A stretch of DNA of 64,000 nucleotides, from assembly GCA_005778355.1 (NCBI GenBank), contig SXON01000006.1, positions 1 to 64,000 on the forward strand, given 5' to 3'. The stretch's first letter is position 1. Each line of letters starts with the position of its first letter. Of the stretch, positions 1-64,000 are shown piece after piece. The notes beneath the pieces were generated by a model. That model was not told the DNA's origin. It saw only the letters and a list, made by a program, of their open reading frames with translations, and made no database searches. Source of the stretch: Pseudomonadota bacterium (GTDB lineage: Bacteria; Myxococcota_A; UBA796; SXON01). The position numbers and the translations under genes were made by a program.

Positions 1-131
1 CTAGCGGGCTCGTCCGGAGCGTCCCTGGACTCCAGGGGTTCGGAGCCTGGTCAGAACATGCTGTCGTCACCCAGAAGAACATCGCCTCACCTCGTGGCGG
101 GTAGACGGCGCCCCAAGGCCAAGTCGGACAC

Positions 132-3100
132 CTACAACACGTCGCTCTCCCCGCCGGCCCCCACGATCTGCTCGCGCACACCGGCACGATCGATGGCCTG
201 GTCGAGCGTGAGCGGCCAGGGCGCGCCCGCCAGTCTCAGCACCGGGCGCGGCTCCTTGTGGCCCGCCAGCCAGGTGTAGAGCGCCGCCACGCCGTAGGTG
301 CGCGCGATCCAGTCCACGACGAGGTAACCCGCCTTGTACTCGGTCCACTGCTGTCCGTCGTCGGCACGGTAGCTTGGCTCGTTGCCCACCGACATACGGA
401 ACTGCGTGTCCACCCAAGTGGCGTGGCCCTCGATCACCAGCTTGCCCTCGTAGTAGGCATTGCCCGGCGAGCCGGTGCGATGCCGGCCAGCGTCGAAGCG
501 ACCCCCCTCCCACTGCCAGTTGTGGGTGTACTCGTGGGCGATCACCTCCGCCACCCAGTCGTCGTCAGCATGGGGACGCACCCGCACCTCATGCTCCGGC
601 CCGGAGCGGTAGAAACCGGCGGAGAGGCGCTCGGCGCACTCCTCGGGGGTCATCCACGTGATGGGCGCCACCCGCGCCTGCGGGATCACCTGCAGGGCCC
701 CGAACATCTGCGTCACCCAGCCGCCCGTCCAACCGGGGGGCTCCCCCAGGATCCGCCGCCGCAGCCGGTCGAGACGATTGACGTCGCGCTCCTCGGCGTC
801 GCGAACCTTCACCTCGGGCAGAACGCCCACGCCCACGAGCCAGTCGACGGCCGCCCGACGGCTCACCCGGAAGCCCTGGGCGCTGGGCTCGATGTCCGGC
901 TCGACGCGCCCACCACGAGGCAGCGTCAAGAGCACGGGCACGTCGCCGAGGCGCGCGCAACACAACACGCAGCCGTCGAGGCAGTGACAGGCACGCAGCC
1001 GCTTGCCCAGCCGGGCCAAGAGTGCCCGCAGCTCGTCGGCCGAGTTGGGGTGGAGCGCAGAGAGCTCCGTCCACTCCCCGGAGGCGAAACGACGGAAGAA
1101 CAACCACCGCGAGGCACCTTCCTCGCCGTCGAGCATCTCGGCGTCGATCTCCTCGCCGAGGCCGAGGCACGCTGCCTCGAGATCGAGCCGCCACGCGTTG
1201 AGAAGCGCGCGCGAGGCCTCGGGCGACAACGCGACGCTGGGCGTGCGAATGTCGATCGAGAGCGAAGCCGCGGTGAAGGCGTGGGTGTACGGGGGCACGT
1301 CCACCGGGTTGCCCACCAGCCGGCGATCGGCGTTCAGACCGTGCGCCGTGCTGAAGACGCCGGACACGGTCTCCCTCACGCGCGACAACTCGCGCGTGAA
1401 CCGGAAACAAAGGCCCGTCGGGAGGGAGAAGTCCCTTGTGCGCACGAGCGCCTCTTGCCCGATCGCGAGCTGGCGCACCGAGCGGTACAACGCCGGCGAC
1501 GCGGCCACGCTCGACTCCGGCGTGAACACGCCCACCCGGCCACCGTCGATCGCGGCAACTTGAAGCGAGTGGCCCTCCCCCTCCACCCGGGTGGTGGCGA
1601 TCCAGTCGACGAGGCCCCGCTCGGCATCGACCTGGGCCGACCGCCCGACCTCGTCGTGCGCCGCGTTCTCGCTCTGCACGAGGAGGCGCTCGCTGGTGAC
1701 ACACGACCAGGGCATCGGCGGCGCCACGGGGCGCGGCCAGGTGGCCGGCGCGACGAAGAACGGTTCCGCCCGCACCTCGCCCGTGGTGGCGTCGCGAACC
1801 ACGCCGGCTTGCACGCAGCCACCGAGCCCCTGCGCAGGCGCCCCCGCCAGGAAGTCCGCCCAGGGCTCGCCGCCGTGGGTGCGCGCCATCTTGGAGCCCG
1901 CGAGGCAGGTGCCCGGCTTCAGCCGCTCGAGGAACTGCCACAGGCGCGCCGTGACGAGGTCGTCGCTGAGCCCTGGCGGGTACACCACCACCCGGCGCCG
2001 CGCCGCAGCGGCCTCGACGTCTGACACGGCCTCCACGTCGTGAGCACGGGGCGCCGCCACTACGAACAGGGTCCCTCCGGGCGCGAGGAGCCCGCGCAAC
2101 GCGTCGATCTCGGCGCCGGCGGTGGCACCAGGGCCCGCGTGCACGATCACGGGGAAACCCTCGCCGTGCGCGGCCGGGGCGAAGCCGCGGGAGAGCTCGA
2201 TGCGCGGCACGAGGTCGACCGGGTCGGCCTTGAAGAGCTCCGACCAGTCGGCCGCCACCTGCTTGACCGCCTTCGACAGGGCCTCGCGGGCCTCGGGGCT
2301 GAGCAGGCCGGTGGCGTCGGACACGAGCACCCGTGGACGAACCCGGGCGCCGAAAACACCACAGAAGCCGGCGGCGCCGATGCTCGCGAGCAGCACGGCC
2401 AGCTCCTCGGCGAGGGGCGTGCGCACGATGTAGCGCTCGTCGTGAGGCGAGAGCATCGTGGGCGGGAGCCAACCCACGAGGAGCTGCGTGGGGGCCGCCC
2501 GGTCGAGGCGGGCCTCGCGCGTGTCGGCGCGGGCGAGGAGGTGCTCCACCAGCGCCAGCCGATTGTCGGCGTCGTGCACCAGCGCCGCCGAGGCGAAGTC
2601 CTGCCCGCGTGCGCCCACGAGCATCCGCAGGCGGATGAGCGCCTCGCGCACGTGGAGCCACTCGGCGCGCGCGAACCGGTGCGGGTGCATCACCACCACC
2701 AGCCGCAAGCTCCAGGTCCAGGCCGGTTGCTCGTGCGCGAGCAAGGGGAGCAGGCTCTCCACCAGCTCCCTGCCCTGTGTCACGACCACCGCCGGCGCCG
2801 CCTCCGGCAAGGCGTGTCCGGCAGGGCCGGTGGGCACCGACCACAACAACTCCGGGTGATCCCCCTGCCGGGTGACCAGCCCGCTGAACCAGCCCGGCAG
2901 CACCTCCTCGCCAGTGGGCGTGACCACGAGCACCCGGCCGCCGCGGATCTCCGCCACCCAGGTGGCCGCCGCGAGCACCGCCTCGGTGCGCCCCGACCCG
3001 GGCAGGCCGCACACCGCCACGCTGCCCAGCGGTCGCTGCGAGGGCGCGCCGCCCGAGAGGACGGCCTCCGAGGCGGTCAGCACGGCCGCGACCCCGTCGA

Positions 3101-3797
3101 GGTGGTCGCGGGTGGGCGACCGGACGCCGGACGCCGCGAGCAGGGCCAGGGCGCCGGGCCAGGCCGCCTCGAACTGGGCGGCCTCGTCCGGCGTGGCGAG
3201 AACAGGCTCGCGGCCGCGCAACAGCGCGAGGGAGCTCACCTGCCACCGGTAGGGGGTGGACTCGCGGATGAACTTCAAAAGCGGAGAGTCCGGGCGCTCC
3301 TCGGCTGGTTCCCCGGCGACGGGGGCCGATGCCTCCACGTCCTCCCACCCCAGCGGCAGGAACACCGCGACGGCCAGGAGGCTCTGCGCCAGCAAGAGCC
3401 CGAGCAGGAGGCCGCCGGCCACCGCGCCGCCGGGACCCGCGAGCACCAGCAGGGGCGCCACCGTGGCCGTCGCCACCCCCACCGCCAAGGCACCGGCCAG
3501 GTACACCAGCGCCGACAATCGCGGGAGGCGGCTCATCATCGCGAGGTCCCAGGCGAGGCCCTGCGATTGCCCGGCCGGGAGCGCGCTCGCCAGGCCGAGA
3601 CCGCCGATGAGCGCGATCATCGCCCCGCCGCCGAGCACGGCCACGTCGAGAACGGTGACCGCGCCGGTGGCGAAGGCGGCAAGCACCGCCGGCGCGAGGA
3701 GCGGGACAAGCGTGCCGAGGAGCACCGCGAGCGTGGCCGCCAGCACGGCGGCGGCGCGGAGCCGGACGTGCATCGCCACGGGACGGCGCGCCGTCAT
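132..3797 (-). CDS. Membrane protein: degenerate MrfA-like helicase with Cys cluster, fused to HExxH peptidase
   Basis: 1221 aa, last gene of the leftward FtsZ-like operon; its ATG overlaps the preceding stop by 4 nt (ATGA). Residues about 12-150 hold several hydrophobic helices. A P-loop-like GLPGSGRT (264-271) has Arg where helicases have Lys, and no DEAD/DEAH box is seen where one is expected (VVMHPHRF). A CxCxxGCxxC cluster near residues 936-946 matches the zinc-binding MZB/DUF1998 signature of MrfA/YprA-type SF2 helicases. The C-terminal 200 residues carry HEYTH near 1084, followed by an EGHATW segment that could supply the third zinc ligand of a gluzincin peptidase. Inference: a membrane-anchored, ATPase-dead helicase-like scaffold with a zinc peptidase tail. 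I know of no described protein with this architecture. ORF and motifs are certain; the helicase relationship is probable; substrate is unknown. Confidence 0.75.
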   Translation of the reverse strand: MTARRPVAMHVRLRAAAVLAATLAVLLGTLVPLLAPAVLAAFATGAVTVLDVAVLGGGAMIALIGGLGLASALPAGQSQGLAWDLAMMSRLPRLSALVYLAGALAVGVATATVAPLLVLAGPGGAVAGGLLLGLLLAQSLLAVAVFLPLGWEDVEASAPVAGEPAEERPDSPLLKFIRESTPYRWQVSSLALLRGREPVLATPDEAAQFEAAWPGALALLAASGVRSPTRDHLDGVAAVLTASEAVLSGGAPSQRPLGSVAVCGLPGSGRTEAVLAAATWVAEIRGGRVLVVTPTGEEVLPGWFSGLVTRQGDHPELLWSVPTGPAGHALPEAAPAVVVTQGRELVESLLPLLAHEQPAWTWSLRLVVVMHPHRFARAEWLHVREALIRLRMLVGARGQDFASAALVHDADNRLALVEHLLARADTREARLDRAAPTQLLVGWLPPTMLSPHDERYIVRTPLAEELAVLLASIGAAGFCGVFGARVRPRVLVSDATGLLSPEAREALSKAVKQVAADWSELFKADPVDLVPRIELSRGFAPAAHGEGFPVIVHAGPGATAGAEIDALRGLLAPGGTLFVVAAPRAHDVEAVSDVEAAAARRRVVVYPPGLSDDLVTARLWQFLERLKPGTCLAGSKMARTHGGEPWADFLAGAPAQGLGGCVQAGVVRDATTGEVRAEPFFVAPATWPRPVAPPMPWSCVTSERLLVQSENAAHDEVGRSAQVDAERGLVDWIATTRVEGEGHSLQVAAIDGGRVGVFTPESSVAASPALYRSVRQLAIGQEALVRTRDFSLPTGLCFRFTRELSRVRETVSGVFSTAHGLNADRRLVGNPVDVPPYTHAFTAASLSIDIRTPSVALSPEASRALLNAWRLDLEAACLGLGEEIDAEMLDGEEGASRWLFFRRFASGEWTELSALHPNSADELRALLARLGKRLRACHCLDGCVLCCARLGDVPVLLTLPRGGRVEPDIEPSAQGFRVSRRAAVDWLVGVGVLPEVKVRDAEERDVNRLDRLRRRILGEPPGWTGGWVTQMFGALQVIPQARVAPITWMTPEECAERLSAGFYRSGPEHEVRVRPHADDDWVAEVIAHEYTHNWQWEGGRFDAGRHRTGSPGNAYYEGKLVIEGHATWVDTQFRMSVGNEPSYRADDGQQWTEYKAGYLVVDWIARTYGVAALYTWLAGHKEPRPVLRLAGAPWPLTLDQAIDRAGVREQIVGAGGESDVL

Positions 3798-5521
3798 GGG
3801 TTTGCCTCCCAGCGGACGCGGGCCCGAAGGACCACGCCCGGCGGCGTGCCCCCCAGCGGCTCGACCGCCCGGAGGGCCGGTGGCGGCTCAGCGACCGCGG
3901 GCGGCGGCGCCGGTAGCCGCGCCAGGGCCTCGTCGATCCACCCGCGCTGCCGGTCCAGCAGCAACATGCGCGCGTCGAAGGGCTCCGCCAGCGCGGCCAG
4001 GAAGATGCGCGCGTCGATGGCCGCCAAAAGCGCCGACTCCGCCGTGACCTCGCGCCCCGGCACCTCGCCCACGACCGCCCACGCGGCGCTCCGTTGCGAG
4101 GCGATCGCGTCGAGGTCGGCGAGGTCGCCGTCGGCCTCCACCTTCGCCGGGATCGCGACCAGCTCGCGAAAACCGCGCCGGGCCGTGTCGATCATCTCGA
4201 GCATCGCGGCCGCCCGGCCCTGGGCGTCGGCGCCGGCCGTGGCCACCAGGCGCGCCGTGGCCGCTGCGCGCCCTCGCTCCACGCTCTCGCGGAGTCCTCC
4301 GAGGTCGGCGTCCATCCCGGCCTGGATACTCTCGGCGGCGTCGAGATGCTGTCGGCGGACCAGCCGGTGGACCGCCTGGACCGCGAGCCCGGCCGCGGCC
4401 CCGGCGACGGCCGCGATGGCCAGGCGCGGCGGGGTCAACGGCAATCCCAGCGCCAGGAGCGCCCAGCCCGTCAAGGGCAGCGTGGCCACGAGCGCCGCCA
4501 ACGAGAGGCCCGCGGCGAGGGACTGCAGCCCCCCGGCGGCGCCACCCGGCGCGAGGATGGCGCCCTTGACCCAGCTCGCCTCCTGGTCCGTCCACGACCC
4601 GGCCAGGGCGCGCGCGCGGGCGAGCGGCTTCTCGCCCGGCGGCGTGTAGTCGCCCGGCCGGCGGTCGGTCGCCAACTCCACCAGCTGCGCGCGTCCCGCG
4701 GGCACCGGCAGCGTCCCGTTCTCCACCTGGTTGCGAAGGCTGGTGAAGAAGGCCTGCGCGACGCGCGCGCCCTCGCCACTCGCGCGCGCGGCGAGTTGCC
4801 GGGGCAAGGACGTGCCGGCGCGCGCCACCTCGGCCTCGAGCGCGGCCACCTGCACCGGCGCGGTGAGGCCGAGGCTGTCGATCTTCGCCGACGGCGGCTC
4901 CGGCCAGCGAGCCAGGCTGGCCGGGAGCACACCCTCCTCCGACACCTCCACCCTGATGTCGCGCAGCTGCTGGCCGAGCTGGCTCGCGTCGCCCGGGATC
5001 GCCGTGGCGGTCGGCGCCGCGGGGGGCACGCCGAGCAGGTGCGCCAGCCGCTCGAGGTGGGCGCGGCGGGCCCCCGCGGGCGTGCGGCTCTCGGCCACGG
5101 CGACGTCGAGCAGGCGCGCGACCGTCGAGCCGTCGTAGTCGAGCGCGCTGATGTCCCGGCAAAACTCTGCGTCGTCGAGCAGCCGGTGGAGCGCGAGGAC
5201 GGCGCCCAGCGCTGGGAGGAGCGCCGGCCCGGGCCCGGAGACGACCTGGAACAAGTGATGACTCGGCGCCCATTTCACTGCGACGGCCCGGGGAACCACG
5301 GCGAGCACGATCGACCGGGGCATGGTGCCCACCAGGCAAGCCAGCGCCTCGTCCAGCGTGGGTCCCGCCACCAGCACGCAGGCGCGGGCCTCGTGCCCGG
5401 TGCGCCGGTCGGTCACGGTGATGCCATGCGCCCAGCCCTGCCGCCGGGCCAGCGAGGCGAGCATCGCAGACAGCGCGGCGCGCAGCGCCCCGTCGGGGAC
5501 GACGACGACCAGGCCGATCAT
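3794..5521 (-). CDS. Two-TM membrane protein of the FtsZ-like operon
   Basis: 575 aa, not recognised as a named family. It starts 13 nt after the stop of the tubulin-like gene and ends in a 4-nt overlap with the 1221-aa gene. The N-terminal 120 residues are alternating hydrophobic strands and helices and could be a Rossmann-like domain, but no P-loop is present. Two adjacent hydrophobic helices lie near residues 330-360 and 362-384, giving a hairpin membrane anchor with both large soluble parts on the same side. A helical, probably coiled-coil stretch follows (about 390-470), then a Pro-rich tail. The ATG at 5521 is used because upstream in-frame sequence lies inside the neighbouring gene. 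Likely the membrane partner of the vWA/tubulin-like pair, inferred from position only. Confidence 0.75.
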   Translation of the reverse strand: MIGLVVVVPDGALRAALSAMLASLARRQGWAHGITVTDRRTGHEARACVLVAGPTLDEALACLVGTMPRSIVLAVVPRAVAVKWAPSHHLFQVVSGPGPALLPALGAVLALHRLLDDAEFCRDISALDYDGSTVARLLDVAVAESRTPAGARRAHLERLAHLLGVPPAAPTATAIPGDASQLGQQLRDIRVEVSEEGVLPASLARWPEPPSAKIDSLGLTAPVQVAALEAEVARAGTSLPRQLAARASGEGARVAQAFFTSLRNQVENGTLPVPAGRAQLVELATDRRPGDYTPPGEKPLARARALAGSWTDQEASWVKGAILAPGGAAGGLQSLAAGLSLAALVATLPLTGWALLALGLPLTPPRLAIAAVAGAAAGLAVQAVHRLVRRQHLDAAESIQAGMDADLGGLRESVERGRAAATARLVATAGADAQGRAAAMLEMIDTARRGFRELVAIPAKVEADGDLADLDAIASQRSAAWAVVGEVPGREVTAESALLAAIDARIFLAALAEPFDARMLLLDRQRGWIDEALARLPAPPPAVAEPPPALRAVEPLGGTPPGVVLRARVRWEANP

Positions 5522-5534
5522 CCGCGCCGCCCCG

Positions 5535-8500
5535 TCAAGCGTGCAGCCAGCTCGGGAGGGCGCCCTCGGCCAGGGCCTGCGCCATCGCCTCGCCGAGCTT
5601 CTGCGCCGCCGAGTCGAACACGTCCGAGCGCTCCTCGTCGCCTCGCGCCGCCGCGCGCGCTTGTTTCTGCCAGTCGGCCTTGAGCTTGGTGAGCTCGCCG
5701 GCCACCAGCCCCTTCCAGCCGCGCTCCCTGTGGTGCCGCTGCTCGAGCTCGGCCCCGCACGCCCTCGCGAGCAGGCCCAGCGCCCGGGCGCCGTCGTGAC
5801 TTGCAAGCCACTCGGCACAGCCGACGAGGCTGCGCGGCCCGATCACCTCGTCGCTGGCGATCCCGTGGCCGCCGTCCGACGCCGCCAGCTCCGCGCGGCA
5901 CTTGACGATCCCGGTGCGCGACACCGCGACGATGCCCAGGTGCTGCGCCAGCAGGAGCACGCAGGCCGCCTGGCCCGCGCTGCCCGCGTCCCAACGGCTC
6001 GCCACGCGCCAGCGGGTGCCGTAGCGACGGTCCACGTGGGGATGAAACGTCTGGTGCGGTAAATAACGCCGATAGTTCAGATCGAAGCCCTCGGGCACGT
6101 GCACGTGGTCGAGCGCCACACCCAGCTCGAAGCGGAGGATGGCCAACTCGCCATGGCCGAAGCCGGTGTCGCCCTCCACGTACACCGCGCTCCCGAGGCG
6201 ACCGGCCAGCCGCAGGGCCTCGACGGCCTGCCCCGTGGCCGCGTTCGCCGGGTGGTAGGCCACCACCGTGTCGCCCCCGGGGGCCTTGCCCTCCTCCAGC
6301 CGCCACAGGGCGGCGGCGAGATCGAAGGCGCGGGCCACCGGCGCGGCCGCGAGAATGTCCGTCGCGCGGACCATCGCCGCGTTGGTGTCGCGCGTCCAAT
6401 CCAGGTCGTTCACCGCCTTGGCCGTGGTCTCCCCGTAGATCGCCATCAGGCGCGACTGGCACTCACGGTTCACGCGGGCGTCCTTCGATTGGCGGGCGCC
6501 CTCGTACCAGTCCTCGAGGTCGAGCTTGGCTGCCTCGCGGAGCGCGTTGTCGAGCGTGCACAGCTCGAGCGCCGCGCCGCGAAGGTTGGCGCTCACCACG
6601 CCCGTCATCGCCAGTCGAAGGCTGTCGGCCCGGCGCTCCAAGTTGACTGGCTTCAGGGCGTCGGCCCACTTCGCGTTGTGCGCGTTTGCCGCGAGCAGCT
6701 CTCCGAAGGCCTCGGCCAGCCTCATCCCCACGCTCTCGGCGTTGGTCGCGGCGTCGAGCTTGCCCCGGCCCTGCATCTGCGCCACCAGCCAACGGCGGAA
6801 CGTGGCACCGGCGCCCACCACGTGCCGCCCGCCTTCCACTTTCTCTGCCGCGCGCCGGGCGTCATCGGCGTTGGACACCGCCTTGGCGATCGCGTTGCCG
6901 CGGATCACCTGGTCGGCGAGCGCCGCGATCACCCGGGACTGCGCCTCGAGGTGCCGCTTGAGGGTGCCGTACACCGTGTTCACGGCGGGCACTGCGGCGT
7001 GCCAGAAGTACCAGTCGAGCTCCTGGGCGCCGAAGGTCTTGATGGCCTCCACGTTGCCGCGCGACGCACGCTTGAAGCCACCACGGAGCACGACCAGCCA
7101 GTTCGCCGCCGCCTCGTCGATCTGCTGGCGAGCCGCCTGCTTCACGCCCACGTCCTGCCGTTTCCCGGGATCGGCCTCCTTGGCCTCGTTCGCTGCCACG
7201 TCGGCCCAGGCGTGGTCGATGTGTTGGATGAGGCCCGCGACGAAGCGCCCTGCCACCCCGAGCGCCCCCTTCTCAACGAGTCCACGCACCTGGGCGTCGG
7301 TCTTCACGATCAGCTCTCGTTGCACCAGCTCGCGCGCCATCGCGTTGAGTTGGTCCGGGAGGCGGTCGAGCTCCTTGAGGAAGCGGTCGAAGTCGTCGAG
7401 GTAGCCCGGCAGCTCTTCCTTGCTGGCCTGATCGAGCTGGCCGTTGAGCCGGTCGAGCGTAGTTTCGAGGGTGTCGCGCACCGTGCGGAAGCGGTCGAAG
7501 AGCTGGTTACGCTCGCGACCGGGTCGCTCCTCGATGCGCAACACGTCGGTGAAGAAGTGGCGCGCCGCGTCGTCCACGCTCGGATGCAGGGCCGCGTAGC
7601 TCTGGTCCACCAGGCCAAGGCGGGCGTTGTGTTCGGCCGTGCCCTCGCCCACCACCCACTCGAGCACCTGCTTCACCGCCTCGTGCTCCACCCAGTCGGC
7701 GAGCGCCGGGCCGGGCACCGTCAACAACGATGCGCCCAGCGAGCCGAATCGACGGTCGGGCGGCGCGGCCACGAAGGTGTCCAGCGTGCGGCGCGAGCGG
7801 TCGATGCCCTTCGCCCACAGCGCCAGCGCCTTGCCGAGCGCACTCTCGAGCTGCTCGCGGCTCCGCTCCACCCCGCGACGGTCGAGGTTCTGGATCACCA
7901 GGTTGTACTCGATGGGGGCGGTGTCGGGCGGCAACTCCACGTCGAACCAGCCGTCATCCTCGCCGCGCACGCGAACCGAGTACCCCTCCCTGCCGGCGGC
8001 GGCGCGGCTCCACGCGTCGACCTCCAATAAGGCGGCGATCGAGTTCGCGGCCCGGCGACTATTCACGACGTCCTGCTGGGTGGCGGACCCGGCCCCGGAC
8101 ACCGCGAGCGCGTCCATTTGCACGCCGAAAATGCGAACCGTGGTGATGTCGCGGGCGGCCGCGGCCCGCCGGACCAGCGCCGCGGTGTCCATGAATGTGC
8201 CGGACCCCGTGCCGTTGGTCAGGCTCGAGGCGATGAACACGTCGAGCGAGCTCCGCGCCACGTCGGGCGGGCAGTTGCGCATCAGCGCGCCGATGGCATC
8301 GTTGATCGCCCGGATGAACCACTGCGCATGATACACGAGGAAGAACCGGCCGTAGGCGCGCGTCATGCCGCAGCCGTCGGAGTAGTCGACACTGGCGCTG
8401 CCCTGGAGCTGCGCAGGCCACCAGTCGGCGATCTCCGCCGCATTTCGACGCAGCTCGTTGATCTGGTTGATGGGGTCGGGCGGCGTCGGGTAGAGCACGT

Positions 8501-8648
8501 GGGTGAGCGGCACGTCCGGCACCAGCTTGGCGTCGAGCGCGATCATGCCGATGGCGCGGCCCGCCGGGTTGCCGACTTCCTTCTCCAGCGCCGAGAGAAT
8601 GCGAGTGCCGGTGCCGCCGAGGCCGATGAATAGGGTGGGCTTGCTCAT
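5535..8648 (-). CDS. Tubulin/FtsZ-like GTPase (Tubulin_2-type)
   Basis: 1037 aa. The N-terminus has GLGGTGTR (residues 9-16), the first nucleotide-binding loop of the FtsZ/tubulin fold. Residues 145-151 read NGTGSGT, the equivalent of the T4 G-box (GGGTGSG) that binds GTP phosphates. Both positions and spacing fit large tubulin-like proteins rather than cell-division FtsZ (about 380 aa). The remaining 650+ residues are mostly helical, including a probable coiled coil around 400-470, and are unassigned. ATG at 8648 is preceded by GGAG at good spacing; the gene lies 19 nt after the vWA gene. Makarova and Koonin (2010) proposed that FtsZ-like families encoded beside vWA proteins act in membrane remodelling, which fits this context. 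Expected role: a GTP-dependent polymer or switch in a membrane-associated complex. Confidence 0.85.
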   Translation of the reverse strand: MSKPTLFIGLGGTGTRILSALEKEVGNPAGRAIGMIALDAKLVPDVPLTHVLYPTPPDPINQINELRRNAAEIADWWPAQLQGSASVDYSDGCGMTRAYGRFFLVYHAQWFIRAINDAIGALMRNCPPDVARSSLDVFIASSLTNGTGSGTFMDTAALVRRAAAARDITTVRIFGVQMDALAVSGAGSATQQDVVNSRRAANSIAALLEVDAWSRAAAGREGYSVRVRGEDDGWFDVELPPDTAPIEYNLVIQNLDRRGVERSREQLESALGKALALWAKGIDRSRRTLDTFVAAPPDRRFGSLGASLLTVPGPALADWVEHEAVKQVLEWVVGEGTAEHNARLGLVDQSYAALHPSVDDAARHFFTDVLRIEERPGRERNQLFDRFRTVRDTLETTLDRLNGQLDQASKEELPGYLDDFDRFLKELDRLPDQLNAMARELVQRELIVKTDAQVRGLVEKGALGVAGRFVAGLIQHIDHAWADVAANEAKEADPGKRQDVGVKQAARQQIDEAAANWLVVLRGGFKRASRGNVEAIKTFGAQELDWYFWHAAVPAVNTVYGTLKRHLEAQSRVIAALADQVIRGNAIAKAVSNADDARRAAEKVEGGRHVVGAGATFRRWLVAQMQGRGKLDAATNAESVGMRLAEAFGELLAANAHNAKWADALKPVNLERRADSLRLAMTGVVSANLRGAALELCTLDNALREAAKLDLEDWYEGARQSKDARVNRECQSRLMAIYGETTAKAVNDLDWTRDTNAAMVRATDILAAAPVARAFDLAAALWRLEEGKAPGGDTVVAYHPANAATGQAVEALRLAGRLGSAVYVEGDTGFGHGELAILRFELGVALDHVHVPEGFDLNYRRYLPHQTFHPHVDRRYGTRWRVASRWDAGSAGQAACVLLLAQHLGIVAVSRTGIVKCRAELAASDGGHGIASDEVIGPRSLVGCAEWLASHDGARALGLLARACGAELEQRHHRERGWKGLVAGELTKLKADWQKQARAAARGDEERSDVFDSAAQKLGEAMAQALAEGALPSWLHA

Positions 8649-8667
8649 GGTGACTCCAGTGCTGTGT

Positions 8668-10560
8668 TCACTTTGCGGATCGTTCGATGCGGATGGTGCG
8701 GGTGCCCGGGTCGATCTCGGAGAATTCGAGACCGTCGCCGGGTCGGTTGAACTGCTGGGGCTTGGGCATGGGTTCGAGGCGACCCGCGCCGAGGCGCCAG
8801 CCGCGGGTGAGAGGCAAGAGGACGAAGGCACAGGCCGCCGGTGAACCCGCGCCGGGGCGCAGCTCGGCCACCGCGCCCACCTTCGAGCCGCGAAGCCGCA
8901 GCTCCTCGCCGTGCCGGACAATGTACAACGGTCGCCGTGAAAAACGCGCCCAGTTGGTGTGGAGCAGGGCGGCGCGGTCGTTGCCGACTTTCAGCGCGGG
9001 ATGAAACTTGGGCCGGGTGAACCACGCGGTCAGGACCGCCAGCCCAGCCAGACCGGACAGCCACGCCCCGAGGTGCGGCCGCCAGGACACGCGCCCGGGG
9101 ATCGACACGCAGCCCCGCGCGTCGGCCTGTCCCGAGCAGTCGGCGCAGCTCACCGCGAGTCCCGGCGACGACGCACACACGCGCAGGCCGAGCTCCCCGG
9201 TCGCGACGCCAGGGTCGGCGCCGAGCCAAGTCGAAAGTGTCCACGGCTGCGCGCGGGGGTGCACGCGCAGGTCGATGGGAACAGGCTCGTCCCCGGCAAG
9301 GACCGTCAACTGCCCGCCGCACTGGCCCCCGGCGCAGAGCTCCACGTCGCCGGGGACGGCCACGCCCCCGGCCGTCTCGACGGCGAGGGTGACACTCGCC
9401 GTGCCCTTCCCGCCCGGCGCCGCCACCGCCAGCGGCCGGTCCACCGGTAAAAAAGCGCCAAGGAGGCCGGGCACGAGCTCGGGGATGGGCGCGTCGAGGG
9501 CGCCACTCTGACCGGAGAGCACCACCGAGGCCGCGCGCGTGACATCGAAGCTGGCCGCCGCGCAGCTCGGGCCGGTGGACAAGGGCGAGAACGCCACCCC
9601 CGGCCCAACCGTGGAGAGCGCCGCGCACACGTGCGACGGGCTCGGGGCGAGCAGGTAGCGCCCCTCCGGCAACTCCGCCGGCAAGGTGACGCTTCCCGGC
9701 GCCCAGCGCGCCTGGAAGGGCTGCATCGACGCCGGCGCCGCGCCCTCGACGCGCCAGCCGGGCTCGTCGGTCGCCTCGCCCCTGGGAGAGAGCAGGTGGA
9801 AGGGCACCTCCGGGGCGGAGGCCTCGGCGATGGCCGGGCACGCGGCCAGCTCGGGATTGCCGAGCAAGCGCGGGAAGAAGGTGATCGCAGGCGGCGAGCT
9901 CACCTCGATGCTGTCGCGACGACCCGCGCTGAGGTTGACCACGCCCTGGAGCGGGGCCGTCCACGCGTAGAGATACTCTGGCCCGCCCTGCGACAGTTCG
10001 CCCACGCCGCCCTTCTGCACGGGCCAGATCACGTGCCGCAGGGCCTCCCGATTGCGGTCGAGCCACGCCTTCTCCGCCGCGGTGTCCGGGCAGTTGTCCT
10101 GGCCGTCGGTGAAGACGAGGAAGTCCCAGGCAGCGGCGGCCCGGAGGTCTTGCCCGGTGTCGCTCACCCCCAGCCGGGGCGCGGCGAGCTGGTAGATCGA
10201 CTTGTACAAGCACGTACGTTGCTCGCCGTAGGCGGCCGGGTCGGAAGGAAAGAACTGGTCGAGCGCGAGCTTGGCGTCTCGGGGCGACCCGCCGGGACCC
10301 TTCGTGGGCCAGGTGGCCACGAGCCCCGTGCCGAAGGTGGCCAGCGTGACCGCCACCGCCTGGTCGCCGTAGCCGGCCAGCTTGTCGAGCAGTGCCTCGG
10401 TGCGCGCGCGCGCCGCCTTGATGCCCTCGGGCACCTGCTTCATCGAGCCGCTGCGGTCGACGAGAAGCACCACCTGGTAGCGCTGGTCGAGCGCACTGGC
10501 GTCGCCCGCGCACGGGTCGGCCCCGTGGGCGAGACCGCTGGCCAGGAGGAGGGGGAGCAT
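8668..10560 (-). CDS. Membrane-anchored von Willebrand factor A protein
   Basis: 630 aa, first gene of leftward operon A. Residues 1-14 form a short signal peptide. The vWA domain begins at about residue 27; DRSGS (35-39) and TDG (151-153) supply an intact metal-ion-dependent adhesion site, so the domain should bind Mg2+ and a partner. A beta-rich middle with several Cys pairs follows. One TM helix near residue 495-515, followed by Arg/Lys, leaves a C-terminal domain of about 100 residues on the cytoplasmic side. The gene is 19 nt upstream of the tubulin-like gene, so the two products are likely partners, with extracytoplasmic sensing linked to a cytoplasmic GTPase. It diverges from the CorA-like gene over a 91-bp gap that must carry both promoters. 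Confidence 0.85.
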   Translation of the reverse strand: MLPLLLASGLAHGADPCAGDASALDQRYQVVLLVDRSGSMKQVPEGIKAARARTEALLDKLAGYGDQAVAVTLATFGTGLVATWPTKGPGGSPRDAKLALDQFFPSDPAAYGEQRTCLYKSIYQLAAPRLGVSDTGQDLRAAAAWDFLVFTDGQDNCPDTAAEKAWLDRNREALRHVIWPVQKGGVGELSQGGPEYLYAWTAPLQGVVNLSAGRRDSIEVSSPPAITFFPRLLGNPELAACPAIAEASAPEVPFHLLSPRGEATDEPGWRVEGAAPASMQPFQARWAPGSVTLPAELPEGRYLLAPSPSHVCAALSTVGPGVAFSPLSTGPSCAAASFDVTRAASVVLSGQSGALDAPIPELVPGLLGAFLPVDRPLAVAAPGGKGTASVTLAVETAGGVAVPGDVELCAGGQCGGQLTVLAGDEPVPIDLRVHPRAQPWTLSTWLGADPGVATGELGLRVCASSPGLAVSCADCSGQADARGCVSIPGRVSWRPHLGAWLSGLAGLAVLTAWFTRPKFHPALKVGNDRAALLHTNWARFSRRPLYIVRHGEELRLRGSKVGAVAELRPGAGSPAACAFVLLPLTRGWRLGAGRLEPMPKPQQFNRPGDGLEFSEIDPGTRTIRIERSAK

Positions 10561-10630
10561 GGCGGCGGCATCCTAGGCCCGGGGGCCAGGGCGGGTCAAG
10601 GCGAGGTCTCCGCCCGCGCCTCGTGGTACA

Positions 10631-10643
10631 CCTCCGGCGGAGG
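10631..10643 (+). promoter_or_regulatory. Hairpin overlapping the Shine-Dalgarno of the CorA-like gene
   Basis: CCTCC-GGC-GGAGG is a perfect 5-bp stem with a 3-nt loop. Its right arm is part of the GGAGGAG ribosome-binding site 6-8 nt before the ATG at 10652, so folding would hide the site. A stem this short can occur by chance in GC-rich DNA. Confidence 0.3.
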
Positions 10644-10651
10644 AGCCCACC

Positions 10652-12223
10652 ATGACCGCCTTCGACCGCGCCCGTTCCCTGCTCGTGGTTCGCGCCCGCA
10701 TCAAGTCAGGCGAGGGCCGGTCGAACCAGATCCGCCAGGCGCTACCGGGGATGAAGCTGCCGGGCCAGGCGGCGCCCGCGTGGCGCGAGCTCGGCCCGGA
10801 GGCCGACGACGAGGGCACGCGCGCGGCGATCGACGAGCTCGACGCCGGGCTTGCCGACGTGGTGCGCTACTCGGGGAGTGGTCGCGACGGCAGAGAGAAG
10901 ACGGGATGGGTGGCGCATCGATACCGCCTGACCGACGAGGCCAAGGCGGCGCTCGGGCTGCCCGAGTGGTGGTTCGTAGAGCGCGAGGGTGGTCGCAGCC
11001 TGCAGATGCCTTCGTGGGGGGCGGTGGATGTCATCTTTTTCCCGCTCGAGGTGGCTTTCCTCGTGATCCACCTCGACTGGACGAGCGGAAAGGGCGCCGT
11101 CGACAGCGTCGAGGGTATCTGCAAGGGGCTCGACGAGGCCCGGCACCTGACCATCGCCAACGGCGGGCGCATCCGGGTGGACACTGTCAGCGTGGGCCAG
11201 AAGGCGCCGCCGGCCGCCGTGGAGAAGGCGAACGAAGGCGCGAGGGCGCGTGCCGCCGCCCTCCGCTCGCTTGGCCTCGCGATGACGGCCAGCAACGAGT
11301 TCGACCTGTCCGCCGTCACGCGGCTCTTGCTTGGGGAGCGACCCGGCGGCCCAACGGAAGCAGGCGAGATCGAGTTCCTGTCACACTACGCGTTCTGCGT
11401 GTCGGCGGTTCACCTCGCGGCCCCGGTCGAGCCGGCGTACCGGCGACAGCTCGCGTTCTGCCTTCGCCGGGGCTACGACCCGGACCGGTACCCCGTGGGC
11501 CCGGAGGACCGTCCCGACGAGGTTTTCTGGCCCCGCGCGGGGCGCAACATCGGCGTGGCACGCGAGGGCGTGGCCAGCCTCGGCGATCCAGAGGACTGGG
11601 TAGAGTTTCCCAACCGCTTCGCGACCGTCTACTCGCGCCTCGCCCTCCACGCGCTCGCGGAACGCGCGTCGCTCAGCACGCTAAGTCGACGTATCTCCGC
11701 TATCGCCCATGCGAACTGGGAGGGCGCGGACGCCGAGGCGAACCTTCGGAAAGGTGCCCGCGAGGCCACCCGCTACACGTTGACCATGGTGATGGAAGAC
11801 CCGGGCGGTCTGACTGATCACGCCCACTTCTTCCGCTCCGCCCGCGAAGCGCTCGGTACCCCCGAGCAACTCGAAGAAGTACGGGAGGAGATCCGCGAGC
11901 TCTTGTCCACGGTCGGTGCCGACGCCGACCGGCAACGTGCCGACGAGACCCACGTGCGTGACGAGCGAGAGCGCACCTTCCAGCGCCGCATCAGCAAGGT
12001 GGGCGCCTACGCCTCGGTGGGCGCGGTCGCGACCGGAGTACTCGGGATGAACGCCGCCGACTACCTGGGCACGCTGGCCGCGTTCCTCGACGTTCCCGCG
12101 ACCGTCCTCGCGCCCGCCCTGGTGTTCCTCGTGACCGGGCTCGGCGGATTGTTCGTCCAGCGGCGCCTCACCGCGGGACTCGAGGCCGAGCGGACGGCGC
12201 TCAACGCACCCTCCGATCCGTAG
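10652..12223 (+). CDS. CorA-like protein with C-terminal GMN motif and two TM helices
   Basis: 523 aa, the only rightward gene in the left island. ATG at 10652 follows GGAGGAG. Residues 1-420 are soluble and unassigned; the first 170 contain a compact alpha/beta region rich in Trp/Arg. A long helix near 400-450 leads into GVLGMN (GMN about residue 465-467) and two hydrophobic helices before a short basic tail. A long helix, GMN, then a second TM is the signature end of CorA/ZntB-type Mg2+ channels, although the motif sits within the first hydrophobic segment and canonical CorA is about 320 aa with a different N-terminus. Inference: a pentameric CorA-like pore or anchor with a fused sensor/effector domain. 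The gene ends 8 bp from the radical SAM gene (convergent) and diverges from the vWA gene. Confidence 0.65.
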   Translation: MTAFDRARSLLVVRARIKSGEGRSNQIRQALPGMKLPGQAAPAWRELGPEADDEGTRAAIDELDAGLADVVRYSGSGRDGREKTGWVAHRYRLTDEAKAALGLPEWWFVEREGGRSLQMPSWGAVDVIFFPLEVAFLVIHLDWTSGKGAVDSVEGICKGLDEARHLTIANGGRIRVDTVSVGQKAPPAAVEKANEGARARAAALRSLGLAMTASNEFDLSAVTRLLLGERPGGPTEAGEIEFLSHYAFCVSAVHLAAPVEPAYRRQLAFCLRRGYDPDRYPVGPEDRPDEVFWPRAGRNIGVAREGVASLGDPEDWVEFPNRFATVYSRLALHALAERASLSTLSRRISAIAHANWEGADAEANLRKGAREATRYTLTMVMEDPGGLTDHAHFFRSAREALGTPEQLEEVREEIRELLSTVGADADRQRADETHVRDERERTFQRRISKVGAYASVGAVATGVLGMNAADYLGTLAAFLDVPATVLAPALVFLVTGLGGLFVQRRLTAGLEAERTALNAPSDP

Positions 12224-12231
12224 GCGAGGGT

Positions 12232-12762
12232 CTACCCCACCCCCGTCTCGCTCATCCCCCGCCCGCCAAGCTGCCACTCCACCCGTGACACGCCCTCGAG
12301 ATCGCGCGCGGAGTAGCGCCCGGTGGGAAACAACAGTCGCTGGTTGCTCGATCCGAGCAGCACGCCGGTGGACGGCCTCGACCGGACGTACGGCCCGGCC
12401 ACCACGACATCACAGGCGTCCCTCAGCTCAGCGAAGCCGGAGAGCGCCGCCTCGGTCCGGCCAGTGAACATCACGACGCTGAGCCCGAGCGAACGCGCGT
12501 GACGCGCGAGGGCCAAGGCCACCTCCGGCTGCTCGGTGGGCTCCCCCCCCGACAGCGTGATGCCGTCGATGGCGGGCGCGCGCTCCGACACGAGCGAAAC
12601 CAACGACCCCACGGGCAGCTCGATACGCCCGCCGTGCGCGAGGAACTGCGGGTTCGTGCACCCCGGACACCCAATCGAGCACCCAGTGAACCAGTACACG
12701 TCGCGCAGCCCCGGCCCGTTGGCGCGACTATCGAGCATGATCCGGCCCATCCGCGCCATCAT
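12232..12762 (-). CDS. Small radical SAM protein (NrdG/PflA-like activase type)
   Basis: 176 aa, last gene of operon B. CSIGCPGC gives the CX3CX2C [4Fe-4S]/SAM motif near residues 28-35, and SGGEP further on is the SAM-binding strand. Size and order match minimal activating enzymes such as NrdG and other 4Fe-4S single-cluster proteins. No glycyl-radical partner is encoded nearby, so the usual job is not supported here. ATG at 12762 is directly followed by a second ATG; it overlaps the AAA stop by 4 nt, so it is translationally coupled to the ATPase. It may modify a protein of the AAA/coiled-coil complex, but the substrate is unknown. Confidence 0.8.
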   Translation of the reverse strand: MMARMGRIMLDSRANGPGLRDVYWFTGCSIGCPGCTNPQFLAHGGRIELPVGSLVSLVSERAPAIDGITLSGGEPTEQPEVALALARHARSLGLSVVMFTGRTEAALSGFAELRDACDVVVAGPYVRSRPSTGVLLGSSNQRLLFPTGRYSARDLEGVSRVEWQLGGRGMSETGVG

Positions 12763-14594
12763 GGCGACGGTGCCCGGAAGCGGTCGAAGCGCTCGCACTC
12801 GGCCTCCATGCGAAGGTAGGCCTCGGTGCGCTTGTAGTCGTCGCGGAAGGCCGCGAGGACTTCGGCGAGCAGGTCGCCGTCGAGGGCCCGCTCGCGTCGC
12901 TGCGACCGGCGCGCCGCCTCGGTCACCACCAGTTCGATCTCCGCCCCGACCAGCCCCCGGCGGGCGCACGCGTCACCGAGCTTGTCAAGGTCCGACCTGC
13001 CCACCTGGTGCGCGAAGGCGTGGAGCTTCTGCGCGAGGATCGCGGCGCACTCCACCGCCGTGGGCGGCGTGAACTTGACGATGAGGTCGAAGCGACCGGG
13101 GCGGACCATGGCCGGGTCGATCTGGTCGGGCCGGTTGGTGGCCGCGATCCAGAGCACGTTGCCGCGGTGCTCGGGCTTGGACATGAACTCCAGCAGCTTG
13201 CCGAACACACGTTTGCTGGTCTCGTGACGGCCCTCGCCACGGTTGCCGCCCTCCGACTGGTCGATCTCGTCCATGAACACGATGCAACGGCCGAACGTGG
13301 CGATGAGCTCGAGCGCGCGCGAGAAGTTGCGCTCGGTGCTACCCACCCACATGTCGCGGAAGTCGCCGAGGCGGACGTACTGCACGCCGGCCGCCTTGCA
13401 CCGCGCCGCCAGCGCCGACGCGAGGTAGGACTTGCCGGTTCCCGGCACGCCCACGAATAGCATGCCCATCGGCACGCTCTCGGTGCGCCCCTCGGCCATC
13501 GCCTTCGCCACCCAGGCGAGATCGTCGGCGAGCTCCGCGAGGCGACCCGCCAGCGGCACCTCCTTCGCTTCTTCAACCACCAGCAGGCCCTCGGACTCCG
13601 CGCGCAAGAGCCGCTCGCGCGCGCTCACGGCCGACTCGATCAGCGTCTGTCCCGGGGGCACGGTGAGGAGGCAGGCCTCGAGGCCGGCGAGGTTGAGGCC
13701 CGTGGTCGCCTCCGCGATGGCCGGGATCTCGGCGGCGGACGGGGCCAGGGCGAACAGGCGAGTGGACACGCGCGAGGCCGGCAGGGGGACGGTGTTGAAC
13801 TCGCTGGCGGCGGCCGCCGCGCAGCCGAGGAATCGGCGTCGCTCCTCCCCGGACCGCGGCCGGGGCAACTCGACCATCGCCACCCCGTTGATGCGCTTGC
13901 GCAGCTCCGGGTGCACGTCGTCCGGCGACTCGGCCAGGAGTACCACGAGGCTCGACCAGCCTGCTGGGTACGACCGAGTCCCCCAGCGGAGCACCGTCTC
14001 CACGCGGTTGCTGCTGCGGATAGTGTCGCCCGTCGCGGGGAACAACAGGTCGGCCCGCTCCACGATGACGAGCACCGGGTGCGGCCCGGTGGCCAGCTCG
14101 TCGACCAGCGTGAGGTCGTGTTGCACGCGCTCCTCGTGGTCTCGCGTGCGCTGCGCGCGGCGGTGATCTTCCACCCGGCGCCGGATCTCGGCCGAGGCCT
14201 CCGCCGGGCTCGCCAGCTCCACCCCGGCCGCCGCCGACAGGAGGATCACGTCGTGCGACGGGCCCTCGCCGAATACCAGGCCACAACGCCACAAGTACCC
14301 GAGCACCTGCGGCAGCCGCGCGTAGCCAAGGCCGGGGTGGAAGGCGTAGTCGCGCACGTTGCCGTGCAGGAGGAACACACGCGAGGCTCCAGAGCGCGCC
14401 TCGCGCGCCAGCGCGTCGAGGGCGAGGTCGGAAGCGTAGGGGCCCAGGGCGGCGAGGACGACCGCCTCGAGCGCAGGGTCGCGACCGGCGTACTGGGCGA
14501 GGTAGTCCGGCGTGCCGTAGCTCCAGAGCTCCGGGGCGAGCCCGCCCGGGGCATGGGACGGGTCGAGGCCGGCGGCCAGGGCGAGCGTCTTCAC
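12759..14594 (-). CDS. Ycf46-like AAA+ ATPase with degenerate first and active second AAA domain
   Basis: 611 aa. The start is GTG at 14594, overlapping the previous stop by 4 nt (GTGA). The N-terminal half looks like an AAA module without a Walker A motif. The C-terminal half is a classic AAA domain: GVPGTGKS (Walker A, about residue 380), VFMDEID (Walker B, about 438) and a second region of homology around 490 with RPGRFD, whose Arg residues are candidate arginine fingers. Inactive-then-active AAA order is seen in Ycf46/SpoVK-type ATPases. It should form a ring that remodels protein complexes. Its coupling to three coiled-coil proteins upstream and a radical SAM protein downstream makes those the likely clients or regulators. 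Confidence 0.85.
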   Translation of the reverse strand: MKTLALAAGLDPSHAPGGLAPELWSYGTPDYLAQYAGRDPALEAVVLAALGPYASDLALDALAREARSGASRVFLLHGNVRDYAFHPGLGYARLPQVLGYLWRCGLVFGEGPSHDVILLSAAAGVELASPAEASAEIRRRVEDHRRAQRTRDHEERVQHDLTLVDELATGPHPVLVIVERADLLFPATGDTIRSSNRVETVLRWGTRSYPAGWSSLVVLLAESPDDVHPELRKRINGVAMVELPRPRSGEERRRFLGCAAAAASEFNTVPLPASRVSTRLFALAPSAAEIPAIAEATTGLNLAGLEACLLTVPPGQTLIESAVSARERLLRAESEGLLVVEEAKEVPLAGRLAELADDLAWVAKAMAEGRTESVPMGMLFVGVPGTGKSYLASALAARCKAAGVQYVRLGDFRDMWVGSTERNFSRALELIATFGRCIVFMDEIDQSEGGNRGEGRHETSKRVFGKLLEFMSKPEHRGNVLWIAATNRPDQIDPAMVRPGRFDLIVKFTPPTAVECAAILAQKLHAFAHQVGRSDLDKLGDACARRGLVGAEIELVVTEAARRSQRRERALDGDLLAEVLAAFRDDYKRTEAYLRMEAECERFDRFRAPSP

Positions 14595-15487
14595 GCGCGC
14601 TCCTTCTCGCCGCGGCGGCCGGCCACGCCGGTGCCATCGGGATCGGCCATGCGCACGGTGACGGCGATGCCGCGCTCGCGCAGGCGCTGGACGAGCTGCG
14701 CCACGGTGAGCGAGCAGGCCTCGTCGCCCTCGGGCGACTCGCCGATGAGCACGGCGAGGCGAGCGTCTTCCTTGACCGACTGGAGCTCCCGCGTCCGCGC
14801 GGCCGCGAGGGTGAACAGCCGACCCTCGGCGTCGCGGAACTGCAGCTCCCAGTCCTGTCCCTCCTGCCACGCGCGGGCGATGCTGAGCCCGGCGCGATCC
14901 GCCTCGTCCACCATCGCGTTCACCAGCACCCCTAGCGTGGCGTCGCGGTTCATCGCCGCGAGCACCGCGAGGTTGGCAGCGGCGCTCCGTTCCAGCTCGT
15001 CGAGCGTGGCGGAGGCGCGTTCCAGCGCCGCCCGGGTGGGGGCGAGCACTTGCTGGTCGAACTGGCGCTGGGCGGCCACCGCGCGCTGCATCTCCGCGCT
15101 CGCCTCGCGGAGCACGCCCTGGAGCCGGTCGACCTCGGCGCGGGCTGACTCGGCCGACTCGCGGGCAAGGTCGGCGGCGGCGCCGGCGTGGACGATGGTG
15201 TTGTGAAGGTTGCGGCTCAAGGCTTCGCTCCGGGCTTGAAGGTCTCGCAAGGCGGCGGCGTTGGCCGCCATCTCGCGCTGGGCAGCACCCACGCGAGCGG
15301 CGAGGGCCTGGGACTGTTGCTGGGCCCCGGCCATGGCGGCGCGGGCACGGTCGACGGCCTTCTGGGCGTCGGCGCGAGCCTCGGCGAGCCGGGCCGCCTC
15401 GCGCTCCCGCTCGCGCTGGCGCCGGGCCGCCGCCTGGCGTTCCTCGTCGCTCACCGCGCGCACTTCGAAGTCCTTGCGTCCGCTCAT
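14591..15487 (-). CDS. Coiled-coil protein of the AAA operon
   Basis: 298 aa, family not recognised. Residues 10-60 are Arg/Glu/Ala-rich and highly charged. Heptad-like helices continue to about residue 170 with no membrane segment. The last 120 residues form a small alpha/beta domain ending in a predicted strand and an Arg/Gly/Glu-rich tail. The ATG at 15487 overlaps the previous stop by 4 nt and the gene overlaps the AAA start by 4 nt, so it is made together with the ATPase. It is probably a structural adaptor or substrate. Confidence 0.7.
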   Translation of the reverse strand: MSGRKDFEVRAVSDEERQAAARRQREREREAARLAEARADAQKAVDRARAAMAGAQQQSQALAARVGAAQREMAANAAALRDLQARSEALSRNLHNTIVHAGAAADLARESAESARAEVDRLQGVLREASAEMQRAVAAQRQFDQQVLAPTRAALERASATLDELERSAAANLAVLAAMNRDATLGVLVNAMVDEADRAGLSIARAWQEGQDWELQFRDAEGRLFTLAAARTRELQSVKEDARLAVLIGESPEGDEACSLTVAQLVQRLRERGIAVTVRMADPDGTGVAGRRGEKERA

Positions 15488-18171
15488 GGCTGGGCTCCCT
15501 GCCCGGACAAACGCCGGGCGTATGGTTGAATGGGTCGGGCCACCCCGTCGATGCCTTTCAGAAGGCAATACAACACGTCGGCGCTCACCGCGAGGGCTTG
15601 CACGGCGCGGGCTCGGCGAGCGGCCTCCTCGGAGCGGGCGTGCTGGGCCACGTCGAGCCGGGCCAGCTCCTCGGCCGCCGGCGCCATGTCGGCCTCGTGC
15701 TGCGCCAGCGCGGCCATGTCGAGCTGCGTGAGCACCTGCGCGTCTTGCTCCGCCGCCTTGCGACGCGCGGCGGCCAGGTGCGCCTCGCGAGCGGCCTCGA
15801 CCTCGCGCGCCTCCGCCGCGTGAGCGCGACCGAGGATCTGCTCGAGGGCCGCGCGCTCGGCGGCCAGCTCTTGCGCCCGGAGAGCGGCCGCGCGCTCGGC
15901 CTCCTGGCGGATCGCGGCCACCCGTCGCTGGGCGTCGGCCAACTCGCGCGCGGTGGCCTCGGCGGTCCGCTGGCAACGATCGGCGTGGGCACGGGCGGCG
16001 GCCAGCTCCCGCTGGAGCTCGCTGACCTGGGCCGCGACGATGTCGGCCTGGCGCTCCAGGCCACGCAGGCGCTCGCTCGCCGCCTCCAAGGCGTGGCCCA
16101 GCGAGCGCGCGGAACACTCGGCGGACTCGAGGTCGCGCCGGGCCGAGCCGAGCTCGGACAGCGCCTCGTCGAGGCGTTGCCCGGCCGTCCGGACCCGTCC
16201 CTGGGCGCGGCGGGTGGCCTGCTCGCTCGACGCCCGGTACACCTCGGCCTGGGCCTCGTCCAACTGCCGCTTCGCGCCGTCGACCCTGCGATCGGCGGAT
16301 TGCATCCTGGACTGGGCCTTGCCGACGGCCCGCTGTGCCCCGGCCAGCTCGTCCCGGAGCTCGGCGATCTCCCGCCGCGTCCGCTCCATCGCCGATTGTA
16401 CCTGTCGCGCCGTGGCCTGCGCGCGGTCGAGGCTGCGATGGCAGGCGGCGAGACGGTCGGCGGCCTCCGCCAGCCGGCGCTTCTCGTCCTCGAGGCGCCG
16501 CGTGAGCCGCTCCGCGAGCACGAGCACCGGCTCCAGACGCACGCTGAAACCCGCCGACTCGACGGCGGCCTCCACCACCCGCGTGTCGATGAGCGCACGC
16601 CGGGCCGTGGCGCGAAGGCGCTCGTTGGCCACGTCGGCGCCAGCCCGGGTCGCCCGGTCGAGCGCCTCGCGCGCACGCACAGCCTCGGCGTGCGCGCTGT
16701 CGAAGGCGGCCGCGAGGGGCGCTCGGCGCGACTCGATCTCCCGGCGCAGACGCACCTGGGCGGCCGCTCGCTTCATCCCCGCCTGGAGCGCCGCCTGCTC
16801 GGCCTCGCCATCGCCCCGCGCCAGGAGCGGGGTGAGCACGGCCATGGCCCGCTGGTCGCCGGTCGAGGCCAGCGCGAGGTACCAGCGCGCGCGATGGCTG
16901 GCCGGGGGCTTCCAGGCGGCGAGCACGTCGTAGGCGCCGTGTTCCCGCGCCATGATCACCCAGTCGAGGGCCCCTCGTCGCGACACGTCGTCGCCGGACA
17001 GCGCCTCGGCCAACCGCGCCACGCGGTTGGAGGGCAAAGCACCGAGCACCGCCCGGATGGCGTCGAGCCGAGCGGCTTCCTCGGCCCCGGCACGCAAGCC
17101 GAAGCGCCAGAGCGTGTCGCGCAATTGCCCGTCCGCCTCGAGCAGGGCTTCGACGTCATCGAGCGCGCGGGCGGACTCGTCGCCGCGGCTGACCCTCTGC
17201 ACGCCCTCGGTGCCGAGCCAGGCTTCCTCGCGCGTGAGCCCGGTGAGCTTCCGGGCCGCGAGGGCCACGACCGCACGCTGGACGTCGGCGGGGAGGTCGT
17301 CGCGGGCGAGCGCGTCGCGTACCAGCCCGGGGACGGCGGGACGACTGGTGCGCGAGCCCGCCAGGAAGGACAACAGGGGCACCGCCACCGGCGCCACCGC
17401 CAGCCACCGCGGCAGCGCGTACCGCGCCAGGAGCTCCGCCACGTCGGACAGCGCCCGGTCGAGCGAAAGCGCCTCCGGCACCTCGGTTGCCTCGTGTCGC
17501 GACACCCGTTCAACAATCCCGGCGAGCGTGTTGACCTCCTCTCGCGCGTGCACGATCTCGTCGAAGTCGTCGGCGCCGTCGGCGCGCACCCGATGGGACT
17601 GTGCGGCTCGCTCGGCCGACCAGCTGCGGCGACGCGTCTCCGCCTGCGCCTGCCACTGGAGCAGGTTCAGCGCGAGTCGCGTGGCCACCGCCACCTCCGC
17701 CGTGGGCAGCGTGACGAGCGGCACCGCGTGGGCCCCGGCGATGGTGAGCGAGGCGCCCGAGAGCGGCAGCTCGGCGGCGCGGTCGGCCGTGGCGGCGAGG
17801 GTGGTGATCGACGCGCCCGATGCGAGGGTCCGGGCAATCCCGAGCGTGGCCTGGGCCGCGCGCACCGGACTGTCGCCCAGGGCGGCGCCGGCACGCAGGG
17901 CGGCCAGGGCGTCGGCGAGCGCGGCCGGCGCGTGGAGCACGTCGTAGAAGCGGGCGTGGTCGTGCACCGCGTCGAGCCCGTGCCGCCAGTCGGGACTGGC
18001 CACGACGCGCGCCAGCGTCGCGGCCGCCTCATCGGCCTGGCGCGGGTCGATGAGCGTGGCGGGGAGCACCAGGCGGTGGAGCAATGCGGCGGCGCGCTCC
18101 GGGTGGTACCCGTCCGCCTGAGGCGCCGAGAGGCGTGCCTGGCGGGCCATCCAGGCGCTATGCGCGCGCAC
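15484..18171 (-). CDS. Large helical-repeat/coiled-coil protein of the AAA operon
   Basis: 895 aa, family not recognised. The start is GTG at 18171 with GAGGTG a few nt upstream; the alternative ATG at 18150 lacks a comparable site. Residues 1-480 are helical with HEAT-like character and one hydrophobic stretch (LPRWLAVAPVAVPLLSF, about 265-282) that may be a membrane or membrane-contact helix. Residues about 480-860 are a long coiled coil rich in Ala, Arg, Glu and Gln. The gene overlaps the TM-anchored coiled-coil gene by 14 nt and the next gene by 4 nt. Long coiled coils with an AAA ring suggest a filamentous or cage-like assembly, as inference. Confidence 0.7.
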   Translation of the reverse strand: MRAHSAWMARQARLSAPQADGYHPERAAALLHRLVLPATLIDPRQADEAAATLARVVASPDWRHGLDAVHDHARFYDVLHAPAALADALAALRAGAALGDSPVRAAQATLGIARTLASGASITTLAATADRAAELPLSGASLTIAGAHAVPLVTLPTAEVAVATRLALNLLQWQAQAETRRRSWSAERAAQSHRVRADGADDFDEIVHAREEVNTLAGIVERVSRHEATEVPEALSLDRALSDVAELLARYALPRWLAVAPVAVPLLSFLAGSRTSRPAVPGLVRDALARDDLPADVQRAVVALAARKLTGLTREEAWLGTEGVQRVSRGDESARALDDVEALLEADGQLRDTLWRFGLRAGAEEAARLDAIRAVLGALPSNRVARLAEALSGDDVSRRGALDWVIMAREHGAYDVLAAWKPPASHRARWYLALASTGDQRAMAVLTPLLARGDGEAEQAALQAGMKRAAAQVRLRREIESRRAPLAAAFDSAHAEAVRAREALDRATRAGADVANERLRATARRALIDTRVVEAAVESAGFSVRLEPVLVLAERLTRRLEDEKRRLAEAADRLAACHRSLDRAQATARQVQSAMERTRREIAELRDELAGAQRAVGKAQSRMQSADRRVDGAKRQLDEAQAEVYRASSEQATRRAQGRVRTAGQRLDEALSELGSARRDLESAECSARSLGHALEAASERLRGLERQADIVAAQVSELQRELAAARAHADRCQRTAEATARELADAQRRVAAIRQEAERAAALRAQELAAERAALEQILGRAHAAEAREVEAAREAHLAAARRKAAEQDAQVLTQLDMAALAQHEADMAPAAEELARLDVAQHARSEEAARRARAVQALAVSADVLYCLLKGIDGVARPIQPYARRLSGQGAQP

Positions 18172-18805
18172 CGCTCACCTCGGTGTTGAGCTTCAGCATC
18201 AAGGCCGAGAGCTGGCGCCGCAGCTCCTCGCGCTCCGCGCGCTCGAAGCTCAGTGACTTCTCCACCTCCCGGGCCAGCGCGTCGTGCTGCGCCTCGAGCG
18301 GCGCACGCTCGCGACTCCAGGCGTCGACCACGCCATGCAGGGCCTCCAGCACCTTCCCGGCCGTGCCGAGCTGGCTCTCGATCTTGCCAGACGCGCTCGC
18401 CATCTCCACCGAGAAACGCTGGACGTGACCCGACATCTGCTGCAGGGTGTCGAGGTCCTTGAGGCTGTCGGCGAGGTGCCGGAAGGAACCATCGGCGTCG
18501 CGCACGACCTGCACGAGCTCGCGCCCTACGCGCGTGGCCTCCGCAGCGGCGCCGTGGGCCGTGTCGCGCGTGCCACGAAGCTCGGCGACCAGTTGACGGC
18601 CTCGGGCCTCGTTCGCCTGCTCGGCCGACGCCAGCGCCGCGACCAGCGCGTCGAGACGCGCATGGGCTTGCTTGCCCTGACCCGCGAGCAGGTCGAGGCG
18701 GCCAAGGGCGTTGCGGGTGTACAGCAGCAGCATGAACAGCGGCACCCAGAAGGCCGCCACCACCAGGACGCCGGTCACGACCAGGGCAATCATCTCGTTG
18801 GTCAT
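18158..18805 (-). CDS. TM-anchored coiled-coil protein
   Basis: 215 aa. A single strong TM helix occupies residues 5-28, followed by Arg and a coiled coil to the C-terminus, giving one membrane anchor and a rod of roughly 180 residues. ATG at 18805 overlaps the upstream stop by 4 nt (ATGA). No family is recognised. Its job may be to tether the AAA/coiled-coil complex to the membrane. Confidence 0.7.
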   Translation of the reverse strand: MTNEMIALVVTGVLVVAAFWVPLFMLLLYTRNALGRLDLLAGQGKQAHARLDALVAALASAEQANEARGRQLVAELRGTRDTAHGAAAEATRVGRELVQVVRDADGSFRHLADSLKDLDTLQQMSGHVQRFSVEMASASGKIESQLGTAGKVLEALHGVVDAWSRERAPLEAQHDALAREVEKSLSFERAEREELRRQLSALMLKLNTEVSGARA

Positions 18806-20235
18806 CGGGAGTCTCCGTCGAACAGTTGGGGTTGGCCATGGGCGATGGACCTCGCGGCGCGGATGGCGGCCACGATGTCGATACCGAGGAGCGCCTCGCG
18901 GTGGCCGCCCACGCGGTCGAGCGGCAGGGCCTCGACGCAGTGTGCGACCAGCGCGTGCACCTGGACGCCCAGCGCGGTGGGCGAGCCGAACTCGTCGACC
19001 AGCCAGCGGTCGCGACCGCCCTCCAGGAGCCGATCCGCGACCGCCACGAACCAGGCCGCGCGCGGGGGCACCAGGAACAAGTCGTGGAGCGCGGCGGCCA
19101 CCGCCGGGGCCGTCGCCCGGTGCGCAGACAACGACCTCGCCGCGCGCTGCCAGGCCGCGTCGGCCGGTGGCAAGAGCTCCCGCCACGCGGGCACCTGCTG
19201 GAAATAGGCGTCGAGCGCCGCCCGATCGGACTCGGTGGGTCGCCCCACCTCCACCGCCCGCGCGAGCGCGAGCACCAGCGCCTCGCGGGCCGGGTTGCCC
19301 TTGCCGGGCAGCGGCACCGCCCGCGCGCGCAACATCACCTCGCCGGCTCGGGTGCCCCCGCCGGCGCGGGCGTGCCGCAGCAAGAACTCGTAGAGCGCCC
19401 GGTCGGCCACGTGCGCGAGTGCACCGCCCGGATCATTGCCATCGAGGTGGAAGCAGGCCAGGAGGTAGGGCGCCGCCGCGCCGGGGAGCTGCTCCGCCAG
19501 AGCCTCTCGCGCGCGGCGCCAGTCGCCGTGGGCGAGGTCGACGAGCGCCGCGAGGTAGCGCGCCTCGACCTGGGCCGTTGCCAGCGCGGCGCGCCAGCGC
19601 TTCACCCGCCGCGCGAAATCAAGGGCGGTGTGACCGTGCACCCCCCAGTCGAGCGCTTGTACCGCGCGCAAGGTATTGGCCTCGAGCACCAGCGCGTCGA
19701 GCCATCCCGTATCGAGCAAGGCGGCCAGCGTGTCGACCGCGCCCGCGGTGATCGCAGCGTCACGCAGCGCCCGGGCCGCGTCCGGGTTGCCCGGTCGCGA
19801 GGCAATGGCGATCCGAGCCGCGGCGAAGGCCTCGGCCGGCTGGGCCGGGGCGCCCGGGAAGAGGCGCGCTGGGAAGCGCCGCGAGCACAGGTAGGCGCCC
19901 ATCGGCGGCGCCGCGTCGAGCGGGAAGTCTGCGAGTTGGCCGTGCCAGGGGGCCGTGTCCTGCCCCACCTGGGCGAGCCACTCGGCCACGCGAAGGCGCT
20001 CGCGCGCGGAGTACATCGCGGGGTCGCCGAGCGACTCCGCCACTCGCCGTGCCGCCAGCCCGGTGAGCCCGCGCGCCAGCACCGCCGCGAGCACGAGGTC
20101 GCGCCGCTCGCCGCCGTCGGTGGCCCGGCGAACCAACGCGGGCAACTCCGCCTCGGTCGCCGTCGCCAGCGCCGCGAGCGCCGCATGGGCACGCTTGCCG
20201 CCCGCACCGAAGCGGTACGCGACCGGGAATCTCAT
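18802..20235 (-). CDS. Helical-repeat protein, first gene of AAA operon
   Basis: 477 aa. The ATG at 20235 is chosen because upstream in-frame sequence belongs to the region opposite the divergent M48 gene. The protein is almost entirely helical and Ala/Leu/Arg-rich, with TPR- or HEAT-like periodicity but no catalytic motif. It opens a six-gene leftward run to 12232. The 87-bp gap to the divergent M48 gene would hold the promoter. Probably a scaffold; function unknown. Confidence 0.7.
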   Translation of the reverse strand: MRFPVAYRFGAGGKRAHAALAALATATEAELPALVRRATDGGERRDLVLAAVLARGLTGLAARRVAESLGDPAMYSARERLRVAEWLAQVGQDTAPWHGQLADFPLDAAPPMGAYLCSRRFPARLFPGAPAQPAEAFAAARIAIASRPGNPDAARALRDAAITAGAVDTLAALLDTGWLDALVLEANTLRAVQALDWGVHGHTALDFARRVKRWRAALATAQVEARYLAALVDLAHGDWRRAREALAEQLPGAAAPYLLACFHLDGNDPGGALAHVADRALYEFLLRHARAGGGTRAGEVMLRARAVPLPGKGNPAREALVLALARAVEVGRPTESDRAALDAYFQQVPAWRELLPPADAAWQRAARSLSAHRATAPAVAAALHDLFLVPPRAAWFVAVADRLLEGGRDRWLVDEFGSPTALGVQVHALVAHCVEALPLDRVGGHREALLGIDIVAAIRAARSIAHGQPQLFDGDSR

Positions 20236-20322
20236 GGGATGGAGGCTACCATGCGCCAAGCTCGGGCCCTCTGTCGGTAGACGCCCCCGGTCTGCCATCC
20301 GGACAGCTACGTTCCCCGTCCC

Positions 20323-21675
20323 ATGGCCAGCACCCCCCTCTCCACCCTCCACCGCGACCCTCGCTTCGCCGCGCTCCGGCTGCGGCGGAGCTTCTGGGTG
20401 GGCCTCGCGCTCCTCACCCAGCTCGGCGTGTTCGCGCTGGTGGCCTGCCTGCGGGTGCTCCCCCACGAGAACGGCGGTTTCCTCCGCTACGACGTGAGCC
20501 TCGCGCTGCCCGGCGCGGGGCACGCCGTGGCGCTCGGCGTCACGGTGCTCTGGATGCTGTGGGCCGCCGGCAGGCAGGCGCGCAAACACCTCGACCGCCC
20601 CGACGTCACCAAGCTGCGCCCCGCCGAGGGCCCCCTGCCCATGTACGGCGCGCTCTCCGGTCACGAGCTGGTGGCGATGGTCGACGAGGTCGCCACCCAG
20701 ATGAACGTCGGCCACATCGACATCGTGGCCGTGGAAGACCACCTCGTCCCCAACGCGATGACCGCCCGGGTGCCCGGGCTCGGCAGCTTCGTGCTCCTGC
20801 ACAGCAACCTGCTGCACCTCTTGAACCCCGCCGAAGTCCGCGCCGTCGTCGCCCACGAGGTGGCGCACGTGCGCGCGAGCGACTCGATGGTGGCCCTCGC
20901 CAGTCGCCTCCCCGGCGTGGCGGCCACCGCCATGGCTGGCTGGCTCCTGGTGCACGTGGCCGACGGGCTGCTGCTACCCGGCAACGTCTTCACCTTCCTG
21001 CAACGCCTCTTGTTCCTCGCGCTTGGCTGGATGGCCTGGCTCGCGGCCCGGGGCATGATCACGCTTTTCACTCAGCGGGCGAGTCGTATCGCAGAAGTGA
21101 TCGCCGACCTGCGCGCGGCCGCCGCCTGCGGCTACGAGGCCCACATCAACGCGCTCTTGCGCATCGGCGAGCGCGCCGAGGCCCTCGCCGCCTTCAGCAA
21201 GGGCGTCACCGGCGTGCTCTCCGCCATGGGCGCCCAGGGCGCCGCCCCGGCGCTCTACGCCCTCATCGGTCAACTTCCTCGCTCGCTGGTCGACGCCGAG
21301 AAGGCCGCCTACGCTGCCCCCTACGCGTTTGTGAAGCATCACCTCGAGGCGATGCGTAAGGGCCTCGGGCTGGCGCTCGACGACGAGCAGATCCGCGCCC
21401 TCGCCCGGGGCGCCGCCGAGCACTACTGGAATAAGTCCGAGGAGAAACCTGCCGGGCCCGCAGAGGAGCGGCTGAGCTGGCGGGAGTTCGACGCCGACCA
21501 CTCGGAGTTCCTCGACCGCGAGGAGGCCGAGCGACTCGTCGAGGCGCTCCGAAAGGACGGCAAACGCCTGTTGTTCCGCACGCTGAGCAAGCAGGCGAGC
21601 ATCGCCGACAGCCACCCCACCATGCGCGATCGCATCCTCGCCGTGCACGCCTACTTCGGGCGCCGAGCGCGATAG
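20323..21675 (+). CDS. M48-family zinc metalloprotease, membrane-bound
   Basis: 450 aa. HEVAH at residues 178-182 is the HExxH zinc/catalytic motif. A later SRIAEVIAD segment supplies the third ligand Glu in the SRxxExxAD arrangement of HtpX/Ste24-type M48 peptidases, and SHPTMRDRI near the C-terminus is the family's conserved terminal motif. TM helices lie near residues 25-45, 65-80 and in the stretch about 200-245. A C-terminal insert with EFDADHSEFLDREEAERL resembles an EF-hand-like loop. Likely role: membrane protein quality control or processing. It diverges from operon B and ends 9 bp before the MqnC-like gene. Confidence 0.85.
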   Translation: MASTPLSTLHRDPRFAALRLRRSFWVGLALLTQLGVFALVACLRVLPHENGGFLRYDVSLALPGAGHAVALGVTVLWMLWAAGRQARKHLDRPDVTKLRPAEGPLPMYGALSGHELVAMVDEVATQMNVGHIDIVAVEDHLVPNAMTARVPGLGSFVLLHSNLLHLLNPAEVRAVVAHEVAHVRASDSMVALASRLPGVAATAMAGWLLVHVADGLLLPGNVFTFLQRLLFLALGWMAWLAARGMITLFTQRASRIAEVIADLRAAAACGYEAHINALLRIGERAEALAAFSKGVTGVLSAMGAQGAAPALYALIGQLPRSLVDAEKAAYAAPYAFVKHHLEAMRKGLGLALDDEQIRALARGAAEHYWNKSEEKPAGPAEERLSWREFDADHSEFLDREEAERLVEALRKDGKRLLFRTLSKQASIADSHPTMRDRILAVHAYFGRRAR

Positions 21676-21684
21676 CCACCCGCC

Positions 21685-22758
21685 ATGCACGCCGACCTCG
21701 ACCGCATCGCCGCGCGCGTCCACGCCGGGGAGCGCCTCAGTCGTACCGACGCCACCACCCTGTGGCACCACGCCAGCGACGACGATCTCGCCGACCTCGC
21801 CTCGGTGTCCCGCGGCCGCTTCCACCCCCCGGGCAAGGCCACCTGGGTGGTGATGGCCATCCTCAACTACACCAACGTGTGCGTGGCGCGCTGCGACTAT
21901 TGCGCCTTCTATAAGTTTCCTGGCGAGTCAGGCACCTACCTCCTGAGCTTCGAGGAGATCTGTCGCCGGGTCGACGGCGTGATCGCCCTCGGGGGCCAGC
22001 TCATCGGCTTCAACGGGGGCTTTCACCCCGACCTATCGGTCGACGATTACTGCAACCTCTTCCGCCGTCTCCACGAGCACTACGGCGAGCGCGTGGCCTT
22101 CTACGAGATGACCATCGCCGAGTTCATGTTCGTCACCAAGCGATCGCACATGAGCTACGCCGAGTCGGCCCAGCGCTTCAAGGAGGCCGGCACGCGCTGG
22201 ATCACCGGCGGCGGCGCCGAGATCCTGACAGACGCCTTCCGTTTGCGTCACAGCCCCGGCAAATACCGGGTCGAGGACTACTACGATGCCCAGCGCGCCG
22301 TGCTCGACGCGGGCATCGGCAGCACGGCCACGATGGTGATCGGCTTCGACGAGGACTTCGAGGAGCGCATGGAGCACCTCGAGCGCCTGCGCAGCTTCCA
22401 GGACGAGGTCCGCGGGCGACTGGCGAGCTTCTTGTGCTGGACCTACAAGCCTGGCAATACCGAGCTCGGCGGCGGCGAGGTGCCCACCCGGGAGTACCTG
22501 CGTCACCTCGCGATCTGTCGCCTTTTCCTCGACAACATCGTCAACATCCGGGCCAGCGTGCTCACGCGAAACGAAGACGCGATGCTCGGGCTTCGCTTCG
22601 GCGCCAACGACTTCGACCTCCCCACGGAAGACGAGGTCACCCAGAAGGCCGGCGCCACCGTGTCGCTCGACTTCGACCGCATCCTCGCGGCCGCTCGACG
22701 GGCCGGTTTCGAGCCCGTCCAGCGACAGCCTTTCGCACGACCGGCGGGGTATCCTTAG
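21685..22758 (+). CDS. mqnC: MqnC-like cyclic dehypoxanthinyl futalosine synthase
   Basis: 357 aa radical SAM enzyme. CVARCDYC is the CX3CX2C cluster motif, followed by FYKF as in MqnC/MqnE/CofH proteins. TGGGAEIL, STATMVIGF, WTYKPGNTEL and LRFGANDF match the conserved order in MqnC, which closes the futalosine ring in the alternative menaquinone pathway. Two places are off-consensus: NGGFHPDL where MqnC usually has QGGxNP, and DLPTEDEV after GANDF where MqnC has a TMxEENV-type stretch. No other mqn gene is in the window. It may be MqnC itself or a diverged paralogue. Confidence 0.7.
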   Translation: MHADLDRIAARVHAGERLSRTDATTLWHHASDDDLADLASVSRGRFHPPGKATWVVMAILNYTNVCVARCDYCAFYKFPGESGTYLLSFEEICRRVDGVIALGGQLIGFNGGFHPDLSVDDYCNLFRRLHEHYGERVAFYEMTIAEFMFVTKRSHMSYAESAQRFKEAGTRWITGGGAEILTDAFRLRHSPGKYRVEDYYDAQRAVLDAGIGSTATMVIGFDEDFEERMEHLERLRSFQDEVRGRLASFLCWTYKPGNTELGGGEVPTREYLRHLAICRLFLDNIVNIRASVLTRNEDAMLGLRFGANDFDLPTEDEVTQKAGATVSLDFDRILAAARRAGFEPVQRQPFARPAGYP

Positions 22759-22761
22759 GCC

Positions 22762-24462
22762 ATGCTGCTCCTGCTGCTCGCCTGTCCGAGCCCCACCGAC
22801 ACCCGCCCGGTCGAGGTGGTCGACACCGACGACAGCGGCGTGGGCGACGACGCCGAGGAACACTGCGGCACGCTCGACGGCGACGCCACCTGGTACGCCA
22901 CCCGCCCACACCACGTCACCTGCGACGTGGTGGTGGCTCGGGGCACGCTCACCATCGAGGGCGGCGCCGAGGTGAGCTTCGACGAGGGGACGAGCCTCAG
23001 CGTGGCCACCGAGGGCTACACCGCTGGCCTCGTGGTGGATGGCGACGAGGGCGGCGTCGTCTTCCAGGGCACGACCGAGACGGGCTGGGACGGCATCCGT
23101 ATCGGCGAGTTTGGCGACGGCGTGGCCTTCCGCGGCTTGCTCGTGCTCGGGGCCACGCTGGGCATGACGGTCGAGGGCGTGCAGATCGAGGTGGTGGGGC
23201 TCGCCCTTGACGGCGCCACCGACGTGGGACTCAGCCTCGCCGACGGTGCACGGCTGGCCGAGGGCGCCGAGGGGCTCTCCGTCACCAACGCCGGTGGCTA
23301 CCCCGTGGTGGTCGACGTCTCTGCGGTCGCGACACTGCCCAGCGTGGCGTCGAGCTACAGCGAGAACGGCAGCCCGATGATCCTGGTCGAGGGCGACTCG
23401 CTCGAGGAGTCCGCCACCTGGGAGGATCTAGGCGTGCCCTATGCGATCACCGAGACGGTCGACGTGGCCGGGATCGCGGGCGAGCCCGCAGTCTTGACGT
23501 TGAGCGAGGGGGCAGAGGTCTACTTCGATCAGGGCACCTCCCTGCGCTTCTCCCGCACCGGCGACGCCTCGCAGCTCGTGGTCGAGGGCACGGGCGACAA
23601 CCCCGTCCGCATGGCTGGACTCGGTGCCGACGTGGCCGGCTACTGGGCCGGCATCTCCGTGGGCACGGGCGCCTCGGCGGCCTCTCTGACTTGGCTCGAG
23701 CTGTCAGGCGCCGGCGAGGCCACCAGCGCCGCGCTCACCGTCGACGACACGGAGCTCCTCGTCGACCACGTGAGCATCGCAGGCTCCGAGGGCGACGGCC
23801 TCTCCCTCGAGGGCAACGCCAGCTTCATGGCGGGCAGCTCGGATCTCGCCGTGTCCGGTTGCGACGTGCCCCTGAGAATGCCCGGCGTCGCGGTGGCCAC
23901 GCTGCCGCTCACCGGGCTCGCGCTCGAAGGCAACAGTCGCGACGCCGTCGCGGTCGATGGCGACGGCAAGCTCACCGAGTCCGTCACCTGGGCCGCGCTT
24001 GGCGTGCCCTACTGGGTGATCGACAACATCGAGGTGAACGGCGACGCAGAGCACGCCGCCGTGCTCACCATCGAGGCCGGCACGACTGTCCTGTTTGACA
24101 CGGGCGCTGGCATCTACGTGGGCAAGGATGGCGCCAGCGGACTGGTGGTCGACGGCACCGAAGACGCGCCGGTGACGATGTTGCCCTGGAGCGCCTACGT
24201 GGCCGGCGCCTGGGCCGGTCTCGGGGTGTACGGGCTGGCGGACCCGTCGAACGTCCGGTTGTCACACCTCGAGGTGGGCTACGCCGGGGGGGCGGCCCTC
24301 CGCGGGGCGGTGCACCTCGACGACACGAGTGCTATCCTCGACAACGTGTACCTCCATGACAGCCAGGAGTACGGACTCTACCTCACCGGCACCGCCACCG
24401 CCGACACCGCGACCGTGAGCTACGCCAACAATACGCTCGGCGACTGTTCCGGTTGCGAATGA
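22762..24462 (+). CDS. Lipoprotein with three beta-helix-like repeats
   Basis: 566 aa. The N-terminus MLLLLLAC places the lipobox Cys at residue 8. The start cannot move upstream because the in-frame TAG at 22756-22758 (the mqnC stop) is two codons before the ATG. The rest consists of three diverged modules of about 180 residues, each with a TW..LGVPY..-like opening, strands of the type VLTIEAGTTVLFD, then V(V/D)GT..APV; the first is the most diverged. This is typical of a right-handed parallel beta-helix. No catalytic motif is seen. Surface protein of unknown function, coupled to the next lipoprotein by a 4-nt overlap. Confidence 0.75.
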   Translation: MLLLLLACPSPTDTRPVEVVDTDDSGVGDDAEEHCGTLDGDATWYATRPHHVTCDVVVARGTLTIEGGAEVSFDEGTSLSVATEGYTAGLVVDGDEGGVVFQGTTETGWDGIRIGEFGDGVAFRGLLVLGATLGMTVEGVQIEVVGLALDGATDVGLSLADGARLAEGAEGLSVTNAGGYPVVVDVSAVATLPSVASSYSENGSPMILVEGDSLEESATWEDLGVPYAITETVDVAGIAGEPAVLTLSEGAEVYFDQGTSLRFSRTGDASQLVVEGTGDNPVRMAGLGADVAGYWAGISVGTGASAASLTWLELSGAGEATSAALTVDDTELLVDHVSIAGSEGDGLSLEGNASFMAGSSDLAVSGCDVPLRMPGVAVATLPLTGLALEGNSRDAVAVDGDGKLTESVTWAALGVPYWVIDNIEVNGDAEHAAVLTIEAGTTVLFDTGAGIYVGKDGASGLVVDGTEDAPVTMLPWSAYVAGAWAGLGVYGLADPSNVRLSHLEVGYAGGAALRGAVHLDDTSAILDNVYLHDSQEYGLYLTGTATADTATVSYANNTLGDCSGCE

Positions 24463-24878
24463 TCCTCCTGCTCCTCGCCTGTCCCACGGGCGACAAGGAC
24501 AGCGGCGTGACTGACACGGCATCGGCGGTCGACCCGGAGGCGCCGGTCATCGAGAGCGCCGCGGTGAGTTGTTACCTGCACGAGACCGGCGACAAGTACT
24601 ACCAGTGGTCGGCGCTGGCCACCGCCACCGACCCGCAGGGAGAGAGCACCATCGAGACCGTGGGCGCCGTCGCGGCCACGGCGGGCGAGGTGGACCTCGG
24701 CGAGGTGCTCCTGGCCTGCAACAACGGCGACTGCCTCACCTCCTGGCGCGAGGGACAAGACATCGACGTGGAGTGTGTCAACGTGGCCTCGTACGCCTTC
24801 ACCTTCACCGTGGAGGACATCGACGGCCACGCTTCCTCGCCGGTGACCGTGAGCGCCACGCAGACAACGGAGCCTTGA
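24459..24878 (+). CDS. Small lipoprotein
   Basis: 139 aa. ATG at 24459 overlaps the preceding stop (ATGA), giving MILLLLAC with the lipobox Cys at residue 8. A TTG two codons earlier would add Met-Arg. An Asp/Thr/Ser-rich linker is followed by an Ig-like or fibronectin-like beta domain with Cys pairs. Not recognised. It is co-transcribed with the beta-helix lipoprotein. Confidence 0.7.
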   Translation: MILLLLACPTGDKDSGVTDTASAVDPEAPVIESAAVSCYLHETGDKYYQWSALATATDPQGESTIETVGAVAATAGEVDLGEVLLACNNGDCLTSWREGQDIDVECVNVASYAFTFTVEDIDGHASSPVTVSATQTTEP

Positions 24879-24926
24879 CATCGCGGCTGTTCCGGGTGTA
24901 TACGCCGCCCGGTCAGGAGCTTCTCC

Positions 24927-26576
24927 ATGTATTTCTTCGCCTTCATCCTTGCGGCTTGCGAGAAGGAAGAAGAAGTCGAGGCCACGGTCGAGGCCGGGAG
25001 CCTCTCCTTGGAAACGCCGGAGCAGGGTGATTTCCTCGAGGCAGGGAGCACGCACGCGCGGGGCACGGCCCAGAATGTCACCTCCCTGACCGTCAACGGC
25101 GCGGCCACCAAGCTCAACGATGGCCATTTCGACACCGAGATCGCCTTGGCGCGCGGCGTCAACGTGGTCGAGGCGGTGGCAGAAACCGAGGGCGCCACCA
25201 CCCTCTACGTGCGCAACGGCGTGCTCGCGGGCGACTACAAGAGCGCCGACGACGAGGTGGAAGACGCGGTGGTGCTCCGCGTGAACGAGGGCGGCCTCCG
25301 TGCCATCGGCGACCTCGCCGAGGAAATGCTGACCAGCGACCTCGTGAACGACTCGCTCACCGGGATGAACCCGGTCTATTCCGACAGCTACGGCGTGTGG
25401 GGCTGGGACGCGGTCACCATCGCCGCCAACGTTGACGGCGTGTACTTCGACGCGCCCAGCTTCGAGTTCGAGCCCCGCGACGGCGTGCTCGAGCTCACCG
25501 CCACCCTGCCCAACTTGTACGTGGACATCTACGCCTGGGGCGAGGCCATCGGTTTCGACTTCGAGAGCGACGTGGCGCTATGGGCTTCCTCCGCCGTGCT
25601 CACCGCCGACGTGGAGATCGACACGCAGGGCGGCAAGCTCGACGTGGAGATCAGCGACACCGCCGTGACGTTGAACGACTTCGGTTACGACACCTCGCTC
25701 CTCCCGGGCGACGTGGAGAGCTACCTCCTCGTGGAAACCATCCGCGACACCATCACCGAGACGCTGGTGGAGCAGATCGACGCCATGGTGCCTGCGCTGC
25801 TTGATGAAACCCTGGCGGGCCTCGACCCGAGCTACGCCACCGAGCTGATGGGCCTCGAAGTGGAGATCGAGTTCGCCTTCGCCGACGCCGAGATCGACCG
25901 CGACGGCCTGCAGCTCGACCTCGACCTCGACGTGTCGGTGCCGCCCACGGGCACCAAGTCCGCGCCCGGCTTCCTCGGCGCCGACATGGGCACCCCCGAG
26001 GTCGACACCGAGGCCGACGTGGCCGGCGCCATCTCCGACGACCTGCTCAACCGGGTGCTGTACGAGGCCTGGGCGGGCGGCCTGCTCGACATGACGCTGT
26101 CCACGAAGGACGGCTCCCTCGAGCCCATCATGCTCGCCCCGCTCGGCGTGACCGAGGGCAGCATCAAGGTGGAAGCGCTGCTGCCCCCCGTGGTGGTGGA
26201 AACGAACGGCGAGCTGCAGGCACAGGTGGGCGAGCTGCTCGTCACCATCGACGCCAAGGGCAGCAAGCTCGGCGATCACGTGCAGGCGAGCGTCAACATC
26301 TTCGTGGGCCTCGAGGTGGAGATCGAGGACGGCGAGCTGGTGTTGTCACTCGGCGAGCCCGAGCTCTCGTTCATGGTCCGCGAGACCAGCCAGCATGTCA
26401 GCAACGAGACGATGACCAACGTGCTGGAAGAAGCGCTCCCCATCGACTCGATCCTCGCGCTCCTCGGCGACTTCGCCTTCCCACTGCCCGAGCTCTACGG
26501 CATCCGCTTCGACAAGGGCACGGCCGAGCGCGACGAGAGCGGGGTGTACACCGGCGTCGAGATCGCGGTGAAGTAG
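24927..26576 (+). CDS. Lipoprotein with repeated beta/amphipathic pattern, possibly BPI/TULIP-like
   Basis: 549 aa. AGGAG lies 7 nt before the ATG; MYFFAFILAAC gives a lipobox Cys at residue 11. Residues 20-100 form a beta-sandwich-like domain. From about 130 on, long alternating hydrophobic/acidic strands and amphipathic helices (LVETIRDTITETLVEQI) recur twice, ending with a segment like LYGIRFDKGTAERDESG. This resembles TULIP/BPI lipid-binding domains, but the resemblance is only a pattern impression. Very acidic. Gap to the upstream gene is 48 bp. Confidence 0.7.
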   Translation: MYFFAFILAACEKEEEVEATVEAGSLSLETPEQGDFLEAGSTHARGTAQNVTSLTVNGAATKLNDGHFDTEIALARGVNVVEAVAETEGATTLYVRNGVLAGDYKSADDEVEDAVVLRVNEGGLRAIGDLAEEMLTSDLVNDSLTGMNPVYSDSYGVWGWDAVTIAANVDGVYFDAPSFEFEPRDGVLELTATLPNLYVDIYAWGEAIGFDFESDVALWASSAVLTADVEIDTQGGKLDVEISDTAVTLNDFGYDTSLLPGDVESYLLVETIRDTITETLVEQIDAMVPALLDETLAGLDPSYATELMGLEVEIEFAFADAEIDRDGLQLDLDLDVSVPPTGTKSAPGFLGADMGTPEVDTEADVAGAISDDLLNRVLYEAWAGGLLDMTLSTKDGSLEPIMLAPLGVTEGSIKVEALLPPVVVETNGELQAQVGELLVTIDAKGSKLGDHVQASVNIFVGLEVEIEDGELVLSLGEPELSFMVRETSQHVSNETMTNVLEEALPIDSILALLGDFAFPLPELYGIRFDKGTAERDESGVYTGVEIAVK

Positions 26577-26580
26577 GGCG

Positions 26581-27552
26581 CTAGTCCTCGCCGGTCTTAC
26601 TCTGGGCGGCGGCCGTGGCCGCCTCGATGCGGCGAGCCAGCGCATCGTCGATCTTGCCGATGACATCGAGCGCCGCGAGGTTTTCCTTCACCTGCTGCGG
26701 CCGCGTGGCGCCGGTGATCACGGTGGAAACGTGGGGGTTGCGGGCACACCACGCGAGCGCGAGCTGCCCGAGCGTGCAGCCGAGCTCCCGCGCGATGGGC
26801 TCGAGCGCCCGGACGGCGTGGATCCGCGCCTTGGTGACACTGCTCTGCAACCAGGAGTATCCCTCGCTGGCGAGTCGTGTGCCGGCCGGGATCTCCTCGT
26901 TGTACTTGCCGGTGAGCACGCCGGAGGCGAGCGGGCTCCACGTGGTGGTGCCCATCCCGAAGTCCTTGTAGAGGGGAGCGTACTCCTCCTCCACGCGCTT
27001 ACGCCAGAAGAGGTTGTACTGGGGTTGTTCCACCGAGGGCGGCGTGAGGCCGAGCCGAGCCGCCACCTCGTGGGCCTCGCGAATACGCTGGGCCGGCCAC
27101 TCGCTGGTGCCCCAGTAGAGCACCTTGCCTTGCATCACCAGGGTGTGCATCGCTCGGACGGTCTCGTCGACCGGGGTGTCGGGATCGGGCCGATGGCAGA
27201 AATAGAGGTCCAGGTAGTCTGTTTGTAGCCGCCGGAGAGCGGCGTGACAGGCCTCGGTGACGTGCTTGCGTGACAAGCCGGTATCGTTGGGGCCGTCGCC
27301 GCCCCAGAACACCTTCGAGGAGATCACGAGGTCGGTGCGGGGCAAGTCCTTGAGCACCCGCCCCACCACGTCCTCCGCCTTGCCCTGCCCGTAGGCCTCG
27401 GCGTTGTCGAAGAAGTTGACCCCGGCCTCGTAGGCGGCGATCAGGCAGGCGCGGGCGTTGTCGTCGGGCACATCGAGCCCGTAGGTTGCCCAGCTGCCAA
27501 TCGAAAACGTGGAAAGTTTGAGGCCGGAACGGCCCATCCGCCGGTAGTTCAT
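26581..27552 (-). CDS. Aldo/keto reductase (KCNAB/YghZ-like)
   Basis: 323 aa, normal length for an NADPH-dependent aldo/keto reductase. The catalytic tetrad is visible: Asp49 (FFDNAEAYG), Tyr54, Lys80 (SSKVFW) and His120 (DLYFCH). C-terminal [18 protein letters not shown] matches the nucleotide-binding end of the K+-channel beta-subunit-like subgroup. No signal peptide, so cytoplasmic. ATG at 27552 overlaps the stop of the CHAP-like lipoprotein gene by 4 nt, an unexpected coupling of a cytoplasmic oxidoreductase to a cell-wall enzyme. Confidence 0.9.
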
Positions 27553-28778
27553 CGCCAGGCCTCCCAGGTGTCGGGCATCCAGCCACGGGCAGCGTACACC
27601 AGGTTGGGGTCGACATAAGAGCCCGAGCTGCCGAAGTACTCGTGGTTGTAGCCCACACCGTCGGTGCTCGACTGCGTAGACCAGTACTCGAAGCCGACGA
27701 TCTCGCCGCCTTGCTCGAGCCAGTCGACGAAGATGACGTTGTGTCCGCTGCCGGAGTGTCGCCAGAACTGCAGGAAGTCACCGGGCTGGAACTTGTTGTA
27801 GTCGGTGATTTCCTCGCCCACGCCGTAGTTCTCCATCGCGACACTCGGGCCGGGGCCGTCCACCTCGCGCACGAACCAGTCCACGCGGAAGGTGTAGAGA
27901 TCGTCCACCGACATGCCGTTGATCGAGCCGTCGCCGCCCGTGGACTGGTCCACCTCTTCCCAGGCGCGCATGTACACTTCCCAGGTGAGGCCGACGCAGT
28001 AGCAGCGCCCCTCTGGGTCGCCCTCGGCGACGAGCGTGTCGAGGTACCAGATGTCGCGGGTGGTGCCCGCCCAGTCGGAGCCGGACGGCCAGTAGTACCC
28101 GTTGGTCCCGTCTGTCGGGTATGTCTCCAGGTACTTCACCACCAGGTCGTTGAAGGTGGACTCGCTGGGTGTTTCCTCCGGGGTGACGGTCACGCTGATC
28201 TCGTCGGTCGCGGTGCCGCCCACCGCCTGGATCTCGCGGGCATAGCCGGTACCCGAGAAGGTGTAGCTGAGGGTGCCCTCACCATCGCCCTCGGTGTCGA
28301 TTGTGCCAATGCTCCAGCCGTCGGCGATGAGCTCAACCACGCCGACGTCGCTCGACGAGGTGACGGTGAAGGTGACCGGGTTGGCCACCTCGGCACCGTC
28401 GCTCGGCGAGGTAATCGTGACCCAGCTCCCGCCGTCGCTCACCCGCACCGAGAGCGTGTCGCGAGAGAGCTCGTCGCTACCGTCGAGGCCCACGAGTGCC
28501 AGCTCGTACTTGCCCTCGTCGAGGGTGACCACCAGCGAGCCGTCGAGATCGGTCGCGCTCGCCACCGGCTCGTCGTTGGCCAGTAGCTCGACCGAGGTGA
28601 CCGCCTCGCCCACCCGGTAGGACACGGTGAAGGTGCTCGCGACCGTTTCCCCGTTGGCCGGCGCGGTGACCCGCACCGCCTCGGCGCCGCCGAGGTAATC
28701 CTCCTCGTTCCCCGCCTCGGCCTCGTGATTCTTGCCCTCGTTCTCGGGCTCGGGACAGGCTAGCAAGAAGTACAACAT
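27549..28778 (-). CDS. Lipoprotein with two Ig-like domains and a CHAP/amidase-like C-terminus
   Basis: 409 aa. MLYFLLAC gives a lipobox Cys at residue 8; an in-frame TAG four codons upstream fixes the start. An acidic linker is followed by two beta-sandwich domains (about 35-120 and 120-210; both show the TxSPxxGxxV-type opening of bacterial Ig-like repeats). The C-terminal 180 residues contain a Cys in RCYCVGLTWEVY (about 257) and a His in SGHNVIFVDW (about 341) after PGDFLQFW, the Cys/His layout of CHAP or NlpC/P60 peptidoglycan amidases. Probably a periplasmic or surface wall-remodelling enzyme. Confidence 0.75.
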   Translation of the reverse strand: MLYFLLACPEPENEGKNHEAEAGNEEDYLGGAEAVRVTAPANGETVASTFTVSYRVGEAVTSVELLANDEPVASATDLDGSLVVTLDEGKYELALVGLDGSDELSRDTLSVRVSDGGSWVTITSPSDGAEVANPVTFTVTSSSDVGVVELIADGWSIGTIDTEGDGEGTLSYTFSGTGYAREIQAVGGTATDEISVTVTPEETPSESTFNDLVVKYLETYPTDGTNGYYWPSGSDWAGTTRDIWYLDTLVAEGDPEGRCYCVGLTWEVYMRAWEEVDQSTGGDGSINGMSVDDLYTFRVDWFVREVDGPGPSVAMENYGVGEEITDYNKFQPGDFLQFWRHSGSGHNVIFVDWLEQGGEIVGFEYWSTQSSTDGVGYNHEYFGSSGSYVDPNLVYAARGWMPDTWEAWR

Positions 28779-28808
28779 CCGAGCTTGCTAACCGGATAGG
28801 CGCCGACC

Positions 28809-29780
28809 GTGATCCTGCTCCTCGCCTGCACCGACCCCACCGGCACGCGCTACGCGAAGCCGGGCCTCGACAGCGATGAACTTCTCGACACCAGCGACGA
28901 CAGCGCCTGGGTGGAGACCGGTGCGCCGCCCGACAGTGGCGACTCGGGCGGCACCGAGGACACCGAGGACACCGAGGACACCGAGGACACCGACCCAGAG
29001 GCGAGCGGGCCCTGCTACCTCGGGCCCGCGCGCGACCACTCGGTGTGCCTCGACCTGGTGCCCTACGACGCGGGCTGGGGCGCCGACTACGCCTACCCTG
29101 CGCCCTACGGCGGCTCCGAGCAGTACTCGGTGCCGGCCCGCTTCATCGACATCACCGCCTACAGCGCCGAGCTCGAGATCGCGCCGAACTTCGTGCTCGG
29201 CGAGTACCTCTACGACTGGAAGGGACAGTACGGCGTGATGCAGACACACGTGGTGGACTTCATGCAGGACGTCCGCGACGCGATCGGCGGGCCAGTGAGC
29301 GTGAACAGTGGCTACCGCAACCCATCGTACAATGCGAGCGTGGGCGGCGCCGAGTACTCGCGCCACATGTATGGCGACGCCTGCGACATCGACGTGGCCG
29401 ATATGAGCGCCGATGCCTTGGCCGACATCTGCGACGGCCTCGGCGCCGACTACGTGGCCACCTACGATACTGGTCACACGCACTGCGACTGGCGCGACCA
29501 CCCTCTCGACCCGGCCTTCTACGACGTTGATCCCGCCGGTCCCCCGGCGCCGCGGCCCGCCCGTCCGGTGCACACCGCAGCGCTGGTCCGCGAGGGCGAG
29601 GCCTTCACCGCCCCGGCCACCGGCTTCGACGAGGGCGAGCCCGCTCGCCGTTGGACCGCCTACGACGCCGATGGCGCCGTGCTCGCCGAGGGGGAGGGCC
29701 GACAGTTCTCTCCGCCGGCTGGGGCCGCGCGGCTGCGGGTGGTGGTGGGGAGGCAGGTGGTGGTAGAGGAAGGTTTGTGA
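28809..29780 (+). CDS. Peptidase M15-type lipoprotein
   Basis: 323 aa. The start is GTG at 28809 because an in-frame TAG lies at 28797-28799; it gives MILLLAC with the lipobox Cys at residue 7. A linker contains four tandem Glu-Asp-Thr units. The domain at about 145-235 has SGYRNPSYNASVGGAEYSRH, then GDACDID and THCDWRDHP: the zinc ligands His, Asp and His of M15A (VanY/DacC-type) carboxypeptidases. The C-terminal 80 residues form a small beta domain. It overlaps the next gene (GTGA), so it is translationally coupled to the AAA/nuclease-like protein. Confidence 0.8.
   Translation: MILLLACTDPTGTRYAKPGLDSDELLDTSDDSAWVETGAPPDSGDSGGTEDTEDTEDTEDTDPEASGPCYLGPARDHSVCLDLVPYDAGWGADYAYPAPYGGSEQYSVPARFIDITAYSAELEIAPNFVLGEYLYDWKGQYGVMQTHVVDFMQDVRDAIGGPVSVNSGYRNPSYNASVGGAEYSRHMYGDACDIDVADMSADALADICDGLGADYVATYDTGHTHCDWRDHPLDPAFYDVDPAGPPAPRPARPVHTAALVREGEAFTAPATGFDEGEPARRWTAYDADGAVLAEGEGRQFSPPAGAARLRVVVGRQVVVEEGL
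28956..28991 (+). repeat. Tandem 9-nt repeat (GAGGACACC x4)
   Basis: Four perfect head-to-tail copies of GAGGACACC inside the M15 lipoprotein gene encode the acidic Glu-Asp-Thr linker. Copy number is likely to vary by slippage, changing linker length without a frameshift. Confidence 0.85.
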
Positions 29781-31327
29781 AACGCTTCTTCAACACCACC
29801 GGCCCCTGCGACGCGCGCAGGCACTACATGCTGCCCGCGCTGGCACGGTTGCCCGGCGTCGAGTTGTTGATCGAGCGCCAGCAGTACTTCGTGCTCCACG
29901 CGGCGCGCCAGACCGGCAAGACCACCGCCATCGGCGCGCTGGCCGCTGAGCTCCGCGCCCAGGGCATGGTGGCCGTGCATGCCACCCTCGAAGAGAGCCA
30001 GGGCATCGAGGATCTCGCCATGGCGGAGGCCATCTGGTTGCGGGCGCTCCGGGCGGCCAGCGTTGTCCTCCCGGCTGGGCAGAAGGCGCCAGCGCCCACC
30101 GGGGCGCCGACCGGCACCCAACTCAACGACCTGCTGATGACCTGGGCCGCTCAGGTCGCGCCAACCCCCCTACTGGTGTTCCTCGACGAGGCCGACGTCG
30201 TGCGCGGGCCGGTGCTGGTGAGCCTACTCCGCCAACTTCGCGCCGGTTTTCCCTCGCGCCCCGACCACTTCCCCGCCTCGGTGGCCCTCGTCGGCATGCG
30301 CGACCTGCGCGACTACCTCGCGGAGGCCAAGGGCGGTGTGCCCGTCAACCCCGGTTCGCCCTTCAACATCAAAGCCGAGTCGATCACCCTCCAGAACTTC
30401 ACGCACGCCGAGGTCGCGGCGCTGTACGCCCAACACACCGCGGATACCGGGCAAGCCTTCAGTCCGGAGGCGGTGGCGGAGGCCGACCGGCTCACCCGAG
30501 GACAGCCATTCCTGGTGAACGCGCTCGCGAAGATCTGCATCGACAAGCTCGTGCCCGACCGGTCGTGCACCGTGGAAGCGGGGCACATCGCCGGGGCCCG
30601 CGAGCAGCTCATCCTCTCGCGCACCACGCACCTCGACAGCCTGGCCCAGCGCCTGCGCGAGCCGCGCGTGGCGCGGGTGATCGCGCCGATCATCGAGGGC
30701 ACGGGCGCCATCGAGGCCAGCTCCGACGACTTCACCTACTGCATTGATCTCGGCCTCGTCGCGCCGCATGCCCGGCCGCCGGAGATCGCGAATCCCATCT
30801 ACCGGGAGATCATCGCCCGGGAGTTGTCTCTCGTCGTGCAAGACAACCTCCGCCTTCCCGAGCGCCCCTGGAAACGGGCCGACGGCAGCCTGGACACCGC
30901 CGTGCTCGTGGAGAACTTCCTGCAATGGTGGCGCGAGAACTCCGAGTTCGGCGAGCAGAACACGCCCGAGTACTATCGCGAGGCCTTTGTCCACCTCTGC
31001 TTCATGGCCTACCTCCAGCGGGTCGTCAACGGCGGGGGACAGGTTCACCGCGAGTACGCGGCCGGGACCGGTCGCGTCGACCTTTGCGTGGAGATGGGCG
31101 GGCGGCGGGCCGTGGTCGAGCTCAAGCGCGTGCGGGCGGCGGTCGACACGCTCGAGCGCGTCCTGTCCGGCGGCGTGGAGCAGCTCTCGGGCTACCTCGA
31201 TCGGCTCGGCGAGCGCGAAGGGTGGCTCCTGGTGTTCGACCAGCGCCCCGGGCGTACCTGGGACGAGCGACTGTGGTCCGAAGATCGCCAGGTGGGCGGC
31301 CGCGTGTTGCACTTGCGGGGAGCGTAG
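29777..31327 (+). CDS. AAA-like ATPase with C-terminal PD-(D/E)XK nuclease-like domain
   Basis: 516 aa. GTG at 29777 overlaps the M15 stop by 4 nt. The N-terminus MKRFFNTTGPCD..RHYMLP is the conserved opening of a family of archaeo-bacterial P-loop ATPases. Walker A is ARQTGKTT (about 43-50) and Walker B is LLVFLDEADV (about 133-142). A winged-helix-like middle follows. Near residues 428-450, GRVDL and VVELKR provide Asp and ExK of a PD-(D/E)XK fold. Proteins of this architecture are common, often mobile, and poorly understood; a nucleic-acid conflict role is suspected. Coupling to a cell-wall peptidase is odd. Confidence 0.8.
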   Translation: MKRFFNTTGPCDARRHYMLPALARLPGVELLIERQQYFVLHAARQTGKTTAIGALAAELRAQGMVAVHATLEESQGIEDLAMAEAIWLRALRAASVVLPAGQKAPAPTGAPTGTQLNDLLMTWAAQVAPTPLLVFLDEADVVRGPVLVSLLRQLRAGFPSRPDHFPASVALVGMRDLRDYLAEAKGGVPVNPGSPFNIKAESITLQNFTHAEVAALYAQHTADTGQAFSPEAVAEADRLTRGQPFLVNALAKICIDKLVPDRSCTVEAGHIAGAREQLILSRTTHLDSLAQRLREPRVARVIAPIIEGTGAIEASSDDFTYCIDLGLVAPHARPPEIANPIYREIIARELSLVVQDNLRLPERPWKRADGSLDTAVLVENFLQWWRENSEFGEQNTPEYYREAFVHLCFMAYLQRVVNGGGQVHREYAAGTGRVDLCVEMGGRRAVVELKRVRAAVDTLERVLSGGVEQLSGYLDRLGEREGWLLVFDQRPGRTWDERLWSEDRQVGGRVLHLRGA

Positions 31328-31364
31328 GCGGAACCCAGCAAGGCCGCACGCTGTCCCCACACCC

Positions 31365-32255
31365 ATGTTCCTCGACCTGGTGACAGACCCCTTCCTCGAC
31401 TACCTCCCCGGCGACACGCCGGTGGCCAACGGCTTGGTGGCCCCGCTCGGAGACTTCGGGGCTTGCGGCGAGGAGTGCTGGTTTGCTGTCGACGGCGGCA
31501 CGGTGCGGGCCCCGGGCGACGGCGTGCTGCGGGTGGAGGGCACACACCTCGCGGTCGACATCGACTACTTCGAGAATCACCAGCGCAAAAGCGTGACGTT
31601 CTGGGTGGACGGCGCCACGGCAAGCGCGCCGGCGGGCCCCGTGCGCGCCGGCGACCCCATCGCCACAGGCACGCAGATCGAGGCGGGCCTCCTCGGGACG
31701 GTAGAGCCGCTGTCCGACTTCGTGGCCGCGCGACGGGTCCTGCCCGACCCCACCGAGGAGCCCGTGCTCGCGGTGGTGAGCCACGCCGAGCAGGAGCTGC
31801 GCATTTACCGCAACGGAGCGGAGGTGGGTCGCTACGAGGTGGGCTTCGGGCAGGCGGACGGCCCCAAGGAGAAGCGCGGGGACAACCGGACGCCGGTGGG
31901 GCTCTACTACCTGGTACAGAAGTCCACCGGGCCCTTCGATGGCGACTTCGCCGCCTACTACGGTGGTTACTGGATGCGCATCAACTATCCGAACGCCTTT
32001 GACGCCGCGCGCGGCCTCGCGCAGGGGCACGTGGACGAGGCCACCGCAAGCAAGATTAGCAGCCAGTGGCAGAAACGGCAGTGGACACCCCGGGACACGC
32101 GGCTCGGCGGCGGCATCGGCTTCCACGGCTGGGCGAGCGAGTGGAGCGACGAGAGCAGTCGCCGCATGAGCTGGGGCTGCATCGTGCTGCACCTGAGCGA
32201 CGTCGAAGCCATCTACGCGGCGCTCCCCGAGGGGACGATGGTGGTCCTGTTCTGA
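31365..32255 (+). CDS. L,D-transpeptidase (YkuD) with N-terminal M23-like beta domain
   Basis: 296 aa. FHGW (His254) and SWGC (Ser269-Cys272) are the catalytic HG...SxGC motif of YkuD transpeptidases, which form 3-3 crosslinks or attach proteins to peptidoglycan. Residues 30-110 (GGTVRAPGDGVL.., VRAGDPIATG) look like the beta core of M23 endopeptidases without zinc ligands. Neither a signal peptide nor a lipobox is seen after the ATG at 31365, although the substrate is extracytoplasmic. The gene is 37 nt downstream of the AAA/nuclease-like gene. Confidence 0.8.
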   Translation: MFLDLVTDPFLDYLPGDTPVANGLVAPLGDFGACGEECWFAVDGGTVRAPGDGVLRVEGTHLAVDIDYFENHQRKSVTFWVDGATASAPAGPVRAGDPIATGTQIEAGLLGTVEPLSDFVAARRVLPDPTEEPVLAVVSHAEQELRIYRNGAEVGRYEVGFGQADGPKEKRGDNRTPVGLYYLVQKSTGPFDGDFAAYYGGYWMRINYPNAFDAARGLAQGHVDEATASKISSQWQKRQWTPRDTRLGGGIGFHGWASEWSDESSRRMSWGCIVLHLSDVEAIYAALPEGTMVVLF

Positions 32256-32640
32256 GCGCGGCCGTCCCGGCGACTGCGGGCCCGATGCCCGGGCGGGAAG
32301 GGCGCGCGTCGCAAGCCGATGCTAAGCCAACTGGAATCGTCGTGAGCGCAAGATGGCCGAACTGGCACGGGCGTCCACTGCGGAGAGACGGGCTCGGCGA
32401 TCTGACGAGAACGTCGCCAAAAAAGTGACGTTCTTCCGTTACAGGCGGCGTGAGGTCGGCGAGACAGGCCTCCCCTCGGGCGTGCCAATGTCAGTTCGAG
32501 GAGCCGGTGCTTGCGACGATTCCGGTTCGATTGGTAATCGCTCACGACGGAGGCACGACGGGGCCACGTCGACGCCGCGCCCGGTGGCCGACGCCCCAGT
32601 CGGGTCGAGCCGGCGCGACGTCAACGGCCGCGCCACTGCG
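32256..32640. other. Intergenic region with nested inverted repeats
   Basis: 385 bp without a supported gene, between convergent neighbours. GGAATCGTCG (32333-32342) is repeated inverted at 32514-32523. CGTCGTGAGCG (32338-32348) is repeated inverted at 32539-32549. A central AGAACGTC/GACGTTCT stem (32408-32415 and 32427-32434) surrounds an A-rich loop. The segment is less GC-rich than its flanks. It could be a decayed miniature element or a structured RNA. No target-site duplication was identified. Confidence 0.5.
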
Positions 32641-33756
32641 TCAGGGTTGCACCCCCACCGCCCCGGTGATCCCCTCGTAGCTCGATCCCAACGAGAAAAC
32701 CCCCTCGTCGCTCACCTCCGTCCCCGACACGCGCAGCGTGCGGAGACCGGACACCTCGGCCACGAGCACGAGACCATCGAGGTCGCCCCGGGTGATCGAG
32801 GCGCCGCCGCCCGGCAGCTCGGATTGTGACACCCAGCGGGCGCTCGTCCCCCCGTCGGCGTCGATGGCGTACACCGCGTCGCCGTAGCCCGACAACACCA
32901 GCACCAGGTCGCCCGCCGGGACCAGCGCCACCGGGTCTTCCACGTCGATCACCGTGTAGGGATCGAGCTGGTCGTGGGTGTCGACCACCGCCACGCGCGT
33001 GGGGACGCCCGAGAACTCCGAGTAGTCGGCGATGAACAGGTAGTCGCCCACCCAGTGCCCGTCGGTCACGAAGGCCTCGTCGTCGCCGAAGGCATCGACC
33101 CCCGCCACGAACGCCGGTGCGTCCCCCCAGGTCAAGAGCGCCGCGTCGTCACCCTCGGTCGATCCGGGCACCTCCAGGCCCACCAGCACCGCCATGTCCT
33201 CGCGGAGCAGGAGGTCGGCCGGTAGCTTGGCCTCGATCACCCGCTCGGGCGCACCCGGCGTGCCGGTCGCGCAGTCCAATGGCACCCGGTAGATGCCGCC
33301 GCCGTTGTTGGCCCAGTTGCCGTCCACCACCCACGCCACCTCGCCGGTGGGGTCCATCACCACCTTGCTGGCGTAGAAGTCGCCGAAGGCGGGGTCGATC
33401 ACCGTGCCGTCGGCGAGGAATATCCCCAGCGTTCCGTCGTCTTGCACCGCGATCCCGAGCGAGCCGTCCGGCGTGAACACAATCTCGCCCGAGTAGGCGC
33501 GACCCATCTCGAAACGTTCGCCGAGGTCGGTCAGCTCGCCCTCGGCGGAGAGCGACAGGCGCGCGTAGACGTTGGCCTGCCGACCGCCGGGACCGTAGGG
33601 CAAGGACACCAGCACCACCCGCTCGCCGTCGGGGGCCGGCGTGGCGCGGCAGCCCTCGTAGGTGACAGGCTCGCCCGTGTCGGCCGTGTCGCCCGCCTGG
33701 GCGTTGAGCTTGTCGCCGCCTTCTTCCTCGGGGGTGCACGCGAGCCAGATAAACAT
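32641..33756 (-). CDS. Propeller-like lipoprotein
   Basis: 371 aa. ATG at 33756 shares one base with the upstream stop (TGATG). MFIWLAC gives a lipobox Cys at residue 7, followed by an acidic/Thr linker. The rest is repeated four-stranded units of about 45 residues (for example GEIVFTPDGSLGIAVQDDG and VVMDPTGEVAWVVDG), typical of a YncE/NHL-like beta-propeller. No catalytic motif. It is the third gene of the PhoD/sulfatase-fold operon and may act as a binding or sensing partner. Confidence 0.75.
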   Translation of the reverse strand: MFIWLACTPEEEGGDKLNAQAGDTADTGEPVTYEGCRATPAPDGERVVLVSLPYGPGGRQANVYARLSLSAEGELTDLGERFEMGRAYSGEIVFTPDGSLGIAVQDDGTLGIFLADGTVIDPAFGDFYASKVVMDPTGEVAWVVDGNWANNGGGIYRVPLDCATGTPGAPERVIEAKLPADLLLREDMAVLVGLEVPGSTEGDDAALLTWGDAPAFVAGVDAFGDDEAFVTDGHWVGDYLFIADYSEFSGVPTRVAVVDTHDQLDPYTVIDVEDPVALVPAGDLVLVLSGYGDAVYAIDADGGTSARWVSQSELPGGGASITRGDLDGLVLVAEVSGLRTLRVSGTEVSDEGVFSLGSSYEGITGAVGVQP

Positions 33757-35111
33757 CACTCCTCCAGATAGCCCAGCGCTTCGAGCTGGGCCTGGTCCAT
33801 CTCGGACAGCACGTTGTCGGGCTCGATACTCCCGGCCAGCCCGGCGGCAAGCACCGACAGGCGCGACGACATCTCGGACGCCTTCGCCGGCATCTCGGCG
33901 GAAAGGTCCTGCGTCTCGCCCGGGTCGAGCAGCGTGTCGTACAACAGCAACGTGTCTTTCCGGCCGGTGTAGTCCTGCTTGATCGACAATAACTTGAAGC
34001 CGCCCTCGAGCAGGGCCTGCCCCACGATGCGCCGGGGCCAGTTGATGTCGAAAACCAACGCACGGTCGGCGGCCCGATCCAGCGGCGCGCCGTCGAGCGG
34101 CGGCAGCGCCAGCCCCTGAGCGACGAGAACCGTGGGCGCGATGTCCATGAGCGTCACCGGTGTGTTCACTTCCTGCGCTTGCGTTTGCCCGGGCAGCTTC
34201 ACGAGCAGGGGCACGTTGAGCACCTCCCGGTGCAGCGAGTAGCCATGGGAAAACCCGCCGTGTTCGAACATCTCCTCGCCGTGATCGGCGGTGAGCACGA
34301 TGGTGGCCGCGTCGTAGCGGCCGGCCGCGCGCAGCGCGTCGAACACCTCCGCCACCTCGTCTGTCGTGTATCGGATGGCGGTGTCGTATTGTTCCTGCAG
34401 GCTGCTCAGGTGCGCACCGGTGACCTTCTCCCGAGCGGCGAGCCGCCCCTCCTTGAGGATCTTCCTCATCATCGGGCCGTAGTACTCGAACGCCGTGCTC
34501 GGCGTGTGCCCGAGTACCGCCGACCGTCGCTCGCTCGGCACCTTGTAAGGGCCGTGGCAATTCATGGGTTGCAGGTAGAGGAAGAAGGGCTCCGTCTGCT
34601 CGGCAACCCAGGCCTTGGCCGCGCGGGTCATGCGCCCGGCGTTGGGGTAACCAAGCACCTTCCCGGTGTTTCGGGTGAACTGGTCAAAACCCTGGTCGAG
34701 CGCGTGTTTCGGCGACACACTCACGTTGTAGGAGTACGCGGCCGTGTGCCAGCCCTCGCGCCTGAGCATCTCGGGCAGGGTGTCGATCGCCTCGGGCAGG
34801 ACGTCGCCCGGGTGCCGCAGTTGGTGACGCAGGGGATGGAGCCCGGTGAGGATCGCGGCGGTGCTTGGCACCGTCCACGGCGAGGGGGCCCAGGCTTGCG
34901 TGTAGCGCGTGGCCGTGGCGGCGAAGGCGGCCAGCGCGGGGCTGGTGTCGAGCGGGTAGCCGTATTGCGACAAGTGATCGGCGCGGAGCGTGTCGAGCAC
35001 CACGATCACCACGTCGCCGCCGGTCTTCCGGTAGGGCTCGGGGTAGTGTCGCTCGGTGGTGACCTGCACTTCTTCCTGGAACAGGAAACAGCCGAGGAAG
35101 GCCAGCAACAC
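33756..35111 (-). CDS. Sulfatase-fold lipoprotein with Thr at the nucleophile position
   Basis: 451 aa. GTG at 35111 directly follows the PhoD stop; since that stop is in frame the start is fixed, giving MLLAFLGC (Cys at residue 8). Alkaline-phosphatase-superfamily metal ligands are present: VLDTLRADH (Asp40) and TADHGEE (about 265). The nucleophile loop reads WTVPST, so Thr80 replaces the Cys/Ser that is converted to formylglycine in true sulfatases. That points to a phospho- or phosphoethanolamine-type transferase or phosphodiesterase, although many annotated sulfatases share this loop. Likely periplasmic or surface-anchored. Confidence 0.8.
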   Translation of the reverse strand: MLLAFLGCFLFQEEVQVTTERHYPEPYRKTGGDVVIVVLDTLRADHLSQYGYPLDTSPALAAFAATATRYTQAWAPSPWTVPSTAAILTGLHPLRHQLRHPGDVLPEAIDTLPEMLRREGWHTAAYSYNVSVSPKHALDQGFDQFTRNTGKVLGYPNAGRMTRAAKAWVAEQTEPFFLYLQPMNCHGPYKVPSERRSAVLGHTPSTAFEYYGPMMRKILKEGRLAAREKVTGAHLSSLQEQYDTAIRYTTDEVAEVFDALRAAGRYDAATIVLTADHGEEMFEHGGFSHGYSLHREVLNVPLLVKLPGQTQAQEVNTPVTLMDIAPTVLVAQGLALPPLDGAPLDRAADRALVFDINWPRRIVGQALLEGGFKLLSIKQDYTGRKDTLLLYDTLLDPGETQDLSAEMPAKASEMSSRLSVLAAGLAGSIEPDNVLSEMDQAQLEALGYLEE

Positions 35112-36614
35112 TCAGGCCCCCTTGGCGCCCAGCGACTGGGCGAAGAGCTTCTTTCCCGCCTGGTCGTAGAAGCTCACCGTCATGTCGAGCGACTGGTGGT
35201 GGATCTCCACGATGCCGAAGAACTGGAGCCCCATCGAGGGGGGCATGCCCCGCTCCAGGTCGGCGTCGATGCTGGCCCACTCGTTGCGCGGGCCGAAGGT
35301 GTCGTCGAGCTCGTGGAGCTTGCCCGTGCCCGCGTTGAAGGGCCCGGCCATGAACTCCCAGAAAGGGTCGAAGTCGCGGAACTGGGCGCGCTCGGGCGAG
35401 TAGTGCGTGGCCGTGGCGTAGTGTAGGTCGGCGGTGAGCCACACGGTGTTCTTGACACCATGCTGCTTGAGGTGCAACAGGATCTGCGCGATCTCAATCT
35501 CGCGGCCGCGCGCCTCGCCGTTGCCGTTGGTGGCGTTGTCGGTGACCTTGTCTTCCCCTCGGGTGAGGATGCCCAGCGGCATGTCGTTGCAGATAACCTT
35601 CCATGTTGCCTTGGAGGCGCACAGTTCGCGCTTGAGCCAGTCCCGTTGGCCCAGACCGAGCCACTCGGCCCCGGGGCCGTAGCACTTCTGTTTGCCCGTG
35701 GAGTTGGGCGCGCGGTAGCTGCGCGTGTCGAGCATGAAAACGTCGAGCAGTGGGCCGTAGCTGACCTTGCGGTAGACCCGTTGCCCGATGATGGGCGTGT
35801 ACTCGAAGAACGCACGGCGCGCACGCGCGATCAGGGGATCGACGTTGTGCACCTCGTAGCGGGGATCCTTCACCGGTGCGCCGTGGTACCAGTTGTTCTT
35901 CACCTCGTGGTCGTCCCACATGTGGAAGACCGGCACCTCGGTGAGCAGGGCTCGGAAGTTGTCGTCGATATGGTTGTAGCGGAAGCGGCCGCGGAACTCC
36001 TCGAGTGTCTGCGCCACCTTCCCGGTGGCCCCGGTGACGAGGTTGTTCCACGTGGAACCGTCGTGACACTCCTTCCGGTCCTGGTACACGCTGTCGGAGT
36101 AGACCAGATCCCCGCAGTGCACGAGGAAGTCGGGCTTCGATTGCCGAATGGCGTCGAAGATGCGCATGCCGCCGAAGTCGTCGTTGATGCCGAAGCCCTG
36201 GCCGCCGGTGTCGCCACCCCAGGCAAAACGAATGTCGCGACCGGAGCCGGCGGTGCGGAACGCACCCACCATCCACTCGCCGCGATCCCCGTCGAGATCG
36301 AAGCTAGCGCGCCAGTGCACGGTGCTCGCCCGGGGCAGGTCGTCGAGGCGCAGCTTCCCACAAAAGTCGCTGGCTTCGTTTGCCGTCGGCCCCAGCACCT
36401 CGCGGGCGCTCTGGAAGTCCGGGTTGTCGGCCAACTGGATCACCATCCGTCCCGGGCGACGCCCGTGGGCCCAGAAGGTGGCCCCGTTCGGTCCCACGTC
36501 GCCGACCGCCAGGGACCGCGGGTAGAGGCGCTCGCTGGCGTCGGCCCAGGCCACGCGGGGGGCGAGCGCCGCGGCCGACGCCCCCAGGATCAGCTTTCGA
36601 CGGCTCAGCGCCAC
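35112..36614 (-). CDS. phoD: PhoD-type alkaline phosphatase/phosphodiesterase
   Basis: 500 aa. GTG at 36614 gives a start followed by SRRKLILGASAAALAP, a twin-arginine-style signal peptide, as in PhoD enzymes that fold before export. An N-terminal Ig-like domain (about 30-110) precedes the phosphatase core, whose metal ligands are visible in GGDTGG, CGDLVYSD, DDHEVKNNW and a later HYAT. Family members hydrolyse phosphodiesters and phosphomonoesters with Ca2+/Fe3+. It is first in an operon with a sulfatase-fold lipoprotein and a propeller lipoprotein, suggesting extracytoplasmic phosphate-ester turnover. No PhoB box was identified in the 34-bp gap to the divergent methyltransferase. Confidence 0.85.
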   Translation of the reverse strand: MALSRRKLILGASAAALAPRVAWADASERLYPRSLAVGDVGPNGATFWAHGRRPGRMVIQLADNPDFQSAREVLGPTANEASDFCGKLRLDDLPRASTVHWRASFDLDGDRGEWMVGAFRTAGSGRDIRFAWGGDTGGQGFGINDDFGGMRIFDAIRQSKPDFLVHCGDLVYSDSVYQDRKECHDGSTWNNLVTGATGKVAQTLEEFRGRFRYNHIDDNFRALLTEVPVFHMWDDHEVKNNWYHGAPVKDPRYEVHNVDPLIARARRAFFEYTPIIGQRVYRKVSYGPLLDVFMLDTRSYRAPNSTGKQKCYGPGAEWLGLGQRDWLKRELCASKATWKVICNDMPLGILTRGEDKVTDNATNGNGEARGREIEIAQILLHLKQHGVKNTVWLTADLHYATATHYSPERAQFRDFDPFWEFMAGPFNAGTGKLHELDDTFGPRNEWASIDADLERGMPPSMGLQFFGIVEIHHQSLDMTVSFYDQAGKKLFAQSLGAKGA

Positions 36615-36648
36615 GCGGCCGCATAGCCCGCGGGGATAGGCGCGGGCA

Positions 36649-38028
36649 GTGTTCCCGCTGGCCAACGGTGTTGAGATCCTCCGCGTGGGCGGTCGCCGCT
36701 TCGCGTGGAACGCGCACACTGGGCGACACCTCCCGTGGCCCAGCGACGACGTGGTGTCGCCCGCGCTGCTCCACCGCATGGCCGACGAGGGCATGGCCCG
36801 GGGCACCGAGCTCGACCCGGCGAGCCTCGTGCCCTGTCGCCAATGGCTCGCGATGTGGATTGGCGACGTGCTCTGGCACGCCGACCCTCGCTCCACCACG
36901 CCAGGAGGGCGTGCCTGGCGGGCCTTGCCGCTGGCCGGGTGGGAGGCCGCGGCCTGGGCACACGCCAACGACGCGAGAACCACGGGCGACATCGCGCGGG
37001 CCATCGGACGGCCGATCGACGAGCTCTTGTCCTTCTTTTCTCGACTGACCGCGTTCCCCGTCCAGGCGCTGCAACTGCGACGGGGCCACCCGCGACGGGG
37101 CGACGAGGGGCTAAGGCGGCAGCTCGCCGAGCCCGTGGCCACCGCCTCGCGCGACCCCAGCATGTACGACGGCGGGGGCGCCACCGCGCTCGCCGACTGG
37201 CATCACGCGATCCCGCAGGCCCACCGCCACTTCGACGACGTGGAAACCACCGTTGCACACGCGCTGGAACGGCCCCACCCGGGGCTCGGGGGTCGGCCCT
37301 ACGGCGAGGCGCTCGGGCGGCTCTTCGCGCGCCGGGGCTGGCTCTCAGGGCGGGTCGTCGAGGTGGGCGCCGGTTCCGGGGCGGTGGCCGAGGGCGTGTG
37401 CCGCGCCGCGCCGCGCCTCGACTACACGCGGGTCGACCTGTCCCCCGCCCTGCTCGCCGCGCAGGACGCCCGTCTTCCCGGCACGCTGGGCTTGCTCGGC
37501 AGCGCCACCACGCTCCCCCTGCCCGACGCGAGCGTCGACTTCCTCTTCGCCAACGAGGTGATCGCCGACTTGGCGTCGTCGCCCACCGCCACGGGCTGGG
37601 ACAACACCGGCGCCCAGGACTTCCTCGCCGAGATCCGCCGCGTACTCCGTCCCGGCGGGCACTATTGGCTCTCCGAGTTCGGCACCATCGACGACGAGGC
37701 CGAGGAGGCCACGGCGCTCGGTCACCCGGAGGTGTCGATCCAATTCGCCGATCTCGCGGCCCATGCCGCCTCGCTCGGCCTCGCCGCGCGGCTGGAGCCC
37801 CTCGCCGACGCGCTCGGCCTCGACCTCGCCGCGCCCCAGCTCTGGCGCGGCAGCTACGAGGGCCTGCGCGCCTACCTGCGCGCCACCGGCGGCGACATCG
37901 AGGCCCGGGCCTGGCACCCCGGGAACCTCGAGCTTCCCTTCCCCGTGGACGGCCTCCACTGGGTGACCCTCGCCGACCGGGGTCCGGGACCGCTGGTGAC
38001 GCGGTTCTACGTGCTCAGCTCGGGGTGA
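36649..38028 (+). CDS. SAM-dependent methyltransferase with N-terminal extra domain
   Basis: 459 aa from the GTG at 36649. The C-terminal half is a class I Rossmann methyltransferase: VVEVGAGSGAVAEG (motif I, about 225-240), VDLSPALL (motif II Asp), DFLFANEVIADL (motif IV) and LRPGGHYWLSEFG (motif VI). The N-terminal 200 residues are unassigned and include a Trp/Arg-rich alpha/beta region. The substrate cannot be told. Divergent from phoD; followed by a structured intergenic region with an intrinsic terminator. Confidence 0.75.
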   Translation: MFPLANGVEILRVGGRRFAWNAHTGRHLPWPSDDVVSPALLHRMADEGMARGTELDPASLVPCRQWLAMWIGDVLWHADPRSTTPGGRAWRALPLAGWEAAAWAHANDARTTGDIARAIGRPIDELLSFFSRLTAFPVQALQLRRGHPRRGDEGLRRQLAEPVATASRDPSMYDGGGATALADWHHAIPQAHRHFDDVETTVAHALERPHPGLGGRPYGEALGRLFARRGWLSGRVVEVGAGSGAVAEGVCRAAPRLDYTRVDLSPALLAAQDARLPGTLGLLGSATTLPLPDASVDFLFANEVIADLASSPTATGWDNTGAQDFLAEIRRVLRPGGHYWLSEFGTIDDEAEEATALGHPEVSIQFADLAAHAASLGLAARLEPLADALGLDLAAPQLWRGSYEGLRAYLRATGGDIEARAWHPGNLELPFPVDGLHWVTLADRGPGPLVTRFYVLSSG

Positions 38029-38037
38029 CGAGCGGCT

Positions 38038-38098
38038 AGTCACCCACGCCGCCGTCCCACCGGCTCCCGGAGCCATGAAACGGGCGGCCTGGGTGACT
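38038..38098 (+). ncRNA. Candidate structured RNA element, hairpin 1
   Basis: AGTCACCCA (38038-38046) pairs with TGGGTGACT (38090-38098), and after one C/C mismatch GCCGCC (38048-38053) pairs with GGCGGC (38083-38088). An inner GGCTCC-C-GGAGCC can form a second stem. The long two-part hairpin begins just after the methyltransferase stop. Confidence 0.45.
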
Positions 38099-38118
38099 GC
38101 GGGGTTGGGGAGAGCACC

Positions 38119-38149
38119 GCGACAAGCGTGCTAGCAGCCCGCTTGTCGC
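38119..38149 (+). ncRNA. Candidate structured RNA element, hairpin 2
   Basis: GCGACAAGCG (38119-38128) and CGCTTGTCGC (38140-38149) form a perfect 10-bp stem with an 11-nt loop containing the self-complementary TGCTAGCA. It lies between hairpin 1 and the terminator. No U-tract follows. Confidence 0.45.
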
Positions 38150-38193
38150 CGGAGCCCGGAGGCATGCCGGAGGGCGGAGGGGATGGCGCGGTA

Positions 38194-38230
38194 GGGGAAG
38201 GGGCCGGCGAGGCCCCTTCCCCTGTTTCTT
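38194..38230 (+). terminator. Intrinsic (Rho-independent) terminator
   Basis: GGGGAAGGGGCC (38194-38205), loop GGCGA, GGCCCCTTCCCC (38211-38222): a perfect 12-bp stem followed by TGTTTCTT. It would end the methyltransferase transcript. It stands only 36 nt before the SNF2 start, so it could also act as an attenuator for that operon. Confidence 0.75.
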
Positions 38231-38265
38231 GATAGCGGACGGCCCTCCCCGAGCCCGGCGCGGCC

Positions 38266-40935
38266 GTGCCCCTCGCTCTCGCCCTGAACCCCATCGGTCA
38301 CCTCCGCCTGCGAGAGGTCGCCGACGCGCCGCCCCTCGACCCGGCACTCGGGCAGCGACTCTCGTCCGCCTTCGCGGCGGGGACCGGACCCGGACTCCTC
38401 CACCTGGGCGGCGTCGAGCTCGGCCAGGCCATGCCTGGGCCCTTCGCGTGGTGGCGAGGCTTCGCTGGGCGGGCCCTGACCCAGGCACGCTTGCGACCCG
38501 ACGAGCAGGCCGAGCTCCAGGTGCCCACCGAGGACGACCTCGCCGATCTCTGCGCGGCGGCCCCGCCGATGGAGGGCGTCGAGTACCTGTCCGCCGGCGT
38601 GCTCTCGGATCTCTGGGGCGAGCTCGCCCAGGCCTTCACGGAGGCCCTCGCCCGCGCGGGCGGCTCCCGCGCGAGGCTCCTCCAGGCCCTCCACCCGGGC
38701 TGGCAGGTCGTGGGTCGCGTGCACTTCAACCTCGCCGAGAACCGGCGCGACCCCGAGGCACCCTTTGCCTTCCTCGCCACGTGGACCCCGCGCCTGTCGG
38801 CGCAGGGGCGCGCCCAGCACCTGCCGCTGGGCCGGGCCCTGAAGGAGTACGCCGACGCCGCGGACAGAGACGCCCTGGTGACCCTGCTCCAGCCGGTGCA
38901 GCGGGCCGCGACCGCCTGCGCCTGGCTGGCCGAGATGCTGGCCTGCGGCGAGCTCTTCCACCCCTTGCGCTGGACCGCCGTCCAGGCCTTCCAGTTGCTC
39001 CAGGACGCGGAGGCGCTCGAGCGCGCCGGCGTGATCGTGCGCATGCCGGCCAACTGGAGTGCCGGACGCCCGCCGCGGGCGAAGGCCAGCGCGTCGGTGG
39101 GCACGAACGCCCCCTCCACCCTGGGCCTCGACGCGCTGGTCGACTTCGACGCGGGGCTGACCGTCGAGGGCGAGCCACTGTCGCCTGCCGAGGCCGAGGC
39201 CCTGCTCCGCGGCACGGCGGGGCTGGCATGGATTCGTGGACGGTGGGTGGAGGTGGATCCGGTGCGCCTCAAGGCGGCGATGGACCGCTTCGACGCCGTC
39301 CGTCGCGTGGCCGAGGCGCAAGGGATTTCTTTCGCCGAGGCGGTCCGCCTGCTCGCCGGCGCGGGGATCGCCGGGGTGCACGACGAGGCCCCGAACCCAG
39401 GCTGGTCCGAGGTGAGCGCGGGACCCTGGCTGGCCGGCACGCTGCGGGCGATGCGCGCCCCCGACGCCACCCCTTTCGAACCCGGCCAGGGGCTACAGGC
39501 GCAGCTCCGCGCCTACCAGGTGGCCGGCGTGCGCTGGCTGCACTTGCTCACCGGGCTGGGCCTCGGCGCACTCCTCGCCGACGACATGGGCCTCGGCACG
39601 ACCATCCAGGTGTTGGCCCTGTTGCTCCAGCGGCGCCGCGAGGCCCGCCGGGCACCGAGCCTCCTCGTGGCGCCCGCGTCCTTGCTGTCGAACTGGGCCG
39701 CAGAGGCAGCACGCTTCGCGCCCTCCCTGCCTGTGCGCGTGGCCCACCCTTCGGCGATGCCGGCCGCCGAGCTCCGCGCGCTCGACGCCGCGGAGATCGC
39801 CACCTGTGGCCTCTTGATCACCAGCTACGGCACCTTGCTGCGACACGAGGCACTCGCCAGCGCCAGCTACGACTTGGCGATCCTCGACGAGGCCCAGGCG
39901 GTGAAGAACCCGAACACCCAGCAATCCCGGGCTGTCCGGAAGCTCAAGGCGCGGGCGCGCGTTGCCCTCACCGGCACGCCGGTCGAGAACCGCCCGGGCG
40001 ACCTGTGGTCGCTGTTCGACTTCGTTGCCCCGGGGCTCCTGGGCAGCGCCCCGCAGTTCACCCGCTACACCAAGGGGCTCGACCAGAGCGGTCCGGACGC
40101 CTGGCGACCCCTGCGCGAGCTCTTGCGACCGTGGATCCTTCGCCGCCTCAAGACCGACAAGACCGTCATCGCCGATCTCCCCGACAAGACCGAGGTGCAG
40201 GCCTGGTGCACGCTCAGCCGCAAGCAGGCGGCCCTCTACCAGCAGGCGGTGGAGCAGCTCGAGGCCGAGATCGAGACCAGGACGGGCATCGAGCGGCGTG
40301 GCCTGGTCCTGGCCAGCCTGATGCGCCTGAAGCAGATCTGCAATCACCCTTCCCAGTGGCTCGGTGACGGCGCCTGGCACGAGGCCGACAGTGGCAAGTG
40401 GGCCCGCCTGAGGGAGATCTGCGAGGTGATCGCCTCGCGCCAGGAGAAGGTGCTGGTGTTCACCCAGTTCAGGGAGATCGCCGATCCCCTCGCGACCTTC
40501 CTCGGCGGGGTGTTCGGCCGGACCGGACTGGTGCTCCACGGCGGCGTGCCGGTGCGCCAGCGGCGCGAGCGCGTCGAGCAGTTCCAGCAGGAGGACGGCC
40601 CCCCGTTCTTCGTGCTCTCGCTCAAGGCGGGCGGCTCCGGCCTCAACCTCACCGCCGCGTCGCACGTCGTTCACTTTGATCGCTGGTGGAACCCCGCGGT
40701 GGAAGACCAGGCCACCGACCGGGCCTTCCGCATCGGCCAGCGGCGAAACGTGCTCGTGCACCGACTCGCCTGCCGCGGCACCGTGGAGCAGCGTATCGAC
40801 GAGCTCATCGCGTCGAAGCGATCGCTGTCCCGCGAGCTTCTCCAGGGCGGCGGCGAGATAGACCTCAGCTCGCTCGGCGACGCCGAGCTGTTGAAGCTGG
40901 TGGCCCTGGACCTCCCCTCAGCCCTCCTGGAGTAG
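38266..40935 (+). CDS. SNF2-family helicase/translocase with altered Walker A
   Basis: 889 aa from the GTG at 38266. The N-terminal 400 residues resemble the SNF2-associated domain (DUF3670-type). The core has motif I ADDMGLGTTIQ, motif II LDEAQAVKNP, motif III ALTGTP, and C-terminal helicase motifs including SLKAGGSGLNLTAASHV and RAFRIGQ. The Walker A Lys is Thr at residue 445 (codon ACG at 39598-39600; one base from AAG), which should abolish ATP hydrolysis. All other motifs are intact, so it is either a real loss or a sequencing error. The gene is 3 nt upstream of a SWIM zinc-finger gene, a common bacterial pair of unknown function. Confidence 0.9.
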   Translation: MPLALALNPIGHLRLREVADAPPLDPALGQRLSSAFAAGTGPGLLHLGGVELGQAMPGPFAWWRGFAGRALTQARLRPDEQAELQVPTEDDLADLCAAAPPMEGVEYLSAGVLSDLWGELAQAFTEALARAGGSRARLLQALHPGWQVVGRVHFNLAENRRDPEAPFAFLATWTPRLSAQGRAQHLPLGRALKEYADAADRDALVTLLQPVQRAATACAWLAEMLACGELFHPLRWTAVQAFQLLQDAEALERAGVIVRMPANWSAGRPPRAKASASVGTNAPSTLGLDALVDFDAGLTVEGEPLSPAEAEALLRGTAGLAWIRGRWVEVDPVRLKAAMDRFDAVRRVAEAQGISFAEAVRLLAGAGIAGVHDEAPNPGWSEVSAGPWLAGTLRAMRAPDATPFEPGQGLQAQLRAYQVAGVRWLHLLTGLGLGALLADDMGLGTTIQVLALLLQRRREARRAPSLLVAPASLLSNWAAEAARFAPSLPVRVAHPSAMPAAELRALDAAEIATCGLLITSYGTLLRHEALASASYDLAILDEAQAVKNPNTQQSRAVRKLKARARVALTGTPVENRPGDLWSLFDFVAPGLLGSAPQFTRYTKGLDQSGPDAWRPLRELLRPWILRRLKTDKTVIADLPDKTEVQAWCTLSRKQAALYQQAVEQLEAEIETRTGIERRGLVLASLMRLKQICNHPSQWLGDGAWHEADSGKWARLREICEVIASRQEKVLVFTQFREIADPLATFLGGVFGRTGLVLHGGVPVRQRRERVEQFQQEDGPPFFVLSLKAGGSGLNLTAASHVVHFDRWWNPAVEDQATDRAFRIGQRRNVLVHRLACRGTVEQRIDELIASKRSLSRELLQGGGEIDLSSLGDAELLKLVALDLPSALLE

Positions 40936-40938
40936 CGC

Positions 40939-41979
40939 ATGTACAACTACGGTCGCGGCGGCTACCGGCGTCCCTACAAGCCCGTGGCCGCCCGGCGTCG
41001 CGAGGCCGACGCCGAGTCTCGGCGCCGCGTGAAGCAGGGCGAGCCCCTCGATCCCGTCGTGGCGATCGGCAGGGACATCGCCACTACCTTCTGGGGCAGG
41101 TCGTGGTGCCAGAACCTCGAGCGCTACAGCGACTACGCGAACCGCCTGCCGCGCGGGCGAACCTACGTGCGCAACGGCTCGGTCATCCACCTCGCGGTGG
41201 AGGGGGGCCTGATCTCCGCGCTGGTGAGCGGCTCCGCGATCTACAAGGTCGGTATTCGCATCGCCCCGCTGCCCGCCGCGTCGTGGACCGCCGTGCGCCG
41301 AGACTGCACCGGCGAGATCGCCTCGCTGGTCGATCTGCTCCAGGGCCGCCTGTCACGGGCGGTGATGGAACGCGTGTGCCGAGCGAAAACGGGCCTGTTT
41401 CCAGCGCCCGCCGAGATCGAGCTGTCGTGTAGCTGCCCGGACTGGGCGACGATGTGCAAGCACGTGGCCGCAGTGATGTACGGCGTGGGCGTGCGGCTCG
41501 ACGAGCGCCCGGAGCTCTTGTTCACGCTGCGGCAGCTCGACCCGGCCGAGCTGGTGCTCGACGCGGGACGAGGCATGACCTCGTTGGCCACCGACCCCGG
41601 CGGAAATCGCGTCCTGGCGGACGACGACCTCGGGGCCCTGTTCGACCTGGAACTCGAACCCAGCCCGGCCCCTGCGGCCCCGGCGGCCGGGGCCAAGCTT
41701 GAGCCGAAGGCCAAGGCGAAGGCCGAGCCCGCGGCGAAGGCCAGGGCCTCGTCTAAGGCCAAGCCCGTGGCGAAGGCCGAGCCTGTCCCGGTCGCGACGC
41801 CGGATCCAGAGCGGGCCCGGCACGAGGCGAACATCGCGATGATCGAGGCCCGCGCGGCGAGCTTCCGGGCCCTGGTGGCCGCCGGGCGGGCCAACGCCCG
41901 GACAACGCGCGCCCTGGCGCAGCTCGAGGCGTGGTTGCTCCACGCCCGGTCGGCAGGGTGGCACGCTTCTACGCCATGA
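40939..41979 (+). CDS. SWIM zinc-finger protein
   Basis: 346 aa. CSCPDWATMCKH (about residues 158-169) is the CxCxnCxH SWIM zinc site, expected to bind DNA or protein. The N-terminus is Arg/Tyr-rich. Residues about 235-295 are a low-complexity Lys/Ala/Glu/Pro linker of KAKA/AKAEP-type units, like histone-tail or KU-like C-termini in high-GC bacteria, followed by a helical end. It is coupled to the SNF2 gene (3-nt gap) and probably works with it in DNA handling. Confidence 0.85.
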   Translation: MYNYGRGGYRRPYKPVAARRREADAESRRRVKQGEPLDPVVAIGRDIATTFWGRSWCQNLERYSDYANRLPRGRTYVRNGSVIHLAVEGGLISALVSGSAIYKVGIRIAPLPAASWTAVRRDCTGEIASLVDLLQGRLSRAVMERVCRAKTGLFPAPAEIELSCSCPDWATMCKHVAAVMYGVGVRLDERPELLFTLRQLDPAELVLDAGRGMTSLATDPGGNRVLADDDLGALFDLELEPSPAPAAPAAGAKLEPKAKAKAEPAAKARASSKAKPVAKAEPVPVATPDPERARHEANIAMIEARAASFRALVAAGRANARTTRALAQLEAWLLHARSAGWHASTP

Positions 41980-41986
41980 ACAGCGC

Positions 41987-43018
41987 GTGATCCCGCTCTT
42001 GGCCCACACCCCCGAGACCCTGCACGCGGCGCTCCACGCCGAGGGGCCCGGGGTGCCACTCGCCGCCTGTCGCCGGGCTTTTCACGACCTAGTGGGGAAG
42101 GGCCTCCCCGGCACCGAGACACGCGACGGCCTCTCCAAGGCCTCGATCCGCGCGCTGGAGGCGAGCTGTACCTGGGCGCTCCCGGAGATCGAGACCACGG
42201 TTGTCGACGACTTCGACAAGAGCGTGCGCTACCTGTTCCGCCTCGCCGACGGCGAGCGCGTGGAGGCGGTCCGCATCCCCCTCCTCAAGCCGGGGCGTTT
42301 CAGCGTGTGTCTCTCCTCGCAGGTGGGCTGCGCGATGGGTTGTGTCTTCTGCGCCACCGGGCGCCTCGGCCTGTCGCGCAACCTCGCGACAGAGGAGATC
42401 ATCGGGTGTTTTCTTCGCGTCCGCGCCGACTGTCCGGGGCGCGTGTCGGGCGCCGTCTTCATGGGACAGGGCGAGCCTTTCCACAACTACGACGCCGTCC
42501 TGCAGGCCGCCGAGATCCTCTGTCACCCCAACGGCGGGGCCATCGCGGCGGAGAACATCACCATCTCGACCGTCGGGGTGGTGCCCTCGATCCACCGCTA
42601 CGCCGAGGAACGACGCCGTTTCCGCCTCATCATCTCGCTGCACAGCGCCATCCAGTCCCGTCGCGACCAGCTGGTGGCGGTGTCGCGCAAGTGGCCGCTC
42701 CCGTCGCTCGCGGAGGCCATCCGCGCCTATGCCAACGTGGCGCCCGGGCGCGTCACCGTGGCCTACACGCTCGTGTCGGGGGTGAACACCGGCGCCGACG
42801 AGGCCGAGGCGCTCGCGGCGCTACTCGGCGACTTGCCGCTTCGTATCAATCTCATCGACGTGAACGACACCACCGGCGAGTTCGCCCAGGCCCCCGACGC
42901 CGAGCGACGCCGTTTCATGGACCTGTTGCAGCCGCTCCGCGTGCCCATCGTTCGCCGCTACAGCGTGGGGGCCGCGCAAAACTCGGCCTGCGGGATGCTC
43001 GCCTCCGTCACCCCGTGA
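41987..43018 (+). CDS. RlmN/Cfr-family radical SAM methyltransferase
   Basis: 343 aa from the GTG at 41987. CAMGCVFC (about 117-124) is the cluster motif. FMGQGEPFHNYD corresponds to the GMGEPxxN motif of RlmN. NSACGML near the C-terminus supplies the second conserved Cys that resolves the methylated intermediate. RlmN methylates A2503 of 23S rRNA and A37 of tRNA. The GQGEP and INLIDVND variants differ from canonical RlmN (GMGEP, NLIPxN), so a paralogue with another RNA target, or a Cfr-like one, is possible. Cytoplasmic, 7 bp after the SWIM gene. Confidence 0.8.
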   Translation: MIPLLAHTPETLHAALHAEGPGVPLAACRRAFHDLVGKGLPGTETRDGLSKASIRALEASCTWALPEIETTVVDDFDKSVRYLFRLADGERVEAVRIPLLKPGRFSVCLSSQVGCAMGCVFCATGRLGLSRNLATEEIIGCFLRVRADCPGRVSGAVFMGQGEPFHNYDAVLQAAEILCHPNGGAIAAENITISTVGVVPSIHRYAEERRRFRLIISLHSAIQSRRDQLVAVSRKWPLPSLAEAIRAYANVAPGRVTVAYTLVSGVNTGADEAEALAALLGDLPLRINLIDVNDTTGEFAQAPDAERRRFMDLLQPLRVPIVRRYSVGAAQNSACGMLASVTP

Positions 43019-43061
43019 CCGAGGCGGTCACAGTCCTGGGCGAGTCTCGGCGTTGGTTGGT

Positions 43062-43078
43062 TTGGCACAGCCCTTGCT
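43062..43078 (+). promoter_or_regulatory. Sigma-54-type -24/-12 promoter
   Basis: TTGGCACAGCCCTTGCT matches the sigma-54 consensus (TGGCAC-N5-TTGC) with GG (43064-43065) and GC (43076-43077) exactly 10 nt apart. It lies in the 73-bp gap before the metal-efflux operon. Transcription would begin near 43089, just ahead of the GTG at 43092, so the message may be nearly leaderless. No activator site was identified. Confidence 0.55.
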
Positions 43079-43091
43079 GTGATCGGGCGTC

Positions 43092-44702
43092 GTGCACCTC
43101 GTCATCATCGCCAGCCTCGCCCTCGCTCACGGTGGCGAGGATCACGGCCCTCCGGCCGGCGGCGCCGCTGCCGCGCCGGGCGGCCTTCGCGTGCCCCTCT
43201 CCTCGCAGGCGGTCGACGCCGTGCTGGTGGTTGCCGATAGCGGCGGCTCCACGCTGCTCGCCGCCGACGCCGAGACCAGCGCCCCCCTCGCGCTCACCCG
43301 CGCCGACCTGAACCTCGCGGGCCCAGCCCCGCTGGTGACCAGCTACCAGCCCGGGAAATCCCCGGGATTCCTCGGGACGAGCGACCTGCTCGCCGCGCAC
43401 GGCGACTACGCCGGCTCGCTGGTGACCCACGGGCCTGACGACATTCTCTCGGTCCCTGCTTTCCGCTGGGGACCGGCCGAGGTCGCCCACGCCGCCGCGG
43501 CGAGCGTGGTGCCCTGGATCCTCGGCCTCGGGGCGGTCGGCGTGGCGCTCGTCGTCGCCATGATTGTCGGCTTCCTGGTGGGACGCCGCGCCGCCGTGGC
43601 CTCGTTGTTCCTCGTGGGGCTGGCGGGACGAGTGGGCGCCCACGGCGGGGAAGACCACGGTGCCCCAGCCGGGGCGGCCGTCGCGAGCGGCGGCCCTCTG
43701 GCGCTGCGCATGGACAGCCAGTTCCTCGTCCACCTGCGCACCGCGCGAGTGTTCGCCGAGCCGTTCCGACCCTCGGTGCTCGCGCTCGGTCACATCACCT
43801 CGGCCCCGGGCGGCGCGGCAACCCTGCGCGCCCCCGTGCGCGGCACGCTGCTCTCACCCCCGGGCGGATTCCCCGTGCCCGGCCGGGCCATCCACGCGGG
43901 CGACCTCCTCGCCCGGATCGCCGAGGGCAACAGCGCCGCCGACCGCGCCGACGTGGGGGCTGCCCGCGCCGAGGCCGCCACGCGCGTGGCCGAGGCCCGG
44001 GCCGCATTGGCTCTGGCCGAGCGCGACGTGGCGGCGATCCCGAGCGTAGGGGTGTCGCTCAGCGACCGCGACCGGCTCGAGCTCGCCTCGCGCGTTGACG
44101 TGGCCCGCGCCACCCTCGCCGAGGCGGAGGCACAGCTCGCCGCCCTCGACCGCGGCGCGGCCGTCACCGCGCCCATCGCCGGCCGCATCGTGGCCAATCA
44201 CGCCAATCCCGGCGACGCCGTGAACGAGGGCGACCCCCTGTTCCGCATCGTGAGCGAGGGCGCGCTCTGGGCCCAGGTGCGCGTGCGCGCCACGGCGGGC
44301 CTCGACATCGTGCCCGGGGTGGCCACCATGGTGAACGCCGGCGGTGAGCTGGTAAACGCCCTGGTGCTCGACGGTGGCCGCGAGTTCGACCCCGCCACCG
44401 GCACCGCGCTCGTGACCCTCGCCCTCGACGCCGCGCCCGGCCTGCGGCCTGGCCTGTCCGCCGAGGCCTGGATCCCCGTCGGGCCCGCCCGCGACACGCT
44501 GGTGGTGCCGGAGTCGGCCGTGGTCGAGAGTAGTGGCGTGCCGGTGGCCTTCGTTAAGACGGGCCCGGAGAGCTTCGAAGCCCGGGAGCTCGATCTCGGC
44601 GGGCGGGGCGCCGGGCGGGTGGCGGTGGCCCAGGGCCTCGCCCCGGGCGAACGGGTGGTGGTGGCCGGGGCCTACACGCTCAAGTCGGTGGCCGGGCGCT
44701 GA
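43092..44702 (+). CDS. Heavy-metal RND periplasmic adaptor (CusB/CzcB-like) with His-rich N-terminal extension
   Basis: 536 aa, longer than usual for CusB/CzcB (about 400). Residues 1-13 are signal-like, followed by HGGEDHGPPAG, a domain of unknown type, a TM pair near residues 135-180, and then a second HGGEDHGAPAG. From about 200 on it is a typical HlyD/CusB adaptor: barrel strands, an Ala/Arg/Glu hairpin (about 280-350), VTAPIAGRI and a membrane-proximal domain ending VVVAGAYTLKSV. The two near-identical His motifs suggest a duplication or a fusion of a small His-rich membrane protein to the adaptor. Stop and next ATG are adjacent. Confidence 0.8.
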   Translation: MHLVIIASLALAHGGEDHGPPAGGAAAAPGGLRVPLSSQAVDAVLVVADSGGSTLLAADAETSAPLALTRADLNLAGPAPLVTSYQPGKSPGFLGTSDLLAAHGDYAGSLVTHGPDDILSVPAFRWGPAEVAHAAAASVVPWILGLGAVGVALVVAMIVGFLVGRRAAVASLFLVGLAGRVGAHGGEDHGAPAGAAVASGGPLALRMDSQFLVHLRTARVFAEPFRPSVLALGHITSAPGGAATLRAPVRGTLLSPPGGFPVPGRAIHAGDLLARIAEGNSAADRADVGAARAEAATRVAEARAALALAERDVAAIPSVGVSLSDRDRLELASRVDVARATLAEAEAQLAALDRGAAVTAPIAGRIVANHANPGDAVNEGDPLFRIVSEGALWAQVRVRATAGLDIVPGVATMVNAGGELVNALVLDGGREFDPATGTALVTLALDAAPGLRPGLSAEAWIPVGPARDTLVVPESAVVESSGVPVAFVKTGPESFEARELDLGGRGAGRVAVAQGLAPGERVVVAGAYTLKSVAGR

Positions 44703-47700
44703 ATGTTCGACCGGATCATCCGATTCTCCGTCGAGAACCGCCTCTTCGTCGTTCTCGCGGCAGCGTTGTTACTCGCCTGGGGGGGATGGACCGCCGCCCA
44801 GATCCCGGTCGACGTCTTCCCCGACCTGAACCGCCCCACGGTGACGGTGATGACCGAGTCGGGCGGACTCTCCCCCGAGGAGGTGGAGGCGCTCGTCACG
44901 CGTCCGCTCGAGGCCTCGATGAACGGTGCCCCCGGCGTGGAACGCGTGCGCTCGCAGTCGGCCGCGGGGCTGTCCATCGTCTGGGTCGAGTTCAGCTGGG
45001 CGACCGATATCTACCGGGCGCGGCAGCAGGTGGCAGAGCGGCTGTCTGAGACGACGGAGGGGCTTCCGGAGGGCGTCGTCCCGGTGATGGGACCAATCTC
45101 CTCGATCATGGGGGAGATCCTGCTGGTGGGCCTCTCCTCGCCGAGCGGCGAGCTGTCGGGCCCCGAGCTTCGCACCCTCGCCGACTGGACGGTCCGCCCC
45201 CGGTTGTTGTCGATCCCCGGCATCGCCCAGGTGACCGCCATCGGCGGGGGAGTGGAGCAGGTGCACGTGGACGTCGACCCGGTGGCGCTGGCCCGCGCCG
45301 GCCTCGATCTCGACGCGGTGATCGACGGGGCCGAGCATGCGCAGGGTGCGAGCACCGGTGGCTTCGTGGACAGCCAGTCGCAAGAGCTGGTGGTGCGCAA
45401 CCTCGCGCGTACCGCCGACCCGGAGCGGCTCGCCGACACCGTGATCGGCGAGGTGGATGGCGTGCCGGTGAGCCTCGGCAGCGTGGCGCGGGTGAGTCGC
45501 GGCACGGGCGTCAAGCGGGGCGACGCCGGGGTGAACGGCGTGCCGGCGGTGATCCTCGCGGTGTCGAAGCAGCCGGGAGCGTCGACCGTCGATCTCACAC
45601 ACGAGGTGGAAACCGCGGTGTCCGGTCTCCACCTCGACGCCGAGGTGACGACCCTCTTCCGCCAGGCCGACTTCATCGACGCCTCGATCGCGAACGTGGA
45701 GGAGGCACTCCGCGACGGCGCCATCCTCGTGACGCTGGTCCTGGTGCTCTTCCTGCTCAACTGGCGCACCACCGCCATCACGCTCACCGCGATCCCGCTC
45801 TCCTTCGTCGTGTCGGCGCTGGTGTTGCACGCGATGGGCATGACGGTGAACACCATGACGCTCGGCGGCCTCGCGGTGGCCATCGGCGAGCTGGTGGACG
45901 ACGCGATCGTCGACGTGGAGAACGTGTACCGTCGCCTGCGCGAGAAGAAGGGGCTGTCGCCCAGCAAGATCGTGGCGGCGGCGAGCAGCGAAGTCCGGAG
46001 CTCCATCGTCTTCAGCACCATCCTGGTCGTGCTCGTCTTCGTGCCCCTCTTCTCGCTGTCCGGCATCGAGGGACGCCTCTTCGCCCCGCTCGGCGTGGCC
46101 TACATCACCTCGATCCTCGCCTCGATGGTCGTGTCGCTCACCGTCACCCCGGCGCTCGCGCGCTGGCTGCTCCCGGGCTCGGCGGTGCAGGCGCACGGCG
46201 ATGGCTGGCTGGTTCGCCAGCTCAAGGGCATCGACCGCGCCCTCCTCCTGCGCACCTTGCCCCACCCCGGGCTGGTGCTCGGCGCCACGGCCCTGGCTGT
46301 CGGTCTCGCGGCCGCGAGTGTCCCCTTGCTGGGCACCAGCTTCTTGCCCCCCTTCAACGAGGGCACCGCCACGGTGAACGTGCTCTCGCGCCCCGGCACC
46401 TCGCTCGACGCGAGCAACCAGCTGGGTCTCTCGGCCGAGGCACTGTTACTCTCGGTGCCTGAGGTGCTCTCGGTGGGCCGCCGCACGGGCCGAGCCGAGC
46501 TCGACGAGCATGCCGAAGGGGTGCACTACAGCGAGATCGACGTGGACTTCGCCGACAACGGGCGCGACCGCGAGGTGGTGCTCGCCGAGATCCGCGAGAG
46601 ACTGTCGGCGTTGCCGGGGGCGAGTGTCAGCATCGGCCAACCCATCAGCCACCGCCTCGATCACTTGCTGTCCGGCGTGCGCGCGGCCATCGCGGTGAAG
46701 GTGTTCGGTCAAGACCTCGGCACGCTGCGAAGCTCCGCGGAGTCGGTGCGGGCGGCGCTCTCCCGCGTGCCCGGCGTGGTGGACCTCGCCGTGGAGCCGC
46801 AGGTGCTCGTGCCGCAGGTGCACGTGGAGGTAGACCGGGAATCCGCCTTGCGACTTGGTTTGCAGCCCGGAGAAGTGACGACGCAGCTCGAGGCCGCGCT
46901 CGCCGGCGTCACCGTGGCTCAGGTGCTCGACGGCATCCGGCCGCTCGACCTGGTGGTGCGCTTCGCGCCCGAGTGGCGCACCGACTTCGACCGGCTCGCC
47001 GCCGCGCCCTTGCTCGCCGGCGACCACGCCATCCCCGTGGGCAACGTGGCCACCATCCGCCGGGGGACAGGCCCCAACCAGGTGCTCCACGAGAACGGCC
47101 AGCGGCGCATCGTCATCTCGGCCAACGTGGCCGAGCGTGACATCGGCGCGGTGGTCCGCGACATCGAGGCTGTCGTGTCGCGACTCGATCTACCTCAAGG
47201 CACCTACGCCACCATCGGCGGCCAGTTCGAGAGCCAAAGGCAGGCGAGCCGGGCGATCGCGCTCTTGTCCCTCGTGTCGCTCGTCGCGATGTACGCTGTG
47301 CTCTACGCTCACTTCCGCTCGCACGCGATCACGCTCCAGGTCTTGCTCAACGTGCCCCTGGCGCTGATCGGCTCGGTGGCGGCGGTGTGGATCTCGGGCC
47401 AGCCGCTATCGGTTGCGACACTCGTGGGCTTCGTCACCCTGTGTGGCATCTCCACGCGCAACACCATCTTGATGGTGTCGCACTACTTTCACCTCGTGGA
47501 AATCGAGGGCGAGGACTTCGGCGCCGCGATGGTGATCCGGGGCTCTCTGGAACGCCTCGTCCCGGTGGCGATGACGGCCCTCTGCGCCGGCACCGCGCTG
47601 GTGCCGCTGGCCCTCGCCGAGGGCCAGCCCGGCAAGGAGATCCTCACGCCCGTGGCCCAGGTGATCCTCGGCGGCCTCGTGTCGTCCACCCTGCTCGACA

Positions 47701-47780
47701 TCGTCGTCACGCCCACCGCTTTTCTTCGTTTCGGCCGCGCCGCGGTCCTTGCTCGCACCCAAGCCATCACGGAGTCCTAG
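44703..47780 (+). CDS. Heavy-metal RND efflux pump (CusA/CzcA-like)
   Basis: 1025 aa, full length for an inner-membrane HME-RND proton antiporter. The N-terminal TM1 with VDVFPDLNRPTV is the family hallmark. GGLAVAIGELVDDAIVDVEN contains the paired Asp residues and Glu in TM4 used for proton relay and metal-ion selectivity; the exact metal cannot be assigned, but with a His-rich adaptor and lipoprotein Cu, Zn or Ni are plausible. Twelve TM helices and two large periplasmic loops are evident. No outer-membrane TolC/CusC partner is encoded in the window. Confidence 0.9.
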   Translation: MFDRIIRFSVENRLFVVLAAALLLAWGGWTAAQIPVDVFPDLNRPTVTVMTESGGLSPEEVEALVTRPLEASMNGAPGVERVRSQSAAGLSIVWVEFSWATDIYRARQQVAERLSETTEGLPEGVVPVMGPISSIMGEILLVGLSSPSGELSGPELRTLADWTVRPRLLSIPGIAQVTAIGGGVEQVHVDVDPVALARAGLDLDAVIDGAEHAQGASTGGFVDSQSQELVVRNLARTADPERLADTVIGEVDGVPVSLGSVARVSRGTGVKRGDAGVNGVPAVILAVSKQPGASTVDLTHEVETAVSGLHLDAEVTTLFRQADFIDASIANVEEALRDGAILVTLVLVLFLLNWRTTAITLTAIPLSFVVSALVLHAMGMTVNTMTLGGLAVAIGELVDDAIVDVENVYRRLREKKGLSPSKIVAAASSEVRSSIVFSTILVVLVFVPLFSLSGIEGRLFAPLGVAYITSILASMVVSLTVTPALARWLLPGSAVQAHGDGWLVRQLKGIDRALLLRTLPHPGLVLGATALAVGLAAASVPLLGTSFLPPFNEGTATVNVLSRPGTSLDASNQLGLSAEALLLSVPEVLSVGRRTGRAELDEHAEGVHYSEIDVDFADNGRDREVVLAEIRERLSALPGASVSIGQPISHRLDHLLSGVRAAIAVKVFGQDLGTLRSSAESVRAALSRVPGVVDLAVEPQVLVPQVHVEVDRESALRLGLQPGEVTTQLEAALAGVTVAQVLDGIRPLDLVVRFAPEWRTDFDRLAAAPLLAGDHAIPVGNVATIRRGTGPNQVLHENGQRRIVISANVAERDIGAVVRDIEAVVSRLDLPQGTYATIGGQFESQRQASRAIALLSLVSLVAMYAVLYAHFRSHAITLQVLLNVPLALIGSVAAVWISGQPLSVATLVGFVTLCGISTRNTILMVSHYFHLVEIEGEDFGAAMVIRGSLERLVPVAMTALCAGTALVPLALAEGQPGKEILTPVAQVILGGLVSSTLLDIVVTPTAFLRFGRAAVLARTQAITES

Positions 47781-48536
47781 ATGTTGTTCTTCATCCTCGC
47801 CTGTACCCAGGAACCCGCCGCGCCCGAGGCGTCGCCCGCCCCAGCCGCCGCGCCCGAGGCGGCACCCGCCCACGACCACGGCAGCCACGACCACGGCGAG
47901 GCCGGAGGCCCTGAGCACGGCGCCGACGCCGGACACGGACACGGCGCGGCCCATGGCGGCATCCAGGCCGAGCTGGAGGGCCTCCACGTGGAGGCCGTGG
48001 TGACCCACAACGGCGTGCTCTTCTACCCGGCGGACGGCGACAACAAGGGCCTTCCCGCCGAGGGTTTCTCGGGACAGGCGGCGATCAAGGGGCCGACCGG
48101 CGTGGAAACGGTGCCGCTCATGCCCATGGGCGACCACCTCCACGCTCTGGCGAAGCTCGAGGTGGGCAAGCCAGCCACCATCGTGCTCACCCTCACTCGC
48201 GATGGGAAGCCACAGTCCCACACCTACGAGGTGAAAGCAGTGGGCATGCAGGAGCACGACCACACCACGTTGCATGGCGGCGTGGTGTCGATGTGGGGTG
48301 ACTACCACGTGGAGTACGTCAAGAAGGACGGCGAACACCGTTTCTACATGAGCGACGCCAAGCGCGTGCCGCTCAGCGGCACCGTCTCCGGCAGCGCGAC
48401 CCAGGGCGGCAAGGACGTGCCTCTGGCCTTCGATCCGACCGCGGGGCTGCTCAGCGCTAAGGCCGATCCCGCCGCCGCGGGAATGGTGATGCTCAATGCC
48501 AAGGTGGACGGCACCGAGTTCAGCCTGGGGTGGTAA
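47781..48536 (+). CDS. His-rich metal-binding lipoprotein
   Basis: 251 aa. The ATG directly follows the RND stop codon, which is in frame, so the start is fixed; MLFFILAC puts the lipobox Cys at residue 8. Residues about 34-62 are packed with HDHG/HGHG motifs, likely a metal-chelating sponge. The remainder is a beta-rich domain with further His (GDHLHA, EHDHTTLHGG). It probably hands metal to, or buffers metal for, the efflux pump. Third gene of the operon. Confidence 0.8.
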   Translation: MLFFILACTQEPAAPEASPAPAAAPEAAPAHDHGSHDHGEAGGPEHGADAGHGHGAAHGGIQAELEGLHVEAVVTHNGVLFYPADGDNKGLPAEGFSGQAAIKGPTGVETVPLMPMGDHLHALAKLEVGKPATIVLTLTRDGKPQSHTYEVKAVGMQEHDHTTLHGGVVSMWGDYHVEYVKKDGEHRFYMSDAKRVPLSGTVSGSATQGGKDVPLAFDPTAGLLSAKADPAAAGMVMLNAKVDGTEFSLGW

Positions 48537-48557
48537 AATGGCGGCGGAGTGTCCGCG

Positions 48558-49334
48558 ATGCCTCGAAATATTCTCCTGGTCCACGGCGCGTGGATGAATG
48601 CCCTGTCCTGGGAGAGCTGGGTGGAACGCCTGCGCGCCCGTGGCCACACCGTCGTCGCGCCCTCCTGGCCCCACGGAGAGGGCGATCCCGCCGAGCTCCG
48701 CGCCGCGCCGCGCGCTGAGCTGGCCGCCGTCGGGGTGCCCGAGATCGTGTCTCACTATGCCCGTTTTGCAACGGAGCTAGATCGGCCGATCCTCATCGGG
48801 CACAGCTTCGGGGGGTTGTTTGTGCAGATGCTGCTCGACCGGGGTCTCGGCGCCTGCGGCGTGGCCATCGACCCTGCCCCGCCGAAGGGCGTGTTTCCGA
48901 CGCTCGACGCGCTCAAGGCGGCGTTCCCCGTGGTGTCGAAGTGGAACGCCGGATCGAAAGTGCACCAGATGGCCTTCGCCGACTGGCAGTGGGGCTGGAT
49001 GCACACCCAGCCGGAGGCGGAGCAGCGCGCCGCCTTCGAGCGCTTCGTGGTGCCGACACCCGGCAAGGTGTACGCGCAGGGGGCCGCCGCCCCCTTCACC
49101 GACGTGATGACGGTCAACTTCAAGAACAAGGACAGAGCCCCCTTGTTGCTGGTGGCCGGTCTGGACGACCGCACGGTGAGCGCCGACATGGTTCGCTCGG
49201 CCTTCCGCCAGCACCAGCGCGGTGGTGGCCGCACCGAGTTGCGCGAGTTCGCCGGGCGTACCCACTGGATCTGCAACCAGCCGGGCTGGGAAGAGGTGTG
49301 TGACACCGCCATCGACTGGGCGGAGGCCCAGTGA
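48558..49334 (+). CDS. Alpha/beta hydrolase
   Basis: 258 aa from the ATG at 48558, preceded by GGAG 8 nt upstream; GTG at 48549 would add three residues but overlaps that site. GHSFGG places nucleophile Ser83 after strand 5. A later DDRTVS Asp and THWI His complete the triad. An N-terminal LLVHGAWM oxyanion-loop motif is typical of salicylate esterase/EstC-like hydrolases. Cytoplasmic. It overlaps the metallo-beta-lactamase lipoprotein gene (GTGA), so the two hydrolases are coupled. Confidence 0.85.
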   Translation: MPRNILLVHGAWMNALSWESWVERLRARGHTVVAPSWPHGEGDPAELRAAPRAELAAVGVPEIVSHYARFATELDRPILIGHSFGGLFVQMLLDRGLGACGVAIDPAPPKGVFPTLDALKAAFPVVSKWNAGSKVHQMAFADWQWGWMHTQPEAEQRAAFERFVVPTPGKVYAQGAAAPFTDVMTVNFKNKDRAPLLLVAGLDDRTVSADMVRSAFRQHQRGGGRTELREFAGRTHWICNQPGWEEVCDTAIDWAEAQ

Positions 49335-50248
49335 TCTTCTTCCTCGCATGCGTGTTGTCGAAGCACCCGGTCGACACCGTCACCGCGCCGGCCGCCGCCC
49401 CGGTGGCTGACTGGGCGGTCTGGTTGGCCACGCCGGGCCCGGTGACGGTGGAGAGCTGGGTGTCCGCCCGCTGGGACGCGAAGCTCGGCTCGCTCCTCGA
49501 TCTGTCCGACGCTGCCTGCGCGGGCCTGCCCAATGCCAAGGTCGACATCGTGCTGCCGGTGCACGTGATGCGCCACCCCGAGAAGGGCGACTTCCTGGTG
49601 GACTCGGGCGTCCCGGCGTCGATGCGCGAGGGGCCCGGGCCGGTGAAGGGGCTCATCCGTGCCGCGCTCGGTAGCTTCGAGGTGGTGGAGCCCGTCGGCG
49701 AGGGCATGGCGAAGCGCGGCATCGTCCCCCGCGCCTTGTTCCTGACACACGCCCACTTCGACCACGTGCTCGGCCTGCCCGAGCTGCCCGTCGAGCTCGA
49801 CGTGTACACCGGCCCCGGCGAGCTGCGGCAAACCGGACAGGTCGCGGTGTTGATGGCCTCGACCGCGCGCGGTGTGCTCGACGGGCGCCCGACAGTGCAC
49901 GAGTGGTCGACCACCGAGATGAAGCCGCTGGGACCGGTGCTGGCCATCGACGTGGTCGGCGACGGCTCGATCTACGCCATTAGTTCCCCGGGACACACCC
50001 CAGGGTCGATGGCCTACCTCGCGCGCACCGCCGCCGGGCCCGTGCTCTTCGCGGGCGACACCTCGCACACGCTCTACGGCTGGGAGAAGGGGGCCACGCC
50101 GGGGAACTTCACCGCCGACCACGACACCAACCTGCAGAGCCTACGCGCGCTCAAGGCGCTCGCCGAGGGGGTGCCCGGTATGAAGGTGTGGGTGGGGCAC
50201 GAGATGGACGGCCAGGGCACCGGTGTGGCCTCGCTACCCGCCCGGTGA
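49331..50248 (+). CDS. Metallo-beta-lactamase-fold lipoprotein
   Basis: 305 aa. GTG at 49331 overlaps the upstream stop by 4 nt; MIFFLAC puts the lipobox Cys at residue 7. HAHFDH (about 141-146) is the HxHxDH zinc motif, SPGHTPGS and AGDTSHT give the third His and the bridging Asp, and VWVGHE a final His. This fits the lactonase/hydrolase branch of the superfamily. Substrate unknown; it sits on the outside of the membrane, possibly hydrolysing a lactone or signal. Confidence 0.8.
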   Translation: MIFFLACVLSKHPVDTVTAPAAAPVADWAVWLATPGPVTVESWVSARWDAKLGSLLDLSDAACAGLPNAKVDIVLPVHVMRHPEKGDFLVDSGVPASMREGPGPVKGLIRAALGSFEVVEPVGEGMAKRGIVPRALFLTHAHFDHVLGLPELPVELDVYTGPGELRQTGQVAVLMASTARGVLDGRPTVHEWSTTEMKPLGPVLAIDVVGDGSIYAISSPGHTPGSMAYLARTAAGPVLFAGDTSHTLYGWEKGATPGNFTADHDTNLQSLRALKALAEGVPGMKVWVGHEMDGQGTGVASLPAR

Positions 50249-51124
50249 CAGCACGTACTGGCAGAAAAGCTGGTAGCGGTCGGTGAATCGCCGGTCGATC
50301 ACGCGGAGTCCCGCCGCCGCGAAGAGCTCGAGCCAGCGGGGCACGTCGAGCTCGTAGACATCGCGATCCGCCAGCGAGACGCTCGCTTTCTCGATCTGAC
50401 CCAGTGCCCAGTCACGGAGGACGGTCGAGAGCCGGGCGCGCCGGGCGGGGTCGGTCTCGGCGTCGTGATCGGCGGCGATCGCCACGCCGAAACGACGCAG
50501 GTAGGAGTCGCATAGTCGCTCCAAGAGCACCGGGTCGCCGGCGGGCAGGTCGACGTCGCAGTGGATGTCGGCCTCGTTCACCAGCACCAGGGGCGCACGG
50601 AGCGCTGCCAGCGCGTCGAGCTTGCCCGCGCGCGCCAGGCCGTGGCGGCGGTTCTGCTCGCGGTCGCGGCCGGGCACGTGATGGAGCACCAGCGAGAGCA
50701 CGGCAACGTCGGCCTCCGGCAGCCGGGCCGACTCCAGGGGCGCCTGCACGTGCACCACCTTCACCGACACTGGCGCCTCGGCGCGCACGCCGTCGGCGCC
50801 CCGGGGATGGGGGTCGACCACCACGATCTCGCCGCGCGCGTCGGGCGGCAGGGCCCCGCGCCAGAGCCGCCCGTTGCCACCGCCCACCTCGATGGCGCGG
50901 AAGGCACCGGCGAAGCGCAGGTAGGGCCGGTTGGCCGCGTACACCCCGCGCGCAACCGTGCTGCCGCTGAAGGCGTCGAAGAGCGAGCCCTCGCCGAAGT
51001 CGCTGTTCCACGCTTCTTGCCCGGCGGGCAGCGTGTCGCGCAGGGCGAGCGCTGCGGCCGCCTGATCGGCGCGTGGCTGGCGGAGGATCTCGTGGACCCG
51101 AGGCAGCAGGGAATGGGCTGGCAC
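50234..51124 (-). CDS. Class I SAM-dependent methyltransferase
   Basis: 296 aa from the GTG at 51124. A TTG at 51130 would lie inside the 27-nt upstream element and has no well-placed ribosome site, so it is not preferred. AIEVGGGNGRLWRG is the SAM-binding motif I, followed by VVVDPHPRG and a motif IV-like VAVLSLVLHHVPG. The substrate is unknown. Its 3' end overlaps the metallo-beta-lactamase gene by 15 bp (convergent). Confidence 0.75.
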   Translation of the reverse strand: MPAHSLLPRVHEILRQPRADQAAAALALRDTLPAGQEAWNSDFGEGSLFDAFSGSTVARGVYAANRPYLRFAGAFRAIEVGGGNGRLWRGALPPDARGEIVVVDPHPRGADGVRAEAPVSVKVVHVQAPLESARLPEADVAVLSLVLHHVPGRDREQNRRHGLARAGKLDALAALRAPLVLVNEADIHCDVDLPAGDPVLLERLCDSYLRRFGVAIAADHDAETDPARRARLSTVLRDWALGQIEKASVSLADRDVYELDVPRWLELFAAAGLRVIDRRFTDRYQLFCQYVLSPGG

Positions 51125-51128
51125 CGCC

Positions 51129-51155
51129 AAGTCTTAACTCTTAACCTCCGACACC
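51129..51155. repeat. 27-nt shared upstream element, copy 1
   Basis: This AT-richer stretch directly precedes the ATG at 51156 and recurs at 56737-56763 with a single T/C difference. It contains a direct repeat of CTTAAC and then CTCCGACACC. Both copies lie between divergent genes, which favours a shared operator or promoter. Confidence 0.75.
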
Positions 51156-51614
51156 ATGCATCTGCTCGCGATCATGCTTGCCCTCGCCGAGGGTCCCGTT
51201 GCTGTCAGTATTCCCGCGTCGGCGCTCCGCGTGGTGCGGATGGATGCGGTGGAGCCCACCGAGAAGAGCGCGGCCTACCTGGTGCTCGACCCGGCGAAGA
51301 CCGCCGGCGCGGTGGTGGCCCCGGGGGAGCTCCGGGCGCTCTTGCCGGACGCCGCAGCGGCGCGGGTGGCGGCCCAGTTGATGGCGTCGGGGCCCACGCT
51401 CTCGGGCACGCTCGAGGGCCGCACCGAGACGGTGGGTACGACCCGCGCCGAGGGCCTCGGTGGCCGGGTGGCATATTTCTGCGCTTACGAGCCCTTCAGC
51501 GTCGTGGCCGTGCGGCTCGGAGGCACGGAGCTCGAGCTCACCCACCGCGCACCGGCGGGCGAGCGAAGCACGGAGCCGGGCGAGTGCCCACGCCCGCACC
51601 ACCCCGCCGAGTGA
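51156..51614 (+). CDS. Hypothetical small exported protein
   Basis: 152 aa. The first 12 residues (MHLLAIMLALAE) look like a short signal peptide. The rest is an alpha/beta protein with no recognised motif, a Cys pair (one near FCAY, one near the C-terminus) and a disordered Pro/His-rich tail. The shared 27-nt element abuts its ATG, so it probably belongs to the same regulon as the MoxR operon. Confidence 0.6.
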   Translation: MHLLAIMLALAEGPVAVSIPASALRVVRMDAVEPTEKSAAYLVLDPAKTAGAVVAPGELRALLPDAAAARVAAQLMASGPTLSGTLEGRTETVGTTRAEGLGGRVAYFCAYEPFSVVAVRLGGTELELTHRAPAGERSTEPGECPRPHHPAE

Positions 51615-51635
51615 CTCGACCCTAGGCGGGAAAGC

Positions 51636-55601
<3,966 letters not shown>

Positions 55602-55659
55602 GGATTTCTCCGAATAACCGTACGGCGGACGACCGGTGAGGGTGACGGCGTGTCGCACG

Positions 55660-56334
55660 TTACCTGTGATTGGCGCTTCGCTCGGTCCAAAAAGCAAGGC
55701 CAAGCACCACCGCAGCCCACTGCACGTACACATAGCCCATGGCCACGGCGATCCCGGCGTGCATCAGCACCAGAGCGAAGGCAAGCGGTCGGCGTGCACG
55801 ATGAAACACGAAGAGAGAGCCGCCGAGCTCGAGGATGAGCGTGCCCAGGGCGACGAGGGTAAGCAGCGATCGCGACTCGGCGAGGGCAAGTCGCAGCTGG
55901 GCGAGCGGGGCCGCGACGTGGAAGGCGCGCTCGAGCACCAGGGTGCCCAGGTAGTCGGGATCGCAAAACAGCGCGCCGGCGCCACGTAGCTTCGCAATCC
56001 CGGCGAGCGTGTAGATCGCGGCCACGACCCCGCACGCGGCCTCGGTACCCGAGAGAGCCATCGCCAGCGCCACGCCGACCGGGAGCAGCTTGCCATGGGT
56101 GACACCCTGAGCGGTGAAGGACTGCTCGGCAAAGGCCCACGCGGCCAGCGGCAACGCGAAGGCCCAGAGTCCACGCTTCCGCGCGGGGTTGCGGGCCCAG
56201 TCCAGCGCTCCGATGGCCGCCACGGCCACGCCGATCCACGCCCCGGCGCCAACGACGTCGGCGGCGGCCGGACCGGCGTCGACCAACGTGAGCCAGAAGC
56301 CGCTGAGCACCAGCGCGCGCGGTTTCAGGGCCAT
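55660..56334 (-). CDS. Multi-pass membrane protein (possibly DoxX/HTTM-like)
   Basis: 224 aa with about six hydrophobic helices and few charged loops. The region [22 protein letters not shown] and the general layout faintly recall DoxX or HTTM-type proteins, but no diagnostic motif is present. It overlaps the preceding gene by 10 bp. Confidence 0.65.
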
Positions 56335-56723
56335 GCCGTGCCCCGCGCCACGACGATGCGCTGTCGCTGCACCTCGCCGCCACGCACGCGGACGAGGTCG
56401 TAGGCGACTTCTACGACGAGGGGGCCGGGGCTGGACGCCGGGCGGCGGCGAACCTGGTCGCCCCAGTCGCGGGTGACGTAGTCCATCGCCGTGACGACGC
56501 CGGTTGGGGCGACGAACGCCGACGGATCGAGAGCGTGAAAGGAGGAGAACGCCGAGGGCTCGGACTCGGCACCGTCGACCAGGAAGACGGGGACCGCGCC
56601 GTAGTCGCGGGCGGCGATGTCGGCGTACATCGTGTAGCGCGAGAAGGGAAAGACCTCGCCGAGCAGGAGGCCGCCGAGCAAGTAGACCACGAAGGCGGTG
56701 ACAGCGGGTCGCGACAGGACCAT
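56325..56723 (-). CDS. Small membrane-anchored protein
   Basis: 132 aa. One TM helix (residues about 8-26) precedes a beta-rich extracytoplasmic domain with VFPFSRYTMYAD near the membrane. Family not recognised. First gene of a leftward pair with the six-TM protein; its upstream gap carries copy 2 of the 27-nt element. Confidence 0.6.
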   Translation of the reverse strand: MVLSRPAVTAFVVYLLGGLLLGEVFPFSRYTMYADIAARDYGAVPVFLVDGAESEPSAFSSFHALDPSAFVAPTGVVTAMDYVTRDWGDQVRRRPASSPGPLVVEVAYDLVRVRGGEVQRQRIVVARGTAWP

Positions 56724-56736
56724 CTCGGACTGGGGT

Positions 56737-56763
56737 AAGTCTTAACCCTTAACCTCCGACACC
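56737..56763. repeat. 27-nt shared upstream element, copy 2
   Basis: Identical to 51129-51155 at 26 of 27 positions. It lies 25 nt upstream of the MoxR start and 13 nt upstream of the divergent small-membrane-protein gene. Because its distance to the start codons differs from copy 1, it is not a ribosome-binding site but more likely a transcription-factor site or promoter. Confidence 0.75.
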
Positions 56764-56788
56764 TTTTTGGCGGGGTTACCCTCGCGCC

Positions 56789-57925
56789 ATGCTGATCGAG
56801 CAAGCGGTCCCGCGGGTGCGCGAGGCGGTGCGAACCGCCCGGGAAGGGCTGGTTGAACGCGAGTCGCTGGTGGAGGCGATCGTGCTGGCGGCGGTGGCCG
56901 GGGAGCACGTCCTGGTGATTGGCCCGCCGGGCACGGCCAAGTCGGAGGCGGCGCGCCGGGTAGCGCGGGCCCTGGGGGGAACCACCTTCGAGTATCTACT
57001 GGGGCGCTTCACCGAGCCCAACGAGATCTTCGGCCCCATCGACCTGCGCAGGCTGCGCGAGGGCGCGGTGGAGGTCGAGACCGCCGGGATGCTTCCGGAA
57101 GCGGAGATCGCCTTCCTCGACGAGGTTTTTCTCGGCAGCACGGCCATCCTCAACACCCTGCTCGGCGTGCTCAACGAGCGCGTTTTCCGCCGCGGCAGCA
57201 CCGTGAAGGCCTGTCCCCTCCGGGTGTGCGTGGGGGCGAGCAACGCCCTGCCCGACGACGACGCCCTCGCCGCCTTCGCCGATCGCTTCCTCCTTCGCTG
57301 TTTCGTGGAGCCGGTGGGCGACCCCTTCCTCGAGGAGCTCCTGGAGCAAGGATGGGGGGTGCAGGGGCCGCCGCCGGGGCCCGTCCCCGGGGCGATGACC
57401 GCACTCGACACGCTCAGCGCCGCCGTGCGGGGCGTCGACCTGGGCCCGGCTCGCGGGGCGCTCGCGCACTCGGTACGACTGCTGAGAAAAGCAGGGGTCA
57501 CCCTGCCGGATCGGCGAGTGGTCCGCGTGCAGAAACTGGTCGCCGCCGCGGCCGTGCTCGACGGGCGCACCACGGCGCACGTGGGCGACCTCTGGCCGAT
57601 TGTCTACGCGGTCCCCGGCGCGCAGGGACAGTCCATCGCGCGCGAGGCGCTGGGCGAGCTCTTGAAAGCCAGCCAGAACGCGGCCTTGTCGGCGGCTGCC
57701 GCAGAGGCCTCGGGCGGACCGCTGGCGCGCGCGGCACGGGTCGTGGAGGCCGGAGAAGCGGTGCTCGCCGCGAGGCCCCGGGGCGACGAGCCGGCGCTCC
57801 TCGACGCGTGGACGCGCCGGGTAGAAGGGGTGGCGCGCGAGATCGACGCGAGCTTCAACCCGCAGGCGATGCCCGAGAGCCTGTCGTCGCTCCGCTCGCG
57901 CGTGGCGCAGGTGCTGACGGGGTGA
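56789..57925 (+). CDS. MoxR-family AAA+ ATPase
   Basis: 378 aa. GPPGTAKS (residues 45-52) is Walker A and FLDEVF (109-114) Walker B; ASNALPDD is sensor 1. MoxR proteins are chaperone-like ATPases usually paired with vWA proteins that they load or activate with metal. It is the first gene of a four-gene operon in which every junction is a 4-nt overlap. With the two following propeller proteins it matches the MoxR-vWA-beta-propeller ternary systems described by Kaur and colleagues (2020) as NTP-dependent conflict systems. Expression may be driven by the 27-nt element upstream. Confidence 0.88.
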   Translation: MLIEQAVPRVREAVRTAREGLVERESLVEAIVLAAVAGEHVLVIGPPGTAKSEAARRVARALGGTTFEYLLGRFTEPNEIFGPIDLRRLREGAVEVETAGMLPEAEIAFLDEVFLGSTAILNTLLGVLNERVFRRGSTVKACPLRVCVGASNALPDDDALAAFADRFLLRCFVEPVGDPFLEELLEQGWGVQGPPPGPVPGAMTALDTLSAAVRGVDLGPARGALAHSVRLLRKAGVTLPDRRVVRVQKLVAAAAVLDGRTTAHVGDLWPIVYAVPGAQGQSIAREALGELLKASQNAALSAAAAEASGGPLARAARVVEAGEAVLAARPRGDEPALLDAWTRRVEGVAREIDASFNPQAMPESLSSLRSRVAQVLTG

Positions 57926-58344
57926 TCGACCCGACCGCCCGCGAGGCGCCAGTTGTCCCGCGTTGGGTTGACCGGGCGGCGCCGCTGGCTCCAGTGGCGG
58001 TCTACGCCGAGGGGCCCGCACGCCTGCGACTGCGTGACGCCCTCCTACGACGGCGGTCACTGGCCGGGCTGGCGGGCGTCGGGAACGCCTCGGTGCTCGT
58101 CGTCACCGGCGAGGCGCTCCCCTGGGCCGAGGGGGTGGGCTACCTCGGCCGTGATCCCGACGCGCCCGGCGTCCTCTTGCCCACGCTGCGGCGCCCAGCC
58201 GTCCCCCTCGATCTCTTCGCCACCGCCGTGCTGGCCCGCGCGCCCCGCGACGCCTGGCCCCTCGCCGTGATCGAACCCGGCCTGCTCGTGCCGCTGGGTC
58301 ATGCCCGTGGCCTCGCCCACGACGACTTGCGTTTCCTGGCATGA
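57922..58344 (+). CDS. Small protein of MoxR/propeller operon (bpX0-like position)
   Basis: 140 aa. GTG at 57922 overlaps the MoxR stop (GTGA) and its own stop overlaps the next start. Alternating strands and helices (SVLVVTGEALPWAEGVGYLGRD) suggest a compact alpha/beta domain. The family is not recognisable by eye, but size and position fit the small bpX0-type component of ternary systems. A role as adaptor between ATPase and propeller is inference. Confidence 0.65.
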   Translation: MIDPTAREAPVVPRWVDRAAPLAPVAVYAEGPARLRLRDALLRRRSLAGLAGVGNASVLVVTGEALPWAEGVGYLGRDPDAPGVLLPTLRRPAVPLDLFATAVLARAPRDAWPLAVIEPGLLVPLGHARGLAHDDLRFLA

Positions 58345-60095
58345 CGACGCTCCCGCCCGAGCTCGCCCCGTGGGCACCGCTCCTCGCCGCGCTGGCGCCC
58401 GACCTGCAACCCGAGGTGGGTCGCCTAGCCCGGCGGATCGAGGCGGCCATTGGTCCCTTGCGGCCCCGCCGTCCCGAGCCGGGGGGGGAGCCGGACGGGT
58501 ACCGCGGCATCGATCGGCGCGGTCCCTACGACCGCCTCTTGCTCAGCGAGTGGGCCTACCTCGACGAGGTTCCCGACGAGTTCATCCGTCGCGCCGCCAG
58601 CCGGGAGCAAGCCTACTACCAGCTCGATCATCGTTCCCCGCGTGGCGGCATGTCCTGCCACGCGGTGTTCGACGCGGGGCCCGGCTCGGTCGGCCTGCCG
58701 CGCATCGTGCACGTGGCGATGCTGGTGGTGCTCGCCCGGCGCGCCACCGAGGCGGGCGCCGAGTTCAGCTTCCGGGTGGCGCAGCGCCCCACGCTGGTGC
58801 ATCGACAGGTGAGCGGCACCACGCTCCGGGCCGTCCTGGCCTCACGCTCGGCGCAGCCCTTCGCCGTGCCGCCCGGCCTCTTGGGTCACGACGAGCTGTG
58901 GTTCGTCGGCGGCGAGGCGGTGCGCAACGCGCCCGGTCACCTCGCGCTCGTGGAGGAGGTGCTGGAGCCCGGCGAGAGCCAGCTTGACGTGACGCTTTCG
59001 CGACCGCGTCGCTCGCCGTCCACCCTGCGGCTCGCCGCGCCCCCCTCGCCCGTGCGGCGGCGCCTGGTGACCGACCCCTGTCCACCCGCTGCCGGACGCA
59101 GGGTGGACGCACCCCGCTCGGACCCTCTCTGGCGGAACCTGCCCCTCGAGGCCGTCGACCCGGCGCGCGTCCGCTTCTACCCGGGCACCTCGCAGCTTTT
59201 CTGCTACTGCGACAACGGCACGGTGCTGGCGTGGAGCCTCGCCAAGGTGCCCGCGCATGGCGTGCCCAAGCCAAGGATCGACAGCATGGGCCTCGAGCCC
59301 AACCGCGTGGCTCTGGGCTGGTATCAGCAGCGTTTTCTCAGTGTCCGCCTGCACGAGCGCGAGGTGATCGTCTGGGGCCGCGGCATCAACTGGCGGCTGG
59401 AATGGGCTGGGCTGGCGCCCGCGCCAGGTGGGACCGACGCGTTCGTCGTGGTGCCCCCGGACTCTGCAGAGCGTTCGGTCTTCTTCATCGACGGCGAAGA
59501 ACGGCTGTGGCGAGCCGACGACAAGGGGCTCGAGCTGCTCGGCGAGGGCTGCACCGCCATCCGACCAGCCAGCAGCGGCGTGCTCAGCGCGTGGCGCCGC
59601 GGTGACGGGACCCAGCTTCGCATCACCTGGCCGCTGGGAACCCACAGCGAGCCGATGCTCGTGCCCGGCGAGCGCCCACTGTTTGGTCGCGAATACCCTT
59701 GGTCGCACCCGCAGAACCGGATCTTCGAGGTGGGCGAGCAAGTGACGACCGCCCTGGTGCACCCCCACTACCGTGGCGACACCAAGGACTGGGAAACCTG
59801 CCTCGCCACCCGGGCGGAATTGCCCCTCCCGCCCGGAGAGATCGTCGGCTGCGCCTTTGCCCACCACGGCGAGCCGGAGCCGAAGCTGCAGCTCGTGGTC
59901 GTGGCCTGGAACGCCGGCGAGGGGGCCTTCGTTCGTTATCCGGACGGCGCGCGGCTGCACGTGCCCCGGACCCCGCTCGGCGCCCAGCTCGATGACAGCG
60001 GCGAGAGGGTGGCCTTCATCACCCCGGAGAAGACCGTGGAGCTGTGGGGCTTCGAGGGGGAACGCCCCCTCATGCTGCGAGACCGCCCGCGATGA
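58341..60095 (+). CDS. Degenerate vWA-like plus beta-propeller protein (bpX-type)
   Basis: 584 aa, ATG overlapping the previous stop. Residues about 100-170 read like a vWA core: strand MSCHAVFDAGPGS, helix LPRIVHVAMLVVLARRA, then strand AEFSFRVAQ. The metal-site DxSxS is replaced by Asp-Ala-Gly-Pro, so metal binding is doubtful. From about residue 270, four-stranded blades of about 40 residues (LFCYCDNGTVLAWSLA, VFFIDGEERLWRADD) form a beta-propeller. This could be the vWA component otherwise missing from the operon. The assignment to a bpX family is by context and pattern. Confidence 0.7.
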   Translation: MTTLPPELAPWAPLLAALAPDLQPEVGRLARRIEAAIGPLRPRRPEPGGEPDGYRGIDRRGPYDRLLLSEWAYLDEVPDEFIRRAASREQAYYQLDHRSPRGGMSCHAVFDAGPGSVGLPRIVHVAMLVVLARRATEAGAEFSFRVAQRPTLVHRQVSGTTLRAVLASRSAQPFAVPPGLLGHDELWFVGGEAVRNAPGHLALVEEVLEPGESQLDVTLSRPRRSPSTLRLAAPPSPVRRRLVTDPCPPAAGRRVDAPRSDPLWRNLPLEAVDPARVRFYPGTSQLFCYCDNGTVLAWSLAKVPAHGVPKPRIDSMGLEPNRVALGWYQQRFLSVRLHEREVIVWGRGINWRLEWAGLAPAPGGTDAFVVVPPDSAERSVFFIDGEERLWRADDKGLELLGEGCTAIRPASSGVLSAWRRGDGTQLRITWPLGTHSEPMLVPGERPLFGREYPWSHPQNRIFEVGEQVTTALVHPHYRGDTKDWETCLATRAELPLPPGEIVGCAFAHHGEPEPKLQLVVVAWNAGEGAFVRYPDGARLHVPRTPLGAQLDDSGERVAFITPEKTVELWGFEGERPLMLRDRPR

Positions 60096-62680
60096 GCGCT
60101 CCGACGCTACATCCGGGGAGCGTGGTGGCCCACGCCATCTGGTTTCCGCCCGGCACCCGGGGTGTCCGGTCGCGGGTGATGGCCCTCTGGACGCCCGGCT
60201 GCTCGGCGGCCGCGCTCGGGGGTGGCGTGTGTTTGACCCTCGCGGAGCCCGCCCGGATGCGCACCCGCGAGGCGCCCGGCTACTTGCTGGTGGACAAGAG
60301 CGCGGTTCAGGGCGTCAAGGGCGCCGAGGGCGTGGCGCTCCTGCAAGGCGGCGAGGTGTGCTTCGCGCGTCCGGTGCCTCTGGACGCCGCCACCTGGATC
60401 GACCTCGCGGGCTTCACCGTGGCCAACGTGGTCCCGCTCGGCCCGCCGCCGACCCCGGTCGCTGCCCCGCAGGGCTTCGACGTCCGGGTGGCGCTGAAGC
60501 GCCCACCACCGACGGCGGAGGCCCAGGCCACAGGGGCAGCGCTGGCCCTCCCGGCCCCGGCTCCGACGGCGCTGGGCGGGGCCCTCGCCACGGTGGGGCA
60601 GTGGCTGTTGAAGCTCACCCAGGCGCCGTCCCCCGGACCGGGGCAGGGCGGTGGAGCGGGAAACGTCCCGGCGCCTTCGCGGCCCCATGAGCCGGCCTGG
60701 TGGCAGCGCGCCCTCCGCCGCGTGGCCGCCCCCCTGTGGGGACCCCTGCTCGGCGGCGTCCACGCACGCCATCTCGCCAAGCTCTTCGATCTCTTCGATA
60801 CCGGCAAGCTCGAGGAGGCCCTTCGCCACGCCATTCCGCTCGGTGGCGAGGGCCTGGGCGGCCTCGGCGCCCCCTGGCAACTCCCGGGCCCGCGGCAGGA
60901 CCTGGCGCTCGGCGGGGCCACTGGCCCGGGCACCTCGCTCGGCCTCGCGAGCGACGTGTACAAGCAGCTCGAAGCGATGTACGAGCGCGCGCTGGAAAAA
61001 CTGCTCGCCGAGAAGAAGATCGACGAGGCGGTGTTCGTGCTGGTGGAGCTCCTGCGCGCCCACGCGCGGGCGGTGGACCTTCTGGAGCGGGAGAAACGCT
61101 TCGAGCTCGCCGCGGAGATTGCCATCAAGGGAAACCTGCCGCCCGAGCGGGCCATTCGCCTTTACCTCCTCGCCGGGCAACCGGCGAAGGCTGCCCTCCT
61201 GGCGCGGCGAACGGGGAGCTTCGCCGTGGCCTGTTCGCTGTTGCAGCGCGACAACGCCGCCCTCGCGCTAGTGCTCCGGCGGGCCTGGGCCGAGTCGCTC
61301 GCGCGACAGGGCGACGCGGCGGGCGCCTGCACCGTGGCCTGGGAAGCCCGGGAGCTGCGGGACTGGGCGATGCCGCTGCTCGACCAGGCCCTCGCACAGG
61401 GGGGTCCCGGCGGTGCCCGGCTGGTGGGCCACCTCCTGCGCGGCAAGGAAGGCGACTTCGAACGCGCGCGGGCGCGCGTGCTGCCGTTGCTCGAGGGCGA
61501 GGACTACGAGGCGGTCCAGCGACGCGTGGCCCTCGCGAACGGGCTCGTCGGCCAGCCGCGTGAGGAGGCGCGGGTGCTCCTCCGCGCCACGCTGCGTGGG
61601 CTCCTTGCCGACCAGGGGCGCTGGCCCGAGCTGGTCGACGCCGCCTTCGTGCGCACCCTCGCCGACCGGGCCGGCGATCCCGCCATCGCCGCCGACATCC
61701 CGTCGCTCGAGCGCCCCACGCGCGACCTCGGCACGCGCGCCGAGCCGATCCGCCTGCGCCTGGAGGAGCGAGGCGCCCTCGCGGTGCGCGACGTGGCCTG
61801 GCTGGGCGACGGGGGCTGTCTCGTGGCGCTCGGCGAGCTGGGCGCGCGCCTCTACGCCCGCGACGGCCGGGTGCGCACGAGCTTCCCCGAGCCGGCCGAC
61901 GCGCTGGTGCCCGCCGACAACCACCGGCGCTGCATTGGCGTGTCCCGCCGGGACTGGGGCCTGCGACTGTCGCATATCGATCTCGACAGCGGTACTGCCC
62001 GACGCTGGTACGACGCGAGCTTCACCGCCTTTGCCGACAGCACCGACGGGAGCATGTGGTTCGTGGCCGAGAAGGACTGCCTCGTGGGGGTAGACGTGCT
62101 CTCGGACGGACCGCGGTCGCTCTACCGTGTCAACCGGGTGGGCGGGCCCGTCCGCAGCATTGCTCGTGACACCACCACCATGACTGCCCTGATCGACGGG
62201 CAACAACGGGAACGATGGGTGCACGCGCTGGTGAACCTGCGACTCACCGCGCGCAAGTTCACGCTGGCGCCGGAACCGGGGGTGGCCGAGTGGCTCACGC
62301 CGGCGGGGACCCTGCACTCCTTGTCGCCGAGCTTCAAGGCCGCCGAGGGCACTGGCACGGCCTGGACCGTGCTCTTCGATCGCGAACCGCAGGGGACCAT
62401 CCCCTACGCCTGTGGACCGGTGCCCGACGTGGCGCGTCCGCTCGCGCTCGCCGAGGAACCCGGAACCAGTCGCCGGGCCGGCGCGTTCGCCTACCCCGGT
62501 GGCTGCGCGGTCTTGCTGTGGTCCTCCGGGCGGCTGGTGATGTCGATGGAGCTGCCCCGGGCCGCCACCTGCGGCCTTCGTTTCCGCGAGGGCACGCTCG
62601 CGCTCTGGGACGACCAGGGCAGGGTGCTGGTGCTCGAGACGCGCACCGGGTCGGTGCTGCGAGGGTTGCGGGTGCGATAG
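60092..62680 (+). CDS. Large beta-propeller/helical protein of MoxR operon (bpX-type)
   Basis: 862 aa, ATG overlapping the previous stop. The N-terminal 150 residues are a beta domain, then a Pro/Ala/Gly linker. Residues about 220-520 are helical repeats (TPR-like), including EKLLAEKKIDEAVFVLVELL. The C-terminal 320 residues are blade-like units (VRDVAWLGDGGCLVALGELG.., SMWFVAEKDCLVGVDVL), a beta-propeller. This fits the large effector or platform subunit of MoxR-vWA-bpX systems, but the subtype is not assigned. No membrane segment. Last gene of the operon. Confidence 0.7.
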   Translation: MSAPTLHPGSVVAHAIWFPPGTRGVRSRVMALWTPGCSAAALGGGVCLTLAEPARMRTREAPGYLLVDKSAVQGVKGAEGVALLQGGEVCFARPVPLDAATWIDLAGFTVANVVPLGPPPTPVAAPQGFDVRVALKRPPPTAEAQATGAALALPAPAPTALGGALATVGQWLLKLTQAPSPGPGQGGGAGNVPAPSRPHEPAWWQRALRRVAAPLWGPLLGGVHARHLAKLFDLFDTGKLEEALRHAIPLGGEGLGGLGAPWQLPGPRQDLALGGATGPGTSLGLASDVYKQLEAMYERALEKLLAEKKIDEAVFVLVELLRAHARAVDLLEREKRFELAAEIAIKGNLPPERAIRLYLLAGQPAKAALLARRTGSFAVACSLLQRDNAALALVLRRAWAESLARQGDAAGACTVAWEARELRDWAMPLLDQALAQGGPGGARLVGHLLRGKEGDFERARARVLPLLEGEDYEAVQRRVALANGLVGQPREEARVLLRATLRGLLADQGRWPELVDAAFVRTLADRAGDPAIAADIPSLERPTRDLGTRAEPIRLRLEERGALAVRDVAWLGDGGCLVALGELGARLYARDGRVRTSFPEPADALVPADNHRRCIGVSRRDWGLRLSHIDLDSGTARRWYDASFTAFADSTDGSMWFVAEKDCLVGVDVLSDGPRSLYRVNRVGGPVRSIARDTTTMTALIDGQQRERWVHALVNLRLTARKFTLAPEPGVAEWLTPAGTLHSLSPSFKAAEGTGTAWTVLFDREPQGTIPYACGPVPDVARPLALAEEPGTSRRAGAFAYPGGCAVLLWSSGRLVMSMELPRAATCGLRFREGTLALWDDQGRVLVLETRTGSVLRGLRVR

Positions 62681-62690
62681 CACCCAGCCC

Positions 62691-63104
62691 ATGACCACCC
62701 CGCTCTACGCCCTCCTCGGCTTCTGCCTCTGGACCGCTGTCCTTCTCTGCGCCGGCATCGCGCCCTTCCGCGTCGGCTCCGTGCTCATGGGCAAGGCCAA
62801 GCCCTCGAGCTTCCCGGCCGACCAGCCCCACGGTCCGGACTGGTACCGTCGGCTGATGCGGGCACACGGCAACTGCGTGGAGAATCTCCCGCTTTTCGCG
62901 TCGGTCGTGCTGGTGGGACACGTGTCCGGATACGCGTCGAGCACGTTTGACACGCTGTCACTTGTGTACCTGGGCGCTCGCGTTTGCCAGTCCATCGCGC
63001 ACATCAGCTCGGGACGGTCACTGGTGATCAACGTGCGGTTCACCTTCTTTGTCACCCAGCTCGCGTGCCTGGTCTGGATGGGCTTCCTGGTGGCGCGGGG
63101 GTAA
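62691..63104 (+). CDS. MAPEG-family membrane protein
   Basis: 137 aa with four TM helices. RLMRAHGNCVENLPLFA matches the conserved RAHxNxxENLPLF glutathione-binding region of MAPEG proteins (microsomal glutathione transferase/eicosanoid enzymes). Expected activity is glutathione conjugation or peroxidase. It is 10 bp after the MoxR operon, possibly read-through, and converges on the small lipoprotein gene. Confidence 0.85.
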   Translation: MTTPLYALLGFCLWTAVLLCAGIAPFRVGSVLMGKAKPSSFPADQPHGPDWYRRLMRAHGNCVENLPLFASVVLVGHVSGYASSTFDTLSLVYLGARVCQSIAHISSGRSLVINVRFTFFVTQLACLVWMGFLVARG

Positions 63105-63107
63105 CGT

Positions 63108-63536
63108 CTACTCCCAGTCCACCCGCACGCCCGAGTAGGTCCACCGCGCGCTGCACAGCTCCACGCCGCGCGCGTAGAGCTCCACGCAGTCGTCGCCGCT
63201 GCAGGTGTAGAACCAGTCCACCTGCCCGTGGAGCGCCTCGGGACCGCTCCAGGCGCCCGTCCACGAGCGCGCAAGCGTGAGGGTGGCGTCGAGTCCCGCG
63301 TCGTCGAGCTGGTCGACCTCGGGGGTGAAGTCGCAGGCGTAGTCCATGCCGGAAAGACGACACTCGTGCTCGTCGAGCCAGGCGCGCTCGTCGGACACCA
63401 CCACCTCGATGGCGTACATCGACTCCGGCTCGTGGAACGGGCCGCTGCCCACCGTGCAGGTGGTGCTCCAGTCCTCGCTGAACACGAGGTAGTCGCCGGG
63501 TCGCGGCGCGCAGGCGACGAACAGCAGCCAGATCAC
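63108..63536 (-). CDS. Small Cys-rich lipoprotein
   Basis: 142 aa. GTG at 63536 overlaps the upstream stop by 4 nt and gives MIWLLFVAC, lipobox Cys at residue 9. The rest is a beta domain with several Cys (CTVG, ECRL, YACDF, YTCSGDDC, LCSA), likely disulfide-bonded. Not recognised. A more upstream ATG would add 11 residues within the neighbouring coding region. Confidence 0.65.
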   Translation of the reverse strand: MIWLLFVACAPRPGDYLVFSEDWSTTCTVGSGPFHEPESMYAIEVVVSDERAWLDEHECRLSGMDYACDFTPEVDQLDDAGLDATLTLARSWTGAWSGPEALHGQVDWFYTCSGDDCVELYARGVELCSARWTYSGVRVDWE

Positions 63537-64000
63537 GGCGGAGTTGTACCACCATCCACGTGCGTCCACACGCTGCGGATGCGCATCGGCCAGCCCGTCT
63601 TGGTGGGCACCGGGCGCGTCTTGAGGGTGAAGTCCTTGCGAAAATGCACGGTGAAGTCGTGGCCGAGCTTGTCGTCGGGCACCACCGCCGTGGGCCAGTA
63701 GCCGTCGGCCATGGCGCGCTCGATCATGGCCACGTCGGGGTAGTACACGCCGCGCTTGTGGTCGATGTCCCAGAGCGAGATAAGCGCAAAGCTACCTTTC
63801 TTGCCGGCGAGGTGGGCGTAGAAGGGCGCGTGCGGGATGAGGATGGGGTCGGGCAGGTCGCGGAGCTCGTCGACCAGGGCGAGGATGCGCTCCGCCTCGC
63901 CCGGCTGGGGCAAGAAACGCTTGAGGTCCTCGGCGCGCACCGCGTAGCACTGGGCGGCCACGAGCAAGGTGGCGAGCACCCGGGCGTAGGACGTCCCCAC
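63533..64000 (-). CDS. C-terminal part of a membrane glycosyltransferase-like protein (cut by window edge)
   Basis: At least 155 residues visible; the 5' end lies beyond 64000. A hydrophobic stretch (RVLATLLVAAQCYAV) is followed by a soluble tail with RILALVDELRDLPDPILIPHAPFYAHLAGKK and DFTLKTRPVPTKTG. This resembles the periplasmic end of GT39/PMT-like integral membrane glycosyltransferases (the ALPGxVLVPxHPYYAxLAGK pattern). The catalytic N-terminal part is not in view, so the call is provisional. Confidence 0.6.
   Translation of the reverse strand: MGTSYARVLATLLVAAQCYAVRAEDLKRFLPQPGEAERILALVDELRDLPDPILIPHAPFYAHLAGKKGSFALISLWDIDHKRGVYYPDVAMIERAMADGYWPTAVVPDDKLGHDFTVHFRKDFTLKTRPVPTKTGWPMRIRSVWTHVDGGTTPP

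Follow-up and report, generated by a model that had tools for sequence, protein, structure and literature searches.

A YprA/MrfA-type helicase fold without its motor motifs recurs in FtsZl1/vWA operons, where it is a putative membrane adaptor

A membrane-remodelling system built from vWA, FtsZl1, OmpA and GTPase components was predicted by Makarova and Koonin in 2010 (PMC2875224), and most of the other genes in FtsZl1 operons were described there as lacking recognizable domains; the text of that paper (supplementary family list aside) mentions neither a helicase nor a peptidase in the system. YprA helicases are central to the DISARM, Dpd, Druantia and ARMADA systems, and a 2025 survey of ~52,000 YprA homologues treats the family as DNA repair and immune helicases (PMC12458937); the text of the survey is silent on partners of the FtsZ/tubulin kind, on transmembrane forms and on fusions to peptidases. 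A further point of comparison is Utp25, the pseudohelicase of the SSU processome (PMC9539457), which is not known to belong to the YprA family and was the one named pseudohelicase in the literature we searched; it is not a membrane protein. That literature, which leaves out many journals, contained no earlier report of an association between YprA and FtsZl1.

The locus described here, from a 64,000-nucleotide stretch of bacterial DNA (the window), brings together a fold family and a predicted system that were both known already, in a combination that appears not to have been reported. As in the FtsZl1/vWA system, an FtsZl1 (Tubulin_2) gene, a vWA gene and membrane proteins share one operon, and one relative (L013) has an OmpA-like domain by inspection, but the window operon adds a helicase-derived protein with a peptidase-like tail, which is absent from the text of PMC2875224. 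This protein has the domain order of MrfA/YprA (structures 6znp, 6znq and 6zns), that is, RecA1, RecA2, winged helix and DUF1998/MZB, with exact cysteine spacing and full-length colinearity; it differs in its predicted membrane anchor, in the loss of catalytic and DNA-contact motifs, in the tail, and in being encoded within an FtsZl1 operon, not with mrfB or in a defence operon. DISARM, Druantia, Dpd and ARMADA also use a YprA-family protein, but there active helicases operate with nucleases or methylases. Utp25 is likewise an inactive helicase fold built into a large assembly; however, it is a eukaryotic ribosome-assembly factor without membrane anchor or peptidase.

The gene for this pseudo-YprA/MrfA helicase, with its predicted membrane anchor and C-terminal zinc-peptidase-like tail, occupies positions 132-3797 on the minus strand (1221 aa), and its ATG start overlaps the stop codon of the upstream gene as ATGA. 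Contig C34 ends at this open reading frame, where the window begins, and therefore the sequence 3' of the frame is not visible in this genome. A hydrophobic N-terminal region (3357-3752, minus strand; residues ~16-147), recognized by hydropathy and alike in relatives, likely forms four transmembrane helices arranged as two hairpins, and the core that follows is inferred to face the cytoplasm, with no direct evidence of membrane location available. The whole architecture is conserved in homologues from four other genomes of the phylum (L010, L011, L012 and L013) and thus does not represent a chance arrangement; invariant columns in the alignment of the five-member family include C-x-C-x-D-G-C-x2-C, both histidines of HExxH, and EGHAxW.

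The core of the protein is a complete MrfA/YprA-type fold. On the minus strand, it comprises a RecA1-like domain (2508-3287, approx. residues 171-430), a RecA2-like plus winged-helix-like region (1728-2507, approx. residues 431-690) and a DUF1998/MZB-like domain (873-1700, approx. residues 700-975) with the zinc cluster CHCLDGCVLCC (CxCx3Cx2C; 957-989, residues 937-947). A profile of the five proteins aligned with a profile of 18 canonical YprA proteins at an hhalign E-value of 2.7e-25 over 734 columns, and the alignment was colinear through RecA1, RecA2, winged helix and DUF1998. The window protein (P0001) by itself reached 1.1e-4 against the canonical profile, over RecA1, and had no significant match among Pfam, NCBIfam or PDB sequences; hence, relatives were needed for its identification. 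Searched against 177,635 distinct PDB sequences, the family profile had a single significant match, YprA 6znp (E 4.5e-8). Pfam DEAD and MZB both exceed their cutoffs among other FtsZl1-operon members; for MZB, L158 (39.3 bits) and L161 (37.9 bits) clear the cutoff easily, and L012 just reaches it (24.3 bits against 24.2). The AF2 model (pTM 0.55, mean pLDDT 59.5, RecA regions mostly at pLDDT 70-90) had MrfA structures (6znp/6znq/6zns) as its four best Foldseek matches in the PDB (E 4.5e-18 to 1.7e-11), with the first non-MrfA match at 3.7e-7. It is important to note that canonical YprA rows were part of the input alignment of this model and that the Foldseek TM-scores are modest (0.31-0.35, normalized by query length); the homology therefore rests mainly on the sequence comparisons.

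The catalytic and DNA-contact motifs of this fold have been lost from the window protein. At the Walker A position it reads GLPGSGRT, with Arg for Lys (2985-3008, minus strand; residues 264-271), and at motif II VVVMHPHRF replaces VVIDExH (2673-2699, minus strand; residues 367-375). Also missing are SAT, motifs Ia, IV, V and VI, the Q-motif, and both Asp and Glu of motif II (TRDHLDGV, VVMHPH). In a 46-row alignment of 31 FtsZl1-operon proteins and 15 canonical YprA proteins, all 15 of the latter keep the GK, DExH, SAT and motif VI Arg residues, whereas motifs Ia, III (SAT), IV, V and VI (QxxGRxGR) are lost in 31/31 operon members. The Walker position among these 31 is Arg in 18, Lys in 11 and Glu in two, and DELH is retained at motif II solely by L178. 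Because the helicase motifs are lost, ATP hydrolysis and translocation by the window protein are very unlikely, an inference from sequence; some relatives may still bind or hydrolyse nucleotide, since the Walker Lys survives in about one third of the members and DELH in one. Three YprA-derived proteins, L178 (12639-16352, plus strand), L179 and L181, have no motifs III and VI but still carry the Walker Lys (GAGKST) together with DELH/DDLH, and could possibly be intermediates on the way to activity loss.

An earlier note, made from sequence alone, had described a dead MrfA-like helicase preceded by transmembrane helices, with a Walker A-like GLPGSGRT lacking its Lys, no DEAD/DEAH box, and a C-terminal cysteine cluster with the MZB/DUF1998 signature. 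All of these points held: the core is homologous to MrfA with its motor motifs gone, hydrophobic segments lie at residues 16-147, Arg stands in the P-loop at residues 264-271 and VVVMHPHRF at 367-375, and the cysteine spacing is exact, with Pfam MZB reached in L012, L158 and L161. The two checks the note had proposed for the core have been run: the structure prediction returned MrfA 6znp/6znq/6zns as best PDB matches, and the MZB profile search was at cutoff in L012, above it in L158 and L161, and without significant match for P0001 alone. Neither outcome named as refuting the claim (a core without tandem RecA folds, or a cysteine cluster belonging to an unrelated zinc ribbon) was found.

The pseudo-helicase is the last gene of a tightly packed operon with the order vWA, FtsZl1 (Tubulin_2), coiled-coil membrane protein, pseudo-helicase, all on the minus strand. 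The first gene (8668-10560) encodes a vWA protein (P0004) with an intact MIDAS (DRSGS) and a sub-threshold Pfam vWA match, a signal peptide and C-terminal transmembrane anchor by inspection, and homology to the vWA genes of related operons (hhalign E 4e-22). The second (5535-8648; P0003) matches Pfam Tubulin_2 (PF13809, E 3.9e-23), which we take to be FtsZl1 because the two agree in architecture and gene context. The third (3794-5521) encodes a predicted membrane/coiled-coil protein with only weak similarity to the proteins at the same position in relatives (hhalign E 9.8e-4 vs. 0.27-0.8 for shuffled controls). No TRAFAC-type GTPase gene was found within the four-gene operon. In L012, the homologue is followed by an unrelated, ordinary methyltransferase gene and then a ferredoxin-like gene, and hence the operon appears to end at the pseudo-helicase. 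The vWA-position protein of L013 (3-2597, plus strand) starts with the OmpA-like domain mentioned above and has a degraded MIDAS, DASTR (both by inspection); its OmpA-like domain agrees with the reported link between FtsZl1 operons and OmpA. Elsewhere in the window there is an ordinary M48-family peptidase gene (20323-21675, plus strand; PF01435, E 5.8e-13), followed by a similarly ordinary radical-SAM gene whose C-terminal region is of the CofH/MqnC type.

The association recurs in FtsZl1 operons across the phylum. Tubulin_2 is present in 90 of the 379 genomes of the window's phylum; ~80 neighbourhoods were collected, of which 56 were testable (i.e., had ≥6 kb downstream or a match), and a YprA-derived protein lies downstream on the same strand in 40 of these 56. 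The other 16 (L125, L111, L110, L135 and 12 others) have no detectable YprA-like partner, and no pseudo-YprA was found in any of seven FtsZl1 loci outside the phylum (six Planctomycetota and one Halorubrum); such a partner is therefore not universal for FtsZl1. E-values are circular for the proteins that built the search profile, but several members were found anew outside it: L136 (8.9e-198), L141 (5.6e-177), L155 (2.8e-176), L176 (5.8e-101), L166 (8.3e-79) and L173 (1.8e-40). Detection depended on the query, with phmmer using the G103 protein and the first A1 profile missing most of the operon members that came up once pseudo and canonical sequences were combined in one profile, and the L119 match was detected by hmmsearch with --max and missed without it. 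Matches at L169 and L170 (opposite strand) and L157_3 were excluded as not representing an operon partner. The background is low, with only two MZB genes elsewhere in the window genome (6.6 Mb), both on other contigs. In the tree, a branch with 100% support separates 38 operon proteins from 15 canonical YprA proteins, and the five proteins of the window type group together, also with 100% support; this is consistent with, but does not prove, a single origin of the operon proteins, the root being a midpoint root. Transmembrane segments are predicted before the core in nearly all members vs. 0/15 canonical YprA proteins, based on simple hydropathy.

The tail is less securely assigned. The zinc-metallopeptidase-like region (135-869, minus strand; residues 977-1221) contains HEYTH, an HExxH zinc-binding motif (522-536, minus strand; residues 1088-1092), and, x30 past it, EGHATW with a candidate third zinc ligand Glu (414-431, minus strand; residues 1123-1128), a gluzincin-type pair (HEYTH-x30-EGHATW) whose H, H and E ligands are invariant in the five-member alignment. 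Relatives match the putative metallopeptidase DUF6782 under the Pfam cutoff. The structural match was not significant (AF2 pLDDT 66 from four sequences; Foldseek best E 0.7), with many of the top, non-significant matches being zinc metallopeptidases (e.g., M1 aminopeptidases and IrrE). Within the members examined, HExxH/EGHAxW is restricted to the five-member window clade, and one member (L013/L016) reads HAFVH, with zinc ligands kept and the catalytic Glu lost, which argues that a non-catalytic role persists. A Transglut_core match is found in L011. Other downstream FtsZl1-operon proteins end differently: L122 (15207-19901, plus strand; genome G206) has transmembrane segments, LLLGEPGSGRTT and a C-terminal transglutaminase-like GGGDCED, and the YprA-derived genes of L147, L139, L142, L148 and L119 have lost the MZB cysteines and carry a C-terminal extension without Pfam match in those scanned. 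A swapping of protein-modifying modules on a common scaffold is suggested, not shown. The gluzincin-like peptidase of the earlier note thus held as a motif, to which EGHATW is now added, and not as a significant fold match; its proposal of a helicase fold re-used as a membrane scaffold held for the fold, with the scaffold function remaining an inference. It had missed the FtsZl1/vWA operon and the recurrence of dead YprA proteins, most of them with predicted membrane segments.

We favor, at a probability of roughly 0.6, the hypothesis that the pseudo-helicase is a structural part of an FtsZl1/vWA membrane complex, with a peptidase tail in the window clade. Under this hypothesis, a YprA/MrfA-family SF2 helicase would have ceased to hydrolyse ATP and to translocate along DNA, acquired membrane helices at its N terminus and become a structural component of the complex. 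Its tandem-RecA and MZB body would be a cytoplasmic adaptor that tethers filaments of FtsZl1, and possibly also the coiled-coil protein, to the inner membrane. A change sensed by the vWA protein, which would face outward, would alter FtsZl1 filament assembly, and the pseudo-helicase would relay this to the tail, which would then cleave its target. Members with no tail, or with a catalytically inactive one, would be left with only the adaptor function. An adaptor is the best reading because the protein has no motor, has a predicted membrane anchor, and is encoded at a set position next to a GTPase from a filament-forming family. The analysis establishes the parts and how they are related. The most likely function, serving the FtsZl1 complex as membrane scaffold or adaptor while the peptidase acts as a regulated effector, is inferred, as is the coupling between the parts, and there is no direct evidence for FtsZl1 contact, proteolysis or the membrane location.

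The main rivals of the adaptor reading are an NTP-switch variant and a role in biological conflict. Under the former, which remains possible, the P-loop with Arg (Lys in relatives) would bind ATP without hydrolysis and toggle the complex, as opposed to being a passive scaffold. Retention of the GSG[KR][ST] loop by most members, with Lys in 11/31, and of the motif II Asp by some relatives speaks for it; however, the window protein has no Q-motif and lacks both acidic residues of motif II (Asp and Glu), and motif VI is missing from all members. Alternatively, the operon might serve in anti-phage defence or another biological conflict, in which the pseudo-helicase would be the sensor/adaptor and the peptidase would act as effector. 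The central place of YprA helicases in DISARM, Dpd, Druantia and ARMADA (PMC12458937), the presence of tubulin-domain proteins and vWA in proposed GTPase-centred conflict systems (PMC7159879) and the variable tails (peptidase, transglutaminase-like or none) are consistent with this. We consider it unlikely, as it is weakened by the negative PADLOC scans (no model matches the four operon proteins or the five-member family); further, the operon has no nuclease or methylase, and Pfam revealed no defence domains among the sampled upstream genes of the window. An active helicase with unusual motifs working on DNA at the membrane would fit the retained overall fold and MZB domain, but is very unlikely for the window protein, which retains neither the Walker Lys nor DExH and SAT, and from which motifs Ia, IV, V and VI have likewise disappeared. 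Finally, an unrelated NTPase (e.g., STAND) combined with an unrelated zinc ribbon, for which the lack of a significant Pfam match for P0001 alone and a weak, under-cutoff nSTAND match in the remote relative L122 could be cited, is all but excluded by the full-length colinear alignment with YprA, the YprA-only PDB profile result, the MrfA structures leading Foldseek, and the relatives exceeding the Pfam cutoffs for MZB and DEAD.

Returning to the adaptor reading, a bolder version of it, which we consider less likely than not, is that a tubulin-like filament system has a dead, integral-membrane DNA-repair helicase as its standing adaptor and was turned into a filament-regulated membrane protease in one lineage. 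If true, this would represent a new class of molecular machine, in which a cytoskeletal filament is joined to a pseudo-helicase and a peptidase. Short of this, one of the commonest partners of the FtsZl1/vWA system in the phylum, a system that was predicted in 2010 and whose partners are for the most part unassigned, gains a fold and an origin, and the YprA helicase family gains a branch that appears to be non-enzymatic and is predicted to be membrane-anchored.
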